Positions 1 through 64,000 of a stretch of 64,000 nt of DNA are shown here, piece after piece. Source of the stretch: Antedon mediterranea (lineage: Eukaryota; Echinodermata; Crinoidea; Comatulida; Antedonidae). Below the pieces are notes generated by a model. That model worked only from the letters and a program-made list of their open reading frames with translations, did no database searches and was not told the origin of the DNA. The DNA lies in assembly GCF_964355755.1 (NCBI RefSeq), contig NC_092674.1:4221001-4285000 (forward strand). Reading direction: 5' to 3'. Position 1 is the first letter of the stretch; each line of letters begins with the position of its first letter. Both the position numbers and the translations under genes were made by a program.

Positions 1-747
1 GTACAACAATTGTGTCCATGAATAAAAAAATAATTACTGAATTCTGAAAAGCTTTATTTGTCCATTATCATAATAAAATAACAATAGAAATTCTTCAAAA
101 CAAATGGTATTCTAGAAAACACGCTCCAAATCAGTTATCAAGATATTTGCGTTTCATAAAACCAAACGTTTTCTACTAGTCTAAAATAGTCGTTTGTGTA
201 TACATTTACCGCGAATATATTCCTGAAATTCATTTTTATATTCATATATGCGTAGTTGAATAGGCCCAAATGCCATTTACACTAACTAATTCGGTAACGG
301 TAAGCGAAAAGCAATAGAATCTATGTTATTTCCTATGAGCATTACGCGGAGCAGACGGGAGGTTGAGCGGAAATGCACAGGATAGATACAGATTTTTCCA
401 GGGGAAAGCTACGTAATTTCCCATACCGTTACCGCTCGTTCATGTATAAATTTAAAGCGAATATATTCCTGAAATTCAGTTGTATATTCATATATGCGTA
501 GTTGGCAGGTTAATACTCGTATTGTGATTAGCAATGATACTTCAACGGAATTCCGAAATAGACATACACGAGCCATGAGCGAATAATTTATGAAAATCAG
601 TATTAGGCCACTCCTCTTCACTTCTGGTGATACAATCCATTAGTACATATTGCGTACGAAAGTTCTAGGCAGATTTGTCGAACATGAGGATGGTGTGTTG
701 TTAGGATTAGTTGTGTCTCGTAGGCCGATGAAACTGACGAAAATACT
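1..747. other. Upstream intergenic DNA with a 48-bp direct duplication
   Basis: No coding region seen. A 48-bp block starting GCGAATATATTCCTGAAATT occurs at 211-258 and again at 457-504 with few differences. Otherwise AT-rich sequence with no recognisable promoter for the receptor gene that follows. Confidence 0.5.
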
Positions 748-1689
748 ATGATGACTTGCCTATTCAAGGGCATCTTTAGGACCTATCTTCATTACATTCG
801 TGTTTTGGAAACTAACAACAATGCAACGATACCCGAATGGCTCGAAACCACAGACCAATTCGATCGTATCCTTGCGTCTATCATATTCCTGATTTCTTTA
901 GAAGTTGTAGTATCAAATATACTGGTACTGCGCACGCTCATCAGAAGTTCTCGCGTGCGCACGAAGAGGAACATCGTACTGTGCAGTTTAATACTATCGT
1001 ACATTTCAAACGCAATCGTTTGGTGGGTCCTTCTATTCGTAAATTCATCAATCATAACAATTCGACTAAATTATTGTCTGGTTGCGATATCGTTTCTGCA
1101 TATACCGACGATCGCTATAGATCGCTACATTGCTATTGTAAAATCACCGGCTAAATATCCTTTCCTGATGACGAGAAATAAGTACATTATTCTCTGTGCA
1201 TTTTTATGGATCAGCGTCATGCTTATGTTTCTTTTATTTTCTATTATTGAACCTTTTCGATTTTACGGAGAACATCTAGCGGCTCAAGTGCTGTATCTGT
1301 ATACGTTTATATGTGTTGCGTTTGTGTATAAACGTATATACAGTTTGCTAGCGACAAGAGAACGAAAACTGAACGATAAGAGAGTGGTGCATTCGATTAG
1401 TCGGACCCGAAGTCGCCTGGGATTGTTCGCAGCAATATTTACGGTTATGTTTATATGTCACACGCCAATGACGATTTTATGCATCATTGCAACAATTGGC
1501 GGCATTGAAATCTGTTATAATCCGTGGTTTTACTGTTTTTTTGTAGTCGGTTGGTTGTTTCTGGCCTTTGCACCGGCCATCAACCCGTTTGTCTACGTTT
1601 GGCGTTTGCCCGGATTCCAAGCAGCGTTTACAAACAGTATTAAATTAAAACGATACAAACCAGCAATTGATAAAGACACGGTATCGTAA
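748..1689 (+). CDS. Intronless class A (rhodopsin-like) G-protein-coupled receptor
   Basis: A 313-aa open frame with seven hydrophobic segments. Seen directly: an N-glycosylation site in the short N-terminus (NNNAT), the TM1 Asn in SNILVL, a TM3-end AIDRYIAIV (the DRY motif), and TM7 INPFVYVW (NPxxY) followed by the amphipathic helix-8 segment RLPGFQAAF. The TM6 CWxP motif is changed to CHTP. The usual TM3 disulfide cysteine position reads Ser, and extracellular loop 2 has no Cys. That loss is known in the melanocortin/EDG/cannabinoid group, and helix 8 resembles adenosine/melanocortin receptors. Ligand and subfamily cannot be named. It acts at the plasma membrane through G proteins by family analogy. 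The stop codon overlaps an AATAAA hexamer (1689-1694). Intronless structure is usual for lineage-expanded invertebrate GPCRs. The start is the first of two adjacent Met codons and is not otherwise supported. Confidence 0.85.
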   Translation: MMTCLFKGIFRTYLHYIRVLETNNNATIPEWLETTDQFDRILASIIFLISLEVVVSNILVLRTLIRSSRVRTKRNIVLCSLILSYISNAIVWWVLLFVNSSIITIRLNYCLVAISFLHIPTIAIDRYIAIVKSPAKYPFLMTRNKYIILCAFLWISVMLMFLLFSIIEPFRFYGEHLAAQVLYLYTFICVAFVYKRIYSLLATRERKLNDKRVVHSISRTRSRLGLFAAIFTVMFICHTPMTILCIIATIGGIEICYNPWFYCFFVVGWLFLAFAPAINPFVYVWRLPGFQAAFTNSIKLKRYKPAIDKDTVS

Positions 1690-1719
1690 ATAAATAACAA
1701 ATAATTACTATGCAGATTT

Positions 1720-1980
1720 TTTAGGGATTTGACCAATCACAAGCGATGAATTATTCGATGTGTCGCTTATCATTGGTCAATAAACGCTTTTATGTTGATT
1801 TAGGTTTATAAGTGAGGAACGTTTGGTTCAAGTTATATTAAATACGTGGTCCCACTAGAGACGCAACACAACGACGTAACGCAACGTAAGGGATTTGACC
1901 AATCACAATCGATTAATTTTTCGACGTGTTTTCAACTCGCTTGCTGTTGCGTCTACGTCCTTGCGTACGAACCAAGCTTA
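1720..1980. repeat. MITE family 2: one core-only and one full copy
   Basis: 1720-1790 carries only the palindromic core (TTGACCAATCACAAGCGAT and its inverted partner). 1849-1980 is a fuller copy with GGTCCCACTAGAGACGCAAC at the left and TGCGTACGAACCAAGCTTA at the right end. The hallmark is GACCAATCAC...GTGATTGGTC flanked by GCAACGCAAGGACGTAACGC-type inverted repeats. Confidence 0.8.
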
Positions 1981-2457
1981 ACTTTTTATAGTAATGGTAT
2001 TAGCTGTGTCGTCAAGATATAATATATGTTATAATACAAATCTTATATATGATTTCGTGTCGGACTTTGATTGAAGTTTAGTAATTTCAATTTGGAATTA
2101 CGCCAGTCGTCGGTCTTTAATCATTAGATAGCATACGACATATTTATACGACTAGCTATACGTACTTATACATAATGAAGATGGTAAAGTATATCGATGA
2201 AAGACGAATGTTACTCCATTAACACTTTGTCAACCACCATTACGCCGAGGTGTAAGAAGAATACATATCCTATAGTATACCATGAGAATTGAACACTGTA
2301 ATTGAGATAGTCATTAACCACAGCGTAGTTTTTAGCGGCGCGATGTATTTAAGGGAAACATTCTATATAGTGGAAATCGATCGGCTGATATACGTTACAA
2401 TTAATGATATACTTATGGATGCAATACTGTGAAGGACATTGTTGTTACAAAAACGGT

Positions 2458-2665
2458 AGTCTAGACAGAGTTTGAATTAATATTAGTAAAAATATAAATT
2501 TTGGCACATATTGCGTTTCATAGGTATACTTATTTGATGTGTGTGGAAAATTTAATAAACAAACAAACTACTTGAGTGGGTAATACCCAAACTTGTATTC
2601 AGACAAATATAGAAAAGGCGACTTGTGGACTAAAAAGAAAATAACCATACTTGGGGCAAGTCTAC
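2458..2665. repeat. MITE family 4 copy (AGTCTAG...AAGTCTA ends)
   Basis: Shares GACAGAGTTTTGACTTAATA-like sequence, a TTTTGGCACATATTGCGTTT-like block and a terminal GGGGCAAGTCTA with copies at 44757-44882 and 45590-45735. Its reverse complement is found at 33655-33820 and inside each unit of the satellite at 54.8-58.6 kb. Confidence 0.7.
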
Positions 2666-3223
2666 AAAAAACGACGTAGCTACAAATCAGATTATCAAAA
2701 TCAAAATCAAATCAAATCTTTATTCGTTCCATACTAAATTGTACATGGAAAAATTGTTTTCCTCGACAGAAAAATATGGTAAAACATTCATAATTACATC
2801 ATACATAGAACAAATTTACAATTTAAAAACATTAATTAAAACATCCATCAACAGTAAAACTTTAAAATATATATTGTATGTGCTGCGCTATTATGATCTA
2901 ACAATCTTTGAGTTAAAAATATGAGTTGAATTTGGTACAAAAACAGTCGGTTTCTTGACGTATCAGCTCTAGGAGCCCGTAACTATATATGACCATGTAT
3001 TAATTAATCAAGTATAATATTAATGTATGAATATTCAAAGAATTATTGCTTGATATTAGCAAACAATGCGCATCCAAATTAATTCGTGAAATTGAAGCTC
3101 TATATGCAACAGACGTTTTAAATGAAACCATATTTAGGTTAATGCTTCAATTTTTTTTATTTAATTGATTAGGGGCCTATACATATTTTAATATGACTTA
3201 AAAGTCGTAAACGCGCGCCAATT
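2666..3223. other. AT-rich intergenic stretch
   Basis: No gene seen. A short run of ATCAAA repeats followed by CTTTATTCG (2690-2730) resembles a retroelement 3' end but is too short to classify. Confidence 0.4.
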
Positions 3224-3520
3224 AGGTTAATTCGTCTGTTTTTGTCTGAGTTTCTTAATTTGTGTACACATTATTCTGGGTATATGTACAATTATGAATA
3301 TTTTTTTTTTAATTATTTGCGTTTCAAATAAGGTTTTAGGTAGGTTAATTCTTCTGTTTTTGTGTGGGTTTTTAATTTGTGTACACATTCTAGGTATATG
3401 TACAAAATGTTCTATTTACGTTTCAAATAAACGCATTTAGGGTAATTCGTCTGTTTTGGTCTGGGTTTCTTAATTGTTTGTACAGATTTTAAGTATATGT
3501 AAGATTATGAATAATGTTCT
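3224..3520 (+). repeat. Three imperfect tandem copies of a ~100-118 bp unit
   Basis: Units begin at about 3224, 3342 and 3439. Each reads AGGTTAATTCGTCTGTTTTT, then GTGTACACATT and GTATATGTACA. No coding sense. Confidence 0.65.
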
Positions 3521-4220
3521 TTTTTATGTCATTCAATGCTAGTTTGATTCGACTTATTTTGTCGTGTAAAAGATTGATTTCATCATTCACGTTTTGATCA
3601 AGTATTAAGTGAATAAATCGCTTAAAGGTAAACACGTTTCTTAAAAGACCTATGAGAATGTATGCGTGTTTCATGCTGTATGTATAATGCATTAATCAAC
3701 CTTTTTTCACTTAAAATGTGCTATAATGCGTTTGGTGTTCGTATTAATAAGAATTCATGCCTAGAATGCGTTCGTTCGTAAGAAACGATATAAGAACAAG
3801 ATACAGCTAAAGTAAATTTAATGTGAAAATGAATACTGTACATTTCATGCATACTATAGGCCCTACTGTATACAAATAAAATTGATTTTAAACCAACATT
3901 TAAAAAAAATTATTGTTTATTATGGACGCATTGAATACAGTTATACTGTCATGTTATTGTCGTAAAGTAGACCAATGAATACAAGAATATAATAGTACTG
4001 TTTAGCTCGTCAGTAATTTGGCTTTATTAACGCCAGATGCGAGGCGTAACAGCTGGATAACGCTAATCCGGGACCTTGTTCAGACACAAAAATGTACACC
4101 GTGTACATAACGCTATATTAACGCCGTGGGTCTGAACAGGACCAGTGATAATGATGATCAATTCACAATGACAAATTGGTTGAAACATTACGTTACGTTT
4201 TAGTATGTTGCCCACGGAGT

Positions 4221-4376
4221 ATGACGCGCCAAGCTGTCATTATTCAAGCAATAGAGATATCAGATTTTTAAATAGTGGTATCTTAGTTTTAAAATAGAGA
4301 TATCTCCATTAATATAGATATTTTTGTGTTTAAAACTAAGATATTTTTATTTCCGAATAAATGAGAGCTTGCCATA
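4221..4376. repeat. MITE family 6 copy (inverted repeat, ~156 bp)
   Basis: The left end GACGCGCCAAGCTGTCATTA pairs with the right-end complement of TTTCCGAATAAATGAGAGCT. The centre contains TATCTTAGTTTTAAA and TTTAAAACTAAGATA in inverted orientation. Related to the palindrome at 11418-11476. Confidence 0.65.
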
Positions 4377-5191
4377 ACGGATCGAGGTGGGGCCAATCTG
4401 AAAACGTGTCGTATACGGTATTCCGGCAAACTATACAAGAAGTAATTGATTTGATAGATTTGTTTTGCCCGTTTGCTTGCATCTTTTGTATTTCCATCGA
4501 TCTGCAGAGATAGGCCTACAATATATTATAATATTCCTATTGGCAAAGAAGCGCCACAAAAGCCTCGAGTATTATTCAATATCAATTAGGCCTAACATGA
4601 AAATTGTTGTTCAGCGCCACAGCCTTGGAACCTCAGTCGAATAGTCACATTTTATTAATACTGTATCGCATAATTGTAATGCACTAATCAAATTGCAATA
4701 CAGAAAAATGCTAAAGAAAGCATTATGTTAATTGGTCTTCCGTTGTTGTAGTGTAAGACGCGTAACACAGACTTAATAATATCGTTATGGTCTGATTACG
4801 CCTAGCTGTATCAATTCCCGTATTATTGTATCGTATTCCAGAATTTGTGGGTATCATGGGATAAGAAGATATAGATAGAAATATATGTAACAACATTATA
4901 ATATTTATATACGAATGAAAATCCATATTACGTGCTGGTAATAACTAGAGATGGTTTAATTTAAACAAGTATATAGGACAGGAAATTCTTCTGATGAGGA
5001 CATGTGTTGCATCTATATACGTAAAACGCTATTAATCATCTAAGACACTGTGAGTGAGTAGGTTTAGTTTTACGAATATCAAGCATTTCAATAATGGTAA
5101 CCGACAGAAAATGTCCAGAATGTCTTTCTAAAACCTAAGTTTACCCGAGTCATTATCATTCCGATAACCCTCGTCTACACTTCCTAGAGGT

Positions 5192-5210
5192 GGGGGGGGG
5201 GGGGGGGGGG
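5192..5210 (+). repeat. Poly(G) tract of 19 bases
   Basis: Uninterrupted G run. A 16-base C run occurs at 10722-10737. Such tracts are prone to assembly and replication error. Confidence 0.9.
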
Positions 5211-5298
5211 TATAAAATAACTCCATGTTAATTCAACCACCTATATGCTATTTATATAGACATCACAAATGAATATTTTATTTAATTGTGATTGGCAT

Positions 5299-5511
5299 CT
5301 GTTAGAAGAAGCGTTAAGAGCGTCGGCTAGGCTACAATTTACGATTATGTTGATATATATATATATAAACTTTATTTAGACACGAGACTGATGTGCAGTA
5401 CAACTCGTTCAATCAATATTGATTGTTTTTACACAAGTTCGTGATACTGTATTACTGTTAGAAGAAGCGTTAAGAGCGTCGGCTAGGCTACAATTTACGA
5501 TTATGTTGATA
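5299..5511 (+). repeat. Exact 56-bp direct duplication separated by ~101 bp
   Basis: The block CTGTTAGAAGAAGCGTTAAG... is identical at 5299-5354 and 5456-5511. The spacer contains (TA)n and AT-rich hairpin-like DNA. Looks like a recent 157-bp tandem duplication or a duplication flanking an insertion. Confidence 0.8.
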
Positions 5512-5645
5512 GAGGCGTAATGGGGACGATCATCATTGACAGAGGAGAACATGGTGTTGAAGATAATGGTGGAATAGAAGATGATAGAAGATGGTGAGAT
5601 TCATATGGCGATAATTGACATAATGCGAGCAGTGGCGTTGAGAAT

Positions 5646-5802
5646 AAGCTTTATTTCCAATCAGATGTAACGCAAGGACGTAAACGCAACGCAAGCGTGT
5701 TGACCAATGACAAGCGACCGTTCGAATAATCCATCGCTTGTGATTGGTGAACTCACTTACGTTGCATTACGTCCTTGTGTTGCGTCTCTAGAGGAAACCA
5801 AT
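5646..5802. repeat. MITE family 2 copy
   Basis: Arms ACGCAAGGACGTAAACGCAA and GTTGCATTACGTCCTTGTGT surround a core with GACCAATGAC and GTGATTGGTGA. Confidence 0.8.
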
Positions 5803-6545
5803 CATTTAGCAGTACAATGGCACGGATGATGAGGAGGATGAAAATACAATAGAGATGACGTCATGGTTGTTTGTGGTAATTTTGATGACGAAGTGTAAAA
5901 TCGAACTCTTCCCTATAACAGACTACTATCTATATCACCATTATTAATAATGCAAAAACTTGTTGAAAGACAAGTTTACTAATCAAACTCCATACCTGGT
6001 GATCAGATTAGACTACCAGATAACGAAGTGAATTAAATCTATGTAGGCCTATGATTTATCGAGGCCGAGGGACCACTATTAATATCGAACACAATCTTTC
6101 TCTTCAATCGTCAATAACTAAAGGCCGACTAATATTACGATTTAATCAGACTCTAGTCTCAACAAACCCACTCTGCTTTGATTACTGTTTTCCCCATGAT
6201 TGATCAGCCCTGTATTTCCCATAGATTAATTATTTGCACACAAAACAGGAGTAAAGAAATAATTCAGCCTGTGATCACGATTTTCGCCTATCGTTGAACA
6301 ATCTATATTTGGTATAAACCTGCGCTATTTTTGTTTGCTTACTTAATTTACGCATTGATTAGGCCTCTTGGGACGTCTATTGTGTGTCAAGTACCTTCCG
6401 TACTAATTAGGCCTGCATTATGTTCGGTTCTAAAATTGGTCAAAAGGCTTTTAAAACCCGCGTGTCACACAAACGTATAGTAGGCCTGTCTTTATTTTAC
6501 TTCCTGGCTTCCATATTGCTGGGATACGATCGCCGCCAACTTTGT

Positions 6546-6842
6546 TTAAGCTTTGGTTCCCACTAGGACGCAACGCAAGGACGTAATAGCAACGATGAAG
6601 CGTGGTTCCCACTAGCGACGCAACACAAGGACGTACGTAAAACGCAACGCAAGTGAATTGACCAATCACAAGTGATGGCTTATTCGCTTGTGATTGCTAA
6701 CTGTCTATAACTTCGCTTGTCATTGGTCAACACGCTTGCGTTGCGTTTACGTCCTTGCATTACGTTCTAGTGGGAACCAAGCTTAAGTGATTTGACCAAT
6801 GACAAACAAAAACGATGGATTATCCGTCGCTTGTTATCAAAG
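6546..6842. repeat. Nested/compound MITE family 2 insertion
   Basis: A truncated left end (GGTTCCCACTAGGACGCAAC) is followed at about 6595 by a second, complete copy with its own left end GTGGTTCCCACTAG, two core palindromes and a right end TAGTGGGAACCAAGCTTAA. A further core-only fragment lies at 6785-6842. Its layout resembles the compound copy at 38287-38541. Confidence 0.8.
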
Positions 6843-7385
6843 GGGGATATTGTGGGTTCGTCGATATATAGTATACGCAAACAACAATACAATAGTGCCC
6901 AAATGTACTACTAGGCCTACAGGACATCATTAAACATTAGTGAGGATGCGTTTGCCAATTCATAGACCTGTGTTTGGTTATCGGCACTCTGTTGATTTAG
7001 GGCTTAGGCCCATATTATGTGATTACACGGTAACTCTGATTGTTGTGGTTAATCATCTTTTAATTCCATCTTGGAAATCCAATTTAAAAACTGTCAGTGA
7101 AATTGATTAGTATGGCAAATGCACATCATAATATTACAAAATACTTGAATTGTTTGATTGTATTTTGTTAATTAACAATAAATTATGTGAGGGTATTACA
7201 GTAAACTATATTGAAATTGACGCGTTACAGCTATGATAAACGAAAATGCGTTTACTTTGAAAATATTTAACCAGTCATATAAAACTGGAATTACTTGCAA
7301 AGTGCGTTGACTATCAACCAAAACGCGTTTAGTCCTACTTTGATGTGGAACTGTCATAGCTTTAAGCCTTCTTTAACTGCATAGT

Positions 7386-7500
7386 CTAAAGCTCTGTCTA
7401 CACTATCTTCCTTTGTGACAACACAATGTCATGTGCCCATATATGGTGGTGATATGCTCAAATATGGTAGTGATATGACATCATCATGTGTTCTATGTAA
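7386..7500. repeat. MITE family 1 copy, right end missing
   Basis: Starts AAAGCTCTGTCTACACTATC and runs through GATGTG/CATGTGCCCATATATGG and ATATGGTAGTGATATGACAT. The terminal inverted partner is not seen. Confidence 0.8.
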
Positions 7501-7921
7501 GCAATGCGAACGCTTTTTGAGTTACTTTCGCATACTAGCGTCTGCACAATCATGATGGAAACGCGAGAAAAATACAATACACCTTATAACAAAAACTTTT
7601 AGTTTATAGCGTCAATGCCATTATTGCTAAATATCGAAAGAGAGCCTCACGTCTTTTATTATAAATTCCTAATTACATAATGTATATGACTTTGAATTAC
7701 AATTCACAATAAGCTAATATAATCTGTTATTTTCCTATTATTATCATCAGTATCGATTCACGTATAGTGTACTAATAAGATCGAAAATTAATATCCGTGC
7801 TCCTAAGAATGTATATGTTCATTCCACCATGGAGATATAAACAAGAAATATTTCTTACAAAAAACGCCGCGTAACTTTTTGACTGGACAGTTGTAAGAAC
7901 AGTCTTCATTAATCTAATATA

Positions 7922-7997
7922 ATAGGTCGGCCAATCAAAACGCAAGTGAACAATTGGGACTTTACTTGTGATTTATGTCATTGGCCTGTCAGCACAG
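7922..7997. repeat. Degenerate MITE family 2 core
   Basis: CGGCCAATCAAAACGCAAGT is mirrored by ACTTGTGATTTATGTCATTGG. Arms not preserved. Confidence 0.5.
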
Positions 7998-8397
7998 TCG
8001 TTTCTTTCTAGAATTAAACGCACAAACTTGTATTGGGAATAATGTATGTTTATGTGGTTATTACTATCGCATTTAGGTATTGATAATAATAATAATATGG
8101 CTTTTGAATATATAATTACTGTCTGTAGAATAACATTTATACATTTTCGGTTCGCGATGAAAAGTTATATGAATGGATTTGTAATATAGGTATTTATAAT
8201 AATAGTATATGGGTTGTATTATTGCTAAGCTATCACCAAATCGCGTTATAACATTATTTCTCAGGGTTTTTTGCACCATTGATCAATACCAAACGCGTAT
8301 CTGTATTATAGTTTTTAATGAATCATTACATTACTAAAAATACCCAATTAAATCAATCGCGTCAGTCCAATTCCGACTTATGTTTCGATCAGATAGT

Positions 8398-8552
8398 TCT
8401 GTGTCTACACTGTCCCAACTAGTTTAACAAAAAAAGTGTGATGTGCCCAAATAGGGTAGTGATATGCCCGAATATCGTAGTGATATGACATCGTCATGTC
8501 TATATAATATGGACACATCATATTTAGCTTGATAGTATAGACAGAGCTTAAG
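8398..8552. repeat. MITE family 1 copy, complete
   Basis: Left end CTGTGTCTACACTGTC, right end GATAGTATAGACAGAGCTTA, with the internal ATGGTAGTGATATG-type blocks in inverted orientation. Confidence 0.85.
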
Positions 8553-8576
8553 GATTATATTTAAAAAATGTTTTCT

Positions 8577-8805
8577 TACATTTTGAAAAAAAAGTATTTA
8601 TTTGTTTATAAGCCCAATTTTCCAGTCTTAATTTTACATTTTGAAAAAAAAGTATTTTATTTGTTGATAAGCCCAATTGTGCAGTCTTATTTTACATTTT
8701 GAACGAAAGTATTTATTTGTTGATAAGCCCAATTTTTCAGTCTTATTTTACATTTTAAACGAAAGTATTTATTTGTTGATAAGCCGAATTTTCCAGTTTA
8801 ATAAT
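8577..8805 (+). repeat. ~60-bp tandem minisatellite, four units, plus scattered units
   Basis: Unit: ACATTTTGAA(A/C)(A/G)AAAGTATTT, then TTGATAAGCCCAATTTTCCA. Units start at about 8577, 8636, 8690 and 8748. Isolated copies of the unit and its downstream neighbour (GACCCTTCCACAGTGC, TTTACATGATATTGACCG) recur at 9340-9440 and 9560-9610, so a larger block has been duplicated. No coding region. Confidence 0.75.
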
Positions 8806-9914
8806 AATGACCCCTTCCACAGTGCTTATACCATATACATTTTACATGATATTGACCGTGGGTTCTTTACGCCTCTGATGCATTTGTTTTTATTGTACCT
8901 TTTTAATAAATTATTATATGTTTAGGCCAAATCACACCCAATTTAATGAAACGGTCAGATTCTGATTTCAATTGAACGAAAGTAGTACTGTATTATTCAT
9001 TGATAAGCCAAGGGTCCCATGGCGTTAGCCGATATCTTGAGCATTTGACTCATGTCAACCTGTGACACAAATCATTCTTCAAAATCTAAAGAAAGAACCT
9101 CACACGTCTTTTTTGTGAGTGATACACTATGGATATGCACACGGAAATAATATGTGGACATTGCAAACAATCATAGGCCTACAGTAATAAACATAACATG
9201 GCTAATAAGCATAGCATTCAGACTGGTTTGTTTTCTAGTGGATTTTTATTTACTTTAGCATGTAGAATAAAACTAGTAACAGTGGCTATATTAATAATTA
9301 TACTGATTATCCTTGATGTTATCGCGTCTAATAATAAAATATTTTGTTGTTGATAAGCCCAATTTTGCAGTCTTAATAATGACCCTTCCACAGTGCATTT
9401 TACATGATATTGACCGAGGGTTTTTACGCCTCTATAGCCACTGATCAATACCATAATTAATGTACTTTTTTTTAATGAAAATTGAAATGTGTTTCAACAT
9501 ACCCAATTCAAAAAACGGTCCGTTTTCGAGTTCAATCTTTTGATTAGAGAGGTTGGAGTTTCATTTTGAACGAAAGTATTTATTTGATTGATAAGCCAAA
9601 TTTCTAGTCCTAATGATTTGAGATTCAACGGGTTTTGCTTTCAATTGTATAATAATATAATTATATATTATATATAAATATAATATTAAGTATAATTATG
9701 AATTCACCAACACTTTCAGGCCCAATAACAATGATCCCGGGCCCGAGTTTTTGTAGACCGGACTTCCATGCACAGCCACATGTTAAGAAATATGAATCTC
9801 TTTATGAATTTAATATGGTTCGAAATGATATTACACAACAACGATTAGACAGCAACTGTCCAAGAGTCCAACTAATAAAATCGGAATGATCAATTAATTA
9901 AACATTTACAGCAT

Positions 9915-10320
9915 AAGGCCCATACACTAGGCATGGAGGTATAAAAATATTTTTATACCTCCATGCACTAGGACGATAACGATCGACGATAAATAGACAA
10001 ATATGCATTTTTAATACATAAACCAAAAGAAATATAAACAATTCCTTTGATGAAAATTATATTTTCACACGTCCAATTAAATGACGTCATGATTAGTAAG
10101 ACCATTAATATCGTGACAATACAGCGATTTTATTGTTTTTATTTATCATGACGTCATTTGATTGGAATTTGAAAAACATTATTTTTATCAAAGACAGCAT
10201 AAATGATTATCCTATATAGGTCTAGAACGAAAACCTTTCTAATTTCTTTTGGTTTATGTAAAAAAAATGCATGCTATATATTTATCGTCCGTCGTTATCG
10301 TCATAGTGTAATTGGGCCTT
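9915..10320. repeat. MITE family 5: ~406-bp inverted-repeat element with hairpin inserted in one arm
   Basis: Arms read AAGGCCCA(..)ACACTA, GACGATAACGA, CGATAAATA and ACATAAACCAAAAGAAAT, and are repeated inverted at the right end (to TGTAATTGGGCCTT). The left arm is interrupted at 9932-9965 by a palindrome annotated separately. Confidence 0.8.
9932..9965. repeat. Perfect 34-bp palindrome flanked by 7-bp direct repeats
   Basis: The arm CATGGAGGTATAAAAAT is followed immediately by its exact complement. CACTAGG stands on both sides (9925-9931 and 9966-9972). The insertion breaks the left arm of the surrounding inverted-repeat element, so it arrived later and left a target duplication. Sequence similar to its CCTCCATG end recurs near 11217 and 20425. 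Confidence 0.85.
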
Positions 10321-13300
10321 TATACAAAAAAAAAATAAATTGATTACGAAGTTACATGTCATTTTCACCTATCACCAAAAAACTAACACTAATTAATTGT
10401 TACGAAGCCAAATTATATTATATATTTCATTAAATCTGAACTTTACGGTAAATGAAGAGTAAGTATCAGTTAATATGAATAATATAACTAGTAAGTCTAT
10501 GAACTTGCGTCCAGACACAGAACTGTGACATTACTATCATAAATGTTGAAACCACTTATAAAACCTTTTTTTAAAGAAAATATAATTGTGTTAGGAGAAG
10601 GCTAATAAACAAATAGATAATGTACAAACCTTTTTCTGGATTAATTAATGGAGCAGGCGTTATAATAATCTGCTGCTGCTACCTAGACTGATTGTTCACC
10701 TTCTGACGATAATTGATTAGACCCCCCCCCCCCCCCCACGGCATCTGATAACCAAAAAAAAATTTACCAGGACTGTTTCAATGATTTAATATCTGACGGC
10801 GTATTATTATAAAATTGGCCTAGATTGACAGTCAAAAGAAAGTCATTGTAAATACCTCCCTTTATGTTGACAGAGCCAAAATAAAGTTTTGACCATTATC
10901 GAATGATTATTTGACAGTGACTTATTATAACACCGGCCTGGTTGACAGCAAAAACGAAGTTATTATTTATTGAACAAGATTTTACAGATTTCCGTCTACA
11001 TCTCAATAATACTGTATTATCAGCAAAGGCTTTCATATAGACTCTCTTCTCCCAGACGTTTTTTGGGTCCAGCAGCTACCTATAAATTATAGTCGAGTTT
11101 CCAAATTCACAAAACTGTCAGCCTTAGATACTAAAGCTACCGCTATGAAACAGCTTATTAATGAATGTGTCCTCCTGGGACATAGCTGGCTAGAGCCGCG
11201 GCGCGAAAAGTTGTATACCTCCATGATTCCACCTGCTACATGTAAGATAGTATGGCACGCTGAAGATGTCTTTAGTTTTTGAATGCTTTTGTAACACAAT
11301 CTTTAGATGGAGTCATGGAAAGTTGGAACTCTGGCATATCGACTTGAGCACTCTGGAAATAAATAAAATCAAGAAAATATTGCACAAATATATTATGCAT
11401 AACTATCCGAATGTTTTAAGATATCTTAGTTTAAAACTAAGATATCTTTATTTCCGAATAAATGACAGTTTGGCGCGCCATAGTTTAGGCCTATTGTGAG
11501 GTTGGATCATGCAACTATAAGGCCTACTAACATGCAACCCACGGACATTTTCTCTATTAGAATTGATATTCATTAGAGTTGGTAAGCAGCATGGCAAAAC
11601 ACACAGGCATTTTGGAAAAATAGTGCCTAAGTCAAATCCGAGCGCTAAATAATAGCCTATTAATAATCTGTCAAAATAATCAGTGCAGCACACGACCGCA
11701 GCAAACCTTTGATCCGCGCCTGCATATTGAGAGAGCTTGCTTGGAAAAATAGGTTGACTATAATTGCAAATTGCCTTTGGCTTCAAATTGTATATTTTTC
11801 CATACATTATCACATGAATCAAATATTTAAAGGATTAATATACTTGCCAAGAATAACGATCCAAGAAATATTACAGTTGAAGCCAATAGAATCACGTTGC
11901 CGTCTGTTTTTGGAAGTTCCTGATTGCACAGTGCCATACCACGTGACACACGAGTCACATGACGTGCTTTAATGACGTAGTAATAAAAATAGAAATGTCA
12001 ACATTTTCGTTCATATTATTTACAATGTAATAAAAAAATAGATGTGGAGTTATTCTACTGTAGTAGCCTTTATGATTGTTTTCAGTATGGTATTTTAAAT
12101 GCTGTTGGAAAATTATTTATATGGTTTAATTTGGAAATAATTTGTATCCTGGAGTTTCCTTTGAAGGTGTGTTTATGAGATTTTCACTTTGTGTAAGAAG
12201 CACAGTGAACAGGTAACATGTGATGTGTACATGTACACCAAACGTTTCTTTGATTTCTGTGTTGTTAATTAATTGATTGATTAAGTGTGGAACAACTGCT
12301 TATATGAATTCAATTAATTTACCCTGTTTCATTACTTATCTTACTATTCTGGATCCCACGCGATTTAATAATGAACAAAAAATCCAAACCGTAGCCTAGT
12401 TGCAATTTTATTTACAAGTACATCACAAAATAATAACAGTTTTTCATTATAAAAATATTGGCATAACAATAACATCAATTATTAATGGCAAACGAACGCC
12501 GTCAAGATAATTGTGGTTTGTAAACGCGCGAACATTTTAGTTCGCGAATATAAAAGGACACATGGAGCAATATCCGTATCAATAACACTACATTCACGTT
12601 CAGACGATTACGATGTACTGTACAGTACATGTACATGCTGTCCAAGTCATGTTTTGTTTATAATGATTCTTGTAGGTCTTTGTGCCTACTACATCCTATC
12701 CCCCCCCCCCTTTTTTTTTTGCTGTGCCTGAATAAACATGGGTTTTTGATAATGTAGGCCGGTGTGCATATAGATCCCGTCACCTTTGCTGTGCTTGGAT
12801 AAATATGGGTTTTCGATAATGTAGGCCTATTTATATAATAGTAATAGGTCTAGACCCAGTAACCCATTCCTTTGGGATACACACTAAGGGTAAGGGGACA
12901 CTTTCACGTGAAAATATTTGTATATACTATCTATATAAATTATCAAGAGAACACGTGGGTAGGTCCAAACGGTGCCCAATTGCGATCTACTTTTAGCAAA
13001 GAGTGTGATGGTAGTGGTTCAATGTATCCCCGTTCAATACACCAGTCAAATACATCGTTTAAAAACCAAATTGCCTATTTATCGAATTTTATTGCTCAAA
13101 TCATAGAATTGTGACGTCCCATTTATGTTTACTATAAGAAGAAAATGTCGTGCAATACATTTTACGAGCACTTAGGCAATTGGCACATTTTGCACATTAA
13201 AACCACAGGAGTGAAAGTATGTGTGGATTAATCATTAGATGAGACATTGATGTTATTTTTCAGTCTATGTAAGACTAAATGTTAATCTAATTTGAGATAT

Positions 13301-13494
13301 CAACCGATTTATACCTAAATTACTAATGATGTTTTATCAGTACCTAATAAAAACAACCCAGTTCAATCTAATAAAGATTTTAATTTTAATCTAACCGGTG
13401 AAAAATATGACCTTCTAGTACCTTTGACGTACTGTACTGGATGGATCTAAAATACAGACTAAAGCTATTATGTTTACACATCGAACCAATTTAA
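10321..13494. other. Gene-free intergenic stretch
   Basis: No frame with coding character was found on either strand. Contents: a 16-base C run (10722-10737), a MITE family 6 palindrome (11418-11476), and a twofold repeat of a ~66-bp unit TGCTGTGC(C/T)TG(A/G)ATAAA(C/T)ATGG at about 12720-12840. The rest is AT-rich and unrecognised. Confidence 0.5.
11418..11476. repeat. MITE family 6 fragment with 31-bp palindrome
   Basis: 11418-11448 is an odd-length perfect palindrome (AAGATATCTTAGTTT around a central A), followed by TATTTCCGAATAAATGACAG and TTTGGCGCGCCA. The same parts occur at 4221-4376. Confidence 0.7.
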
Positions 13495-13612
13495 TGAGTG
13501 ATGTGCCCAAATACGGTAGTGGTATTCCAAAATATGGTAGTGATAGGACATTATCATGTCCATGTATGGGACTCACACATTTTTGTCACATAAAGTTTGG
13601 TGTAGACCGCAA
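13495..13612. repeat. MITE family 1 copy, degraded left end
   Basis: GTGATGTGCCCAAATACGGT, ATATGGTAGTGATAGGACAT and TTTTGTCACATAAAGTTTGG are present. The right end GTGTAGACCGCAAG is mutated. Confidence 0.75.
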
Positions 13613-14582
13613 GTTCTAGGATGCATGCAATTAGGTTTTAGCACTGGATCCTTGCAGAGTTGGGGAAGGGGACACTGGCGCACCCAAATGTTTCACTTTG
13701 GTGTTTAACGCGGGAAAGGCAGGTGTGGCAAAAGAGGAGGAAGTGCCATAAACAGCAGACGATCAGACTAACATTATGAGGGCCCATTATGAACATACAG
13801 TTGCAGATATCCTGCCCAAACCAACACATCTATTTCCTTCTTGCACATACCACGTATAGGCCTAACTCCATGCACTTACAACACTATAGGCTAATATAAA
13901 TAACAGGGTTAATTGTTTTACTTATTTGGCTCAAATTGCATAATGAAATAAACACATACAGTACCTGGTCTTAATAGTGTCCTTACGAAATGAAACATTT
14001 TCTGCACTGACGATCTTTTTTTAAATGATGTTTAACTAATTGAGTTCTCTATATCCAGGTATTGCTGTTTATTCGCTTGTATAACTTACATCCGGGACAC
14101 CAAATGATGATTTAATACATTAATGTGACAGTCCACTCCTCCAGCGTATACTTTCGTCTGATTAAGAATTTACTGACTGGAATACATAAAATTCTTTAAT
14201 GTTTATATTATGCTATGCATTCGATATTCAGGAAGTTCGTTGAAAACAGGCCAATTGACGACCGCCTTTAGTGATTTAGTTTCTAGACTTTGGACGATGT
14301 AATGTACTTTATACTTGGTATAACATGTGATTGAATGAATGTTACCGGTGGGATTCCTGGTGCTAATGCGCCATCAAACAGGAAAGAAAAAAAAACCTTG
14401 TAAATGCTTCAACAGAAATTTCATTGATGCATTTAAAAATGCATATGTATATTAAGTTTCATCTTGATTGATGGTTCATAGTCATTTATATTTAAATAAC
14501 CAATATCTTATTGTGTCATGTGACATTTAGATAGCTATTAATTTATTATACATATAACATCAAGAGCATATATACAACTATA
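13613..14582. other. Gene-free intergenic stretch
   Basis: No gene, RNA or repeat recognised. Confidence 0.4.
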
Positions 14583-14727
14583 TAAGCTCTGTCTACACTA
14601 TCAAACTTTATGTGACAAACAAATGTGATGTGCCCATGGATACGATGATGTCATACCACTACCATATTTGAGCATATCACTACCATATTTGGGCACATCA
14701 CATTTGTTTTGGTCCAACTAATTTGCT
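14583..14727. repeat. MITE family 1 copy, near complete
   Basis: Left end AAGCTCTGTCTACACTATCA, internal ATCACTACCATATTTGGGCA. The right side ends GGTCCAACTAATTTG without the terminal GACAGAGCTT. Confidence 0.85.
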
Positions 14728-15521
14728 TTTATACAGTATCTTTATAATAGAAATGCGAGATGATGTTGTCCAAAGTAGAGTGTATTATTTGCTGAGACAA
14801 TTTTTCCTGGCAGGTGGGTTTCCAATCTTGGCGGAAAAAATAAAAGGATTATTAGTCTATCATAACAATTATTTTGTGTAGGCCCTAAAGTTCGAATAAA
14901 TAATCACGCGTACTACGTGATGTTAAATGTCTCTCTGTTTAAATGATACTGTTCAAAGGTCGAAAACAACAGGTATGGTATGAATGAATACATAATGATA
15001 ACATAACACGGAAACCATCATCAATATTTTATGAATATTAATTAATTATTAAAAAGCCTTATGAATTAAAACTTGTCATCAGTCTGGTAGTAATCCAGGA
15101 ATAGGTTTGGGGTAGAAATATTATGATGCTAAAGCTTTTTCAGAATAGAGTCCCAAATGTTGTGTTGAACAACATACTAAAAGTCCTGGTTTTCCGATAC
15201 AACATTTAGGAACTATCCTGAATAATTCAGCTTTAAGCATATTTATTTCTACCTTTTGCATCTAATGGGCCTACTCGACTCCTAGACTTTAACCTTGGCT
15301 TACTACGAACTGACGCACTAGGCTTATACTATCACTTGTCATTTTGCTGTAGTTACAATGCAAATTCATTAATTCGTTTTCTTCATTAAAGCAAACGACG
15401 GATACGCGACGCGTTTTGATGTAAATTAGAGAGGGCGCACTTGATTTGAGGACATTTTGTGTGAGGTAAACATTAATAAATGTTTTTTTTTTCCTCTGAA
15501 AACATGATTTAAGAACTAAAA

Positions 15522-18500
15522 ATGGATCGATTTCAGTGGTCAAATGGTGCATTGGTACAAGGGGAAATTGTTGTGACCCAGCAATCAGGAATAAAGATAT
15601 ATGATGGATCGGAAAAGGTAGGTTCAAGCAAACTAACAATCACACTCACAGTCTAGGCTCGCCTAGTAGTAGAGGCCGCGCCTACCACCTAAAGTTCCTA
15701 GTACAGTAGTAGTAAATAGGCTTTGCTAGCGGTCATGAATCTTCGTCCGGTAGGGCCCGGTAATGGTATCGCCTGGTATAAGGTTTTATGATATAAAATT
15801 AGTCGTAAATTTAACTTGAATATATATATTGCTTTCCAGAAACAAGTTAAAATCGGTTAAAATATTGTTAAACTTTTCGCGTCAACAAAACGGTCACAGT
15901 GCATTTCGGCCGCCAATCATTTCGGCCGCCGGTTATGGGACGACCAAATTCATGAAACTCCAAAAAGGACAAAATATGGCATGATCATTTCGGCCGCCAG
16001 GTATGGCGCGCCAAATTGAAATATCCAGAAATAACTGTACAGTATTACAGTGAAAAAAAAGTAACTTTATCAAGTCTATGGAACGCCACGGAGAACTATG
16101 GTCATTTAAACTAGACATCAGTTGTGCAATGGGCTAAATACATTTTGTTTTTGCCGTAGATTTAAAGTTATATTAGTTACCGTATTTTACCGTCTGAATA
16201 TTTTGGTCAATGTTTATTTTTGCGTTTAATGTTTAATGTGCACGCTATACTGTAAATATCGCTGCTGTTTCTGGAATTGAAGACCGCCGATTCGGCTTAA
16301 AATGGATATGAAAGGATTTTAAAATTTCACAAAAAGGACTTTGTATGAATCCTTTTAATGTTAATAAACAGCACACAAAAAATTAGATTCAAATACCTAG
16401 TAGAAATTGAGAAATAAACAAATTAAATTTTGGTATAAAACGTCCGCAAAATGGCCGACCAACTGGCACGCCATCTTAATTTTTATGAACGTTCTATACG
16501 CACGTACGAGATCGTCAAATTTAGAGTTTGAAACACCCGGGGTTGTAGCCACGGCAGCAGTCGTTTTGTGATTGGTTAATGAATTTTAATACAGTCCAAT
16601 CACCGCCTTGTCTCGTTCGCGGACTGTGTGGTGTAAACAAAATAAACAAACCCATGCTACACGAGACTCGCGTGTTGCAAGCTCCCTGTTGCTGCAGTCG
16701 TAGAAAATATCGATATTTCACAAATCAATAAAAAGTTATGTCTGCAAAGATTGTACGTGAAAAGAAGAAAGTGTGTATTTGTACTTCTCACACTAAACCA
16801 CTCACGCAGACTACAAATTAGGCTAGGTCTAGTAGACTATAGTTTCTTCTAAATTCGCTAGTAGTAGGCTAGGCCTACACATGGAGTTACTCCATGGCCT
16901 ACAGTACAAGAGAGTAGCAGTCGCCGGTCCACCGACGAACCTCCAGGAAGTGGACAAGGCGCGGGCGTAGACGTATGTAAAAGGCGACGTAAATAAAAAA
17001 GGTAAGCTTGTGTTGAACTTGTTTTTGGCTCTGACTTTTGTTATTGACTAATATAGTAATATAATAATACTAATAATTAAAGTAGAGCAGAGGAGGTGAG
17101 GCCGAGAGGATTATTATAGTTTAGTTAGTAACTGTAGTGTAATTAAATAATAACCTCTTTCTGTTTGTTACCAAGTCATAAAATATAATACTATAGGGCC
17201 TAGAGGTAGGATTGAATAAAAATAATAGTACATTTCCATCCATTTATTGGTCTTATCTTTGCAGATTTATGGAATCAACAGTACATGAGATGGCTTTGAA
17301 GAACTGTAAAATAGTACTAGTAATAAAATTGTAAACATCAAATTATATGGCAGAAATAGTGTGTGGAATGAATTTTATTGAACAAATGTATCATAATGAG
17401 TTTGGAACAAGCAGGATTTTTCAAACAGGACATAAATTACTTTTGAGACCTGAGTGATACATTTTAATTCTATCAACACCAGCCAGCTCCATCATATTCA
17501 AGAGATGGATTCTTTCATAAATGTCCATTGTACATAGTATTTGGCTAAATAAATAAAAAAAGAAGTACAGTAGTGGTTTATTTGTTAATATACCCAGACC
17601 CATTTAGATGGTTAAAAACAAACACTATATGATGCACTGCTACTAGTGTACTGTCTGGTAGTACATTACCATAGTTACAGTATGACTGTAACCCTAGCAC
17701 TCGCGTCTAAAGAATTCTATTATGCATATTTTACTATTCTTCATAAATATTTAGTTCTGTAATTTTAATTGTCTGCGCTCATTCTATACTTGGTGTCTTA
17801 GTATACTGCATAAATGTATCGTGCAAGCATGATCCAAGTAGCATCTATTATAAAGTACTCTGGGTATCTTTTTATTCACCTGAAAAAAGGAAAATGAATA
17901 AGCACATGTTTATCTGCCCTCAAAACAAAATAATAATTTAGTATTATGTAGGTTTGATCAACAGTTTAAAATAGCAATGCTCAGTATCTGTTACCTTAAT
18001 ATTATAATTTGACTCTAACATTTGCGCTTCCATTCCAATCAATAAATACATTTGCTTATCCCGTCCATCAATTATCATAATTGCACTCCAATTATAGACC
18101 TGTAGGTAGGTAAAAATACAAATGAATTGTTTATTTACTGTATACTGTACTGTATATTGTACTGTATATGATACAAGCTGAAATACCCCTAACTAGGCTT
18201 GGCCTGTTATAACCTTTATTACTACATTAGAGAAAATCCAACTCTATTCATTTTATTGGGAATCATAATATTTAGTATTCAGTGTTGCCTAGCCTACTAG
18301 CTAGTAGGGCGGCATGTAATAACAAAAAAATATTTTAATAATACGTTAGTCAGGACACTACAGCACACAACAATATTAATAAACGTACTTATAAATAATG
18401 TGTATATACATAATACAGTAACACAATTGTGCTTACCATTAACACCCTCAACGATACATCAAGGAGCATACGCTCTCAGCTCACCTCTGGCCGGGCGACT

Positions 18501-21500
18501 AAACACCGTATATCCAGCAGTCATCACTACTAAAAAGGCCTAGGCCTAGCTAGCCTAGCTCCAGGCCATGGCATTGTCAAACACCATTTACTCGTCCAAC
18601 CGTTTCTTCAAAACGATGTTAACACCCGTGTTAACAAGACGATGTGGACGAATTTCCATCAATTTCAGTTAATTACAACGAAATAATAATAAAATGAATG
18701 TTTCAATAATACGTGTATAATAAATAGCGAAATAAACATCGCTCGCGAGGAGGGTCGAGAGAGAGGCCAAGGTGGTCGACTCTGTGATTCTCACGCATGC
18801 GCAAAATAACTCCGTGTACCCAGCAAGATAGGCATTTGGCTATGAATTTCGTAAAAGATGGCCTTGAAAAACGAAATTAAAATCCGTTTTAAAAAAAACT
18901 TGGTTGATAATATGAATTAATTTTATTCGATTAGGCTAACATACTTATCCAAGAATAAAAACATCAAAGCAATAAGTAATTACTACCATGCTTTTGCATC
19001 AATCAATGATTTCCTGCTAAATTCCTATCTCTGTAATACAAAAATAACTTTTAGTGACGTCACAAAAAGTTTTTCACAGGTTTCTCAGGGGCGTTTTGAG
19101 GGCGTTGTCGTCCTCCAAAACATTAAGTATGACTATGGCAAGCTTAAACCTGATTGATCTACACGTTGAGCCAATAAAATGATATTGTTAGGAACCCTTT
19201 CATATCCATTTTAATACAGTATTTAGTAAAATATCAACATTTTAACACACATGGCGTGTCATACATATTCAAGAATAATTACAATTCTGGCGGCCGAAAT
19301 TAACAATACATATTTTGTCCTTTTTGGCGTTTCATGAATTTGGCAATTTCATAACCGGCGGCCGAAATGACTGGCGGCCGAAATGATCAGACACCAACAA
19401 AACATCACTTATTACAGAGGGCGGTCTTCAATTTCAATTTATTTTGATATTAAAAAATGTATAAAATGTACAATTAAATTAATTAAATAGCACAATAACA
19501 TTAAATGTTATGTTAGCATGTACTTTAGATATTATTTTATATTAATAAATGTTTTAAAAATGTTTTTAGACACAGTTTGAGAAAGGTTTGCTGGTTCTAA
19601 CAAGTCATCATTTGTTATGGAGGGATGCAGTTCGAAAGGTATAGTTTTTTTAATGAACTTTTGATGCATTAATTAAATAACAGGCCTATTATAAAATAGT
19701 AAGAAAAAAACCCATATTTTTTTTACACATCACACAATATTTTTTATGATGATATAAAACAATCTAAATCAAAGTTAAATCATGACTTCCCTCCCTCATT
19801 GTTTGCAGTATATGTATTTACTAATTCTATTTTTGTTTTTTTCCCCCAAACAGTCAAGTGCTATAGCTCTCCCATTAGAAAGTATTTTGTATGCAGAGGA
19901 GGTATCAGAAGGCAGAGGAAAAAGGTACAGTAATATACCACACAAATCTATCTATATATAAATTTACGTAAGGGCAAAATTCGGTAAATCGCGCTTTACT
20001 TCTAGAATTTTTACTCGATTGTATATAAAGTTGGTTCGTACTTTCGGTACTGATTTTAACCACCTGATGTAACCCTGTTTACTAATTAAATTAAGTTAGA
20101 TAATTAGTTATTGACGATTAAAACGAATTTAGGTTCAACGATTTGCCCCAAATAGGGGGTTTTTCGATCGTGGTATACACTGTCTAATGGATGTCCATCT
20201 TGAAAAATACCCGCCACAAAAATGCGAGGAGGCTTCGCATTTTCCTATCTCCTCCTACGATAATTGTTTTTAATAGCTGAAAACCGGTTGAACAGCTAGA
20301 GTACAGCATCATAATGTTGAAGACAGGCCGATTTTCTTTAAAAAATACTATTTTGATAGATTTAATATACGTTTATAGAAATGTATTGATTTGCAATGAA
20401 TGGAACATTCCAAATTATTGCATACCTCCATGGTTTAACACAAGTAGGTAAATTTATAGACCCTTGGAGAATAAACAGAAATAGTATTGTAATGCTATAC
20501 AATACTGCAAATAGGTAACTTTCACGATAAACGTGAAAGTCTCCCGATATTCTATATCTTCTACTGGATTAGCCTTGCACTCTTGAAATATCCAGTTTTA
20601 CTTTAGTATTAAGCTCTGTCTACACTATCAAACTTTATGTGACAAAATGATGATGTCATATCACTACCATATTTGGTATGCTAATATCTAAATAGAGCTT
20701 TCTATGTTTTCATATACAGTATTTTTCAAAATGTTTTATCGCCCTCTATAATTTGGACAGTTTTCATAAACTACCTGTTCTTTATTGCATGTCATAAACA
20801 TCATTTTATTTTACATGCCTGTCATCCCATATTTATTAATACATATAGAGAAAATACTAATCAATATTTATATTTTCGTTTTCTTTAATACTAATCAATG
20901 CTCTTCTTTCATTTTCTTTAGTCAAAAGATAGTTCTTCATTTATTACCAGCCAAACCTGGTAAGCCTGCAGGTCCTACAATGAGCAGTGTACATTCCTAC
21001 ATCAGGCTGAGTTTTAAAGAAGCTGGGGAAACTGAGGTAGTAGGCCAATAATAATAAACTTTAAACGCAGTTAAGCATCACTTATTTTCTTTATTTCTTA
21101 CTCAAGTTTTTCATTTAGTTTTTCAGGTGTTTAAGCGAAGAATTGCCACGAAAACGGTGGGAGAGTCTTGCCCCTTCAGCCGTTAAAGAAAAAGTTAGTT
21201 TATATTGCATCAAATACAGAAATTAAATGCATATACAGTCGACTCTCCCAATTGGCTGTACTATTATAGTAAAAATTCCAGTATATATCAGACTTTAAGT
21301 AGAATAATTTTGAGGAGAATATTGCAATTGTTGAGTTTACTAAAAACAAACACCACTGTTAGTTTGTTTATATTGATGTCCCATTTTATTATCCACAGCC
21401 AAAAGAAATTCGAGCAGGAATTGTTGGAATTGAACGACGAATAGAGGAGAAGCGTAAAGAAACAGACACAACAATTTCAAAGGCTTTTGAAGATTTAAAC

Positions 21501-24500
21501 AAACTAATGGATAAGGTAAGTCACACTGTTTGTCTGTCTGACCGCAGTTCATGCATACATAGCTTAAGAAATGAGTTATCAATGAAATATTTTGGTAATG
21601 TTATGAAGTTTGTTTCTTCGTGCTACAGTAGTTAAGAATTTAAGCTCAGCAACTACCATTTTTATTTTGTGCCTCATTAGCTTTAAAAAATGAATAAAGA
21701 ATCATGGGTCTAATGTCAACTAGAGGGCTCTTCAAGGGTGCATACCTTCACCTATATTATAATTCCCCTATATAACATTCCGCCTGATATTTTTTATAAT
21801 TTTTGTGTCCTTGAACGTGAGTGAGTTGATGTATTATGGTTATATATCCAGCCTTTCGCTGTTGAGATTCTAAATTTAATTCAACCTCATAACCTCTCGC
21901 CATTATTTTATTATTATTATTATTTTATCTTCAAAAACCACACAATGTCACACTTAATCTTGATTTCAGGTGGATTGACCCATTTGTTAAATTAAAAATG
22001 TAATAATTTTATGGAACTTTGGTTTTTCTTTGTTGTTTGTTAACATGAATTAGACTAATTAGACTAATGAATAGATGCCCCAGGGTAACCCCAGAGATGG
22101 TACACTAAAATACAATGGATTACAAATTATTAATTATTCAACAGCTTAAACATTCAATGTGAGTGTAGCTTTCTAATTAAAAACTTAACCTGATAACCTT
22201 AATGAACAAACAAAATGGGATAAAAATAATATTTATTTAATTGTGTTTTCACAGGCAAAGGAAATGGTGAACTTGTCCAAGACAATAACAAACAAAATAA
22301 AAGAACGTCAAGGTAGCATTACAGAGAATGAGGTACAAATTTAACAAATATTTATGTAATATTTAGAAATAGCAGCTTTAACCATATTTTGTGGGGGGTT
22401 TTTTTTCGATCAAAATTGTGATGTAAATTCTGTATTTTTTACAGACAGTGCAATTTAAGTCATATCTCTTAAGCCTGGGCATTGACAATCCTGTCACAAG
22501 AGAGACTCATGGATCAGGATCCAACTATCACAAAGAACTTGCAAAACAGCTTGCAGAATTTCTCCAGAACCAGATCGAAGAGAACGGAGGCATGATGGCA
22601 TTGACCGATGCATATTGCAGAATCAACAGGGCAAGAGGTATGGAGGTAAGAGTGACAATCTATTATATGCACATAACCCGGTATTCATTAAAAACTATAC
22701 ATGGCTGCAGTGAGTCTGTTGTTTTTTTAAAAAATGTTGTCATTTATATAGCACTTTTAACAACAGAATGAAGTGATGTTTATGAATAAGTTCAAGTTTA
22801 TGAAAAGTTCATGTTTATGGATAAGTTCATGTTTGTGAATAAGTTCATGTTTGTGAATTAGTTCATGTTTGTGAATTCATCATGTTTGTGAATAAGTTCA
22901 TGTTTGTGAATAAGTTCAGGTTTGTGATTATGTTTATGGGTAAGTTCATGTTTATGGATAAGTTCATGTTTGCGAATAAGTTCATGTTTTTGAATTAGTT
23001 CAGGTTTGTGAATAAGCTCATGTTTGTGAATAAGTTTATGTTTGTGAATAAGTTTATGTTTGTAAATAAGTTTATGTTTGTGAATAAGTTCATGTTTGTG
23101 AGTAAGTTCATTTTTTATGAATAAATCATTGTTATAAAAAAAGAAATAAACTGAAATTAAAATATATAACAAATTGAATTACAAATATTTTAATTTGATT
23201 ATAGTTGCTGTCTCCCGATGACCTGGTAGATGCATGTAAACAGTTTGAGAATCTTAAGTGTCCATTAAGGTAAGATAAGACACATCACATGGTCAGTAAT
23301 TATACTAGTCTAGTTTTGTTCTCCCAAAACTGGACACTGCCAAGCTGACCAAGAATAGCTGGTTATTCCAAGTTAAGATAAGATATCTTTATTTGTCAAC
23401 GAGTGGAAATTATGATACTTGTCTCATACAAAGTTAAAACAGTAATGGAAACACAAATATAAAAACCATTAAATCCTAAAGTTATCAAAACCAATATCAA
23501 GTCATATCGAATACAATATCAGAAATGACTTTGCGGTTGTAATGTATGATACTGTGTTGTGGGAGAGTTAAATTGATAATAGTATGATTGGATTGAGGCA
23601 GGCTTATGATAGAGGAGAGACATTGCACACACAAAACAAACAGATGTTTGATCATTTTATTTTGACAGATTGCGTTCGTTTACAAGTGGTGTAATGGTTA
23701 TTGAACTGATATCAAAAGGAGAAGAACAAGTTATGCACGAATTAGAGGAATTGGTAAGACGTCAGTTTACAAAGGCTTATCCAATAAAACCTCTATTAAG
23801 GGGACACCTTTGGGACCCAAAAATATGTCTCCTTAATAGGAGTGTCAACTGAATAAGGGTATTTTTAAACTACATGTCTATGATAACTACCATAGTTGTG
23901 GTTAAACACAATTATTACAACAAATAATAATAATTGTCAATCTTCAAGAAGAATTTCTGTTGTTTTTTTATGATGATGATGGACAAATAAAGCATTTCAG
24001 TATTCAGTAAATAAGCTGTGTTTACATGGTTTTTGCTCTATCATAGTTAAATTGTGATCTATTGAGTTGTGGTTTAGCTTAGTCTGTGTTCAAACACAAA
24101 AAATACACCAGTTAAACATCAAACATCCCTATGATGAAAAGTGTTTATCTAGTGTTACATTCTGAAACCTATCCGAGTTAAAGTTACATCGCATGTATCT
24201 CTGAAACTCTGAAATAATAATCAATAATTATAAAAAGAAAAGATGATCAAATGCGCATTGTATCCAGAAATTTTCATATTAGAAGAAGTATATCAGGTAA
24301 ACAAGGTATAAAGCTATGTGATGTGCCCATATATGGACATGATGATGTCATAGCACTACCATATTTGGGCATATCACTACCATATATAAGCACATCACAC
24401 TTTTTTTTGTAAAACTAGTTTTGATAGTGTAGATAGAGCTTTAGACTTGTATCAGGTTAACAACGTATGAGATTTAACTGATCACACAACTCAAATGAAC

Positions 24501-24994
24501 TGGGTGTTTAGAACACTGTTAACTCTACTGCTGGTGGATTATATTATAGCTATATAATTGTTGTGGTTATCTTTTTTTGTAGCTGGAGAATCAAGGATCT
24601 CTGTCTGCAAATGACTTATCAAAACTTATTGGAATATCAATATCACTAGCTAAATCCAGGTGAGATATGAATGTATCAATAGATAATAAATGTAGGGGGT
24701 TGAGTTGATGGAGCTAGTGGGAGAAGATGGAGGCGAGGTACAGGTAGGAGAGTGCAGGAGGTATTCATTTAATTAAACATTTTTTAAAAAACATTTTAGG
24801 TTTGGAATATTTATTCCTGTAAGTCTGTAAATAAATTAAACTGCTCATAATATATTTTGGTTTTTACTTTTTTGTGATATTTAACTGTTTTTTCCTCTAG
24901 GCTGTTGGCTGCTGAAGATTCAAGTAAAGCCTGCCGGGATGAGACTGTGGAAGGCCTAAGATTTTACCCTAATAAATTTATAACTGCAAGTTGA
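15522..24994 (+). CDS. VPS36: Vacuolar protein-sorting-associated protein 36 (ESCRT-II subunit), 12 exons
   Basis: Exons, all joined by GT-AG introns with consistent phase: 15522-15617, 19570-19638, 19854-19924, 20922-21036, 21119-21193, 21399-21515, 22255-22332, 22445-22645, 23205-23269, 23669-23753, 24583-24659, 24901-24994. Together 1143 nt, 380 aa, close to the ~386 aa of vertebrate VPS36. The N-terminus [21 protein letters not shown] and [11 protein letters not shown] are the GLUE domain, which binds phosphoinositide and ubiquitin. [15 protein letters not shown] starts the helical linker. [45 protein letters not shown] and the end [11 protein letters not shown] are the winged-helix (EAP45) region that binds VPS22. 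Function by family: endosomal sorting of ubiquitinated cargo in the ESCRT-II complex. Exon 5 must start after TTTAG at 21118, not at the later CAG, because only then does [15 protein letters not shown] stay in frame. Intron 1 (4 kb) holds an inverted-repeat element. Confidence 0.96.
15898..19390. mobile_element. ~3.5 kb long inverted-repeat element in VPS36 intron 1
   Basis: The left end (15898-16015) carries three copies of CATTTCGGCCGCC plus CCAAATTCATGAAAC and AAAAAGGACAAAATATG. The right end (19283-19390) is the inverted counterpart with three GGCGGCCGAAAT boxes. Inside, AAAATGGATATGAAAGG at 16300 is mirrored near 19195. No transposase-like frame of useful length was found inside, so it is non-autonomous or carries captured DNA. 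The repeated ATTTCGGCCGCC boxes could be transposase-binding sites (inference). Internal DNA is CpG-richer than its surroundings and has splice-like GT sites on both strands (for example AAAAAG|GTAAGC near 17001). Confidence 0.7.
20611..20690. repeat. MITE family 1 copy, truncated, VPS36 intron 3
   Basis: AAGCTCTGTCTACACTATCA, ACTTTATGTGACAAAATGAT, and one ATCACTACCATATTTGG block. The right half is missing. Confidence 0.8.
22775..23115 (+). repeat. 18-bp tandem minisatellite in VPS36 intron 8
   Basis: About 18 imperfect copies of AATAAGTTCATGTTTGTG. The reverse strand would read HKHELI repeats, but it lies inside an intron and is not a gene. Confidence 0.9.
24311..24443. repeat. MITE family 1 copy, VPS36 intron 10
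   Basis: ATGTGATGTGCCCATATATG, ATCACTACCATATATAAGCA, and right end GATAGTGTAGATAGAGCTTT. Confidence 0.85.
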
Positions 24995-25339
24995 ATGCAC
25001 TATCACCAACTTATACTACTTTTATACTAACAGAATATCTAACAAGTGTTGTCATCTAAGATATTTTTTCACTTTCAAACATTAACAAGTTCATGACCTT
25101 TATTTAATATTAAGAGATTGGAATTTAACAGTTGATATAAGTATGACATGGCAAAGGTGCAAGATTAGGCTAAGAGCAGCAACAGCGCACAAGCGGACAA
25201 TATCATACTCTTGTTTCAGTTCACGGCTTAATGTTCCATCCAAAGGATTAGACATTATTAGTAAAGTAGAGGTCTGCTACTTGTCACCAAGACGATGCTG
25301 TCATTAACTCTGAACTCTTACACACATCCTTGAAAAAAA

Positions 25340-25500
25340 TTTGATGTGCCCATATATGGATATGATAATGTCATATTATCACTACCATATTTGGGCGTAT
25401 CACTACCATATTTAGGCGTATCACTACCAAATTAATTTAGGCGTATCACTACTATATTTGTGCACATCACACTTTTTTTGATAGTGTGGACAGAGCTTAA
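25340..25500. repeat. MITE family 1 copy with internally amplified ATCACTACC block
   Basis: The block (G)CGTATCACTACCATATTT is repeated four times instead of the usual two. Right end GATAGTGTGGACAGAGCTTA. Confidence 0.85.
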
Positions 25501-25851
25501 CATTGCGACAATTCTTACTGGCAGGCTAAATACAGTATCGAGATAATCATGGACACATTTACAAAATCGTAAATATAAATTTGAAAAAATTGAAATTATA
25601 AACTATAATAATATATATAAAAATTATATATAAACTAAATTAATTTTCGTCTTATTTATCCCACTCTTGTATAGAATTAAAAGATATTCTATGAGTTTTA
25701 GAAATAAAAATGTTTGAAATTTGTAGAATGTATGATACATTTTTACAAATAGTAAACAGTAAATATATAGGGTTGTAGAAAGATAATTATTTTACGTACA
25801 GTACGGCGTTACGTGACCACACGTGTCGTTGCGTTAACGTTATGTAAGGTA

Positions 25852-26063
25852 AAGCGTGGTTCCCACTAGAACGCAACGTAACGCAGCGACGTATCGACGC
25901 AAAGTGCTGTATTGCGTAATCACAATTGGGAACCGACGACGCAATAGGGCTGCAAACATCATAGGTTTGATTTCACACAGGCGGGGGCAAACACAATGAT
26001 TCGAAGGGCATTTTCTTACGTTGCGTAGGTTGCGTTACGTTGCAAGTGGGAACCAAGCTTTAT
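25852..26063. repeat. MITE family 2 variant with a different core
   Basis: Ends AAGCGTGGTTCCCACTAGAA and AAGTGGGAACCAAGCTTTA are standard, but the paired CCAAT core is replaced by unrelated sequence (CATAGGTTTGATTTCACACA...). Confidence 0.75.
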
Positions 26064-26208
26064 ATTACGTGGCGTTACTTGACACTAATCGGCTTTACGT
26101 GACATCACGCGGCGTTACTTGACATCACGCGGCGTTACGTGACATCACGCGGCGTACTTGACAGCATTACACGGCGTTACTTGACATCATCACGTGGCGT
26201 TACGTGTA
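26064..26208 (+). repeat. ~20-24 bp minisatellite rich in ACGTGAC/TGACATCA
   Basis: About six copies of CGGCGTTACGTGACATCACG with variants (TTACTTGACATCA). Each unit resembles ATF/CREB-type sites (TGACRTCA) and ACGTG boxes. It lies about 0.8 kb upstream of the predicted start of gene A, and a regulatory role is only a possibility. Confidence 0.8.
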
Positions 26209-26972
26209 GGCCTACTGATGTGAATTGTAGTCCCTATTCCAATATAGTGAGCCCCACCTTCGTGTATTATTCCTTTTCCTTCCACCACCGTAACCCTACC
26301 TGTGTGGTGATGTCACAGGCCGCGTTATTAGTATAATTATACCGGAAACAATTTTGCATCAAAAAAGATTTTTTACAATGAAATAGCGTTTGAAATTGCA
26401 GATACGTTACCTGAATATTGGACAAGTTAGAATTGCAGCGGATATTTAAAAAATCAATTATCGGTTTGGCGCCGTATGGAAGTTAGCAAAAATTAAAAAA
26501 ATACCGTTCAAAACATATCATCTTGCAATACAAATATGGTAATATTAAATTCGCTTGTTCTATTATACTAATCAAGTTGTCCGTTAATTTGTAAATAATA
26601 GAGCCTGAAATAGAACCCGTATGAAGAGCTATAATTAGGTTTAATATGCACTCTGATGATCGGTAGGCCTATAGACTGACCTCTTTAATATTTACCAGTA
26701 AAGTTGAGCCCACGTTCAATATCGTAACGGACAATAGAATAGGTATCAGGTTTCCATTTATTAAAAAATAGATAGCGATTCGTGTTACGGTGGTCACTTG
26801 TGATGTTGACAGTTCATACAATTGCTCCGGTAACCTGTATCCAAATTGGATGACGTCACTGCCCTAGATACGTCTCACGGTTACGGAAGCCCATTGTGGC
26901 CTGTCGAGTTCCGATGTGCATCTTGGAAGCGTCAGATCTTAGACGTTCATTTTAAGCTTCTGTACACCCTTG

Positions 26973-27090
26973 TATAAATATATTTATACGCGAAGAACAT
27001 ACGACAGCATTTAACCTGTCCGTTTGGGATTAACAGGTTGATACAGTTGGCGTTAAGCCAGAAACTAATATTGTGCAAGTTATTATCAAG
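26973..27090 (+). promoter_or_regulatory. Candidate promoter and 5' UTR exon for HMGR-like gene A
   Basis: TATAAATA at 26973-26980 would place transcription near 27003. About 88 bases without any ATG follow, then a strong donor TCAAG|GTAAGTT at 27090/27091. The coding start exon at 30341 is preceded by TTTTTTCCCCTAAAACAG, an excellent splice acceptor one base before the ATG. So a non-coding exon spliced over about 3.2 kb is the simplest reading. RNA evidence would decide. Confidence 0.5.
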
Positions 27091-27632
27091 GTAAGTTATT
27101 GCAATTATTCTGTCCGCTTACAATTTTTGTATTTTCATATTTTAACTATGGTTGTACGTTTCCGAAATAAAAATAAAATGAATGATAGGAACAATTTTAC
27201 CAGGTTTCCGCTGATATACATAAATATAAAAAATCTATATGTTAACAGTAATGTTTTCCTAAATTAATTTTAAAAATCTATCCGAAAAGAAAAAAGAGAA
27301 AAATGTGTTCTATATTTAAGTTGTCAACGCTCAATTTAAAATTTAAAATACAAATCTAAAAAATTAAAAAATAAATATCCGTCTTAAAAAGGTACCGTAT
27401 GTATTGAGATTTGGAAAATTATTTCAGAATTTATGTGAGGTTATTTTTTATTTCATTTTAATTTATTTGACAACTCATCTTGAACATTAAAGATGTATTG
27501 CCCCAAAAAACATGAAAAATGAAGATTAATTAAATCAGAGATTGAATAGGTTATTGTGTAGTTTTATTAAAGTTAATCACTTCTATATAAAAAAAAAACA
27601 TGAACAAATTCGACTGGCTGTTTAGCATGTTT

Positions 27633-27744
27633 TTGTCTACACAATATGATGTGCCTATATACGGACATGATGATGTCATATCCCTACCATATTTAGGCAC
27701 ATCCTACTTCTGTCAACTTGTTTGATAGTGTAGACAGAGCTTAA
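27633..27744. repeat. MITE family 1 copy
   Basis: Short left end TTGTCTACACAATATGATGT, internal ACGGACATGATGATGTCATA, right end GATAGTGTAGACAGAGCTTA. Lies in the putative 5' UTR intron of gene A. Confidence 0.85.
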
Positions 27745-28055
27745 GTTTACAATTTTAATAGTTTTCCAATCTTTGGCAAGGTAATTGGAAGTTTGTCGAT
27801 AAATCCTGTCATCGAGTAAGTTCGGTTTGGTGACATTATTAATAGTAGTTTTGTGATTGAATTGCATTGCAAACATACTTTGGTACTTTAAGTTAAACAA
27901 TGTTAGATTTTAGTTTGCAGAAAATATTGATTATTGAAAAATAATTAATCAGTCTTGAAATAAAGGATCATTCGTTGATTGCTAAACTGTTCCAGTCAAC
28001 AATATCAATCACGTAAAATTCGATGAAATTTGTGAAATAATTGCTGAAAGTGTCA

Positions 28056-28196
28056 AGCTTAGTTCCTACTAGGACACAACGCAGGGACGTAAGCGCACCG
28101 CGAGTAATTTGACCAATCACGACGCGATCCGAAATGTCGCATGTGATTGGTCAACTCCTACGTCGTTACGTTGCGTCCAAAGTGGGAACCAAGCAC
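28056..28196. repeat. MITE family 2 copy
   Basis: AAGCTTAGTTCCTACTAGGA ... TTGACCAATCACGACGCGAT ... GTGATTGGTCAACTCC ... AAAGTGGGAACCAAGCA. Confidence 0.85.
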
Positions 28197-28501
28197 GAAA
28201 TTACGGTACGGTCACTCGCGCATTTTCTGACCTGATCAAATATTGGCTAAACATTATTTTAACAACGCATGATTGAATATGATTATAATTTAACGGTGTC
28301 AAATTACGTATTAATAAAGTAGAAAAAAGTAAACAAATCCACTAGTACACGTACAATTCTTAACATGTAATTATATAAACTTATGTAAGCAGAGGACCTT
28401 GTCGAGCCGTAAAATGTGAAAAAAAAGTCAAAAAAATTCTACCGAACTTTAGAGTTAAAATAACGATAGTAAAACGATAGTGTAGAATTCTTTGCTAATA
28501 T

Positions 28502-28545
28502 ACATGTACACAGGGAGATGTAACACATCTCCCTGATGTACATAT
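28502..28545. repeat. Short strong hairpin
   Basis: ACATGTACACAGGGAGATGT is followed after a 2-3 base loop by ACATCTCCCTGATGTACAT. A near-perfect stem with no T-run after it. Confidence 0.6.
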
Positions 28546-29007
28546 AACGTCAAAATATTTAACGGAGTCCATAGTGGATTATGAATTTATATACAGATTT
28601 GCACATTTTAAGTAGCTATGTTTGCACAAAGGTGGGTGTTTACACATTTGAAGGCAAAATGTTTGCACAATGCGACTTTTGCACATTTCACGGCGCAGCA
28701 GATCTTCCCATAATTCATTTCCACCCAAACATTATTGCGTAATAACATCATCAACTTGACTAAAACATTCGATTCACATGTGCGCATGTCGTTTTTCGAT
28801 AGCCTATCGTATGAGTAGTGAAAGCAAATAATGTATAGCTCACTTTCATCGCCTTTCTTATCAGGGCTTGACTACATTAAAAGTGAAGTATTAGGCTTCA
28901 AAAAGACCATTGTTAATCTGCAGTAAGGAACCGAAACATATCGTACTAATCTCATCAGGTATGTAGGCATACTTTGTGTACTACATTAAACTTATATAGC
29001 ATATTAG

Positions 29008-29150
29008 TTAAGACGCAAGGACGTAGACGCAACGCAAGCGAGTTGACCAATCACACGTGACTGTGCGAATAATCTATCGCTTGTGATTGGTCAAATCATA
29101 TTGCGTTGCGTTACGTCCATGCGTTGCGTCCTAGTGGGAACCAAGCTTAA
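29008..29150. repeat. MITE family 2 copy
   Basis: GACGCAAGGACGTAGACGCA ... TTGACCAATCACACGTGACT ... CGCTTGTGATTGGTCAAAT ... CCTAGTGGGAACCAAGCTTA. The left GTTCCCACTAG end is lost. Confidence 0.85.
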
Positions 29151-30029
29151 AAAGAGGTGGAGTACAATTAAAATAAGATTGAAAAAATGCAATAAAGTTC
29201 AAATTATCACCTTATATTGCAGTCTCACAAAAAAATATTTATTGTGTTTATTTCAGTACACAATTTAACCTTTTAGTACTTTAGTAAAGTAAGAATAAAT
29301 TTGTTTTGATAGAAACACGGTTTTGATTGATACAATAGGCTTATTTTGCACCGTTTTAAGATAAAATAAATGTTTACTTTTTTTGCCTTTTGATAGCCTA
29401 AATGGTCTTTGCCATAGGCATTCCCGGGTGTTTTCCCGCCTGAACTATTTATATTGTTCAGCTACCAATACATAATTGTAATATAAGAAATTTCGTTTGT
29501 AATTTTTTATTTGTCAACTGAAATCTTATATATTAATTGAAACTCTCTCAAGCCCGAGTAGGTCCTTGTAAGATGAGACACTGACACAGTGCGAGTTCGT
29601 GAACAAAATTCACTCCAACCTATATTCGATCAAGTAGCCTCCTTGATTTGAATACGGCCTACAATTCATTTATTTCTGGTTTATTGATTAAAAAACATTT
29701 TCATTTCCCTTTATACAATTCTTGTCTCTGAATTTACCAATGGTAAACAATACTATATATATTACAAAAAAAACCCATTAAAATACAACACAAACATAAA
29801 AAAAAAGTTCCACAGAAATAAATATAAATATGAAAATGGAGTCACCAAAAAGGGATGACGAAATATCGTTTAATGAATTAAATTAATTAACAGTATGTTC
29901 GATTTACGAAATGTTTCTGTGCAAAACTTATTACTGAAGCATATAACAGTGCGTCAAGTTTAACGACTCGTGGATAATAAAAACAATTATTATCATTTAC
30001 CATAACTCGATATTTACCAGAAATAATTA
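29151..30029. other. AT-rich stretch within the putative 5' UTR intron of gene A
   Basis: No gene or repeat recognised. Confidence 0.4.
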
Positions 30030-30310
30030 TATATCAGCCTGTGCTTCCTTTGTTTTTATTTCTTTTATTGTAGTCTTGTCTATATTATAATTGTTTTTAT
30101 ATCTCAATTCTGTTCAAGTACTCTCACTTGCATGCACACTGATGAAGGGATAGTGTTGCCAGAAATATCTGCAAATTTGTCTGCCTGCTTTACTTTATCG
30201 TTAGATTTAGATTTCTGCTTATTTTTTTTGTATATCCATTCCAGCTACTGATACTACAACGTTGTAATTTCTTCAGTAATTTGCCTTTGGATTCATATAA
30301 GATTTTTATA
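30030..30310 (+). repeat. Penelope-like terminal repeat fragment, copy 1 (degraded hammerhead-like core)
   Basis: Shares, in order, TTTATTTCTTTTATT, CTCTCACTTGCA, CTGATGAAGGGATAGTGTTG, TTTACTTTATCGTT, CAGCTACTGATAC and TTCAGTAATTTGCCTTTGGA with the inverted pair at 32587-33090. CTGATGA at 30139-30145 and GAAA at 30162 keep the core of a hammerhead ribozyme, but the stem II pairs are mutated (GGGA / TGCC). It ends about 20 bp before the splice acceptor of the first coding exon of gene A. Confidence 0.5.
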
Positions 30311-30340
30311 TAAATAAATGATTTTTTCCCCTAAAACAGA

Positions 30341-32555
30341 ATGGCAAGTTTCATTAGTTTGAGGAAGGTTGTTTCGTGTCAACTAAGCAGAAGATGTATG
30401 TCTACGTCGACCCTTTTGAGACAGAGTAGCAATGGGCACTCTTATGGCGGTCTCTGCGATGGAAAGTCACAAAATAGATACCAACACAAACAGAAGCTTG
30501 ATCACGTGAGATACCAATCGTAAGTTGTAGCAGTTGTAGCGACATTCACACCCACTTAACACGTGGAGTAGAACATTTGAATGTAACAATACCTAAATAC
30601 ACCCTTAGTAAAATTAATTCGTCCTTTAAAGTTGCAGGCGCAAAAATATGGAACAGTTTACCAATTAATATTAAATCGGCACCAACAATTACGTCCTATA
30701 AGGCTAGATACAAATCTCATTTCTTTTCATAAACACTGTATTATATTTAATTAAGTTTTTCTTTTTGATTAAGACAGGACCACAATGTAAAACAGACACA
30801 CTGTTATCTGATTGTTTTATCCTGTATAAATATATTATTTATTATTATTATTATTTATAATTTATATTTAAAAAGTATACCGTTTTAGGCTCTGTCTACA
30901 CTCTCAAACTTTATGTAAAAAAAAATGTGATTTGGACACGATGATGTCATATTACTACAATATTTGGGCACATCACATTTTTTTCTCATAATTGTTGATA
31001 GTGTATACAGAGCTTTAGGCATATGTACCATTCGTTAGGTTTTGAAAATGGAAAGATAATTGTTTTATGAGCGCTTGGTTTAAAAACCTTACAGTGGGCA
31101 GTATTTTCCAATATTATAATAGTATATTTAATGTTCAAGTTTCACCGTCTGACGTAAATAATTAGAACGATCTTTTTTAAAATGTGGCATTTTCTATTTT
31201 ATTTGTATTTTGTTGACTTTTAGGACTTAGGCCTATGTACTTGTATATATGCTCATTTTTAATTTGTGCTGCAAAAAGCCGAACATATAGGCCTAATTAG
31301 TTATCTTTCGTTCATTCTAGAAATAAGCCGAAATCGGCTGACGATACGATAAGCGTCTCAATGTCAAACCGCCAGAGGTACATTAACAATAACGTACTGG
31401 AAACCATAGACCTATCACCTTTGGACGATATACACAAAGATGGTGTTTTCACACGCAACATTGAGAACTACATTGGTACCGTGAAGATTCCAATCGGGAT
31501 GGTCAACGTCGACGTAAATGGTATGTACGCCAAGGGATCTTTCTCTGTCCCTATGGCTACAACTGAAGCTGCATTAGTAGCTTCCTATTCCAGAGGCTGC
31601 AAATTGGTTTCTGTCTGCGGCGGAATCAACACCGTTGTCGTGGAGAAAACCGTTCAGCGAGCTCCAGAATTCCTGTTCGCTAACATTTCTGACGCAAACA
31701 TATTTTACCGGTGGTTTAACAGACCAGAAATGTTTGATAGAATTAAAAAGGCTGCGGAGACTACGACCAATTATGGAAAGCTAAAAAAGACCGCAGCTAC
31801 CTTACATGGTAATAAAGTACTTACTAAGTTTATGTACGAAACTGGTAACGCATCCGGACAAAATATTAGCACATTTGCTACCAATGTTGCTATTACGGAG
31901 TTTCTACAAGATTCTCCTATTCAACCGCAGAAATGGTGGCTGGATGCCGGCGGTTCGCAAGATAAGAAAGCGTCGAGTGGTCTTTTCAACAACTCCAGAG
32001 GTGTCTACGTCACTGGTGAAGTCATCTGCCCTAAAGATGCTGTTGAACAGATTTTGAAAACAACAGGTAGGCCTACTTATTTTAACCATCTTAATTTATA
32101 ATATTCCACGTTTTTTTTAAACTAATTTTTAAAAGCAACTACTATACTATATTATTTTATTTATTACAGTTGATAATTTGAATGAAATCAGCGAATCAGT
32201 GACGATTAGTCAGTATATGCAAGGAGTGACCGGTAAGTTGTCTCGTGGCAATTAATAACTGTACCTTTGTTTGCATTGCGCCCCGTCACGTTTTTCTACG
32301 AGGAGCAAACAACGAGTAACTAAATATATAATTTTACATGAAAAAATATATACAGAGTAGTACTGTTATCTTGTAGGGGGTGAAAAAGGATTTTACCAGT
32401 ACTGTGTTATCGGATAAGGCCCGACGTGGTTTTATAATTAATTTATAAAATTATAAATAAAGTATTGCAAGCTATACAATACTGTACTTTGTACTTCATT
32501 CTTAAGCTCTGTCTACACTATCAAACTTTATGTGACAAAAAATGTGATGTGCCCA

Positions 32556-32587
<32 letters not shown>

Positions 32588-33084
32588 AATCCAAAGGCAA
32601 ATTACTGAAAAAAATGACAATGCTGTGGGTATCAGTGGCTGGATCTCAATGGAGATACAAAAATAAAAAGCGAAAAGCTAAATCAAAACGATAAAGTAAA
32701 CAGCCAGAAAAGTTAGCAGAGCTTTCGGGCAACACTAGCCCTTCATCAGTGCAAGTGAAGGAATTTGGATAACGTCAGAGTATAAAGCTGGCAAGTGCTG
32801 CCTGGGTGGACAGGAATAAAAGAAAGAAATATATATATATATATATATATTTGTTTAGTCTCATTCCAAAATTGTTTATATCTCTACCAAGCTACCTTCT
32901 TTGTTTTCCACTCTTATTCAGACTCCACCCTGGCTCCCTTTGTTATATTTCTTTTATTCCTGTCCACCCAGGCAGCACTTGCCAGCTTTATACTATGACG
33001 TATACTTTTTATTTTTGTATCTCCATTGAGATCCAGCCACTGATACCCACAGCATTGTCATTTTTTTCAGTAATTTGCCTTTGG

Positions 33085-33155
<71 letters not shown>

Positions 33156-34766
33156 TACCATATTTAGGTATACCATCACCATATTTGGAAACATCAAACT
33201 TTTTTGTCAAACTAGTGTAGTATAAAGTGTAGACAGAGCTTAGTCTATGTTATCAACACTGTAATGTACCGAGACCGCCGCAATCTGTCGCAACATTCTG
33301 TTTGTTTAGAATATATCATTTATACATACACATTTTCGTCTAGCCTGTTCAAATAAAGATTATGATAAAAATAGAAAACAAATATGCTGCTTTTGTCTAT
33401 TGTACTATTTTAAGATATAGATTAAACGTGACATTGAAATTGAGCTTTTATTACCGTTATAAATAAACAACTTTAAAAACGGCAGATTGATTATGAGCGC
33501 GTTCAAACTAAAGCTCTGTCTACACTATCAAACTTTATGTGACAAAAATATGATGTGCCCATATAGACAAGATAGTGTCATATCACTACCATATTTGAGC
33601 ATATCATTACCATATTTGGTCTCATCACATTTTTTAAACTAGTTTGATAGTGTATGCCCCAAGTCTGTAGTTATTGTCTATTTTATGTCAATCAACCAGT
33701 CGGCGTTTCGATTTTTGCCTGAGTAATACGAACTCACTGTGTATTATACGTATGGAACGCCATATGTGCCAACATACTTTTTACTAATTTTGGTCTAGAA
33801 CCTAGACTAGTTCAAACTATACAATACTGTATAATAATTTATATCTACTGCGTTCTTACGCGCATGTGCAGTGATCACTGCTTTAGTCGCGCCAATATTG
33901 AAGTATTTGAAATATAATAGTATAGGCTATAATAGTAGTACTATAGTAGTAAAAATGTCAATATTAATATACCACCCTAACCCTTTTCAGTTATCCTCAC
34001 ATTCATTGTAATACCTGGTAAACTAGAGAGTGGATTATTATTATTTTACGATGAGTTGACTTATTGTTTGAGTGATAATTACAATGATTCGGTTATTATA
34101 TATTTTTTTCTTCATAATATAGGATTAACTTGTCACGCCGCTAATGCATTGACCGCCATTTTTATCGCGTGCGGACAAGATGTTGCTTGCGTTGTCGAAT
34201 CTCATGTTGGCGTCACAGAGATGCGCAAGACACCAGAGGGTGATCTTAGGGTACGCCTAACCATACCGTCAATGATGATTGGAACCGTTGGAGGCGGTAC
34301 AGATCTACCTTCTCAAAACGTAAGTTTATTGAAATTAGATAATGTAATTACCAAAATTTGAAAGGTTTTGTATATCATATCATACAAGTTTACTTCCTAT
34401 TAGGACGTAAGCCCGCCGTATATAATTTGACCAATCACGATGAGATGGATCATCCGAACTTTTGATTTTGATTGGTCAACAAACCTACGTGGCGCCTGTA
34501 TGTCGTTGCGTTGCGTCCAAGTAGAAAAGTATAAACGACAATTGCACGCGACAGAATATTTTGTTTACCGTCTAGCCTTTCTTGTATTTTAGACGTGTCT
34601 TAGTATGATACAACTGCCCGAAGAGAACAGTCGAGATGCATTAGCTGAGGTCATAATGGGCGTGCTTTTGGGCGGAGAACTCTCTCTCAGCGCCGCAATG
34701 ACGGCGCATCATTTTTCAGCTGCTCATAAAAAATTCGCCAGAAGTGGAGTCACGAAACGGGTTTAA
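30341..34766 (+). CDS. Gene A: soluble HMG-CoA-reductase-like protein with mitochondrial-type presequence
   Basis: Exons 30341-30519, 31321-32066, 32170-32232, 34123-34319, 34593-34766; 452 aa; AATAAA at 34856. Residues 1-35 contain no acidic residue, have five Arg/Lys and an RRCMSTS cleavage-like site, as in matrix targeting peptides. The catalytic domain follows: ENYIG (108-112), MATTE (138-142), SRGCK, GNASGQN (235-241), QDKK (273-276), HAANALTAIFIACGQD (334-349), IGTVGGGT (382-389), GGELSLSAAM and H440. Known family catalytic residues Glu559, Lys691, Asp767 and His866 (human numbering) correspond to E142, K275, D349 and H440. Differences: no membrane or sterol-sensing domain, GDAMGMN is changed to GNASGQN, SGNYCTDKK is shortened to GGSQDKK, and the KNLVGSA lysine is absent. 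Probable NAD(P)H-dependent acyl-CoA reductase of unknown substrate. The start matches gene B, whose first coding exon has the same length. Introns hold MITEs and retroelement pieces. Confidence 0.88.
30559..30732 (+). pseudogene. Non-LTR retrotransposon ORF2 C-terminal remnant (CR1-like), gene A intron 1
   Basis: One open frame reads VEHLNVTIPKYTLSKINSSF, then KVAGAKIWNSLPINIKS, ending in a stop. This is the usual reverse-transcriptase-ORF tail (f.v.ga..WNSLP..i) of CR1/Jockey-type LINEs. Everything upstream is missing, which is the typical 5' truncation. Confidence 0.8.
30889..31018. repeat. MITE family 1 copy, gene A intron 1
   Basis: GGCTCTGTCTACACTCTCAA ... ACGATGATGTCATATTACTA ... TTGATAGTGTATACAGAGCT. 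Confidence 0.85.
32587..33090. mobile_element. Inverted pair of Penelope-like terminal repeats with hammerhead-like core
   Basis: Minus-orientation copy 32587-32835 and plus-orientation copy 32915-33090 share TCCAAAGGCAAATTACTGAA, TGTGGGTATCAGTGGCTGGA, ATTGAGATCCAGCCACTGAT and GTCCACCCAGGCAGCACTTG in opposite orientation. On the minus strand of the first copy, CTGATGA (32749-32743), stem GGGC/GCCC (32741-32738 with 32730-32727) and GAAA (32726-32723) form the core layout of a hammerhead ribozyme. The second copy has deleted this part. Such ribozymes are established in Penelope-like retroelements. No reverse transcriptase is present here. Confidence 0.55.
33088..33152. repeat. (TA)n microsatellite
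   Basis: About 32 uninterrupted TA units. Shorter tracts at 32562-32586 and 32828-32850 flank the other ends of the inserted repeats. Confidence 0.95.
33513..33820. repeat. MITE family 1 copy abutting a reverse MITE family 4 copy, gene A intron 3
   Basis: 33513-33655 runs AAGCTCTGTCTACACTATCA to CTAGTTTGATAGTGTATG. 33655-33820 (CCCCAAGTCTGTAGTTATTG ... GGAACGCCATATGTGCCAAC ... GGTCTAGAACCTAGACT) is the reverse complement of family 4. Confidence 0.8.
34385..34530. repeat. MITE family 2 copy, gene A intron 4
   Basis: TTCCTATTAGGACGTAAGCC ... TTTGACCAATCACGATGAG ... TTTTGATTGGTCAACAAACC ... GTTGCGTTGCGTCCAAGTAG. Confidence 0.8.
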
Positions 34767-35109
34767 AAAGTGTTTGGAATAGAACATATACTATTAAAGC
34801 ACATATTATGTATTATGACAATGTGTGTTGTGATGTTTGAACATAGACATGAAACAATAAACAAATACATGCTATGTTTACTATTAAGTGTATTAAAATC
34901 ATATTAATTAATTAATATACTTGCACATACGGCACTAGGTATCCTAAAGTTCACGAAAAAAGGTAATTGGCATCCAAGTTAATATCGTATATGAAGTGCA
35001 GAATCTACCACTATTCTGCTGCAGTAAGTTCACTTTTTAATTGTTTCATTGTATTTATGTGGTTTTTGATTGATCAAAATGATCGGAGAATAGAAACAAT
35101 CTTGCATTG

Positions 35110-35265
35110 CAAGCGTTGGTTCTACTTCGTGATTGGTTAAAACTTGCAAAATGGTCGTATTGCAGTACGGTTTGTTTCTGTTCTGTGATTGGTTGAAAGT
35201 TGTAAACGTTGGCTCGTCCCCCACTTTAATAAGTTTATGGTTCTGCTTTGTGATTGGTTAAAACG
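35110..35265 (+). repeat. Three spaced GTGATTGGTTRAAA repeats downstream of gene A
   Basis: TTCTNNTTNGTGATTGGTTA occurs with GATTGG at 35131, 35187 and 35252 (spacing 56 and 65 bp), all as inverted CCAAT boxes on the same strand. They are part of a degenerate tandem unit (TTGGTTCTRCTTYGTGATTG). A similar GTGATTGGTTAATGAATT lies near 16567. Confidence 0.6.
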
Positions 35266-35612
35266 TTTTGAGAGGGCGACAAACAAACATTGAGCTACTT
35301 CGCACAACCCTGGCATAGCAGCAGAATCACAATAATTTGATATAATAGTAAATAAGCTTGACCGATAGTACAGTGTTTTGCGGTTTATTATATACATATA
35401 TTTTACATACCACACGTTAGATAATCTTGGGTAAAGTAAACCATTGTGTAAATACATACATCAATCGCCTTAATATCATTCCTTAACAATAACTGTAATG
35501 CATAAATTTATAATATTGTAATAAAGATTAACCATACATTTGTATGTTGACCGGCAAGTACATTATGGACGTGGATTGACTTAGGAAGATTTACTTAAAA
35601 CGTTTAACTTAC

Positions 35613-35687
35613 GTATATCACTACCATATTGGGACACATCAAACTTTGTTGTCAAACTAGTGTAGTATAAAGTGTAGACAGAGCTTA
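35613..35687. repeat. MITE family 1, right half only
   Basis: ATATCACTACCATATTGGGA ... AACTAGTGTAGTATAAAGTG then TAGACAGAGCTTAAG. Nearly the same as the right half at 33152-33241, including the odd GTGTAGTATAAAGTG variant, so the two share a source. Confidence 0.85.
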
Positions 35688-36289
35688 AGTCTATGTTATC
35701 ACCACCTAATAATGTTACCGCCGCAATCTGTCGAAACATACTGTTTAGTTACTTATTGTGTAGAAGAATTGAGAAAGTAACACCCCCGCCCCGATTAAAT
35801 GTTATATTTAAGCAGTAGTATTAAACGTATGTAAAGTAACTGTATATTATTAAGATAGGATAAGTGTAGTTTCTGTAAATAATATTGTACGTCATTTTAA
35901 ATTTTAATTACCGTTAATGTGGATACAGTATAGTGTGTAATATTAGTATGTATTTTATTCAATAAGGGAAGATAATAAATAAAACTAATTATTACAAAAG
36001 AAGTGAAGTCATTGTTAAATTTTTCGATTATCGATGTGTAACTCTCCTCCTGGGCTTAGTGTATCATAAAGAAATTTATTTTGTTAAAATCTTATTTCAA
36101 CAATATTTTACGAGGGTGGTCCATCCAGCCGAAGCTGATCATTAGGGACCCTCACAGAAATACATCATGACAAGACATAAACATGTAACAACAAAAATTA
36201 AATTAAAATAAATATAATTTATGAAGATAAAATAAAGCACAAACAATTTAAAATCAAAAATTAAATAAATAAAATTAAATTGGCCATTT

Positions 36290-36460
36290 GATAAAATGGA
36301 AGTATCTAAACAAGAAGATAGTCCTTGAGCAGAAATTTGAAGGAAAAGGGTAAGATGAAGCAAGTCGGATATCTAAAGGAAGAGAATTAAAAAAAGTAGG
36401 AGCATTGAAGCTAAAGGACTGTTTGAACAGTTCCAAGTAAGGTCTGGGTATAATGAGATC
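36290..36460 (-). pseudogene. CR1-like LINE ORF2 C-terminal remnant
   Basis: Reading the minus strand from about 36460 gives NGDLIIPRPYLELFKQSFSF, then NAPTFFNSLPLDIRLAS. This is the reverse-transcriptase-ORF tail typical of CR1/Jockey LINEs. 5' truncated. Its lower-coordinate side (36140-36290) is AT-rich and resembles the 3' UTR. Confidence 0.75.
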
Positions 36461-37642
36461 ACCGTTAGTGATCTGCTGTGTGGCCTGCAGCCATTAGATG
36501 TGATCTTAGCAAGTAAATAAATAGCATTATTATTAGACGATATTTTTCAGTACCTTTGCGCCGGTCTTCACCCCTCTTTTTTTCCCATTAGTCACCCCTC
36601 TTTTAATCCTTCAGTCACCCTTCTGTTTTTCCAATCAAACCTCGCCCACCCACCCCATAATCCATTCACCCAACACCGCGTTCTTTGATTTTAAGGTTAC
36701 CGACAAATGAACCGTACTCATTCATATACATAGTCTTTACTTATGTTTTTATAGTGCTATTCTAATTAAATATCCGATTTCGGAGCATTTTGGTAAACTT
36801 ATTTTTCAATATTTAATTTTGATTCAAAGATTTTGTCGTCTTTTGAATGTTAAACAATTTTCAACTATGTGAACTTTATCTGGTACCATTTATAGGTCCT
36901 GTTTGATTGTATTTTTAATGGCAGATAATGTTTGCTTAGCCAAGTCCTAAACAAACATTAGCACCTTGTTGAAATAGATATAATTATGATAATGTATTGT
37001 GTGAAAAGTAACATTATATATAGCTTTTATGTGTTATTTTTAGACAACGGTTCATGATACATACTATTATCATTCGTTATAGGCGTGTACAAGTTTGAAA
37101 CTTTGGACCAACATCAATGTCATAATTATTATGGACCTATACTTTATGTTTATGCAGTTTATGTATACAGATCCCACTCGAAATAATAATAATAAGAAAA
37201 AAAACCCATTAACAAACAAAAATATTAACGCACTTAAATAACCACTCTTTTTTTATGTAGTAAGCCTGTATAGTAAAGTTACTATTTTAAAATCAGGTGA
37301 TTACCGAACTTTGAAAATCAAGAAATAATTCCTTTAATTTCTTTCCATTAAATTAGTTAATGTGTCACTAGGCAATGTGTGCCAATTATATGTGTTTATA
37401 ATTTTAGTATTGTTCTATTTGACAATCTTGTGATAAAAATCACCAGATTTTCTGTTCGATCTATCGAGCCGATCCTTATCACTGAACTTCGAAACTTCCG
37501 AATAGATCTATAAAAATTATTATCTGTCAAGAGGTAGTTGGATAACTGGACTAAAATATCCTTTGAAGGTTGACATATTGATTATCAGCACTGACTTATC
37601 AGTATAAATTGGTACAATGTTCTAAAAATACATTGCTTGCAA
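36461..37642. other. Gene-free AT-rich stretch between genes A and B
   Basis: No gene or clear repeat found. Confidence 0.4.
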
Positions 37643-38980
37643 TACAGTGCAAACACATCAGCAATCGTAACTCTAAATTTAGAAACATCGAATTCTAAAA
37701 TTATAATATGTTACTAATTTTGGACTGAAACCAAAATGTTTGCAGAAGATAAAATGGGCGTATGGATTAATGGAGATATTAATGTGCAATGTATCTAATG
37801 TTCTAATTCTGTACTTTGAACAAACGTCATCTCTTAGAAACATCGAATACTAAAATTATAATGTGTTTCTAATTTTAGACTGTAACCAAAATGCTTGCAG
37901 AAGATAAAAATGAGCGTATGGATTAATGGAGATATTAATGTGCAATGTATCTCATCTGCTAATTCTGTATTTTGAAAATTGAATGAGAGATTTATATTAA
38001 ATTTTCATTACTATTTCTGTTTTATTTCTTTATTTATCCACACTCGTAAACAATTTCAAGACCAGGAAAGAGTGGTATTTTAACTTAAAAGTTACGGTTA
38101 TTTTATTTGTTTACCCTTTCACGTGATCCTTCGAAGTGGGTTCATCACATCACAATAAACATATCAATACGACTTAGGTGTCACATTTTTAAGCGTATGA
38201 AGACGAAAGGAAGTATCGGAATATAGAATGTATTTTTACATAAAATATAGTAAATAGGTCGAACAAACGCAGGTCTAGTGTCTCTTAAGCGTGGTTCCCA
38301 CTAGCGACGCAACGCAATTGGACGTAACGCAACGCAAGTGAATTGGCCAATCACAGGCGATGGCTTATTCGCTTGTGATTGCTACCGGTCTATAACTTCG
38401 CTTGTCATTGGTTAAAACGCTTGCGCTGCGTTTACGTCCTTGCGTTACGTTCAAGTGGGAACCAAGCCATCGCTTGTGATTGGTCAATTCACTTGCGCTG
38501 CGTTACGTCCTTGTGTTGCGTCGCTAGTGGGAACCACGCTTAAACAATACTACTATTCATATACAACTATACATTTATCTAACCAATAGGAAACGCTACT
38601 TTTGTATGTTGTGTACTGTGTTCATTTTAAAGTTTATCTGATTGCTTGTGATTTCTAGTTTTACTTTACCGTAATATTTTCGGAAGATGACAGAAAAAAA
38701 TAAACTGTATTGGGATTGATCAACTAGTGCTCTCTAGAGTTGGATAAACGTCTACCTAATTATAAACAAATGAATGAATATCTAATATAAATCTCTCATT
38801 CCAATTTCAGTACAGAAATTAGTAAATGATATACATTGCACATTATCTCTATTAATCCATACGCCCATTTTTATATTCTGCAAACATTGTGGTTTCAGTC
38901 TAAAATTAGTAACATATTATAATTTTAGCATTCGATGTTTCTAAATTTAGAGTTACGATTATTGATGTGTTTGCACTGTA
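37643..38980. mobile_element. ~1.34 kb foldback element with ~190-bp inverted arms
   Basis: The ends TACAGTGCAAACACATCA and TGATGTGTTTGCACTGTA match exactly. The arms continue with CGTAACTCTAAATTTAGAAA, TTATAATATGTTACTAATTT and GTATGGATTAATGGAGATAT and their complements at 38785-38975. The left arm is partly duplicated (second copy 37833-37984). The centre contains a compound MITE family 2 copy (38287-38541). No coding frame. Confidence 0.8.
38287..38541. repeat. Compound MITE family 2 copy nested in the foldback element
   Basis: AAGCGTGGTTCCCACTAGCG at the left and CGCTAGTGGGAACCACGCTT at the right are exact complements. Inside lie two or three CCAAT-core segments and an internal end AAGTGGGAACCAAGC. 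Same organisation as 6590-6790. Confidence 0.85.
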
Positions 38981-39961
38981 CTATTGATAACTGATAGTAA
39001 GTAAATGCACCTGAGTACGTCCATGCCCTTTCCGAAACCTAAACATTCTTCTAAAGTTTTTCGCATATTAATGCGAAAACCTATAGTTGATAGTACTAGT
39101 TTTCTTTTTCATTCGGGACATTATTTGGTGGTGGTGGTATTAGGATTGGTCAACTAGGTATCTCGACGTTGTGAAGAATGTCTACCCACTAATTGATGGT
39201 AACTAAATTCACCCGAGACCTTTTTCCACACCAATAGTTTGTTCTCTTTTCGCATTAATAATGGTAAACATCTATAATAGTATTAGTTTTTTTTTCGTCG
39301 AGAAGTTATCTTAAAAGATAATATATATATATATATATTTTTTCTTCCATCAATTAAAACAGCCATATATAATTGAACCACTACTTTGAACATTTGCCAA
39401 GTGGCTGTTTGATGCTGAATTCCTATTGGTTGGTTCTGCACCTGTTGTTAATAATATGCTAATTAGGTTAAATACAGAAATATCAAGAAGTCGTCGTATG
39501 ATTAGCAAAACGACTCATGAGATGTGGTAAGCGTATCTTAAGTTATAAATAGACACGTTGATATTATTAGATAATACATAATCAATAAGATTATTGTGTT
39601 TTAATATTTCAAAATAGATTATAGAAGGTCGTTGACCGATGAATGAACTGTTTTCGTAACTCTTACCGTATTATTGATGGCCGATCCTCACAGATACAGT
39701 AGGCATTTGTGAAATTCAATCAAATAATTACATCAGAATATATAGAAGTTTGAATTAAACTTTCCTCCTTTGCATTTGTTGTATACTAAGATGAAAGGCC
39801 ATGCTTGTATTAAAAAATAATAAACAACGATGTTAGATCAGAAAAAAACTCTTTCTGAAGAATGAAATGAAAACATGTCTAACAACAGAATAATATCTTC
39901 ATTAAAATTAGAGTAAACATGTTTAACATGTTTATGACAACAACCCTTAGATCTGATCATT

Positions 39962-40400
39962 AGTTGCCCCAAAGGTAGTTGCCCCAAAGGTAGTTGCCCC
40001 GGAGGTATTTGCCCCAAAGGTAGTTGCCCCAAAGGTAGTTGCCCGGACGGTATAGTTGTTAGTGTAATTGTCCAGGATGTTGCCCGATAACTGAAAAGAT
40101 GCGGTTTAATAAACAACATGAACCACCACTGACTAACTGTAGGTAGTTGTTTTTATCATTGTCCAGGGGGGTTGCCCGATAACTGAAAAGATGCGGTTTA
40201 ATAAACAACATGAACCACCACTGACTAACTGTAGGTAGTTGTTTGTATCATTGTCCAGGGGGGTTGCCCGATAACTTAAAAGATGTGGTTCAATAAACAA
40301 CTTTACGAACCACCACCAACTGTAGGTAATTGTTTTGTTTGTGTAATTGTCCAGGGGTTGCCCGATAACTTAAAAGATGCGGTTAAATAAATAAATAAAT
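39962..40400 (+). repeat. Two tandem arrays upstream of gene B (15-bp and ~92-bp units)
   Basis: 39962-40055: six copies of GGTAGTTGCCCCAAA. 40068-40400: four copies of a 91-96 bp unit starting TTGTCCAGGGGGGTTGCCCG, then ATAACTGAAAAGATGCGGTT. Ends about 90 bp before the TATA box of gene B. Confidence 0.85.
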
Positions 40401-40491
40401 AATATATTTACATGAAACACGTTACCAGTGTACCTGTAGATAATGCTACCTTATCGGTCATTGACTGCGCATGTTCCGTGACTTCACAATG

Positions 40492-40530
40492 TATAAAACC
40501 CTTTCGAGACGTGATACGGATATCATTCAG
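40492..40530 (+). promoter_or_regulatory. Candidate core promoter of HMGR-like gene B
   Basis: TATAAAA at 40492-40498, with an initiator-like TCATTC at 40523-40528, about 31 bases downstream. This predicts a 5' UTR of about 65 bases to the ATG at 40591, with no intron. An in-frame ATG at 40471 lies upstream of the TATA box and is therefore unlikely to be used. Confidence 0.55.
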
Positions 40531-40590
40531 TGTTACCAATTATTACAAAATACGCGTTGTAAAAACTGGTCTAAGGATAACTGCTTGACA

Positions 40591-43500
40591 ATGTCGAAGT
40601 TAAGGATTTTGAGCAGAACAGCAACTAATGTTAATTCGTTTGGTCGATATTTTTCTACGAGCGTTTTGAAACAGAGCAGCGCAGGCGATGATGCTGACTT
40701 TAACGCACGAAAATCATTTCATAAAGTGTCGAACAAAGCCACCGCTGATATCCAAGTTAGAAACCAATCGTAAGTACTAAAATAATATGTAAGCATTTCT
40801 TTGAAAGAGAGAGAGAGAGAGAAATTAGATTTTACGATAGAATACAAGGGCGGGTCTGTGATTTCTTGAAAAAGGAGAACGGATAATGGGCGGCTCTCCC
40901 ATATCCGCGCCTGCTGCAGCTGTATGTAGTTTTTATCCTAACCGCACGTTCAGTATATAGCTTAAAGCTCTGTCTACACTATCAAACGTTATTTAACAAA
41001 AATGTGCCCATATAATGACATGATGATGTTCATAATTAGTTATATTTCACCATATCAGATTTGTTACTGTGAGGAATTTGTTTGTGGAAAAGAATATTCC
41101 ATCATTTTATGAATATTTGAGGATTTCGACTTACCGATTTCTTACAAGAATAATGAAAAGCGAAAACAGAATGTTAATTTGTATATACAAATATTTATTG
41201 ATGGATTCAAACATGTACTACAAATGGAGAGAGGCATATACCAATAGATAAAAGTTTTGGTCCTCTCTCCTTCATCTTTTTTGTTTTCTTTGTAATGCAT
41301 TATACCATATGGACAATTGTCTAAAATAAAAGTTGAATTGAATTGAATTGAATATCCCACCTACACTATTGTTATAGTACTTTGTGTTTTCCACCGATGT
41401 AAAGCTGTAATTCCCAATAATTGATTAATTGATATCTACTTTTCCATGTAATTTGTCGTTTTAGTTATAGGCCTATGAAGTTACTTTCTTATAGCCATAA
41501 TCACTTATATCGATATTAAACAAGTATTTGTGATACTCAGTATGCTAATAGAGTATTTGAATATGTGTGGTGAAATGCCGTAAATATATCATAGCTATAT
41601 ACTTTAAAATAACTTCTTACTTTTTCTAGAAACCAGGCTGAGTCAGCCACTGCTACTAGTGTGTCACTTAACAATAGAAACATGTACATCAACCAAAACG
41701 CGTTGCGTAATGTTGACCTATCACCGTTGGACGACATGTACAATGATGACACGTACACACGTAGCGTGGAAAAGTACATCGGAACTGTTAAAGTCCCAGT
41801 TGGGATGGTTAACGTCGACGTAAATGGCATATACGCAAAGGGATCATTCTCTGTGCCTATGGCTACAACTGAAGCTGCATTAGTGGCATCCTACTCAAGG
41901 GGCTGTAAGCTTATCAGGGCATGTGGAGGAGTCAACACAGCAGTTATCGGACAGACAATTCAGAGAGTTCCAGAGTTCATATTTCGCAACCTACCCGACG
42001 CGTACACTTTTTTACAGTGGTTTGATCGCCCCGAAGTCTTTAACGCTTTAAAATTGGCTGCCGAGAGTACAACAAACCACGGTAAACTTATTAAGATAGT
42101 ACCTAACTTACATGGTAATAAGGTTCATGTGAAGTTTTTGTATGAAACTGGAAACGCGTCTGGCCAGAATATCAGTACATTCGCTACCAATGCAGCTATT
42201 ATGAATGTTCTTCCCGAATGCCCTATTCAGCCAGAAAAGTGGCTGCTGGAAGCAGGTGGTTCGCAAGACAAGAAGGCTTCAATTGGGTTTTACAACAATT
42301 CTAGAGGATTGTATGTCACTGGTGAGATGGTGTGCCCAAAAGAACTTGTTGAAAGTATTCTAAAAACATCAGGTAAGTTTAGCCAAACTGTAAACAACCA
42401 CCTATCTATTTTCGCAGGTAACCATCTACGTTCAAATCTAAGATTAAATTCAGTATCCTAAGTTGAATCATTAGAGAAAAGGACTAAATAAATAAAATCC
42501 CTGTTGACTGAAATTACTTTCTCTAATCTAAAATGCGTTAATAAAGATAAGGGTAATAATGTTTAATGTTCTGAATTTATTTTGGCAGTTGATAACATGA
42601 ATGATGCCAACGAGTCGACACTTATGAGCTTATACATGCAAGGAGTAACAGGTACGTCACGTGAATGTTACGTAATAATGATCTTAATAATGTTGGAATA
42701 AAAGTAGACAGACATTTCTAATTCCCTTCATACTTACTACTAAGTTTATTTCAATACGTGCTTTGTACACAACTTTGATAAAACTGCGCAAAGCTTGTTC
42801 GTCAATTTTTTTTATTTTGGTAATGTTTAAAATGGTGATATATTTGTACAATTTGAGTGATTTATTTTTGTATTGTAATATATTTCAGGATTGACATACC
42901 ATGCATCCAATGCCCTGGCCGCCATCTTCATCGCATGCGGACAGGACCCTGCCTGCGTCGCCGAAAGTCATGTTGGCGTGCAAGAGGCGCGTAAAACACC
43001 AGAAGGCGATCTAAGACTTCGAATAACGATGCCATCCTTAATGGTGGGAACAGTTGGAGGGGGAACATTCCTGCCTTCACAAAGGGTAGGTTTTATGATT
43101 TATTTTGTCCAGAACTCAACTGTCAATGAACACTTGTTACGGACCTTATTTAGTTTAAACAACATTTAAAATAAAGTCCTGTAGTAGTAGCCAACGACAG
43201 ACAGTGATGTGCGCCTTGGTTGGACCTCAGTGTTGTAGTAAGCATATAGCGTTTGGGGTGTCTCGGCAGCCTAATTATGGTCCTGACACTTTAAAAAAGG
43301 TTTGTTTCACGACACTCGTTCTGTTTTACCACTGACGAAAATTTAGTTCAATTATTATTAATTATTATATTTTATAAAACAAAGAAATGTTATCCCGGAG
43401 TTACCCTTTAACATAATGTATTTGTGTATTACAGACTTGTCTTGATATTGTGCAACTTCCAGAAGAGAAAAGTCGACTTGCTTTTGCTGAAGTTATATTG

Positions 43501-43608
43501 GGCGTTATATTAGGAGGAGAACTGTCAATTGCGGGCGCTATGACTGCACATCATTTCTCATCAGCCCATCACAGTTTGGCTCGAAAAGGGAACGGAGTAA
43601 GAAAGTAA
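40591..43608 (+). CDS. Gene B: second HMG-CoA-reductase-like protein with mitochondrial-type presequence
   Basis: Exons 40591-40769, 41630-42372, 42589-42651, 42889-43085, 43435-43608; 451 aa; possible polyA signal ATTAAA at 43782. Four of the five exon lengths equal gene A's (179, 63, 197, 174) and all intron phases match, so this is a tandem duplicate. By eye about two thirds of the catalytic domain is identical to A. The presequence contains SFGRYFSTSVLKQSS, with R at -3 before a likely F|S cleavage, a classic mitochondrial processing site. Catalytic set: E141 (MATTE), K274 (QDKK), D348 (ACGQD) and H439 (SSAH). The conserved GNASGQNISTFATN is identical in A and B. EKYIG replaces the ENYIG of A. 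The C-terminus ends LARKGNGVRK, lacking the serine A has at the position of human Ser872. Expected to act in the mitochondrial matrix; substrate unknown. Confidence 0.88.
40965..41040. repeat. MITE family 1, left half, gene B intron 1
   Basis: AAAGCTCTGTCTACACTATC ... ATGACATGATGATGTTCATA. Truncated at the right by a LINE 3' end. Confidence 0.8.
41180..41353 (+). repeat. LINE 3' end with (TTGAA)n tail, gene B intron 1
   Basis: TTTGTAATGCATTATACCAT, GACAATTGTCTAAAATAAAA and a terminal (TTGAA)4 repeat look like the 3' UTR and microsatellite tail of CR1-type LINEs. 5' boundary uncertain. Confidence 0.5.
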
Positions 43609-43788
43609 ACGAAAGTATAAAACGTTGAATAATTGGTCGAGGGATTCGTCATTTAGAAACAATATTTTACTCACGGCGTGTTAAAAAAGTAACAAAATGG
43701 TCTTTGAAATCGTCGTGTGGTGGTTTACTTTGTTGAGTATTACCAACGCCTCTAAATGAGGACCATTTTACTATTATCCACATTAAAG

Positions 43789-44756
43789 TATACGGTGTTT
43801 CGTCGGTAAAAGGGGGTCATGGCTCAGGGTTAGTGTGGTTATATCTCGGTTGTGATTGTGACAATTAAACTCAGCTCAGTTTTATGATTTTACAAAACGT
43901 GTCCTCATCCTTTTATAGCCTACACTTTCAGACCTCCCAAAAAAAGGTTTTATAATTATAGGCATGTCCAAACTATTGAGGGCACTATAACATTTTTAAA
44001 TTATAACTAACAATACTATTAAAAATCTAAAAGTACTTGATATTGCATTAGAGATCAGAACTTTTTGTTCTAATAAGAGGTTCCCGGTAGATAGTATATA
44101 AAATACCGAAGTTGCTTTCAACGTTCCATATGTTGTGTATTGCTGCACTGTGTAATAAAAAAAACACGGTGTTTTCATCTTTGTCAACATTGTATATACT
44201 GTATAATTCGAATGTCGTTTTTTTACATAATATATAAGAATTAACCCTGTATAATAATAACAACGGTTTAATTTCATTAAACGATGTAAATATATTATTT
44301 GTAGATTAGGTGAGGGTCTAGTATATTGATATACCACCTACAATAGAACATTACTGTATGATGATGATCTTGTATAACAATCGTCTGATAAATAAAGCAT
44401 GTTAAACCTCATTGCGCATGTTATGTGTGTTTCTTTTAATTTGTTTTGTTTCGTAAACAATATTCGTTAAAAAAAAGTTGGGTTGAAGTGGCAAGGGGAG
44501 TATTTCTGCAGATGAAGTCACACCCATCATGGTTAAGTTTATATTACAACATAAATCGTTTTGTAATCGTGTAGTTGATAATACTGCCATGGTATAATTC
44601 ATACTACTGAAATAGTTTTAATCTGTCGTGGCGCTATTGCTTTGTGATGAAATGTTCTGTTGGTCAGAGGTTAATAACTTTTAATAAACCGTTGAGGGAA
44701 TATTTATTTCCTCTTCATGTTTTGTGTACTCAATCCTTTCAACATACATAACACAG
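43789..44756. other. Gene-free stretch between gene B and the sulfotransferase
   Basis: No gene found on either strand, no repeat recognised. Confidence 0.4.
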
Positions 44757-44882
44757 TCTAGTCTGGGTTCCAGACAGAGTTTTGACTTAATATTAGTAAA
44801 AAGATAAATATGTTGGCTCATATGGTGTTCCATACGTATACTACTAGTCTCGAAATAACTACAGAATTGGCGCAAGTCTAAA
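44757..44882. repeat. MITE family 4 copy
   Basis: GTCTAGTCTGGGTTCCAGAC, GTTTTGACTTAATATTAGTA, then GTTCCATACGTATACTACTA and GCGCAAGTCTA. Confidence 0.75.
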
Positions 44883-45307
44883 AATACTCATACAAAATGT
44901 ATCCTGTATTTTCTTTATTACATTTTAAACACCAATGGTACTGTCACAGTTTGAAAATAATAATGTTTATTTATCAAAAAATCAAGAGTTGGTAGCTTTT
45001 GAAATTAGATTTTCGAATAGCATTTTATAGATTAGTTGGAAGTATCAACCAGCTTTCACGTTTTACTTGGTGGGTTCAGAGGCCGATGTTAAATACTTGT
45101 TCTATGCTAATATTTGATTTAACATTTTTAGATTAACCTTATTGGACCAAAATCATTTACAATGCGTCGTATCATTTGGTCACTGACTATACTAACTCAG
45201 TTATTTATTTTTTTAAAGTTTTCGTATGAAAATGATAATAACAAATATATGTTAAAAGAGTGTTTTTGCTAGAATCGCTCGGTTGGTCTTTTTCTTGGTA
45301 CTTGGTA

Positions 45308-47760
45308 CTATTTTTTTTCTTCGCAAGGCTCGTATTCAAATTCCAGTCCCGTTCCGGTTAATGATTCTCTCAATACAGAATCTATCAGCTTGTTCTGCGC
45401 AACTGTAAAATGATTCATCCAATCGCCAACGCCACCTGGATGACGAAACAAATGATAAGTGTAACCCATATCAGCCTACTCTCATGTTTTGTAACAAATG
45501 TGTTTGTCGTCAGAGGATCAAAAGAGAAAAATCGAACCCACAACCTCCAGATTTACTAGCCTCTTGTATTCAAATGAATTGGGCCCACACTAGTCTAGGT
45601 TCCAGACAGAGTTTTGACTTAATATTAGTAAAAAAGATAAATATTTTGGCAAATATGGCGTTTCATACGTATACTACTTGAGTTCAGACAAACATCGAAA
45701 AGCCTCGAAATAACTACAGACTGGGGAAAGTCTAGGCCCACACGTAGGCCTACTTATGGGCGGAAGAAGTAGTAAAGGATCTCGTTGTGCGCCACAGTAT
45801 CATACTTAATTCAGACAATGACGTCATGTCCTTTACTTACCTTTTCTCATAAACGTAGAAACATTGAGGTCAAAGTCCGTGAGACCTGTGAAGTTGGCCA
45901 TCGGGTTCTTGCTCATCTTTTTGAAAGTACACTGATCGACTGTCTTCTGGAGGGCTTCTTCTGACAGGGTCTTTCCAAGATGATCGCATATTTTGATGAC
46001 GTTTCCTCGAAGATCCTGAATTGAATTATAGTTGATTTGTTTAGTCATTTATTCATTATGACGGCAGAATTTAAATGTCCCCGTAGTACTGCATTTATTT
46101 TCAGATATCGTTAAATCATTCTTTTCAATCGATATTATTACGGATATTTTTTTAAGAATTTTTTTTTACGGATAGATTTACGTTATTGTTGGTTTCCGAG
46201 TTGTTTCGTTACTAAATTATGTTCTGTATTAGACCTATAGTGAATGTACAGTTAATCTATATACCTAAACCTACTTACTCGCTTCATGTCTTCATATTTT
46301 AGAAAAAGAACGTTTTCATCATGGCGATTCTGCCACCAACTGGTTACGTGATGAACCCAAGATCCATACGGAGCTGTTTGATAAAAAATAAAAGAAGAAA
46401 AAACTAGGCCTACTTTATAGTATACCATAGCTTACAACTTCACACATTTTAATTTCGCTTAACCGAAACCTTTATTCATTTGGCCTGGGTTACAGATAAG
46501 TTTGCTTCGATATCTGGAAGCTGGAATATCAACAAGAAGTATCTTGACTGCTTTTGCTTTCTTTTAAACTTTGAACCGTTTCCTTTTTGTTCTGCGCTTT
46601 TATTCACTTTGTTATGTTCAGTCAAGTTGTTTGGGTTATGAGATCATAAAATAGTAATGCCACACTACAAAATTACAAAATGCGTATATGTAAATGAGAA
46701 ATGTATATTATATTTTGGGCAAACTCCCCTATACGCATGCGCGTATCCGTGTCTCCGTGTCACAACACGTATACGAATACGATTTAATTTATAGCGTTTT
46801 CCATTTGTGTAAAATCATTTTTGTACTGTACTCGATAGAGGGCTAAAGGTATATAAGGTTAGCCTGTCTAGCCTAGGCCTAGTCAACATTTTTTACTTTT
46901 TGTCGTTTTCTTGAAGCATTTTAATACTAAATCCTGTCTGAATTAAGTTTTGCTGATAAGTGATCTTTGCCACGTGTAACACTTTTGATTTTCAACGAAT
47001 AAATCTTAAACGTGTGAAATCCGCACGTCGATACGCACCGAAATCGCGTATACTGTATTGGTGTCACGCAACACAGATTGTGTGACGTAGTACGCGATTA
47101 TCCATACGTATACACGGAGGTTGCCCAAACTGATATGTAGGAGGCGCACTTACATTTCATGGGAATCATCATCTTCAACAGGTAATCCTCCCAACTACTC
47201 ATTCTGTCGTCATCACTATAAGCTTTGAACATCTTCAAAAAGTGGAACGCTGACACACAGATGTCTTTGTAGTTTCGTGCCACGTATACTGCCTATTATA
47301 TAGTACGTATAGCCTATTATACAGTACACGTATAGTGCCTATTATATAGTACGTATTATATAGTACATATATTGCCTATTATATAGTACGTATTATATAG
47401 TAGGCCTACATATATTGCCTGTTATAGTACAAAACCAATGAGTATTTTTTTAACCATTCTTGTTTTTTTCATCATCATCAACAACATCATCGTCGCCGTT
47501 TCGACGTCGTAGTTAACAACACCACCGTAATTGTCATCGGTGGTTATCAGAAAACATCAATGTGACCACCGTTTTTATTATATACTTATCCTCGTCATTG
47601 CTCCTTCTATGAGGTCATGATCAATCCTCATATGACGTCATAATCTATCCTACTATGACGTAATAATCTATCCTAATGTGACGTGTTCATCAATCTTCTA
47701 TGCTCATTACATCATCTTGATTGTTGTAGTCTACCGCCGCCATCATAATTTGTATCACCG

Positions 47761-47791
<31 letters not shown>

Positions 47792-48431
47792 TATCATCAT
47801 CATCATCCTTTATCATCGTCGTCGTCTTCGTTCTAATAAATTCGTCATTTTCAGTTGCTGCTGTTGTTGGCGTTATCATTACCTTTGCTTTTTTATTATG
47901 GAAATCAGGGGGCATCGTATCAAACGCCATGTGTGTTTTTATTAGTCTTGGTTTATCACGTGGCATGTTTGCAATCTTTTTAATTAGGATGTTGCCTGGT
48001 TTGGCTGTGCTCATTTCAAGATGTGGCACCCGTTCTTCAACGTGAATCGACGTAATCTTCTCAACGTCAGCCTCGTAATAAATCATTGAGACTATTTCCT
48101 GTAACCATGTTGTTCCTGTTAATTATAGATTGATTAAATATTGTATATCAATATTAATTGTATTTGTTTTTTCGATTTCTCCATTGTTATTTTCTCTATT
48201 GTTGAAGGCTATTGTCTTTTTTTAAAAGAAGCATTGTTTACCTGATTTTGGAAAAGATATAACGTAAACGTCATCATTTCGTACTTCAAACGTTTTCATC
48301 GCTTCAAGCGTACTTGCATGAACAAACCACGGGTATGGAACGCCATCGTAGACATGAAGACCAGACCCGGCCTGGAATTCAATATCAGGATGCTCAATTG
48401 ACGATTTGATTGAATCCTTACTTGCTGACAT
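45308..48431 (-). CDS. Cytosolic sulfotransferase (SULT family), six exons
   Basis: Exons in gene order on the minus strand: 48431-48242, 48115-47883, 47292-47154, 46373-46279, 46015-45841, 45435-45308; 319 aa, slightly longer than the usual ~295. It transfers sulfonate from PAPS to hydroxyl or amine groups of small molecules in the cytosol. Seen: the PAPS 5'-phosphosulfate loop PKSGTTW (61-67, split by intron 1), catalytic H125 in IKTHMAF, the 3'-phosphate motif ARNYKDICVS (R147, S155), the dimer-region-like FTGLTDFDLNVSTFMRKGG, and the C-terminal GVGDWMNHFTVAQN. In the usual RKGxxGDWK the final Lys is Met284, and the tail LEFEYEPCEEKK is unusual. Exon 3 must begin at GCAGTATACG (47292) to stay in frame. 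Its acceptor sits in a repeat. An acceptor-like TTCCTAG lies three bases before the ATG, so a 5' UTR intron is possible. The substrate cannot be read from sequence. Confidence 0.93.
45590..45735. repeat. MITE family 4 copy, downstream of the sulfotransferase
   Basis: TAGTCTAGGTTCCAGACAGA ... TGGCGTTTCATACGTATACT ... GACTGGGGAAAGTCTA. Lies in sulfotransferase intron 5. Confidence 0.8.
47285..47435 (-). repeat. ~20-bp minisatellite spanning the sulfotransferase exon 3 splice acceptor
   Basis: Repeated GCCTATTATATAGTACGTAT on the plus strand, six or more imperfect units. On the gene strand each unit reads AATAGGCA(G)TATACGT, so several successive units offer an AG resembling the true acceptor AATAG|GCAGTATACG. 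Confidence 0.75.
47755..47812. repeat. (TCA)n microsatellite in sulfotransferase intron 2
   Basis: A run of TCATCA units with few interruptions, 70 bp beyond the exon 2 donor. It would read as poly-Asp on the minus strand but lies outside the exon. Confidence 0.9.
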
Positions 48432-50370
48432 TTTCTAGGAATTATTGTGGTATAATTTTAGATAGACAATGGCAAAACAAAATCACTATACTACACTACA
48501 CACTAGCTACACCAATGCTATTATTAAACGATATACTTGCCAGTAGAGCACAATTCATACCTATGCAATTTGGTGTTTATTACCGCCGCCTAGGAGGTTA
48601 TATGTTTGAGATAACATCAAAACTAAAAGGACAGATCTTAACCAAATTATAAACACAGTGAGACATGTGGTCAATGAAGACTCCATTCAGTTTTTAGGAA
48701 ATCTTAACCAGGATCCCAAATTCTGGACCACTTTTTATTATTTTACTAATTTTAAGCCGTACGTCAAAAGTACAACTACGGATTTATATATATATTATTT
48801 ATTATTTTGATTATGATAATAGGCCTGTAATAATGATGTAGTCCGCTAATAATATCCGTTCTGCTCCAGCAAAACATCTCGAATTGAGATTTGGAGGCCT
48901 AACTTTACGCGGATAGTATTTAGACTTAACCTCCATCTTTTTGTCCATCTATAGTTCTGTCCCTAAAAATGTGTTTATATGAAATAGTAACACTAAATAT
49001 GAAAGCTGTTAAAGCCTAGAAAAAAACATAGCAGTAATTAAAGTAAGTAAATTAAATAAGAGTTTACCGTACCTGTTGCTTACTGTACACCTTCTGTTCA
49101 GAATGGAATACGAATTTTGTTTAGTGATACTATATAGCAATTTATGACGTACCCTTGGCCTTATCATCAAACCAATAAAATAACCGGTCACCCAACCAAC
49201 ATTGGAATTGTATCACATGTTAAGTGTACTTCGCACTTGTTATTTATATAGCAACTATTTTATGTCAAAGATCGTAAAAGAAAAACAAATACACATAAAG
49301 CAAACCGTATTTGTTGTACGTACTCAACAAAATGTAGTACAACTACTTAAACTTTTTAACAATGTTATTGAAAATAGTAAAATAAATGCAATAACAACGG
49401 GATGCTGAGCACCGGAGATCAAAGGGTTTATCTGTGGCTGCAACACGATCAGTTCCACGCCCCTGAACACTGCGCGCCGCGAAGAATATGTAGATTGTAC
49501 AGTATACTGTTGGTATTTGTCACAGCCAGACATAAGATTAAAGGACTGTTACGAGTTGGCAAGACGAGCCCAGTCCTGTTGTTAGATTGCCTTGGTATAA
49601 TGTACCGGTATAGTATATTTAAATAAAGAGAAATGATGGAATTGTGGTCTAAGGATTGGTTTGATGAAAACAAAAGATTATCTTTGTGTATACACATTTT
49701 ACAAAATAATAATGGGATGGAAACGACAGGGAAGTAAGTAAATAATATTTATTGCTTTCCAAGAACAGTACAAATTAATAAAACAGTATAATGTAAATGA
49801 AATAAAAAGAGAAAACATTAAATATAATAATACAAGACTAAACTAGAAAATAAGCATGGAAAGCAGGGGATGGCCCTTTAAGCCCAGAGACTTGTTTCCA
49901 AGGGGGACCCCAAAGAGATAAGATAATTGTTATTTACATGCTACTAATGGGTTGTTTGGAAGGGGTGGGGGAGAAATAAAAAAATAATATTTTCATTAAT
50001 TATTCATAATTATTGATTGTTTATTTGTAATTGTTGTTTTAGGAAACGGTACCTGAACCTGATTACGTCTATACTCTTATTTTATGTGTTCTCTTACTGG
50101 GTACGTTGCAAATGGCGCCAAGATTGTTTTATAATTCTAAAAGGTAGGCCTATATTAGACTTGACCCAAGTATTTTTTAAATGTTTGTTCGGGGTTTTTT
50201 TAAATGATTTTCGTTGTGTTTTTATTTAATTTTTATTATTATTACCCGTCGGCGTTTAGATTTTTCTCTTATAGCTCAAGTATATATGGCAAAATATTTA
50301 TCTTTTTGCTAATATTAATTCAAAATACGTTATGTACGAGTATTATGTGTTCCTTTACTTCGTATGTTGA
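48432..50370. other. Gene-free stretch upstream of the sulfotransferase
   Basis: No coding region supported. A degenerate MITE family 4 fragment (CCCGTCGGCGTTTAGATTTT ... GGCAAAATATTTATCTTTT) lies at about 50245-50330. No clear TATA box was seen upstream of the sulfotransferase. Confidence 0.4.
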
Positions 50371-50679
50371 AGGGCGCCAACATTGGTTGGCCAGTTTCGA
50401 AAGCGTCATGCTATGCACATGCGTATTCGCGTTTCTGTCTGTCATACTGCCTTCTTCGACGAATTCTAGTTCCTTTGATTTTTCGCTTCAGCAAAATTTA
50501 CTAGTACGAATTGTTTCTACTTTTTGCGAAGCGAAACATTGCGCAACCAATCAGAGCTCAGGAAATGAGCACTCATGCGAATCGAAATGCTCAGCAACCA
50601 CGCGAGGAACATGAACGTCGCAGCTATTCGCTCATGTAGTGGAAAGAGAGTAGGCGATTTATTTCTCTTCGAAACGTTG

Positions 50680-50758
50680 GATTCGCGCGAACAAATTCGC
50701 CTAGTGGAAAATCGGCTTTAAGCCGATTTTCTACTAGGCGAATTTGTTCGCGCGAATC
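50680..50758. repeat. 79-bp near-perfect palindrome
   Basis: GATTCGCGCGAACAAATTCG, then CCTAGTGGAAAATCGGCTT, is followed after a single central T (50719) by its complement, with one mismatch (TACTAG for CCACTAG). It is formed where two related inverted-repeat elements meet head to head. Confidence 0.9.
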
Positions 50759-50882
50759 GAAAGCGCCAGCTTGTACGCATGTGTATTCATGTTTACATCT
50801 TCCACATCCTTCTCTACGCATGCGTATTAGCTGACCCCCTTCGATTCGCGCGAAAAAATTCGCCTAGTGGAAAATCGGCTTT
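50720..50882. repeat. MITE family 3: ~162-bp element with ~42-bp terminal inverted repeats
   Basis: Left AAGCCGATTTTCTACTAGGC and right GCCTAGTGGAAAATCGGCTT ends, GCGCGAATCGAA internal to both. The upstream arm (50680-50719) is the right end of another copy whose left part is degenerate (GTAGTGGAAAGAGAGTAGGC near 50637). Confidence 0.8.
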
Positions 50883-51512
50883 ACTTCGTACAGTATGTTA
50901 AAGGGCGCCCACATTGGTTCAGAAACTGTAAAACTGCATTCATATGTCGTTTAATTTCTCCGTAATCAGCATTTTATCGCAAATAAAACTGTGGGTATGA
51001 TTATGAACACACTACGAACGACGGAGATAATTGCAATTAACATAATCTATATTTGATGTTGGATATTCACATTCTTATTCTTACTTCAAAGCAGACAACT
51101 GACAAAATATAAGAGCCGCCAATAATGAGCTGAGGAGAATCACGTGACATTCGACGTACGCGCACTTAGATGTTCATGGACAAAGAGAGTGGAATCTGAG
51201 AGTGTCATCTGGCGGGATTTGAAACAATGACTCGGGTAGGTAGAGCCAAGCATTTGTGCTGTACCTCTAAAAGAAACCTATAGCTGACAGTATAACAAGA
51301 TAACACTATAATAATTAATTATCTGCTGTAGATTCTGCATCGATTTTTAATATTGTGTAATAAATATTATGTAATAGGGAGCCTAAATATTATGTAATGT
51401 AATAATAATTGTTTTATTGAAATTGATAAATTTTCTTTATGTTATTGTGGTTATTTCTAAATAGAGCCCACTTAAAAATGGCGTAGAATCAACGCAACCA
51501 ACGGGCTGCGTG

Positions 51513-51814
51513 TTTTTTTTTTCCAGGACGAACGTGGGCAAAACTCATGAATAATTCATTACCTTAATTATTTTCTATTATAAAGAATTGAAAGATAGCT
51601 GATGTGAAATGAAAGACCTCGAACCGAGGGCTTCAGCGTAATAGGTTAAAGCCTTTACCACTAGACCAAACATTTCGGTTGGCAAACGTTGTTTACACTA
51701 ATTATTTAATCTCTCTGCATTCTTATACAGCGCCCTCTATAATGTTCCCTATTATGTCATAATTAATCATGAATTATTCATGATTTCTGCCCACGTTCGT
51801 CCTGGAAAAAAAAA
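51513..51814. mobile_element. ~300-bp inverted-repeat element carrying a tRNA-derived segment
   Basis: Ends TTTTTTTTTTCCAGGACGAA and the complement TTCGTCCTGGAAAAAAAAA, continuing as CGTGGGC and CATGAATAATTCAT on both sides. It interrupts a family 2 MITE whose right half continues at 51826-51946. On the minus strand 51690-51600 reads like a decayed tRNA (annotated separately). Confidence 0.7.
51605..51690 (-). pseudogene. tRNA-like (SINE-type) segment
   Basis: The minus strand contains TTTGGTCTAGTGGTAAAGGC (A box, RGYNNARYGG) and CCCTCGGTTCGAGGTC (B box, GGTTCGANNCC-like) at tRNA spacing. The acceptor stem does not pair, so it is a tRNA-derived remnant and not a working tRNA gene. Confidence 0.5.
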
Positions 51815-51825
51815 TTGCGCCAACG

Positions 51826-51946
51826 GCCTTAGGCGCAACGCGAGTAATTTGACCAATCACAACAGTTCGGTTGATCCGTCGTGTCGTGATTGCTCAATGA
51901 CTTGTTACGTCCTTGTGTTGCGTTCAAGTGGGAACCAATCTTTATA
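51826..51946. repeat. MITE family 2, right part
   Basis: GGCGCAACGCGAGTAATTTG, GACCAATCACAACAG, CGTGATTGCTCAATGAC, then TTCAAGTGGGAACCAATCTT. Confidence 0.75.
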
Positions 51947-54336
51947 GGCACTTTGATCTAGGGTCCTCTTTCATGCATCAGTGTGTTTGAAAATAATAAT
52001 AATGATAATAATTAGGTGAAATCATTTTAAGAATAAACAGTTATTTTTACACACTTCTGCAGAACCAAACTAAATCGTTTTAATAATAAATAGATATAAT
52101 TCATCGTCTCTCACAAACGTAACAACAAGTCACTGAATATTGATAATAAATTGTAACTTAATTGTCCAATGAGAATATACTTATGTATAAACAAACATGC
52201 GGCAGCCATGCATATTAATACACACACATATTTTCCCATTATGCTCATAGAATTAACTCCTTGCTTCAGTAACAACTGATTCACCGCCGCGCAGAACCAT
52301 TTTACTTCTCGTAATTTCAGATCATATTAGTTAGCGGTGCCGCTTCAGTTTTAAGTTTAAAACAGCCAATGGCCAGTATTTCGTTAAGCATCATCGGTGT
52401 AGCAGGATTACTTTTTGTATGCCTTAGCTATACAGTATTATAGGTAAGTACAATACTATTATGTAGGATGATTACTATTAAAATGATAAACTTTTTATAA
52501 TATAAGACACAATTATTGAATACCTTATTTCGACTTATAGAGATAATTCGTACGGACTGAGTAACATTAACTCAGCGTGTGATATGCGAAAACTAGGTAA
52601 TATCAATATAATATTAATCTGATGTCCTGCACTCGAAATGTACTCGCGTGTGTGTTTAGCTAATAGTACTTTACTGATCTTGACTGATCAACAGATGATT
52701 GTTTATGTTACCACTCAAATATATTTACCACATACATAAATTTATAAAGTGTTCTTTTGTTGCTAAATTTATAAAGTGGTTTTTTTTTTGTGCTAAAAAC
52801 GTTGCATAAATAGTTGCTACATTTCAACCGAGTAAGAGTATCATAATCCAATGAAACCGGTTTGTCGGGTAGGTGACTGCCCCCGTGTATGTATGTGCTT
52901 GGAATAAACTGTTGTAATAGTAATGAAAACTAAAGTTATTTTTTAGGCCTGTCTCGTAGGAGCAACCGCGATTTATACACGCACTATCCGTTTATCTGAA
53001 CCGGTATTGTATCTACATTTGTTCAGCAGTATTATAGGAAAATTATATGTTACAGCATCTCACAAGATTAATCTAACCTTCCATAATAATAATAATAATA
53101 ATAATAATATTTATTCGGCAAACGTTCTTAAAAGGTACGGTTTACATTTCATCTTAGTAAGTAATAGGCATGAGCCCAAACAGAAAACTGCTCTTATTCC
53201 ACCACATGGAATGCTTTATCATGGAATTTGCTATGAATACTATACAAATATTGTCATATGTGGAGATACAGTGCGGATCGAATCTGGTTCCTGCACCATA
53301 GGTCATATTAGAGTCACTTTAATAGGGGAGACGTTTGAATAGTTTTTCTACGCTCGAAAGAATTAATTTAAGTTTAAGTTCGGTAGTCTTTGTAGCAAGT
53401 CATCTATAAAATAAAGTTATTTAGAGCTCAGCTTTTATGTAAGCTTAAGAAATATCTTATAAATAGTACCTTCTACACGCAGAACTAAGCCTTTGGAATG
53501 CAGTGTTCCACATCGCATTATTGTATGAACCCACTGTATCTGAACTGTACTAAAAGTTGTTGCGATAGTTGTAGCAGCACACCCCCTCTGTCGCTCTTTG
53601 CATTTCACTTATTAGCTAAGAGCACTTTGTTTAACAACCGTAAGCTGTTGATAAAAAGTTGACTTTAAAAATGATATACAGGTGATACCGCTTGTTAAAA
53701 AAAACGATTCTGAAATGTGAACCAGCTGCCTCTAATTGAAATGCCTCGCAAACTATAAAGATAAATAATATTTTACATTTAATGTATATGACTATGTCTA
53801 CTTGCTTAGAACTTGACAATAATTTAAAGACAACATTACTGATTAGGTGCTGATGATCCTTGAACTTATTGGCTAGGTTTGAGGGATTAGGACGCGTACC
53901 ATTCACTTTTTATCTTGATCCCCATTTGATACGCTACAACTTACGCTGCAATTTCGCATTAACATTTTTTTTTCTGTAACTAATTTTAGCATGTCAAGTT
54001 TTCCGAAATACTAAAGAGTAGTAAGAGACAAAATCGGACATGAGGATAGATAATTGTTGTATATTTATATATTACTGTATAGTTGTGAATTAGTATGCCA
54101 TTGATTGTAAAAGAATCGTCGTTGTCGAGTCTTAGAAAGGCTATTTGATGGCGCTAGTTACAATCCGCTATGCATGATTAACTAATAGAATGACGTAATG
54201 CGTACACGGCATAAATGGAAAAGGAAAACGATTGGTACTCGGATTATAAAAAAAAATAATAATTCTTTACTCCATGCGTTGTAAATAATAAATATTGTAC
54301 TTATAATCAGATGCTTATTGACAGGCATCATACTTA
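51947..54336. other. Gene-free stretch
   Basis: A 111-codon open frame at 53007-53342 contains an (AAT)n run and resembles nothing I recognise. It is not supported as a gene. No other feature seen apart from that microsatellite (53084-53108). Confidence 0.4.
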
Positions 54337-54482
54337 AGCCGTGTATAAACTATAAACTTTATGTGACAACAAAATGTTATGTGCCCATATATGAACATGA
54401 TGATGTCATATCACTACCATATTTAAGGATATCACTACCATATTTGGGCACATCACACTTTTTTTTTGGTCAAACTAGCTTA
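54337..54482. repeat. MITE family 1 copy, mutated left end
   Basis: AAGCCGTGTATAAACTATAA ... ATCACTACCATATTTGGGCA ... GGTCAAACTAGCTTA. Terminal GACAGAGCTT missing. Confidence 0.8.
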
Positions 54483-54805
54483 TTGACAGGTATAATACTT
54501 ACAAAGGAATACTTGCATTGTCAGAGTCAAACAAGGAACAAAAATGAGAAAATAATAATGCGTTATATAATTATTACAATGAGGAATGCGTGTTGTATAA
54601 TATAATTATACGATGACAATTTATGCACGCTCATAAATAAATAATAAGCAAAAATAGTTTGCATGATCATAAACATGTATAATTTTTAAATATGATTTAT
54701 GTGTTGTATATATAATATAATAATTACGCGTTCCTGGCGTGACGTGATCAAGGTTAGCAAACTTGTTAGATCGGTTGTGTTCAGCTGTTTTCTTGACTTC
54801 ACCAA

Positions 54806-57800
54806 CGTACACGCAGGCATTTTGACCAATCACAAGCCGATTGTGTCAACTGTTGCTTGTGATTGGTCAAGTTCCTTAAGTGCAAAACCGCAAGCGTTCG
54901 CTTCACGTGCTCACAAACTATTAAGTACGAACTTACAAGTTCGTACGCCCAACCCAATCTTCTAAAAATATTTTAAGTAGACCTACTTACCCTTGAGTAA
55001 CCCAAGGAAAAAATACCAGATAAACACCTGTTATATAATATAAATATTGAAAATTAAACCTCATGGGTGGATATAGAAAATATGAATATTACTAGGTCTG
55101 TATACACGGCGGCCGGCGATTTTTTTTTTCGTACATAAGTTGGGGACCCCCTCATGAAACGTCACAAAATAAACATGAATAATTCATCAGTTAAATTTGT
55201 TGTTCCGTGTGCACCCAAGTGTATAGCAACAAGAAGTGATTACACGCACAAAACTAACTGCGATACGATTCTTTCTACAGTAGGCCTAGGATTCTAGGTC
55301 AATTCACGTGATTGCCTTCGCGCGCGCACTCTTCTTAATCTTCACACACACACCACTATGCAAAATGTGTCGAGGCTAATCGACAGCTAGGCAAGATATT
55401 AAACTAAGTACTGTAGTTAATTGGACATAGCCCAAAGAAAGCTTAGACCCACAAGAATAAAAAATGTATATAATCTGTGTACTGTAATTTTTTATCAAAC
55501 AATATGCATGTACTCAAAGGAACTTTAAAAATGCGCGTATATGAACACATGAGATGGGAAGATTAGACTCACGAGAATAAAAAATGTATTTTTGTGTAAT
55601 GTTTATTGTTTAATTTTGCTGACTTATTACTCGGACTGTGTCGTACCTAACACACACACGTCACACACACCACACAGCTACTACTAGAATAGAAATGGGT
55701 TTAGAGACTAATAATTAGGCCTAATAGTATTAATAGAAACTATAATTTTAACACGTAATTCTTTAGTAATAAATTATATTAAAAACACCATAAACCAAAG
55801 GCTGATTATTTCGACAATCCACACAAAACGACGGTATTCTTCTATGAAATCGCACGCCGCAACCACAGCGGAGATAGGCCTAGAATCGTATCGCAGTTGT
55901 ATTGTGTAATCGCTTCTTGTTGCTATACGCTTGGGTGCACACGGAACAACAAAATTTAACTGATGAATTATTCATGTTTATTTTGTGACGTTTCATGAAG
56001 GGATCCCCAACTTATGTACGAAAAAAAAAATCGCGACCGGGCACGCATATCGAGTAGACTTGCCCCAAGCCTGTATATTTATATTATTGTCTTTTTATTA
56101 TGTTAGTCCACCATGAAGTATTATACGTTTAAAACGCCAAGTGTGCCAAAATATTTATCTTTTAAAAATTATATTAAGTTGAAATTTCAGTCTAGAACCT
56201 AAGTATACAAGATGTACTCTTACATTATGTTTCTTCAAACATGGTGCTTCAACTTAGGCTGTTGCCCTTCAAATGAATAACCTATATATTTATTGCCTTA
56301 CATTTCGTACGCAGGCATTTTGACCAATCACAAGCCGATTGTGTCAACAGTTGCTTGTGATTGGTCAAGTTCCTTAAGTGCAACCAAAACCGCACGCGTT
56401 CGCTTCACGTGCTCACAAATTATTAAGTACGAAGTTCGTACGCCCAACCCAATATTCTAAACATATCTTAAGTAGACCTCCTTACCCTTGAGTAACCCAA
56501 GAAAAAAATACCAGATAAACACCTGTTATATAATATAAATATTGATAATTAAACCTCACGGGTGGATATAGAAAATATGAATATTACTAGGTCTATATAC
56601 ACGGCGACCGGGCACGCATACGAGTAGACTTGCCCCGAGCCTGTATATTTATATTATTGTCTTTTTATTATGTTAGTCCACCATGAAGTATTATACGTAT
56701 GAAACGCCAAGTGTGCCAAAATATTTATCTTTTAAAAATTATATTAAGTTGAAATTTCAGTCTAGAACCTAAGTATACAAGATGTACTCTTACATATGTT
56801 TCTTCAAACATGGTGCTTCAACTTAGGCTGTTGCCCTTCAAATGAATAACCTATATATTTATTGCCTTACATTTCGTACGCAGGCATTTTGACCAATCAC
56901 AAGCCGATTGTGTCAACTGTTGCTTGTGATTGGTCAAGTTCCTTAAGTGCAACCAAAACCGCACGCGTTCGCTTCACGTGCTCACAAATTATTAAGTACA
57001 AAGTTCGTACGCCCAACCCAATATTCTAAAAATATCTTAAGTAGACCTACTTACCTTTGAGTAACCCAAGGAAAAAATACCAGATAAACACCTGTTATAT
57101 AATATAAATATTGATAATTAGACCTCATGGGTGGATATAGAAAATAAGAATATTACTAGGTCTATATACACGGCGACCGGGCACGCATATGAGTAGACTT
57201 GCCCCAAGCCTGTATATTTATATTATTGTCTTTTTATTATGTTAGTCTACCATGAAGTATTATACGTTTGAAACGCCAAGTGTGCCAAAATATTTATCTT
57301 TAAAAAATTATATTAAGTTGAAATTTCAGTCTAGAACCTAAGTATACAAGATTTACTCTTACATATGTTTCTTCAAACATGGTGCTTCAACTTAGGCTGT
57401 TGCCCTTCAAATGAATAACCTATATATTTATTGCCTTACATTTCGTACGCAGGCATTTTGACCAATCACAAGCCGATTGTGTCAACTGTTGCTTGTGATT
57501 GGTCAAGTTCCTTAAGTGCAACCAAAACCGCACGCGTTCGCTTCACGTGCTCACAAATTATTAAGTACAAAGTTCGTACGCCCAACCCAATATTCTAAAA
57601 ATATCTTAAGTAGACCTACTTACCTTTGAGTAACCCAAGGAAAAAATACCAGATAAACACCTGTTATATAATATAAATATTGATAATTAAACCTCATGGG
57701 TGGATATAGAAAATAAGAATATTACTAGGTCTATATACACGGCGACCGGGCACGCATATGAGTAGACTTGCCCCAAGCCTGTATATTTATATTATTCTCT

Positions 57801-58590
57801 TTTTATTATGTTAGTCTACCATGAAGTATTATACGTATGAAACGCCAAGTGTGCCAAAATATTTATCTTTTAAAAATTATATTAAGTTGAAATTTCAGTC
57901 TAGAACCTAAGTATACAAGATGTACTCTTACATATGTTTCTTCAAACATGGTGCTTCAACTTAGGCTGTTGCCCTTCAAATGAATAACCTATATATTTAT
58001 TGCCTTACATTTCGTACGCAGGCATTTTGACCAATCACAAGCCGATTGTGTCAACTGTTGCTTGTGATTGGTCAAGTTCTTTAAGTGCAACCAAAACCGC
58101 ACGCGTTCGCTTCACGTGCTCACAAATTATTAAGTACAAAGTTCGTACGCCCAACCCAATATTCTAAAAATATCTTAAGTAGACCTACTTACCTTTGAGT
58201 AACCCAAGGAAAAAATACCAGATAAACACCTGTTATATAATATAAATATTGATAATTAAACCTCATGGGTGGATATAGAAAATAAGAATATTACTAGGTC
58301 TATATACACGGCGACCGGGCACGCATATGAGTAGACTTGCCCCAAGCCTGTATATTTATATTATTCTCTTTTTATTATGTTAGTCTACCATGAAGTATTA
58401 TACATATGAAACGTCAAGTGTGCCAAAATATTTATCTTTTAAAAATTATATTAAGTTGAAATTTCAGTCTAGAACCTAAGTATACAAGATGTAGTCTTAC
58501 GTAAGTTTCTTCAAACATGGTACTTCAACTTAGGCTGTTGCCCTTCAAATTAATAAACTAAATAGTTTAATATTATATTATTATTGCCTT
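54806..58590 (+). repeat. 569-bp satellite array, five units, first interrupted
   Basis: Unit starts (TTTCGTACGCAGGCATTTTG) lie at 56303, 56872, 57441 and 58010, an exact 569-bp period. An earlier unit starts near 54806 and is split by the element at 55116-56042. The last unit loses similarity at about 58555. Each unit contains a CCAAT palindrome (GACCAATCACAAGC ... GCTTGTGATTGGTC) and, 330 bp on, a reverse MITE family 4 sequence (CTTGCCCCAAGCCTGTATAT ... CAGTCTAGAACCTAAGTATA). The third to fifth units differ at only a handful of positions by eye. No coding frame. Confidence 0.93.
55116..56042. mobile_element. ~927-bp inverted-repeat element inserted in the satellite
   Basis: The terminal repeats of about 200 bp begin GCGATTTTTTTTTTCGTACA and include CATGAATAATTCATCAGTTA, GTTCCGTGTGCACCCAAG and AGCAACAAGAAG. 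Likely 5-bp target duplication GGCCG/GACCG. The intact satellite sequence CACGGCGACCGGGCACGC in later units shows where it entered. No transposase. Ends and the AATAATTCAT motif resemble the element at 51513-51814. Confidence 0.85.
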
Positions 58591-61277
58591 TAATACATTG
58601 TAACAAAGAGGATGTCATTCATATAGTACAGTAGGCCTACTTCTTCAATGTAGTATACACTTAAACCGTAAAAGATATCAATAATATTATATTATGCATT
58701 TAGGATATGATAATAAACTGACGTCTTTTCTTTTCTTATATAACATTTCGTATCATTATTAATTCCCTATGTCAATAACGTTTTGAATATGTTGACAATG
58801 AAAACGACAAAACTATTTTTAAAAGGATCAAGCAAGCTGCATAAAAGCTGTCAATAAATTAAATTATATAATATTGTTCATCCGTTTATAATAATATGAT
58901 AGCAGAATAAAGATTATAATAGGTCTTCAAAATCATGAAACCAATTTGTAATAAAGAAGAATCGATATCATACTTTGATCAGTTTTGGTGTTGGTGCCCA
59001 TATTGATTCATATAGCATAGGTTATTTAGGTCATCAATGTTTAGCACCTTCATCCCAGTTCAAAATCGTAAAGTTATCTCGCCTTAGAATGGCATTTTAT
59101 TATATTTCAGTGTGATAGTTTGAGCGATTAAAATGTTAGACAAGACCCTCACAACTCTCTTGATACCGTAATGATGGGAGCCTTCCGATATTTTGAGTCC
59201 GTCTCTCGATCTTCCAATAAAATGCAATTTCCTCCCCATATTTCTAATTTTTCTTACTCTTGATAAAGAAATAAGGGGAAAATATGCTAAATAGATCTGC
59301 AAGATGGTTTTGTAATAAATTCCTGTATTATTGTTTAATAATTGAGATAATGAGCTGTTATCGTATTTTCCTCCTTTGACCACATACCCATGTTTACTAT
59401 TATAAATACCTTTAAATGTTATATAGCGTTGGAAGGTCTGTAAACCTAATCTTTAATTGAAGCATATATAACGATAAATCGAATTGATGCTTTTTCAAAC
59501 GACCCGTTGAATAAAGTCCCCTGCGTTTATTTGAATAAATATCGGACCTAGGCAAAGTTATATCAGAGTGAACGACATGCCGCGGGTATAATGGAAACTG
59601 ATTATACCATAAAGTAAACATGTTACGATGTAGTCCAGATCTGGACTAAATATCCTATCTTTATCTGTTTAGGCCTTCTGCGTACCTCAACCATCCCCCT
59701 CCCCCACCCACACTCGGATGTTATGATCGGATCATCGCCGTTTGTACGCTAAGCTATACTGCTTCCGAACACAGCTAATCATTACTCAAGTTGTCGCTTT
59801 CCTTTGGGGATCCAAATCTGGAACCAAGTAAATCCCGCTACATCCGTATCATCTACTATATAGAGAAACAAAACAACAAGACGTTGGAATTACACAAATA
59901 TAAAGAAATAGAATTTGTAATTTAATGAGATCCAAGCAAAGCGAATTGTAATTTCTGTCGTCGTCTTCAGAAAAGGAAAAACAACTCTGATATCGGCATC
60001 CTTTCATTCGGATTTTTTTTTTTAAAGAATAATTCTATTTAATTCACATTTATTTAGTCATCGTTTATAATTTCAGTGTATTTGATGGCAAGGGTCCTGC
60101 ATAAAGCAATTTACCATTCTGTTTTCGAAGGTCCCTTTTACATAAATACATAAAACACAACATAAATCAAATAAAAGTTAGAAGGAAACGACATTTCTTA
60201 TATACATTTTGGTGTTGTTCATCAGCATAAAGCGATAAATAGTGATTCTTAACATGTTTATTTATACGTTTATTTTTTCTTTCAAAAATATTCAGTTTAT
60301 TACCATCAGTACATGTGAATTCCTTCAACAATTTGGGTCAATCTTGTGAATAGAATTTCAAATTCAGTTTCTGTTTTGAGGGTATGGGTAAAACTGGCAC
60401 AGTAACTAAACATATTTAAAATGTGATGTTCTAACTCTTTCAATCTTACATTTGCCATAAATCCTATACGATTATCATGCATTGGTATAGCGTATCAGCA
60501 TACCATTTTACTTACCACTAAATCTAAAACCAAATACCCATCATAAATTCATTTAAAACAAAATACAAACAAATACTTATTTAGAACATTACACAATTGC
60601 CTTAAGAATGTATTTTTTTGTCTTTATTGTGAATTTTTATTTCTCTCACATTTAAATAGTAATATATATTTATTTATCTGGAGCACCAAACTTAAAGCCT
60701 TGTCTTAATGCGTTCTCCTCACACAATTATATTAATTAATTTATGTTTCTGTATATATTCTGTATATGTGTATTGTGTGAAACAATAAACATGAAACTAA
60801 GTTGATTTACCACCATTATTAGACTCTACAGCTCACTATATCGGTCGGTCGGTTGGTCGAATGGTCGGTCTGTTGGTAGGTCAGTAAACACTAACAAATT
60901 TGAGCAGATGACTGCAGCCATGGCCTTGTTTTACTACTAGGACTAGACGAAAAACAATGTATCCTCTCACTCGCCAATATTTTACCTTATTCAAAGCCTC
61001 TATTCACATACAACTTAATCATGATTTTATTTTTTAAATAATAATAAAAGCTAATTGTATCAGCTAAGAATCAGTCCACACTATATATAATTGAATTAAA
61101 GTATACCACCAAGGCCGTAGCGAGGTGTTAGAAACAGACAAGGCAAAGATGCTTTAAATATAATTATTAAATATAAAATATGACGATCTGTGCCTGGGAA
61201 GTGGAGTATAGATAGGTAGTGAAAAGTGAAAATGTCAGACTAGGCGAGCGCCTCATCTGCTTCATGTTGGCTATGGC
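58591..61277. other. Gene-free AT-rich stretch
   Basis: No gene or RNA found. A GGTC/GGTTGGTC short tandem repeat lies at 60839-60883. Confidence 0.4.
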
Positions 61278-61352
61278 CCTGTCGTTAGTGATCTAATGGT
61301 AGAGCGTATATCAATCAGAAGATTCCGGATTCGAATCTATGTTGGATAGCTT
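61278..61352 (+). pseudogene. tRNA-like (SINE-type) segment
   Basis: TAGTGATCTAATGGTAGAGC matches an A box and CCGGATTCGAATCT a B box, at tRNA spacing. The stems are poor, so this is a tRNA-derived repeat and not a functional tRNA. Confidence 0.45.
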
Positions 61353-61819
61353 CTCATTTTCATTTCCTCGTCCTAACCGATTAAAATCATTTCTAATAAC
61401 TCCTCTTGTGGTTGCTAAGATGCCTGTAAATGTATAGGCCTATAACTTAATAATACACGACTAAATTCGCCCTTTATCTGTTATTTTTGCGGCCATCTCT
61501 ACGACTATTAACGTTAATATCAACTGTGTCATTATCGTCACTTAATGAGTATGTTAACTGTTATCCAGATCACAGGATAAAAGCATTTCTATGTTTATAA
61601 ATGTAAAATGTTCACAATAGCCATCTGCCTATGTGATCCATGTATTTTCTAGCCGTCAATCTAATAGAATCTAAATCTCATATTTGACCGTGATTCGCTT
61701 TACTTGGCTTTATCATGTTCTAACGCAGGTAAATTTTGTTTCATGTTTTGATAATGTTCTGGACGCTCAAGGTTGCATTTTTATTTAAAAGTGATACAAT
61801 GTTGTACTGAATTTAACAA

Positions 61820-62640
61820 AAACTGTTGAATAAAATTAATACTTATGAAGAAGTTGTTAATCAAAATTTGTGGGGAAACAACTATATTGTGTGCAAAAAA
61901 GGTCTTTGTTTTATAAAAATTGGTTTGATTCTGGATTTAAAAAAAATATTTGATATAATTAATTTTAACCGTTTGAAAACATCTAATGAAATCCTTGAAA
62001 CACTATGTAATAAAATAAACTGGCTCATGGAATATGCTTCCTTAGTTGATGCTATTCCAAAAGATTGGAATAATATAATTAAAAATTACAACAAGAACGG
62101 GCCTACAAATATTAAAGATGAGTGCATCATAACTAATGACGCCTATATGCTGGAAACAAAACTTATATATTCGTACTTTAGTAAAGAAAAATTTATTTAT
62201 CCGCATGTTATGGGCAATGGAATGGAACACTCAAAATATAAATTGGAGTGACGTTTGGATAAAAAAAGTGAAAAATTAAAAAAACAAAAAATATGCACAA
62301 CTAAATTACAAGCTGTTGAACAAAATTGTTCCGACTAATCAACGGCTTCATAAGTGGAATGTGAAAAAGAATAATGTATGTGACTTATGTGGGGTAATTG
62401 AAGACGAAAAACACATGTTTTTTTAATGCATATGAAATAAAACTTTATGGAAAAATAGGTATAGATAACATTTTTAAAAATATTGACAATGGCAGAAGCT
62501 CTTTTAGAGAACTTCTTTTAGGTCTGATTGTTCATACAAAAATAACTTGTATTCAATTGCTGTCTTCTCAATATATAACATTAAAGATATATTGTCCCTT
62601 GTCAAATTCCAAAAAAATTAAAATTTAAAGATTTCGAAAA
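61820..62640 (+). pseudogene. Decayed LINE ORF2 3' part (L1/Tx1-like)
   Basis: After frameshifts and stops the plus strand reads NINWSDVWIKKV, LNYKLLNKIVPTNQRLHKW and CDLCGVIEDEKHMFF. These are the spaced blocks found after the reverse transcriptase of L1/Tx1-type LINEs, including the CxxC...H motif. The upstream open frame (61826-62251, including LCNKINWLMEY) belongs to the same ORF. No complete coding capacity remains. Confidence 0.7.

Positions 62641-64000
<1,360 letters not shown>

Follow-up and report, generated by a model that had tools for sequence, protein, structure and literature searches.

A tandem pair of bacterial-type HMG-CoA reductase-like genes with putative mitochondrial leaders in Antedon mediterranea

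Two adjacent genes, A and B, in the 64,000-nucleotide stretch of Antedon mediterranea DNA analysed here (the window) encode proteins of the HMG-CoA reductase family that group with bacterial proteins, apart from the canonical HMGCR of the same genome. For this bacterial-type HMGR-like clade the name GQN-type is coined here. The reading we favour, at somewhat better than an even chance, is that A and B are functional enzymes of the GQN-type, soluble and NAD(P)H-dependent, that reduce acyl thioesters, with a substrate probably other than ordinary HMG-CoA, a bacterial or early-eukaryote source and probable import into mitochondria.

Gene A (30341-34766, with coordinates as in the preliminary description) and gene B (40591-43608) lie on the forward strand and have five exons each, encoding proteins of 452 and 451 aa. 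In the splice model of A, exon 1 (30341-30519) contains the start ATG and the leader, exon 2 (31321-32066) the bulk of the catalytic domain, and exons 3 (32170-32232) and 4 (34123-34319) are followed by exon 5 (34593-34766), which runs to the stop. The exons of B are located at 40591-40769, 41630-42372, 42589-42651, 42889-43085 and 43435-43608 (to the stop), the first beginning at the homologous start ATG; two more in-frame ATGs are found upstream of it, at 40489 and 40471. All the introns are GT-AG with the same phases in both genes (0,2,1,1,0), and exon 1 measures 179 nt in each. The proteins are 64% identical, and the proposed duplication was supported. As an AG immediately 5' of the ATG of A (30338-30339) is a possible splice acceptor, this gene could have an upstream exon.

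Both proteins matched Pfam HMG-CoA_red over residues 74-444 (E values of 4e-94 for A and 5e-92 for B), so that, with the five-exon models, the proposal of two neighbouring reductase-family genes was borne out. The four catalytic residues (E559, K691, D767 and H866 in human numbering) were present in A and B, as previously noted. The Glu is found in PMATTEAALVAS (31550-31585 in A, followed by a clade-marker Ala, and 41856-41891 in B), the Lys in WWLDAGGSQDKK of A (31934-31969) and WLLEAGGSQDKK of B (42240-42275), the Asp in exon 4 (within 34164-34202 and 42930-42968) and the His in exon 5, within MTAHHFSAAH in A (34698-34727) and MTAHHFSSAH in B (43540-43569). A (276 bits) and B (260 bits) scored below the curated cut-off (441.8 bits) of NCBIfam TIGR00533, the class I or NADPH HMGR model, against which five bacterial relatives reached 322-337 bits, and also below that of the class II model TIGR00532 (41 and 34 bits, cut-off 259.95).

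Regarding membrane segments, Kyte-Doolittle windows of 19 residues above 1.6 numbered one in A (336) and five in B (409-414), all within the catalytic domain, and no sterol-sensing domain match was listed on C5, the contig that carries the window; this negative is moderate evidence, because the same search also missed the sterol-sensing domain of the canonical HMGCR, with its small exons. Both results agree with the soluble nature proposed for these proteins. A and B share with the canonical class I HMGRs of animals, plants and archaea the sequence family, the catalytic residues, the ENxIG start and GTVGGGT, but lack the membrane and sterol-sensing part, are altered at S684, M655, M657, P693, Q770 and K735, and belong to a separate clade.

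The same genome carries on another contig (C11) a conventional HMGCR, complete with its sterol-sensing domain, and three further paralogues of A and B (A2, C and D) were also detected. In a maximum-likelihood tree of 89 rows, the five animal paralogues formed one clade (100/99) and were separated, along with 80 bacterial proteins, from the canonical HMGRs (own C11, vertebrate, plant and archaeal) with 100/100 support. In this tree the row of C is partial (its exons 1 and 3 were not found), the exon 1 used for D is the likeliest of the candidate frames, the canonical HMGCR row is without one exon, and the bacteria are the best 80 of 143 by similarity to D. The same split (100/100) was recovered in a reduced tree of 37 rows without C, A2 and 50 of the bacteria, and an AU test rejected the grouping of A, B and D with three eukaryotic HMGRs (p 0.00107). 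The preliminary description had considered that both proteins could fall within the animal HMGCR clade, with the conventional gene missing elsewhere; instead, the conventional gene is present and A and B stand outside that clade. Its framing of a soluble, duplicated, catalytically complete enzyme distinct from HMGCR was maintained, but not that of a departure from the animal enzyme, as A and B are more aptly described as an enzyme family of bacterial type occurring in an animal lineage. It is barely conceivable that they arose from the animal's own HMGCR by duplication, divergence and loss of the membrane part: the Pfam family is common to both, but that origin is rejected by the AU test under the model used, and the marker residues common to the 80 bacteria are absent from the own HMGCR. 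Decaying pseudogenes or bacterial contamination would fit the loss of the catalytic lysine in A2 and C, which are probable pseudoenzymes judging from this loss, but for A and B this is very improbable given their open frames, their introns, their location in a multi-megabase contig and the core dN/dS of about 0.12 (dN 0.218, dS 1.77, the latter near saturation), with both genes under purifying selection. The assembly comprises 354 Mb (354.4) in 18 contigs, with no match for COX1. A sponge source of the window, raised by the demosponge enzyme of PMC4784904, was set aside in view of let-7, which occurs once as an exact copy with an Rfam precursor, and of a miR-2013 string, likewise single and exact, in a strong hairpin (z -5.06), although this site matched no Rfam family. 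Viral carriers were also considered, and a viral-contig scan gave 32 pattern stretches, of which 0 were confirmed.

The GNASGQNISTFATN signature described earlier was found in both genes (31844-31885 in A and 42150-42191 in B), where canonical enzymes have GDAMGMNM. The markers of the clade are TTEA, G(D/N)A(S/A)GQN, Glu or Asp at position 684, DKKA, C770 and the absence of K735, and every one of them is shown by A and B, with Asn instead of Asp at 653. The bacterial states M657Q, P693A, S684E/D and M655S/A (80/80 each) and Q770C (79/80) are common to A and B. Position 684 is occupied by Asp in A (within WWLDAGGSQDKK) and by Glu in B (within WLLEAGGSQDKK), and no residue aligned at K735 either in exon 3 of both genes or in any of the 80 bacteria. 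According to PMC9500038, Ser684 and Lys735 are contacts of the HMG carboxylate, with which Lys735 forms a salt bridge. When the 80 bacteria were taken together with A, B and D (83 rows), 61 rows had some Lys or Arg within 728-745, none of them A, B or D, and 58 of the 80 bacteria carried Arg two places ahead of the K735 site; such residues might stand in for K735 in the bacteria. The HMG-carboxylate pocket has probably been rebuilt in the clade, as judged from these residue changes.

The bacterial relatives, 39-46% identical to D among the best 80 of 143, are uncurated proteins from cyanobacteria, Rhodobacterales, Photobacterium, Verrucomicrobiota, Planctomycetota and other groups; in the available part of a paper on bacterial HMGR diversity (PMC13370337) the word 'cyanobacteria' appears 0 times. 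They share clade and signature residues with A and B, but are intronless, have a shorter N-terminus and, in 48 of the 72 loci with sufficient flank, are followed downstream by genes for UbiA, PPDK/PEP-utiliser and DUF3419 proteins. No match for PPDK_N or DUF3419 was found anywhere in the animal genome. Among 50 enzyme-bearing bacterial genomes, 46 had a single HMGR-family match, and HMG-CoA synthase PF08540 exceeded its curated cut-off in 2 of the 50. As the PF08540 control missed two archaea having HMGR, the archaeal-type TIGR00748 was also searched, with 0/50 genomes above cut-off, such that 48/50 had no HMG-CoA-synthase match above either cut-off; weak TIGR00748 matches in 50/50 genomes, and in E. 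coli too, presumably correspond to related condensing enzymes. Since Ser684 is replaced and Lys735 lost, HMG-CoA synthase is rare, and the gene context is that of UbiA, PPDK and DUF3419, the substrate is probably other than ordinary HMG-CoA, and for A and B plausibly another acyl-CoA. On the other hand, the remaining HMG-contacting residues (R590, D690, K692, H752 and N755) are intact in A and B, so HMG-CoA or a close analogue could still be accepted.

The preliminary claim of acid-free leaders was supported, with 0 acidic residues and 5 Arg/Lys among residues 1-30 of each protein, the first acidic residue appearing at position 40 in A and 33 in B. The presumed presequences would end after residue 20 in A (30341-30400) and 21 in B (40591-40653), at RRCM↓STS and RYF↓STS, which we take to be presequence cleavage-type motifs. 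However, when the whole proteins were shuffled, a first acidic residue this late still appeared in 2.5% of cases for A and 5.6% for B, for which reason the leaders are regarded as no more than suggestive, and a hydrophobic-moment test on them gave no significance (P of 0.80 in A and 0.08 in B). The first 32 residues are without acids in A, B and A2, and the leader evolves fast (dN 0.56 vs. 0.22 in the core, between A and B). Compared to a bacterial median of 83 residues before ENxIGTV (n=80), A and B have 106-107, that is, 23-24 more. In the D model, whose exon 1 is uncertain, positions 4 and 7 are acidic. The A/B/A2 branch may be imported into mitochondria.

Two other explanations accept functional enzymes. 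The proteins could be true matrix HMG-CoA reductases that convert mitochondrial, leucine-derived HMG-CoA into mevalonate as in trypanosomatids, whose HMGR acts in the matrix, where leucine yields HMG-CoA, according to PMC5993337. The intact catalytic and remaining HMG-contacting residues also agree with this, but the changes at Ser684 and Lys735 throughout the sampled clade, the lack of synthase matches above cut-off in most enzyme-bearing bacteria and the scores below the NADPH HMGR cut-off make it unlikely, at about one chance in four. Less likely still, A and B could be GQN-type soluble reductases of the cytosol whose leader is not a presequence; the weak leader statistics, the acidic start of the D model and the putative cytosolic location of the bacterial relatives point in this direction, against which A, B and A2 have kept 32 acid-free residues despite fast leader evolution, and A and B the additional residues before ENxIGTV.

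Under the favoured reading of imported, non-HMG acyl-thioester reductases, Glu559, Lys691, Asp767 and His866 would, by analogy with the family, turn an acyl-CoA (or acyl carrier) into a primary alcohol by four-electron reduction via a bound aldehyde, and the pocket changes would make another short acyl thioester the probable substrate. The gene would have entered the animal's ancestor from bacteria, or via an early eukaryote, and have duplicated at least four times; it has introns. Against this reading, the 89-row tree places the animal sequences, on long branches, as sister group of the full set of 80 bacteria (99/83) and not inside a donor group. The leader of A, B and A2, longer than the bacterial N-terminus, would probably direct mitochondrial import.

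The preliminary description had called this an undescribed branch. Precedents have been reported, however: a second, prokaryote-like HMGR from demosponges, Capsaspora and certain fungi (PMC4784904), and the trypanosomatid enzyme of the mitochondrial matrix, which makes mevalonate for sterols (PMC5993337). Compared by description alone, the demosponge enzyme resembles A and B as a prokaryote-clustering enzyme beside the ordinary one in an animal, but is reported as class II and as lost from other metazoans; the trypanosomatid enzyme resembles them as a family reductase in the matrix, their putative location, but differs in its product. No bilaterian soluble bacterial-type HMGR and no account of the four-gene cluster appeared among the titles and abstract starts listed by the searches of open-licence literature. 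With less confidence, at somewhat under even odds, we propose a bilaterian mitochondrial four-electron acyl-CoA-to-alcohol reductase of bacterial origin, with a non-HMG substrate and five genes including the two probable pseudoenzymes, catalysing a step unknown in animals and forming part of a widespread clade of bacterial reductases with a conserved gene cluster. If true, the occurrence and expansion of the enzyme in a bilaterian, perhaps with import into the matrix, would mean an extra step in the acyl-CoA or isoprenoid metabolism of animals. A single purpose is usually assigned to the HMG-CoA reductase family, and a large clade with altered HMG-carboxylate contacts, in bacteria mostly without HMG-CoA synthase, suggests an additional reductase reaction. 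HMG-CoA reductase is also the target of statins, to which GQN-type enzymes may respond differently.

Genes A and B were modelled on the forward strand with exons at 30341–30519, 31321–32066, 32170–32232, 34123–34319 and 34593–34766 (A), and at 40591–40769, 41630–42372, 42589–42651, 42889–43085 and 43435–43608 (B). Once joined, the exons read open through 452 codons in A and 451 in B, the introns were GT-AG with phases matching between both genes, and Pfam HMG-CoA_red spanned the catalytic domain of both proteins (E 4e-94 for A, 5e-92 for B), which are 64% identical. The tandem pair proposed in the preliminary description was thus borne out, and A and B are real genes, whose core is under purifying selection (dN 0.218; dS 1.77, near saturation). 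Among solved structures, the top match of B by sequence was the archaeal HMGR 6hr7 (207 bits vs. 158 bits for the vertebrate enzyme).

When the assembly (354 Mb, 18 contigs, window included) was searched for HMGR, 20 exon-level matches were found and assigned to six genes: A, B, a canonical HMGCR on contig C11 and the paralogues D, A2 and C. The C11 gene carries GDAMGMNM, DKKPAAVNWIEGRGKS, QDVAQN and KSHMKHNR in its exons and its joined N-terminal pieces match the sterol-sensing domain (E 1.3e-9), so that the ordinary HMGCR is present, against the possibility raised earlier that it could be missing. Paralogues D (C4, 11.38 Mb; exon 1 a best guess) and A2 (C4, 28.25 Mb, minus strand; L011:4160–7060) share the five-exon layout and phases of A and B. 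A2, a relative of A with a GC donor in intron 3, has an open frame of 435 residues in which the DKK catalytic stretch is lost and no residue aligns with the catalytic lysine. In paralogue C (C3, 25.88 Mb; L010:3032–8900), Lys691 is replaced by Arg and His866 by Lys, and the C-terminal tail is acidic and lysine-rich. Both A2 and C look like pseudoenzymes or decaying genes, C being a probable pseudoenzyme.

Bacterial relatives were confirmed at 143 places in the genome collection, and the best 80 of the 143 were kept. In a careful maximum likelihood tree of 89 rows, the five animal proteins formed a single clade (100/99), which together with the 80 bacteria stood apart from the animal's own HMGCR and from vertebrate, plant and archaeal HMGRs (100/100). 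The animal proteins were sister to all 80 bacteria (99/83), on long branches, and therefore no donor group could be named from the trees. A reduced tree without C, A2 and 50 bacteria gave the same split (100/100), and there the animal proteins branched from a polytomy among the bacteria. Constraining A, B and D to group with three eukaryotic HMGRs was 47 log units worse and was rejected (AU p 0.00107), which argues against the other possibility considered earlier, a placement inside the animal HMGCR clade.

Residue states (human HMGCR numbering) were scored in these best 80 of 143 bacteria plus A and B. At position 684, Ser in the canonical enzymes, 72 of the 80 bacteria have Glu and 8 have Asp; all 80 have Gln at 657 and Ala or Ser at 655 (canonical Met at both) and Ala at 693 (canonical Pro), and 79 have Cys at 770. 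A and B have the clade states at each of these positions and retain Arg590, Asp690, Lys692, His752 and Asn755. The Lys735 stretch is shortened, and the aligned residue is absent in 80/80 bacteria and in A, B and D. As judged from these alignments, the clade departs from canonical HMGR at substrate-relevant positions, and the simplest reading is that its members would be reductases for another, possibly related, acyl thioester. Against this simple reading, an Arg lies two places before the Lys735 site in 58/80 bacteria and some Lys or Arg is found within 728–745 in 61 of 83 rows (none in A, B and D), which might stand in for Lys735.

HMG-CoA synthase was searched for in 50 of the 80 bacterial genomes. 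PF08540 was over cut-off in 2/50, with a weak match in a third; in a control, 4 of 14 known genomes were positive and Methanocaldococcus and Sulfolobus were missed, though both have HMGR, so the archaeal-type TIGR00748 was added. This was over cut-off in none of the 50 genomes (best 79 bits, 353 needed), and its weak matches, present in all 50 and also in E. coli, are presumably related condensing enzymes. The bacterial genomics fits the reading of another acyl thioester as substrate, a question that is directly testable. HMGR-family matches numbered one in 46 of the 50 genomes and two or three in 4: G001 has two, G015 three, and the Bacteroidota genomes of L066 and L089 a second, lower-scoring one (G031:C8:40730 and G049:C49:97365).

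Gene neighbourhoods were counted in the 72 of 80 loci (L014–L093) with at least 3.5 kb downstream, partners being scored by tblastn and given Pfam names from one representative per cluster. Downstream of the HMGR-like gene and in its orientation, a UbiA-family gene was found in 54/72, a PPDK_N/PEP-utiliser gene in 54/72 and a DUF3419 gene in 49/72; the three occur together in 48 loci, and none of them in 17, including 6/6 Photobacterium loci. This four-gene cluster (for instance L062:3770–9030 and L065:4001–9034) is kept across many phyla, and its gene order and strand suggest a putative operon; no paper on it was found among the literature matches listed. PPDK_N and DUF3419 searches of the animal genome gave zero matches. 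Neighbour-gene clusters, each named by Pfam from one representative, also contained an AMP-binding ligase near the HMGR-like gene (L041, L049, L060, L071, L072, L074, L078), with a GNAT gene in 4 of these seven loci, and an opposite-strand cytochrome P450 (L040, L051, L057, L062, L080, L082).

The leader of A and B evolves faster than the core (dN 0.56). As had been described, it is free of acidic residues; the acid-free run spans 39 (A) and 32 (B) positions and is matched in 2.5% and 5.6% of shuffles, respectively; an amphipathicity test of both leaders was not significant. Ahead of ENxIGTV there are 106–107 residues in A and B for a bacterial median of 83, an excess close to the presumed presequence length (20 residues in A, 21 in B), and RRCM|STS and RYF|STS are, we assume from known presequence motifs, cleavage-like. 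A mitochondrial location is plausible, though unproven. The model of D has no acid-free leader of this kind.

The animal genome holds let-7, with its Rfam precursor, and a miR-2013 hairpin, which, given the distribution of these microRNAs, point to a bilaterian host and to ambulacrarians or kin, respectively. Demosponges are described in PMC4784904 as having two HMGR genes, of which one groups with prokaryotes, is related to genes of Capsaspora and of some fungi, and is called class II and lost from other animals; a passage of PMC5993337 states that a matrix HMGR is peculiar to trypanosomatids. Given these accounts, the "undescribed branch" proposed at first calls for qualification, and A and B extend the known cases, perhaps correcting them. 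They differ from the demosponge gene, as reported there, in being found in a bilaterian and in scoring 41 (A) and 34 (B) bits against the class II HMGR model, whose cut-off is 260.

The window also contains a single-frame rhodopsin-family 7TM receptor (724–1689, plus strand), a sulfotransferase exon (47712–48122, minus strand), 27 copies of TAGGCCTA vs. about 0.6 expected by base composition, and six copies of the 20-base string CTCTGTCTACACTATCAAAC, counting both strands.
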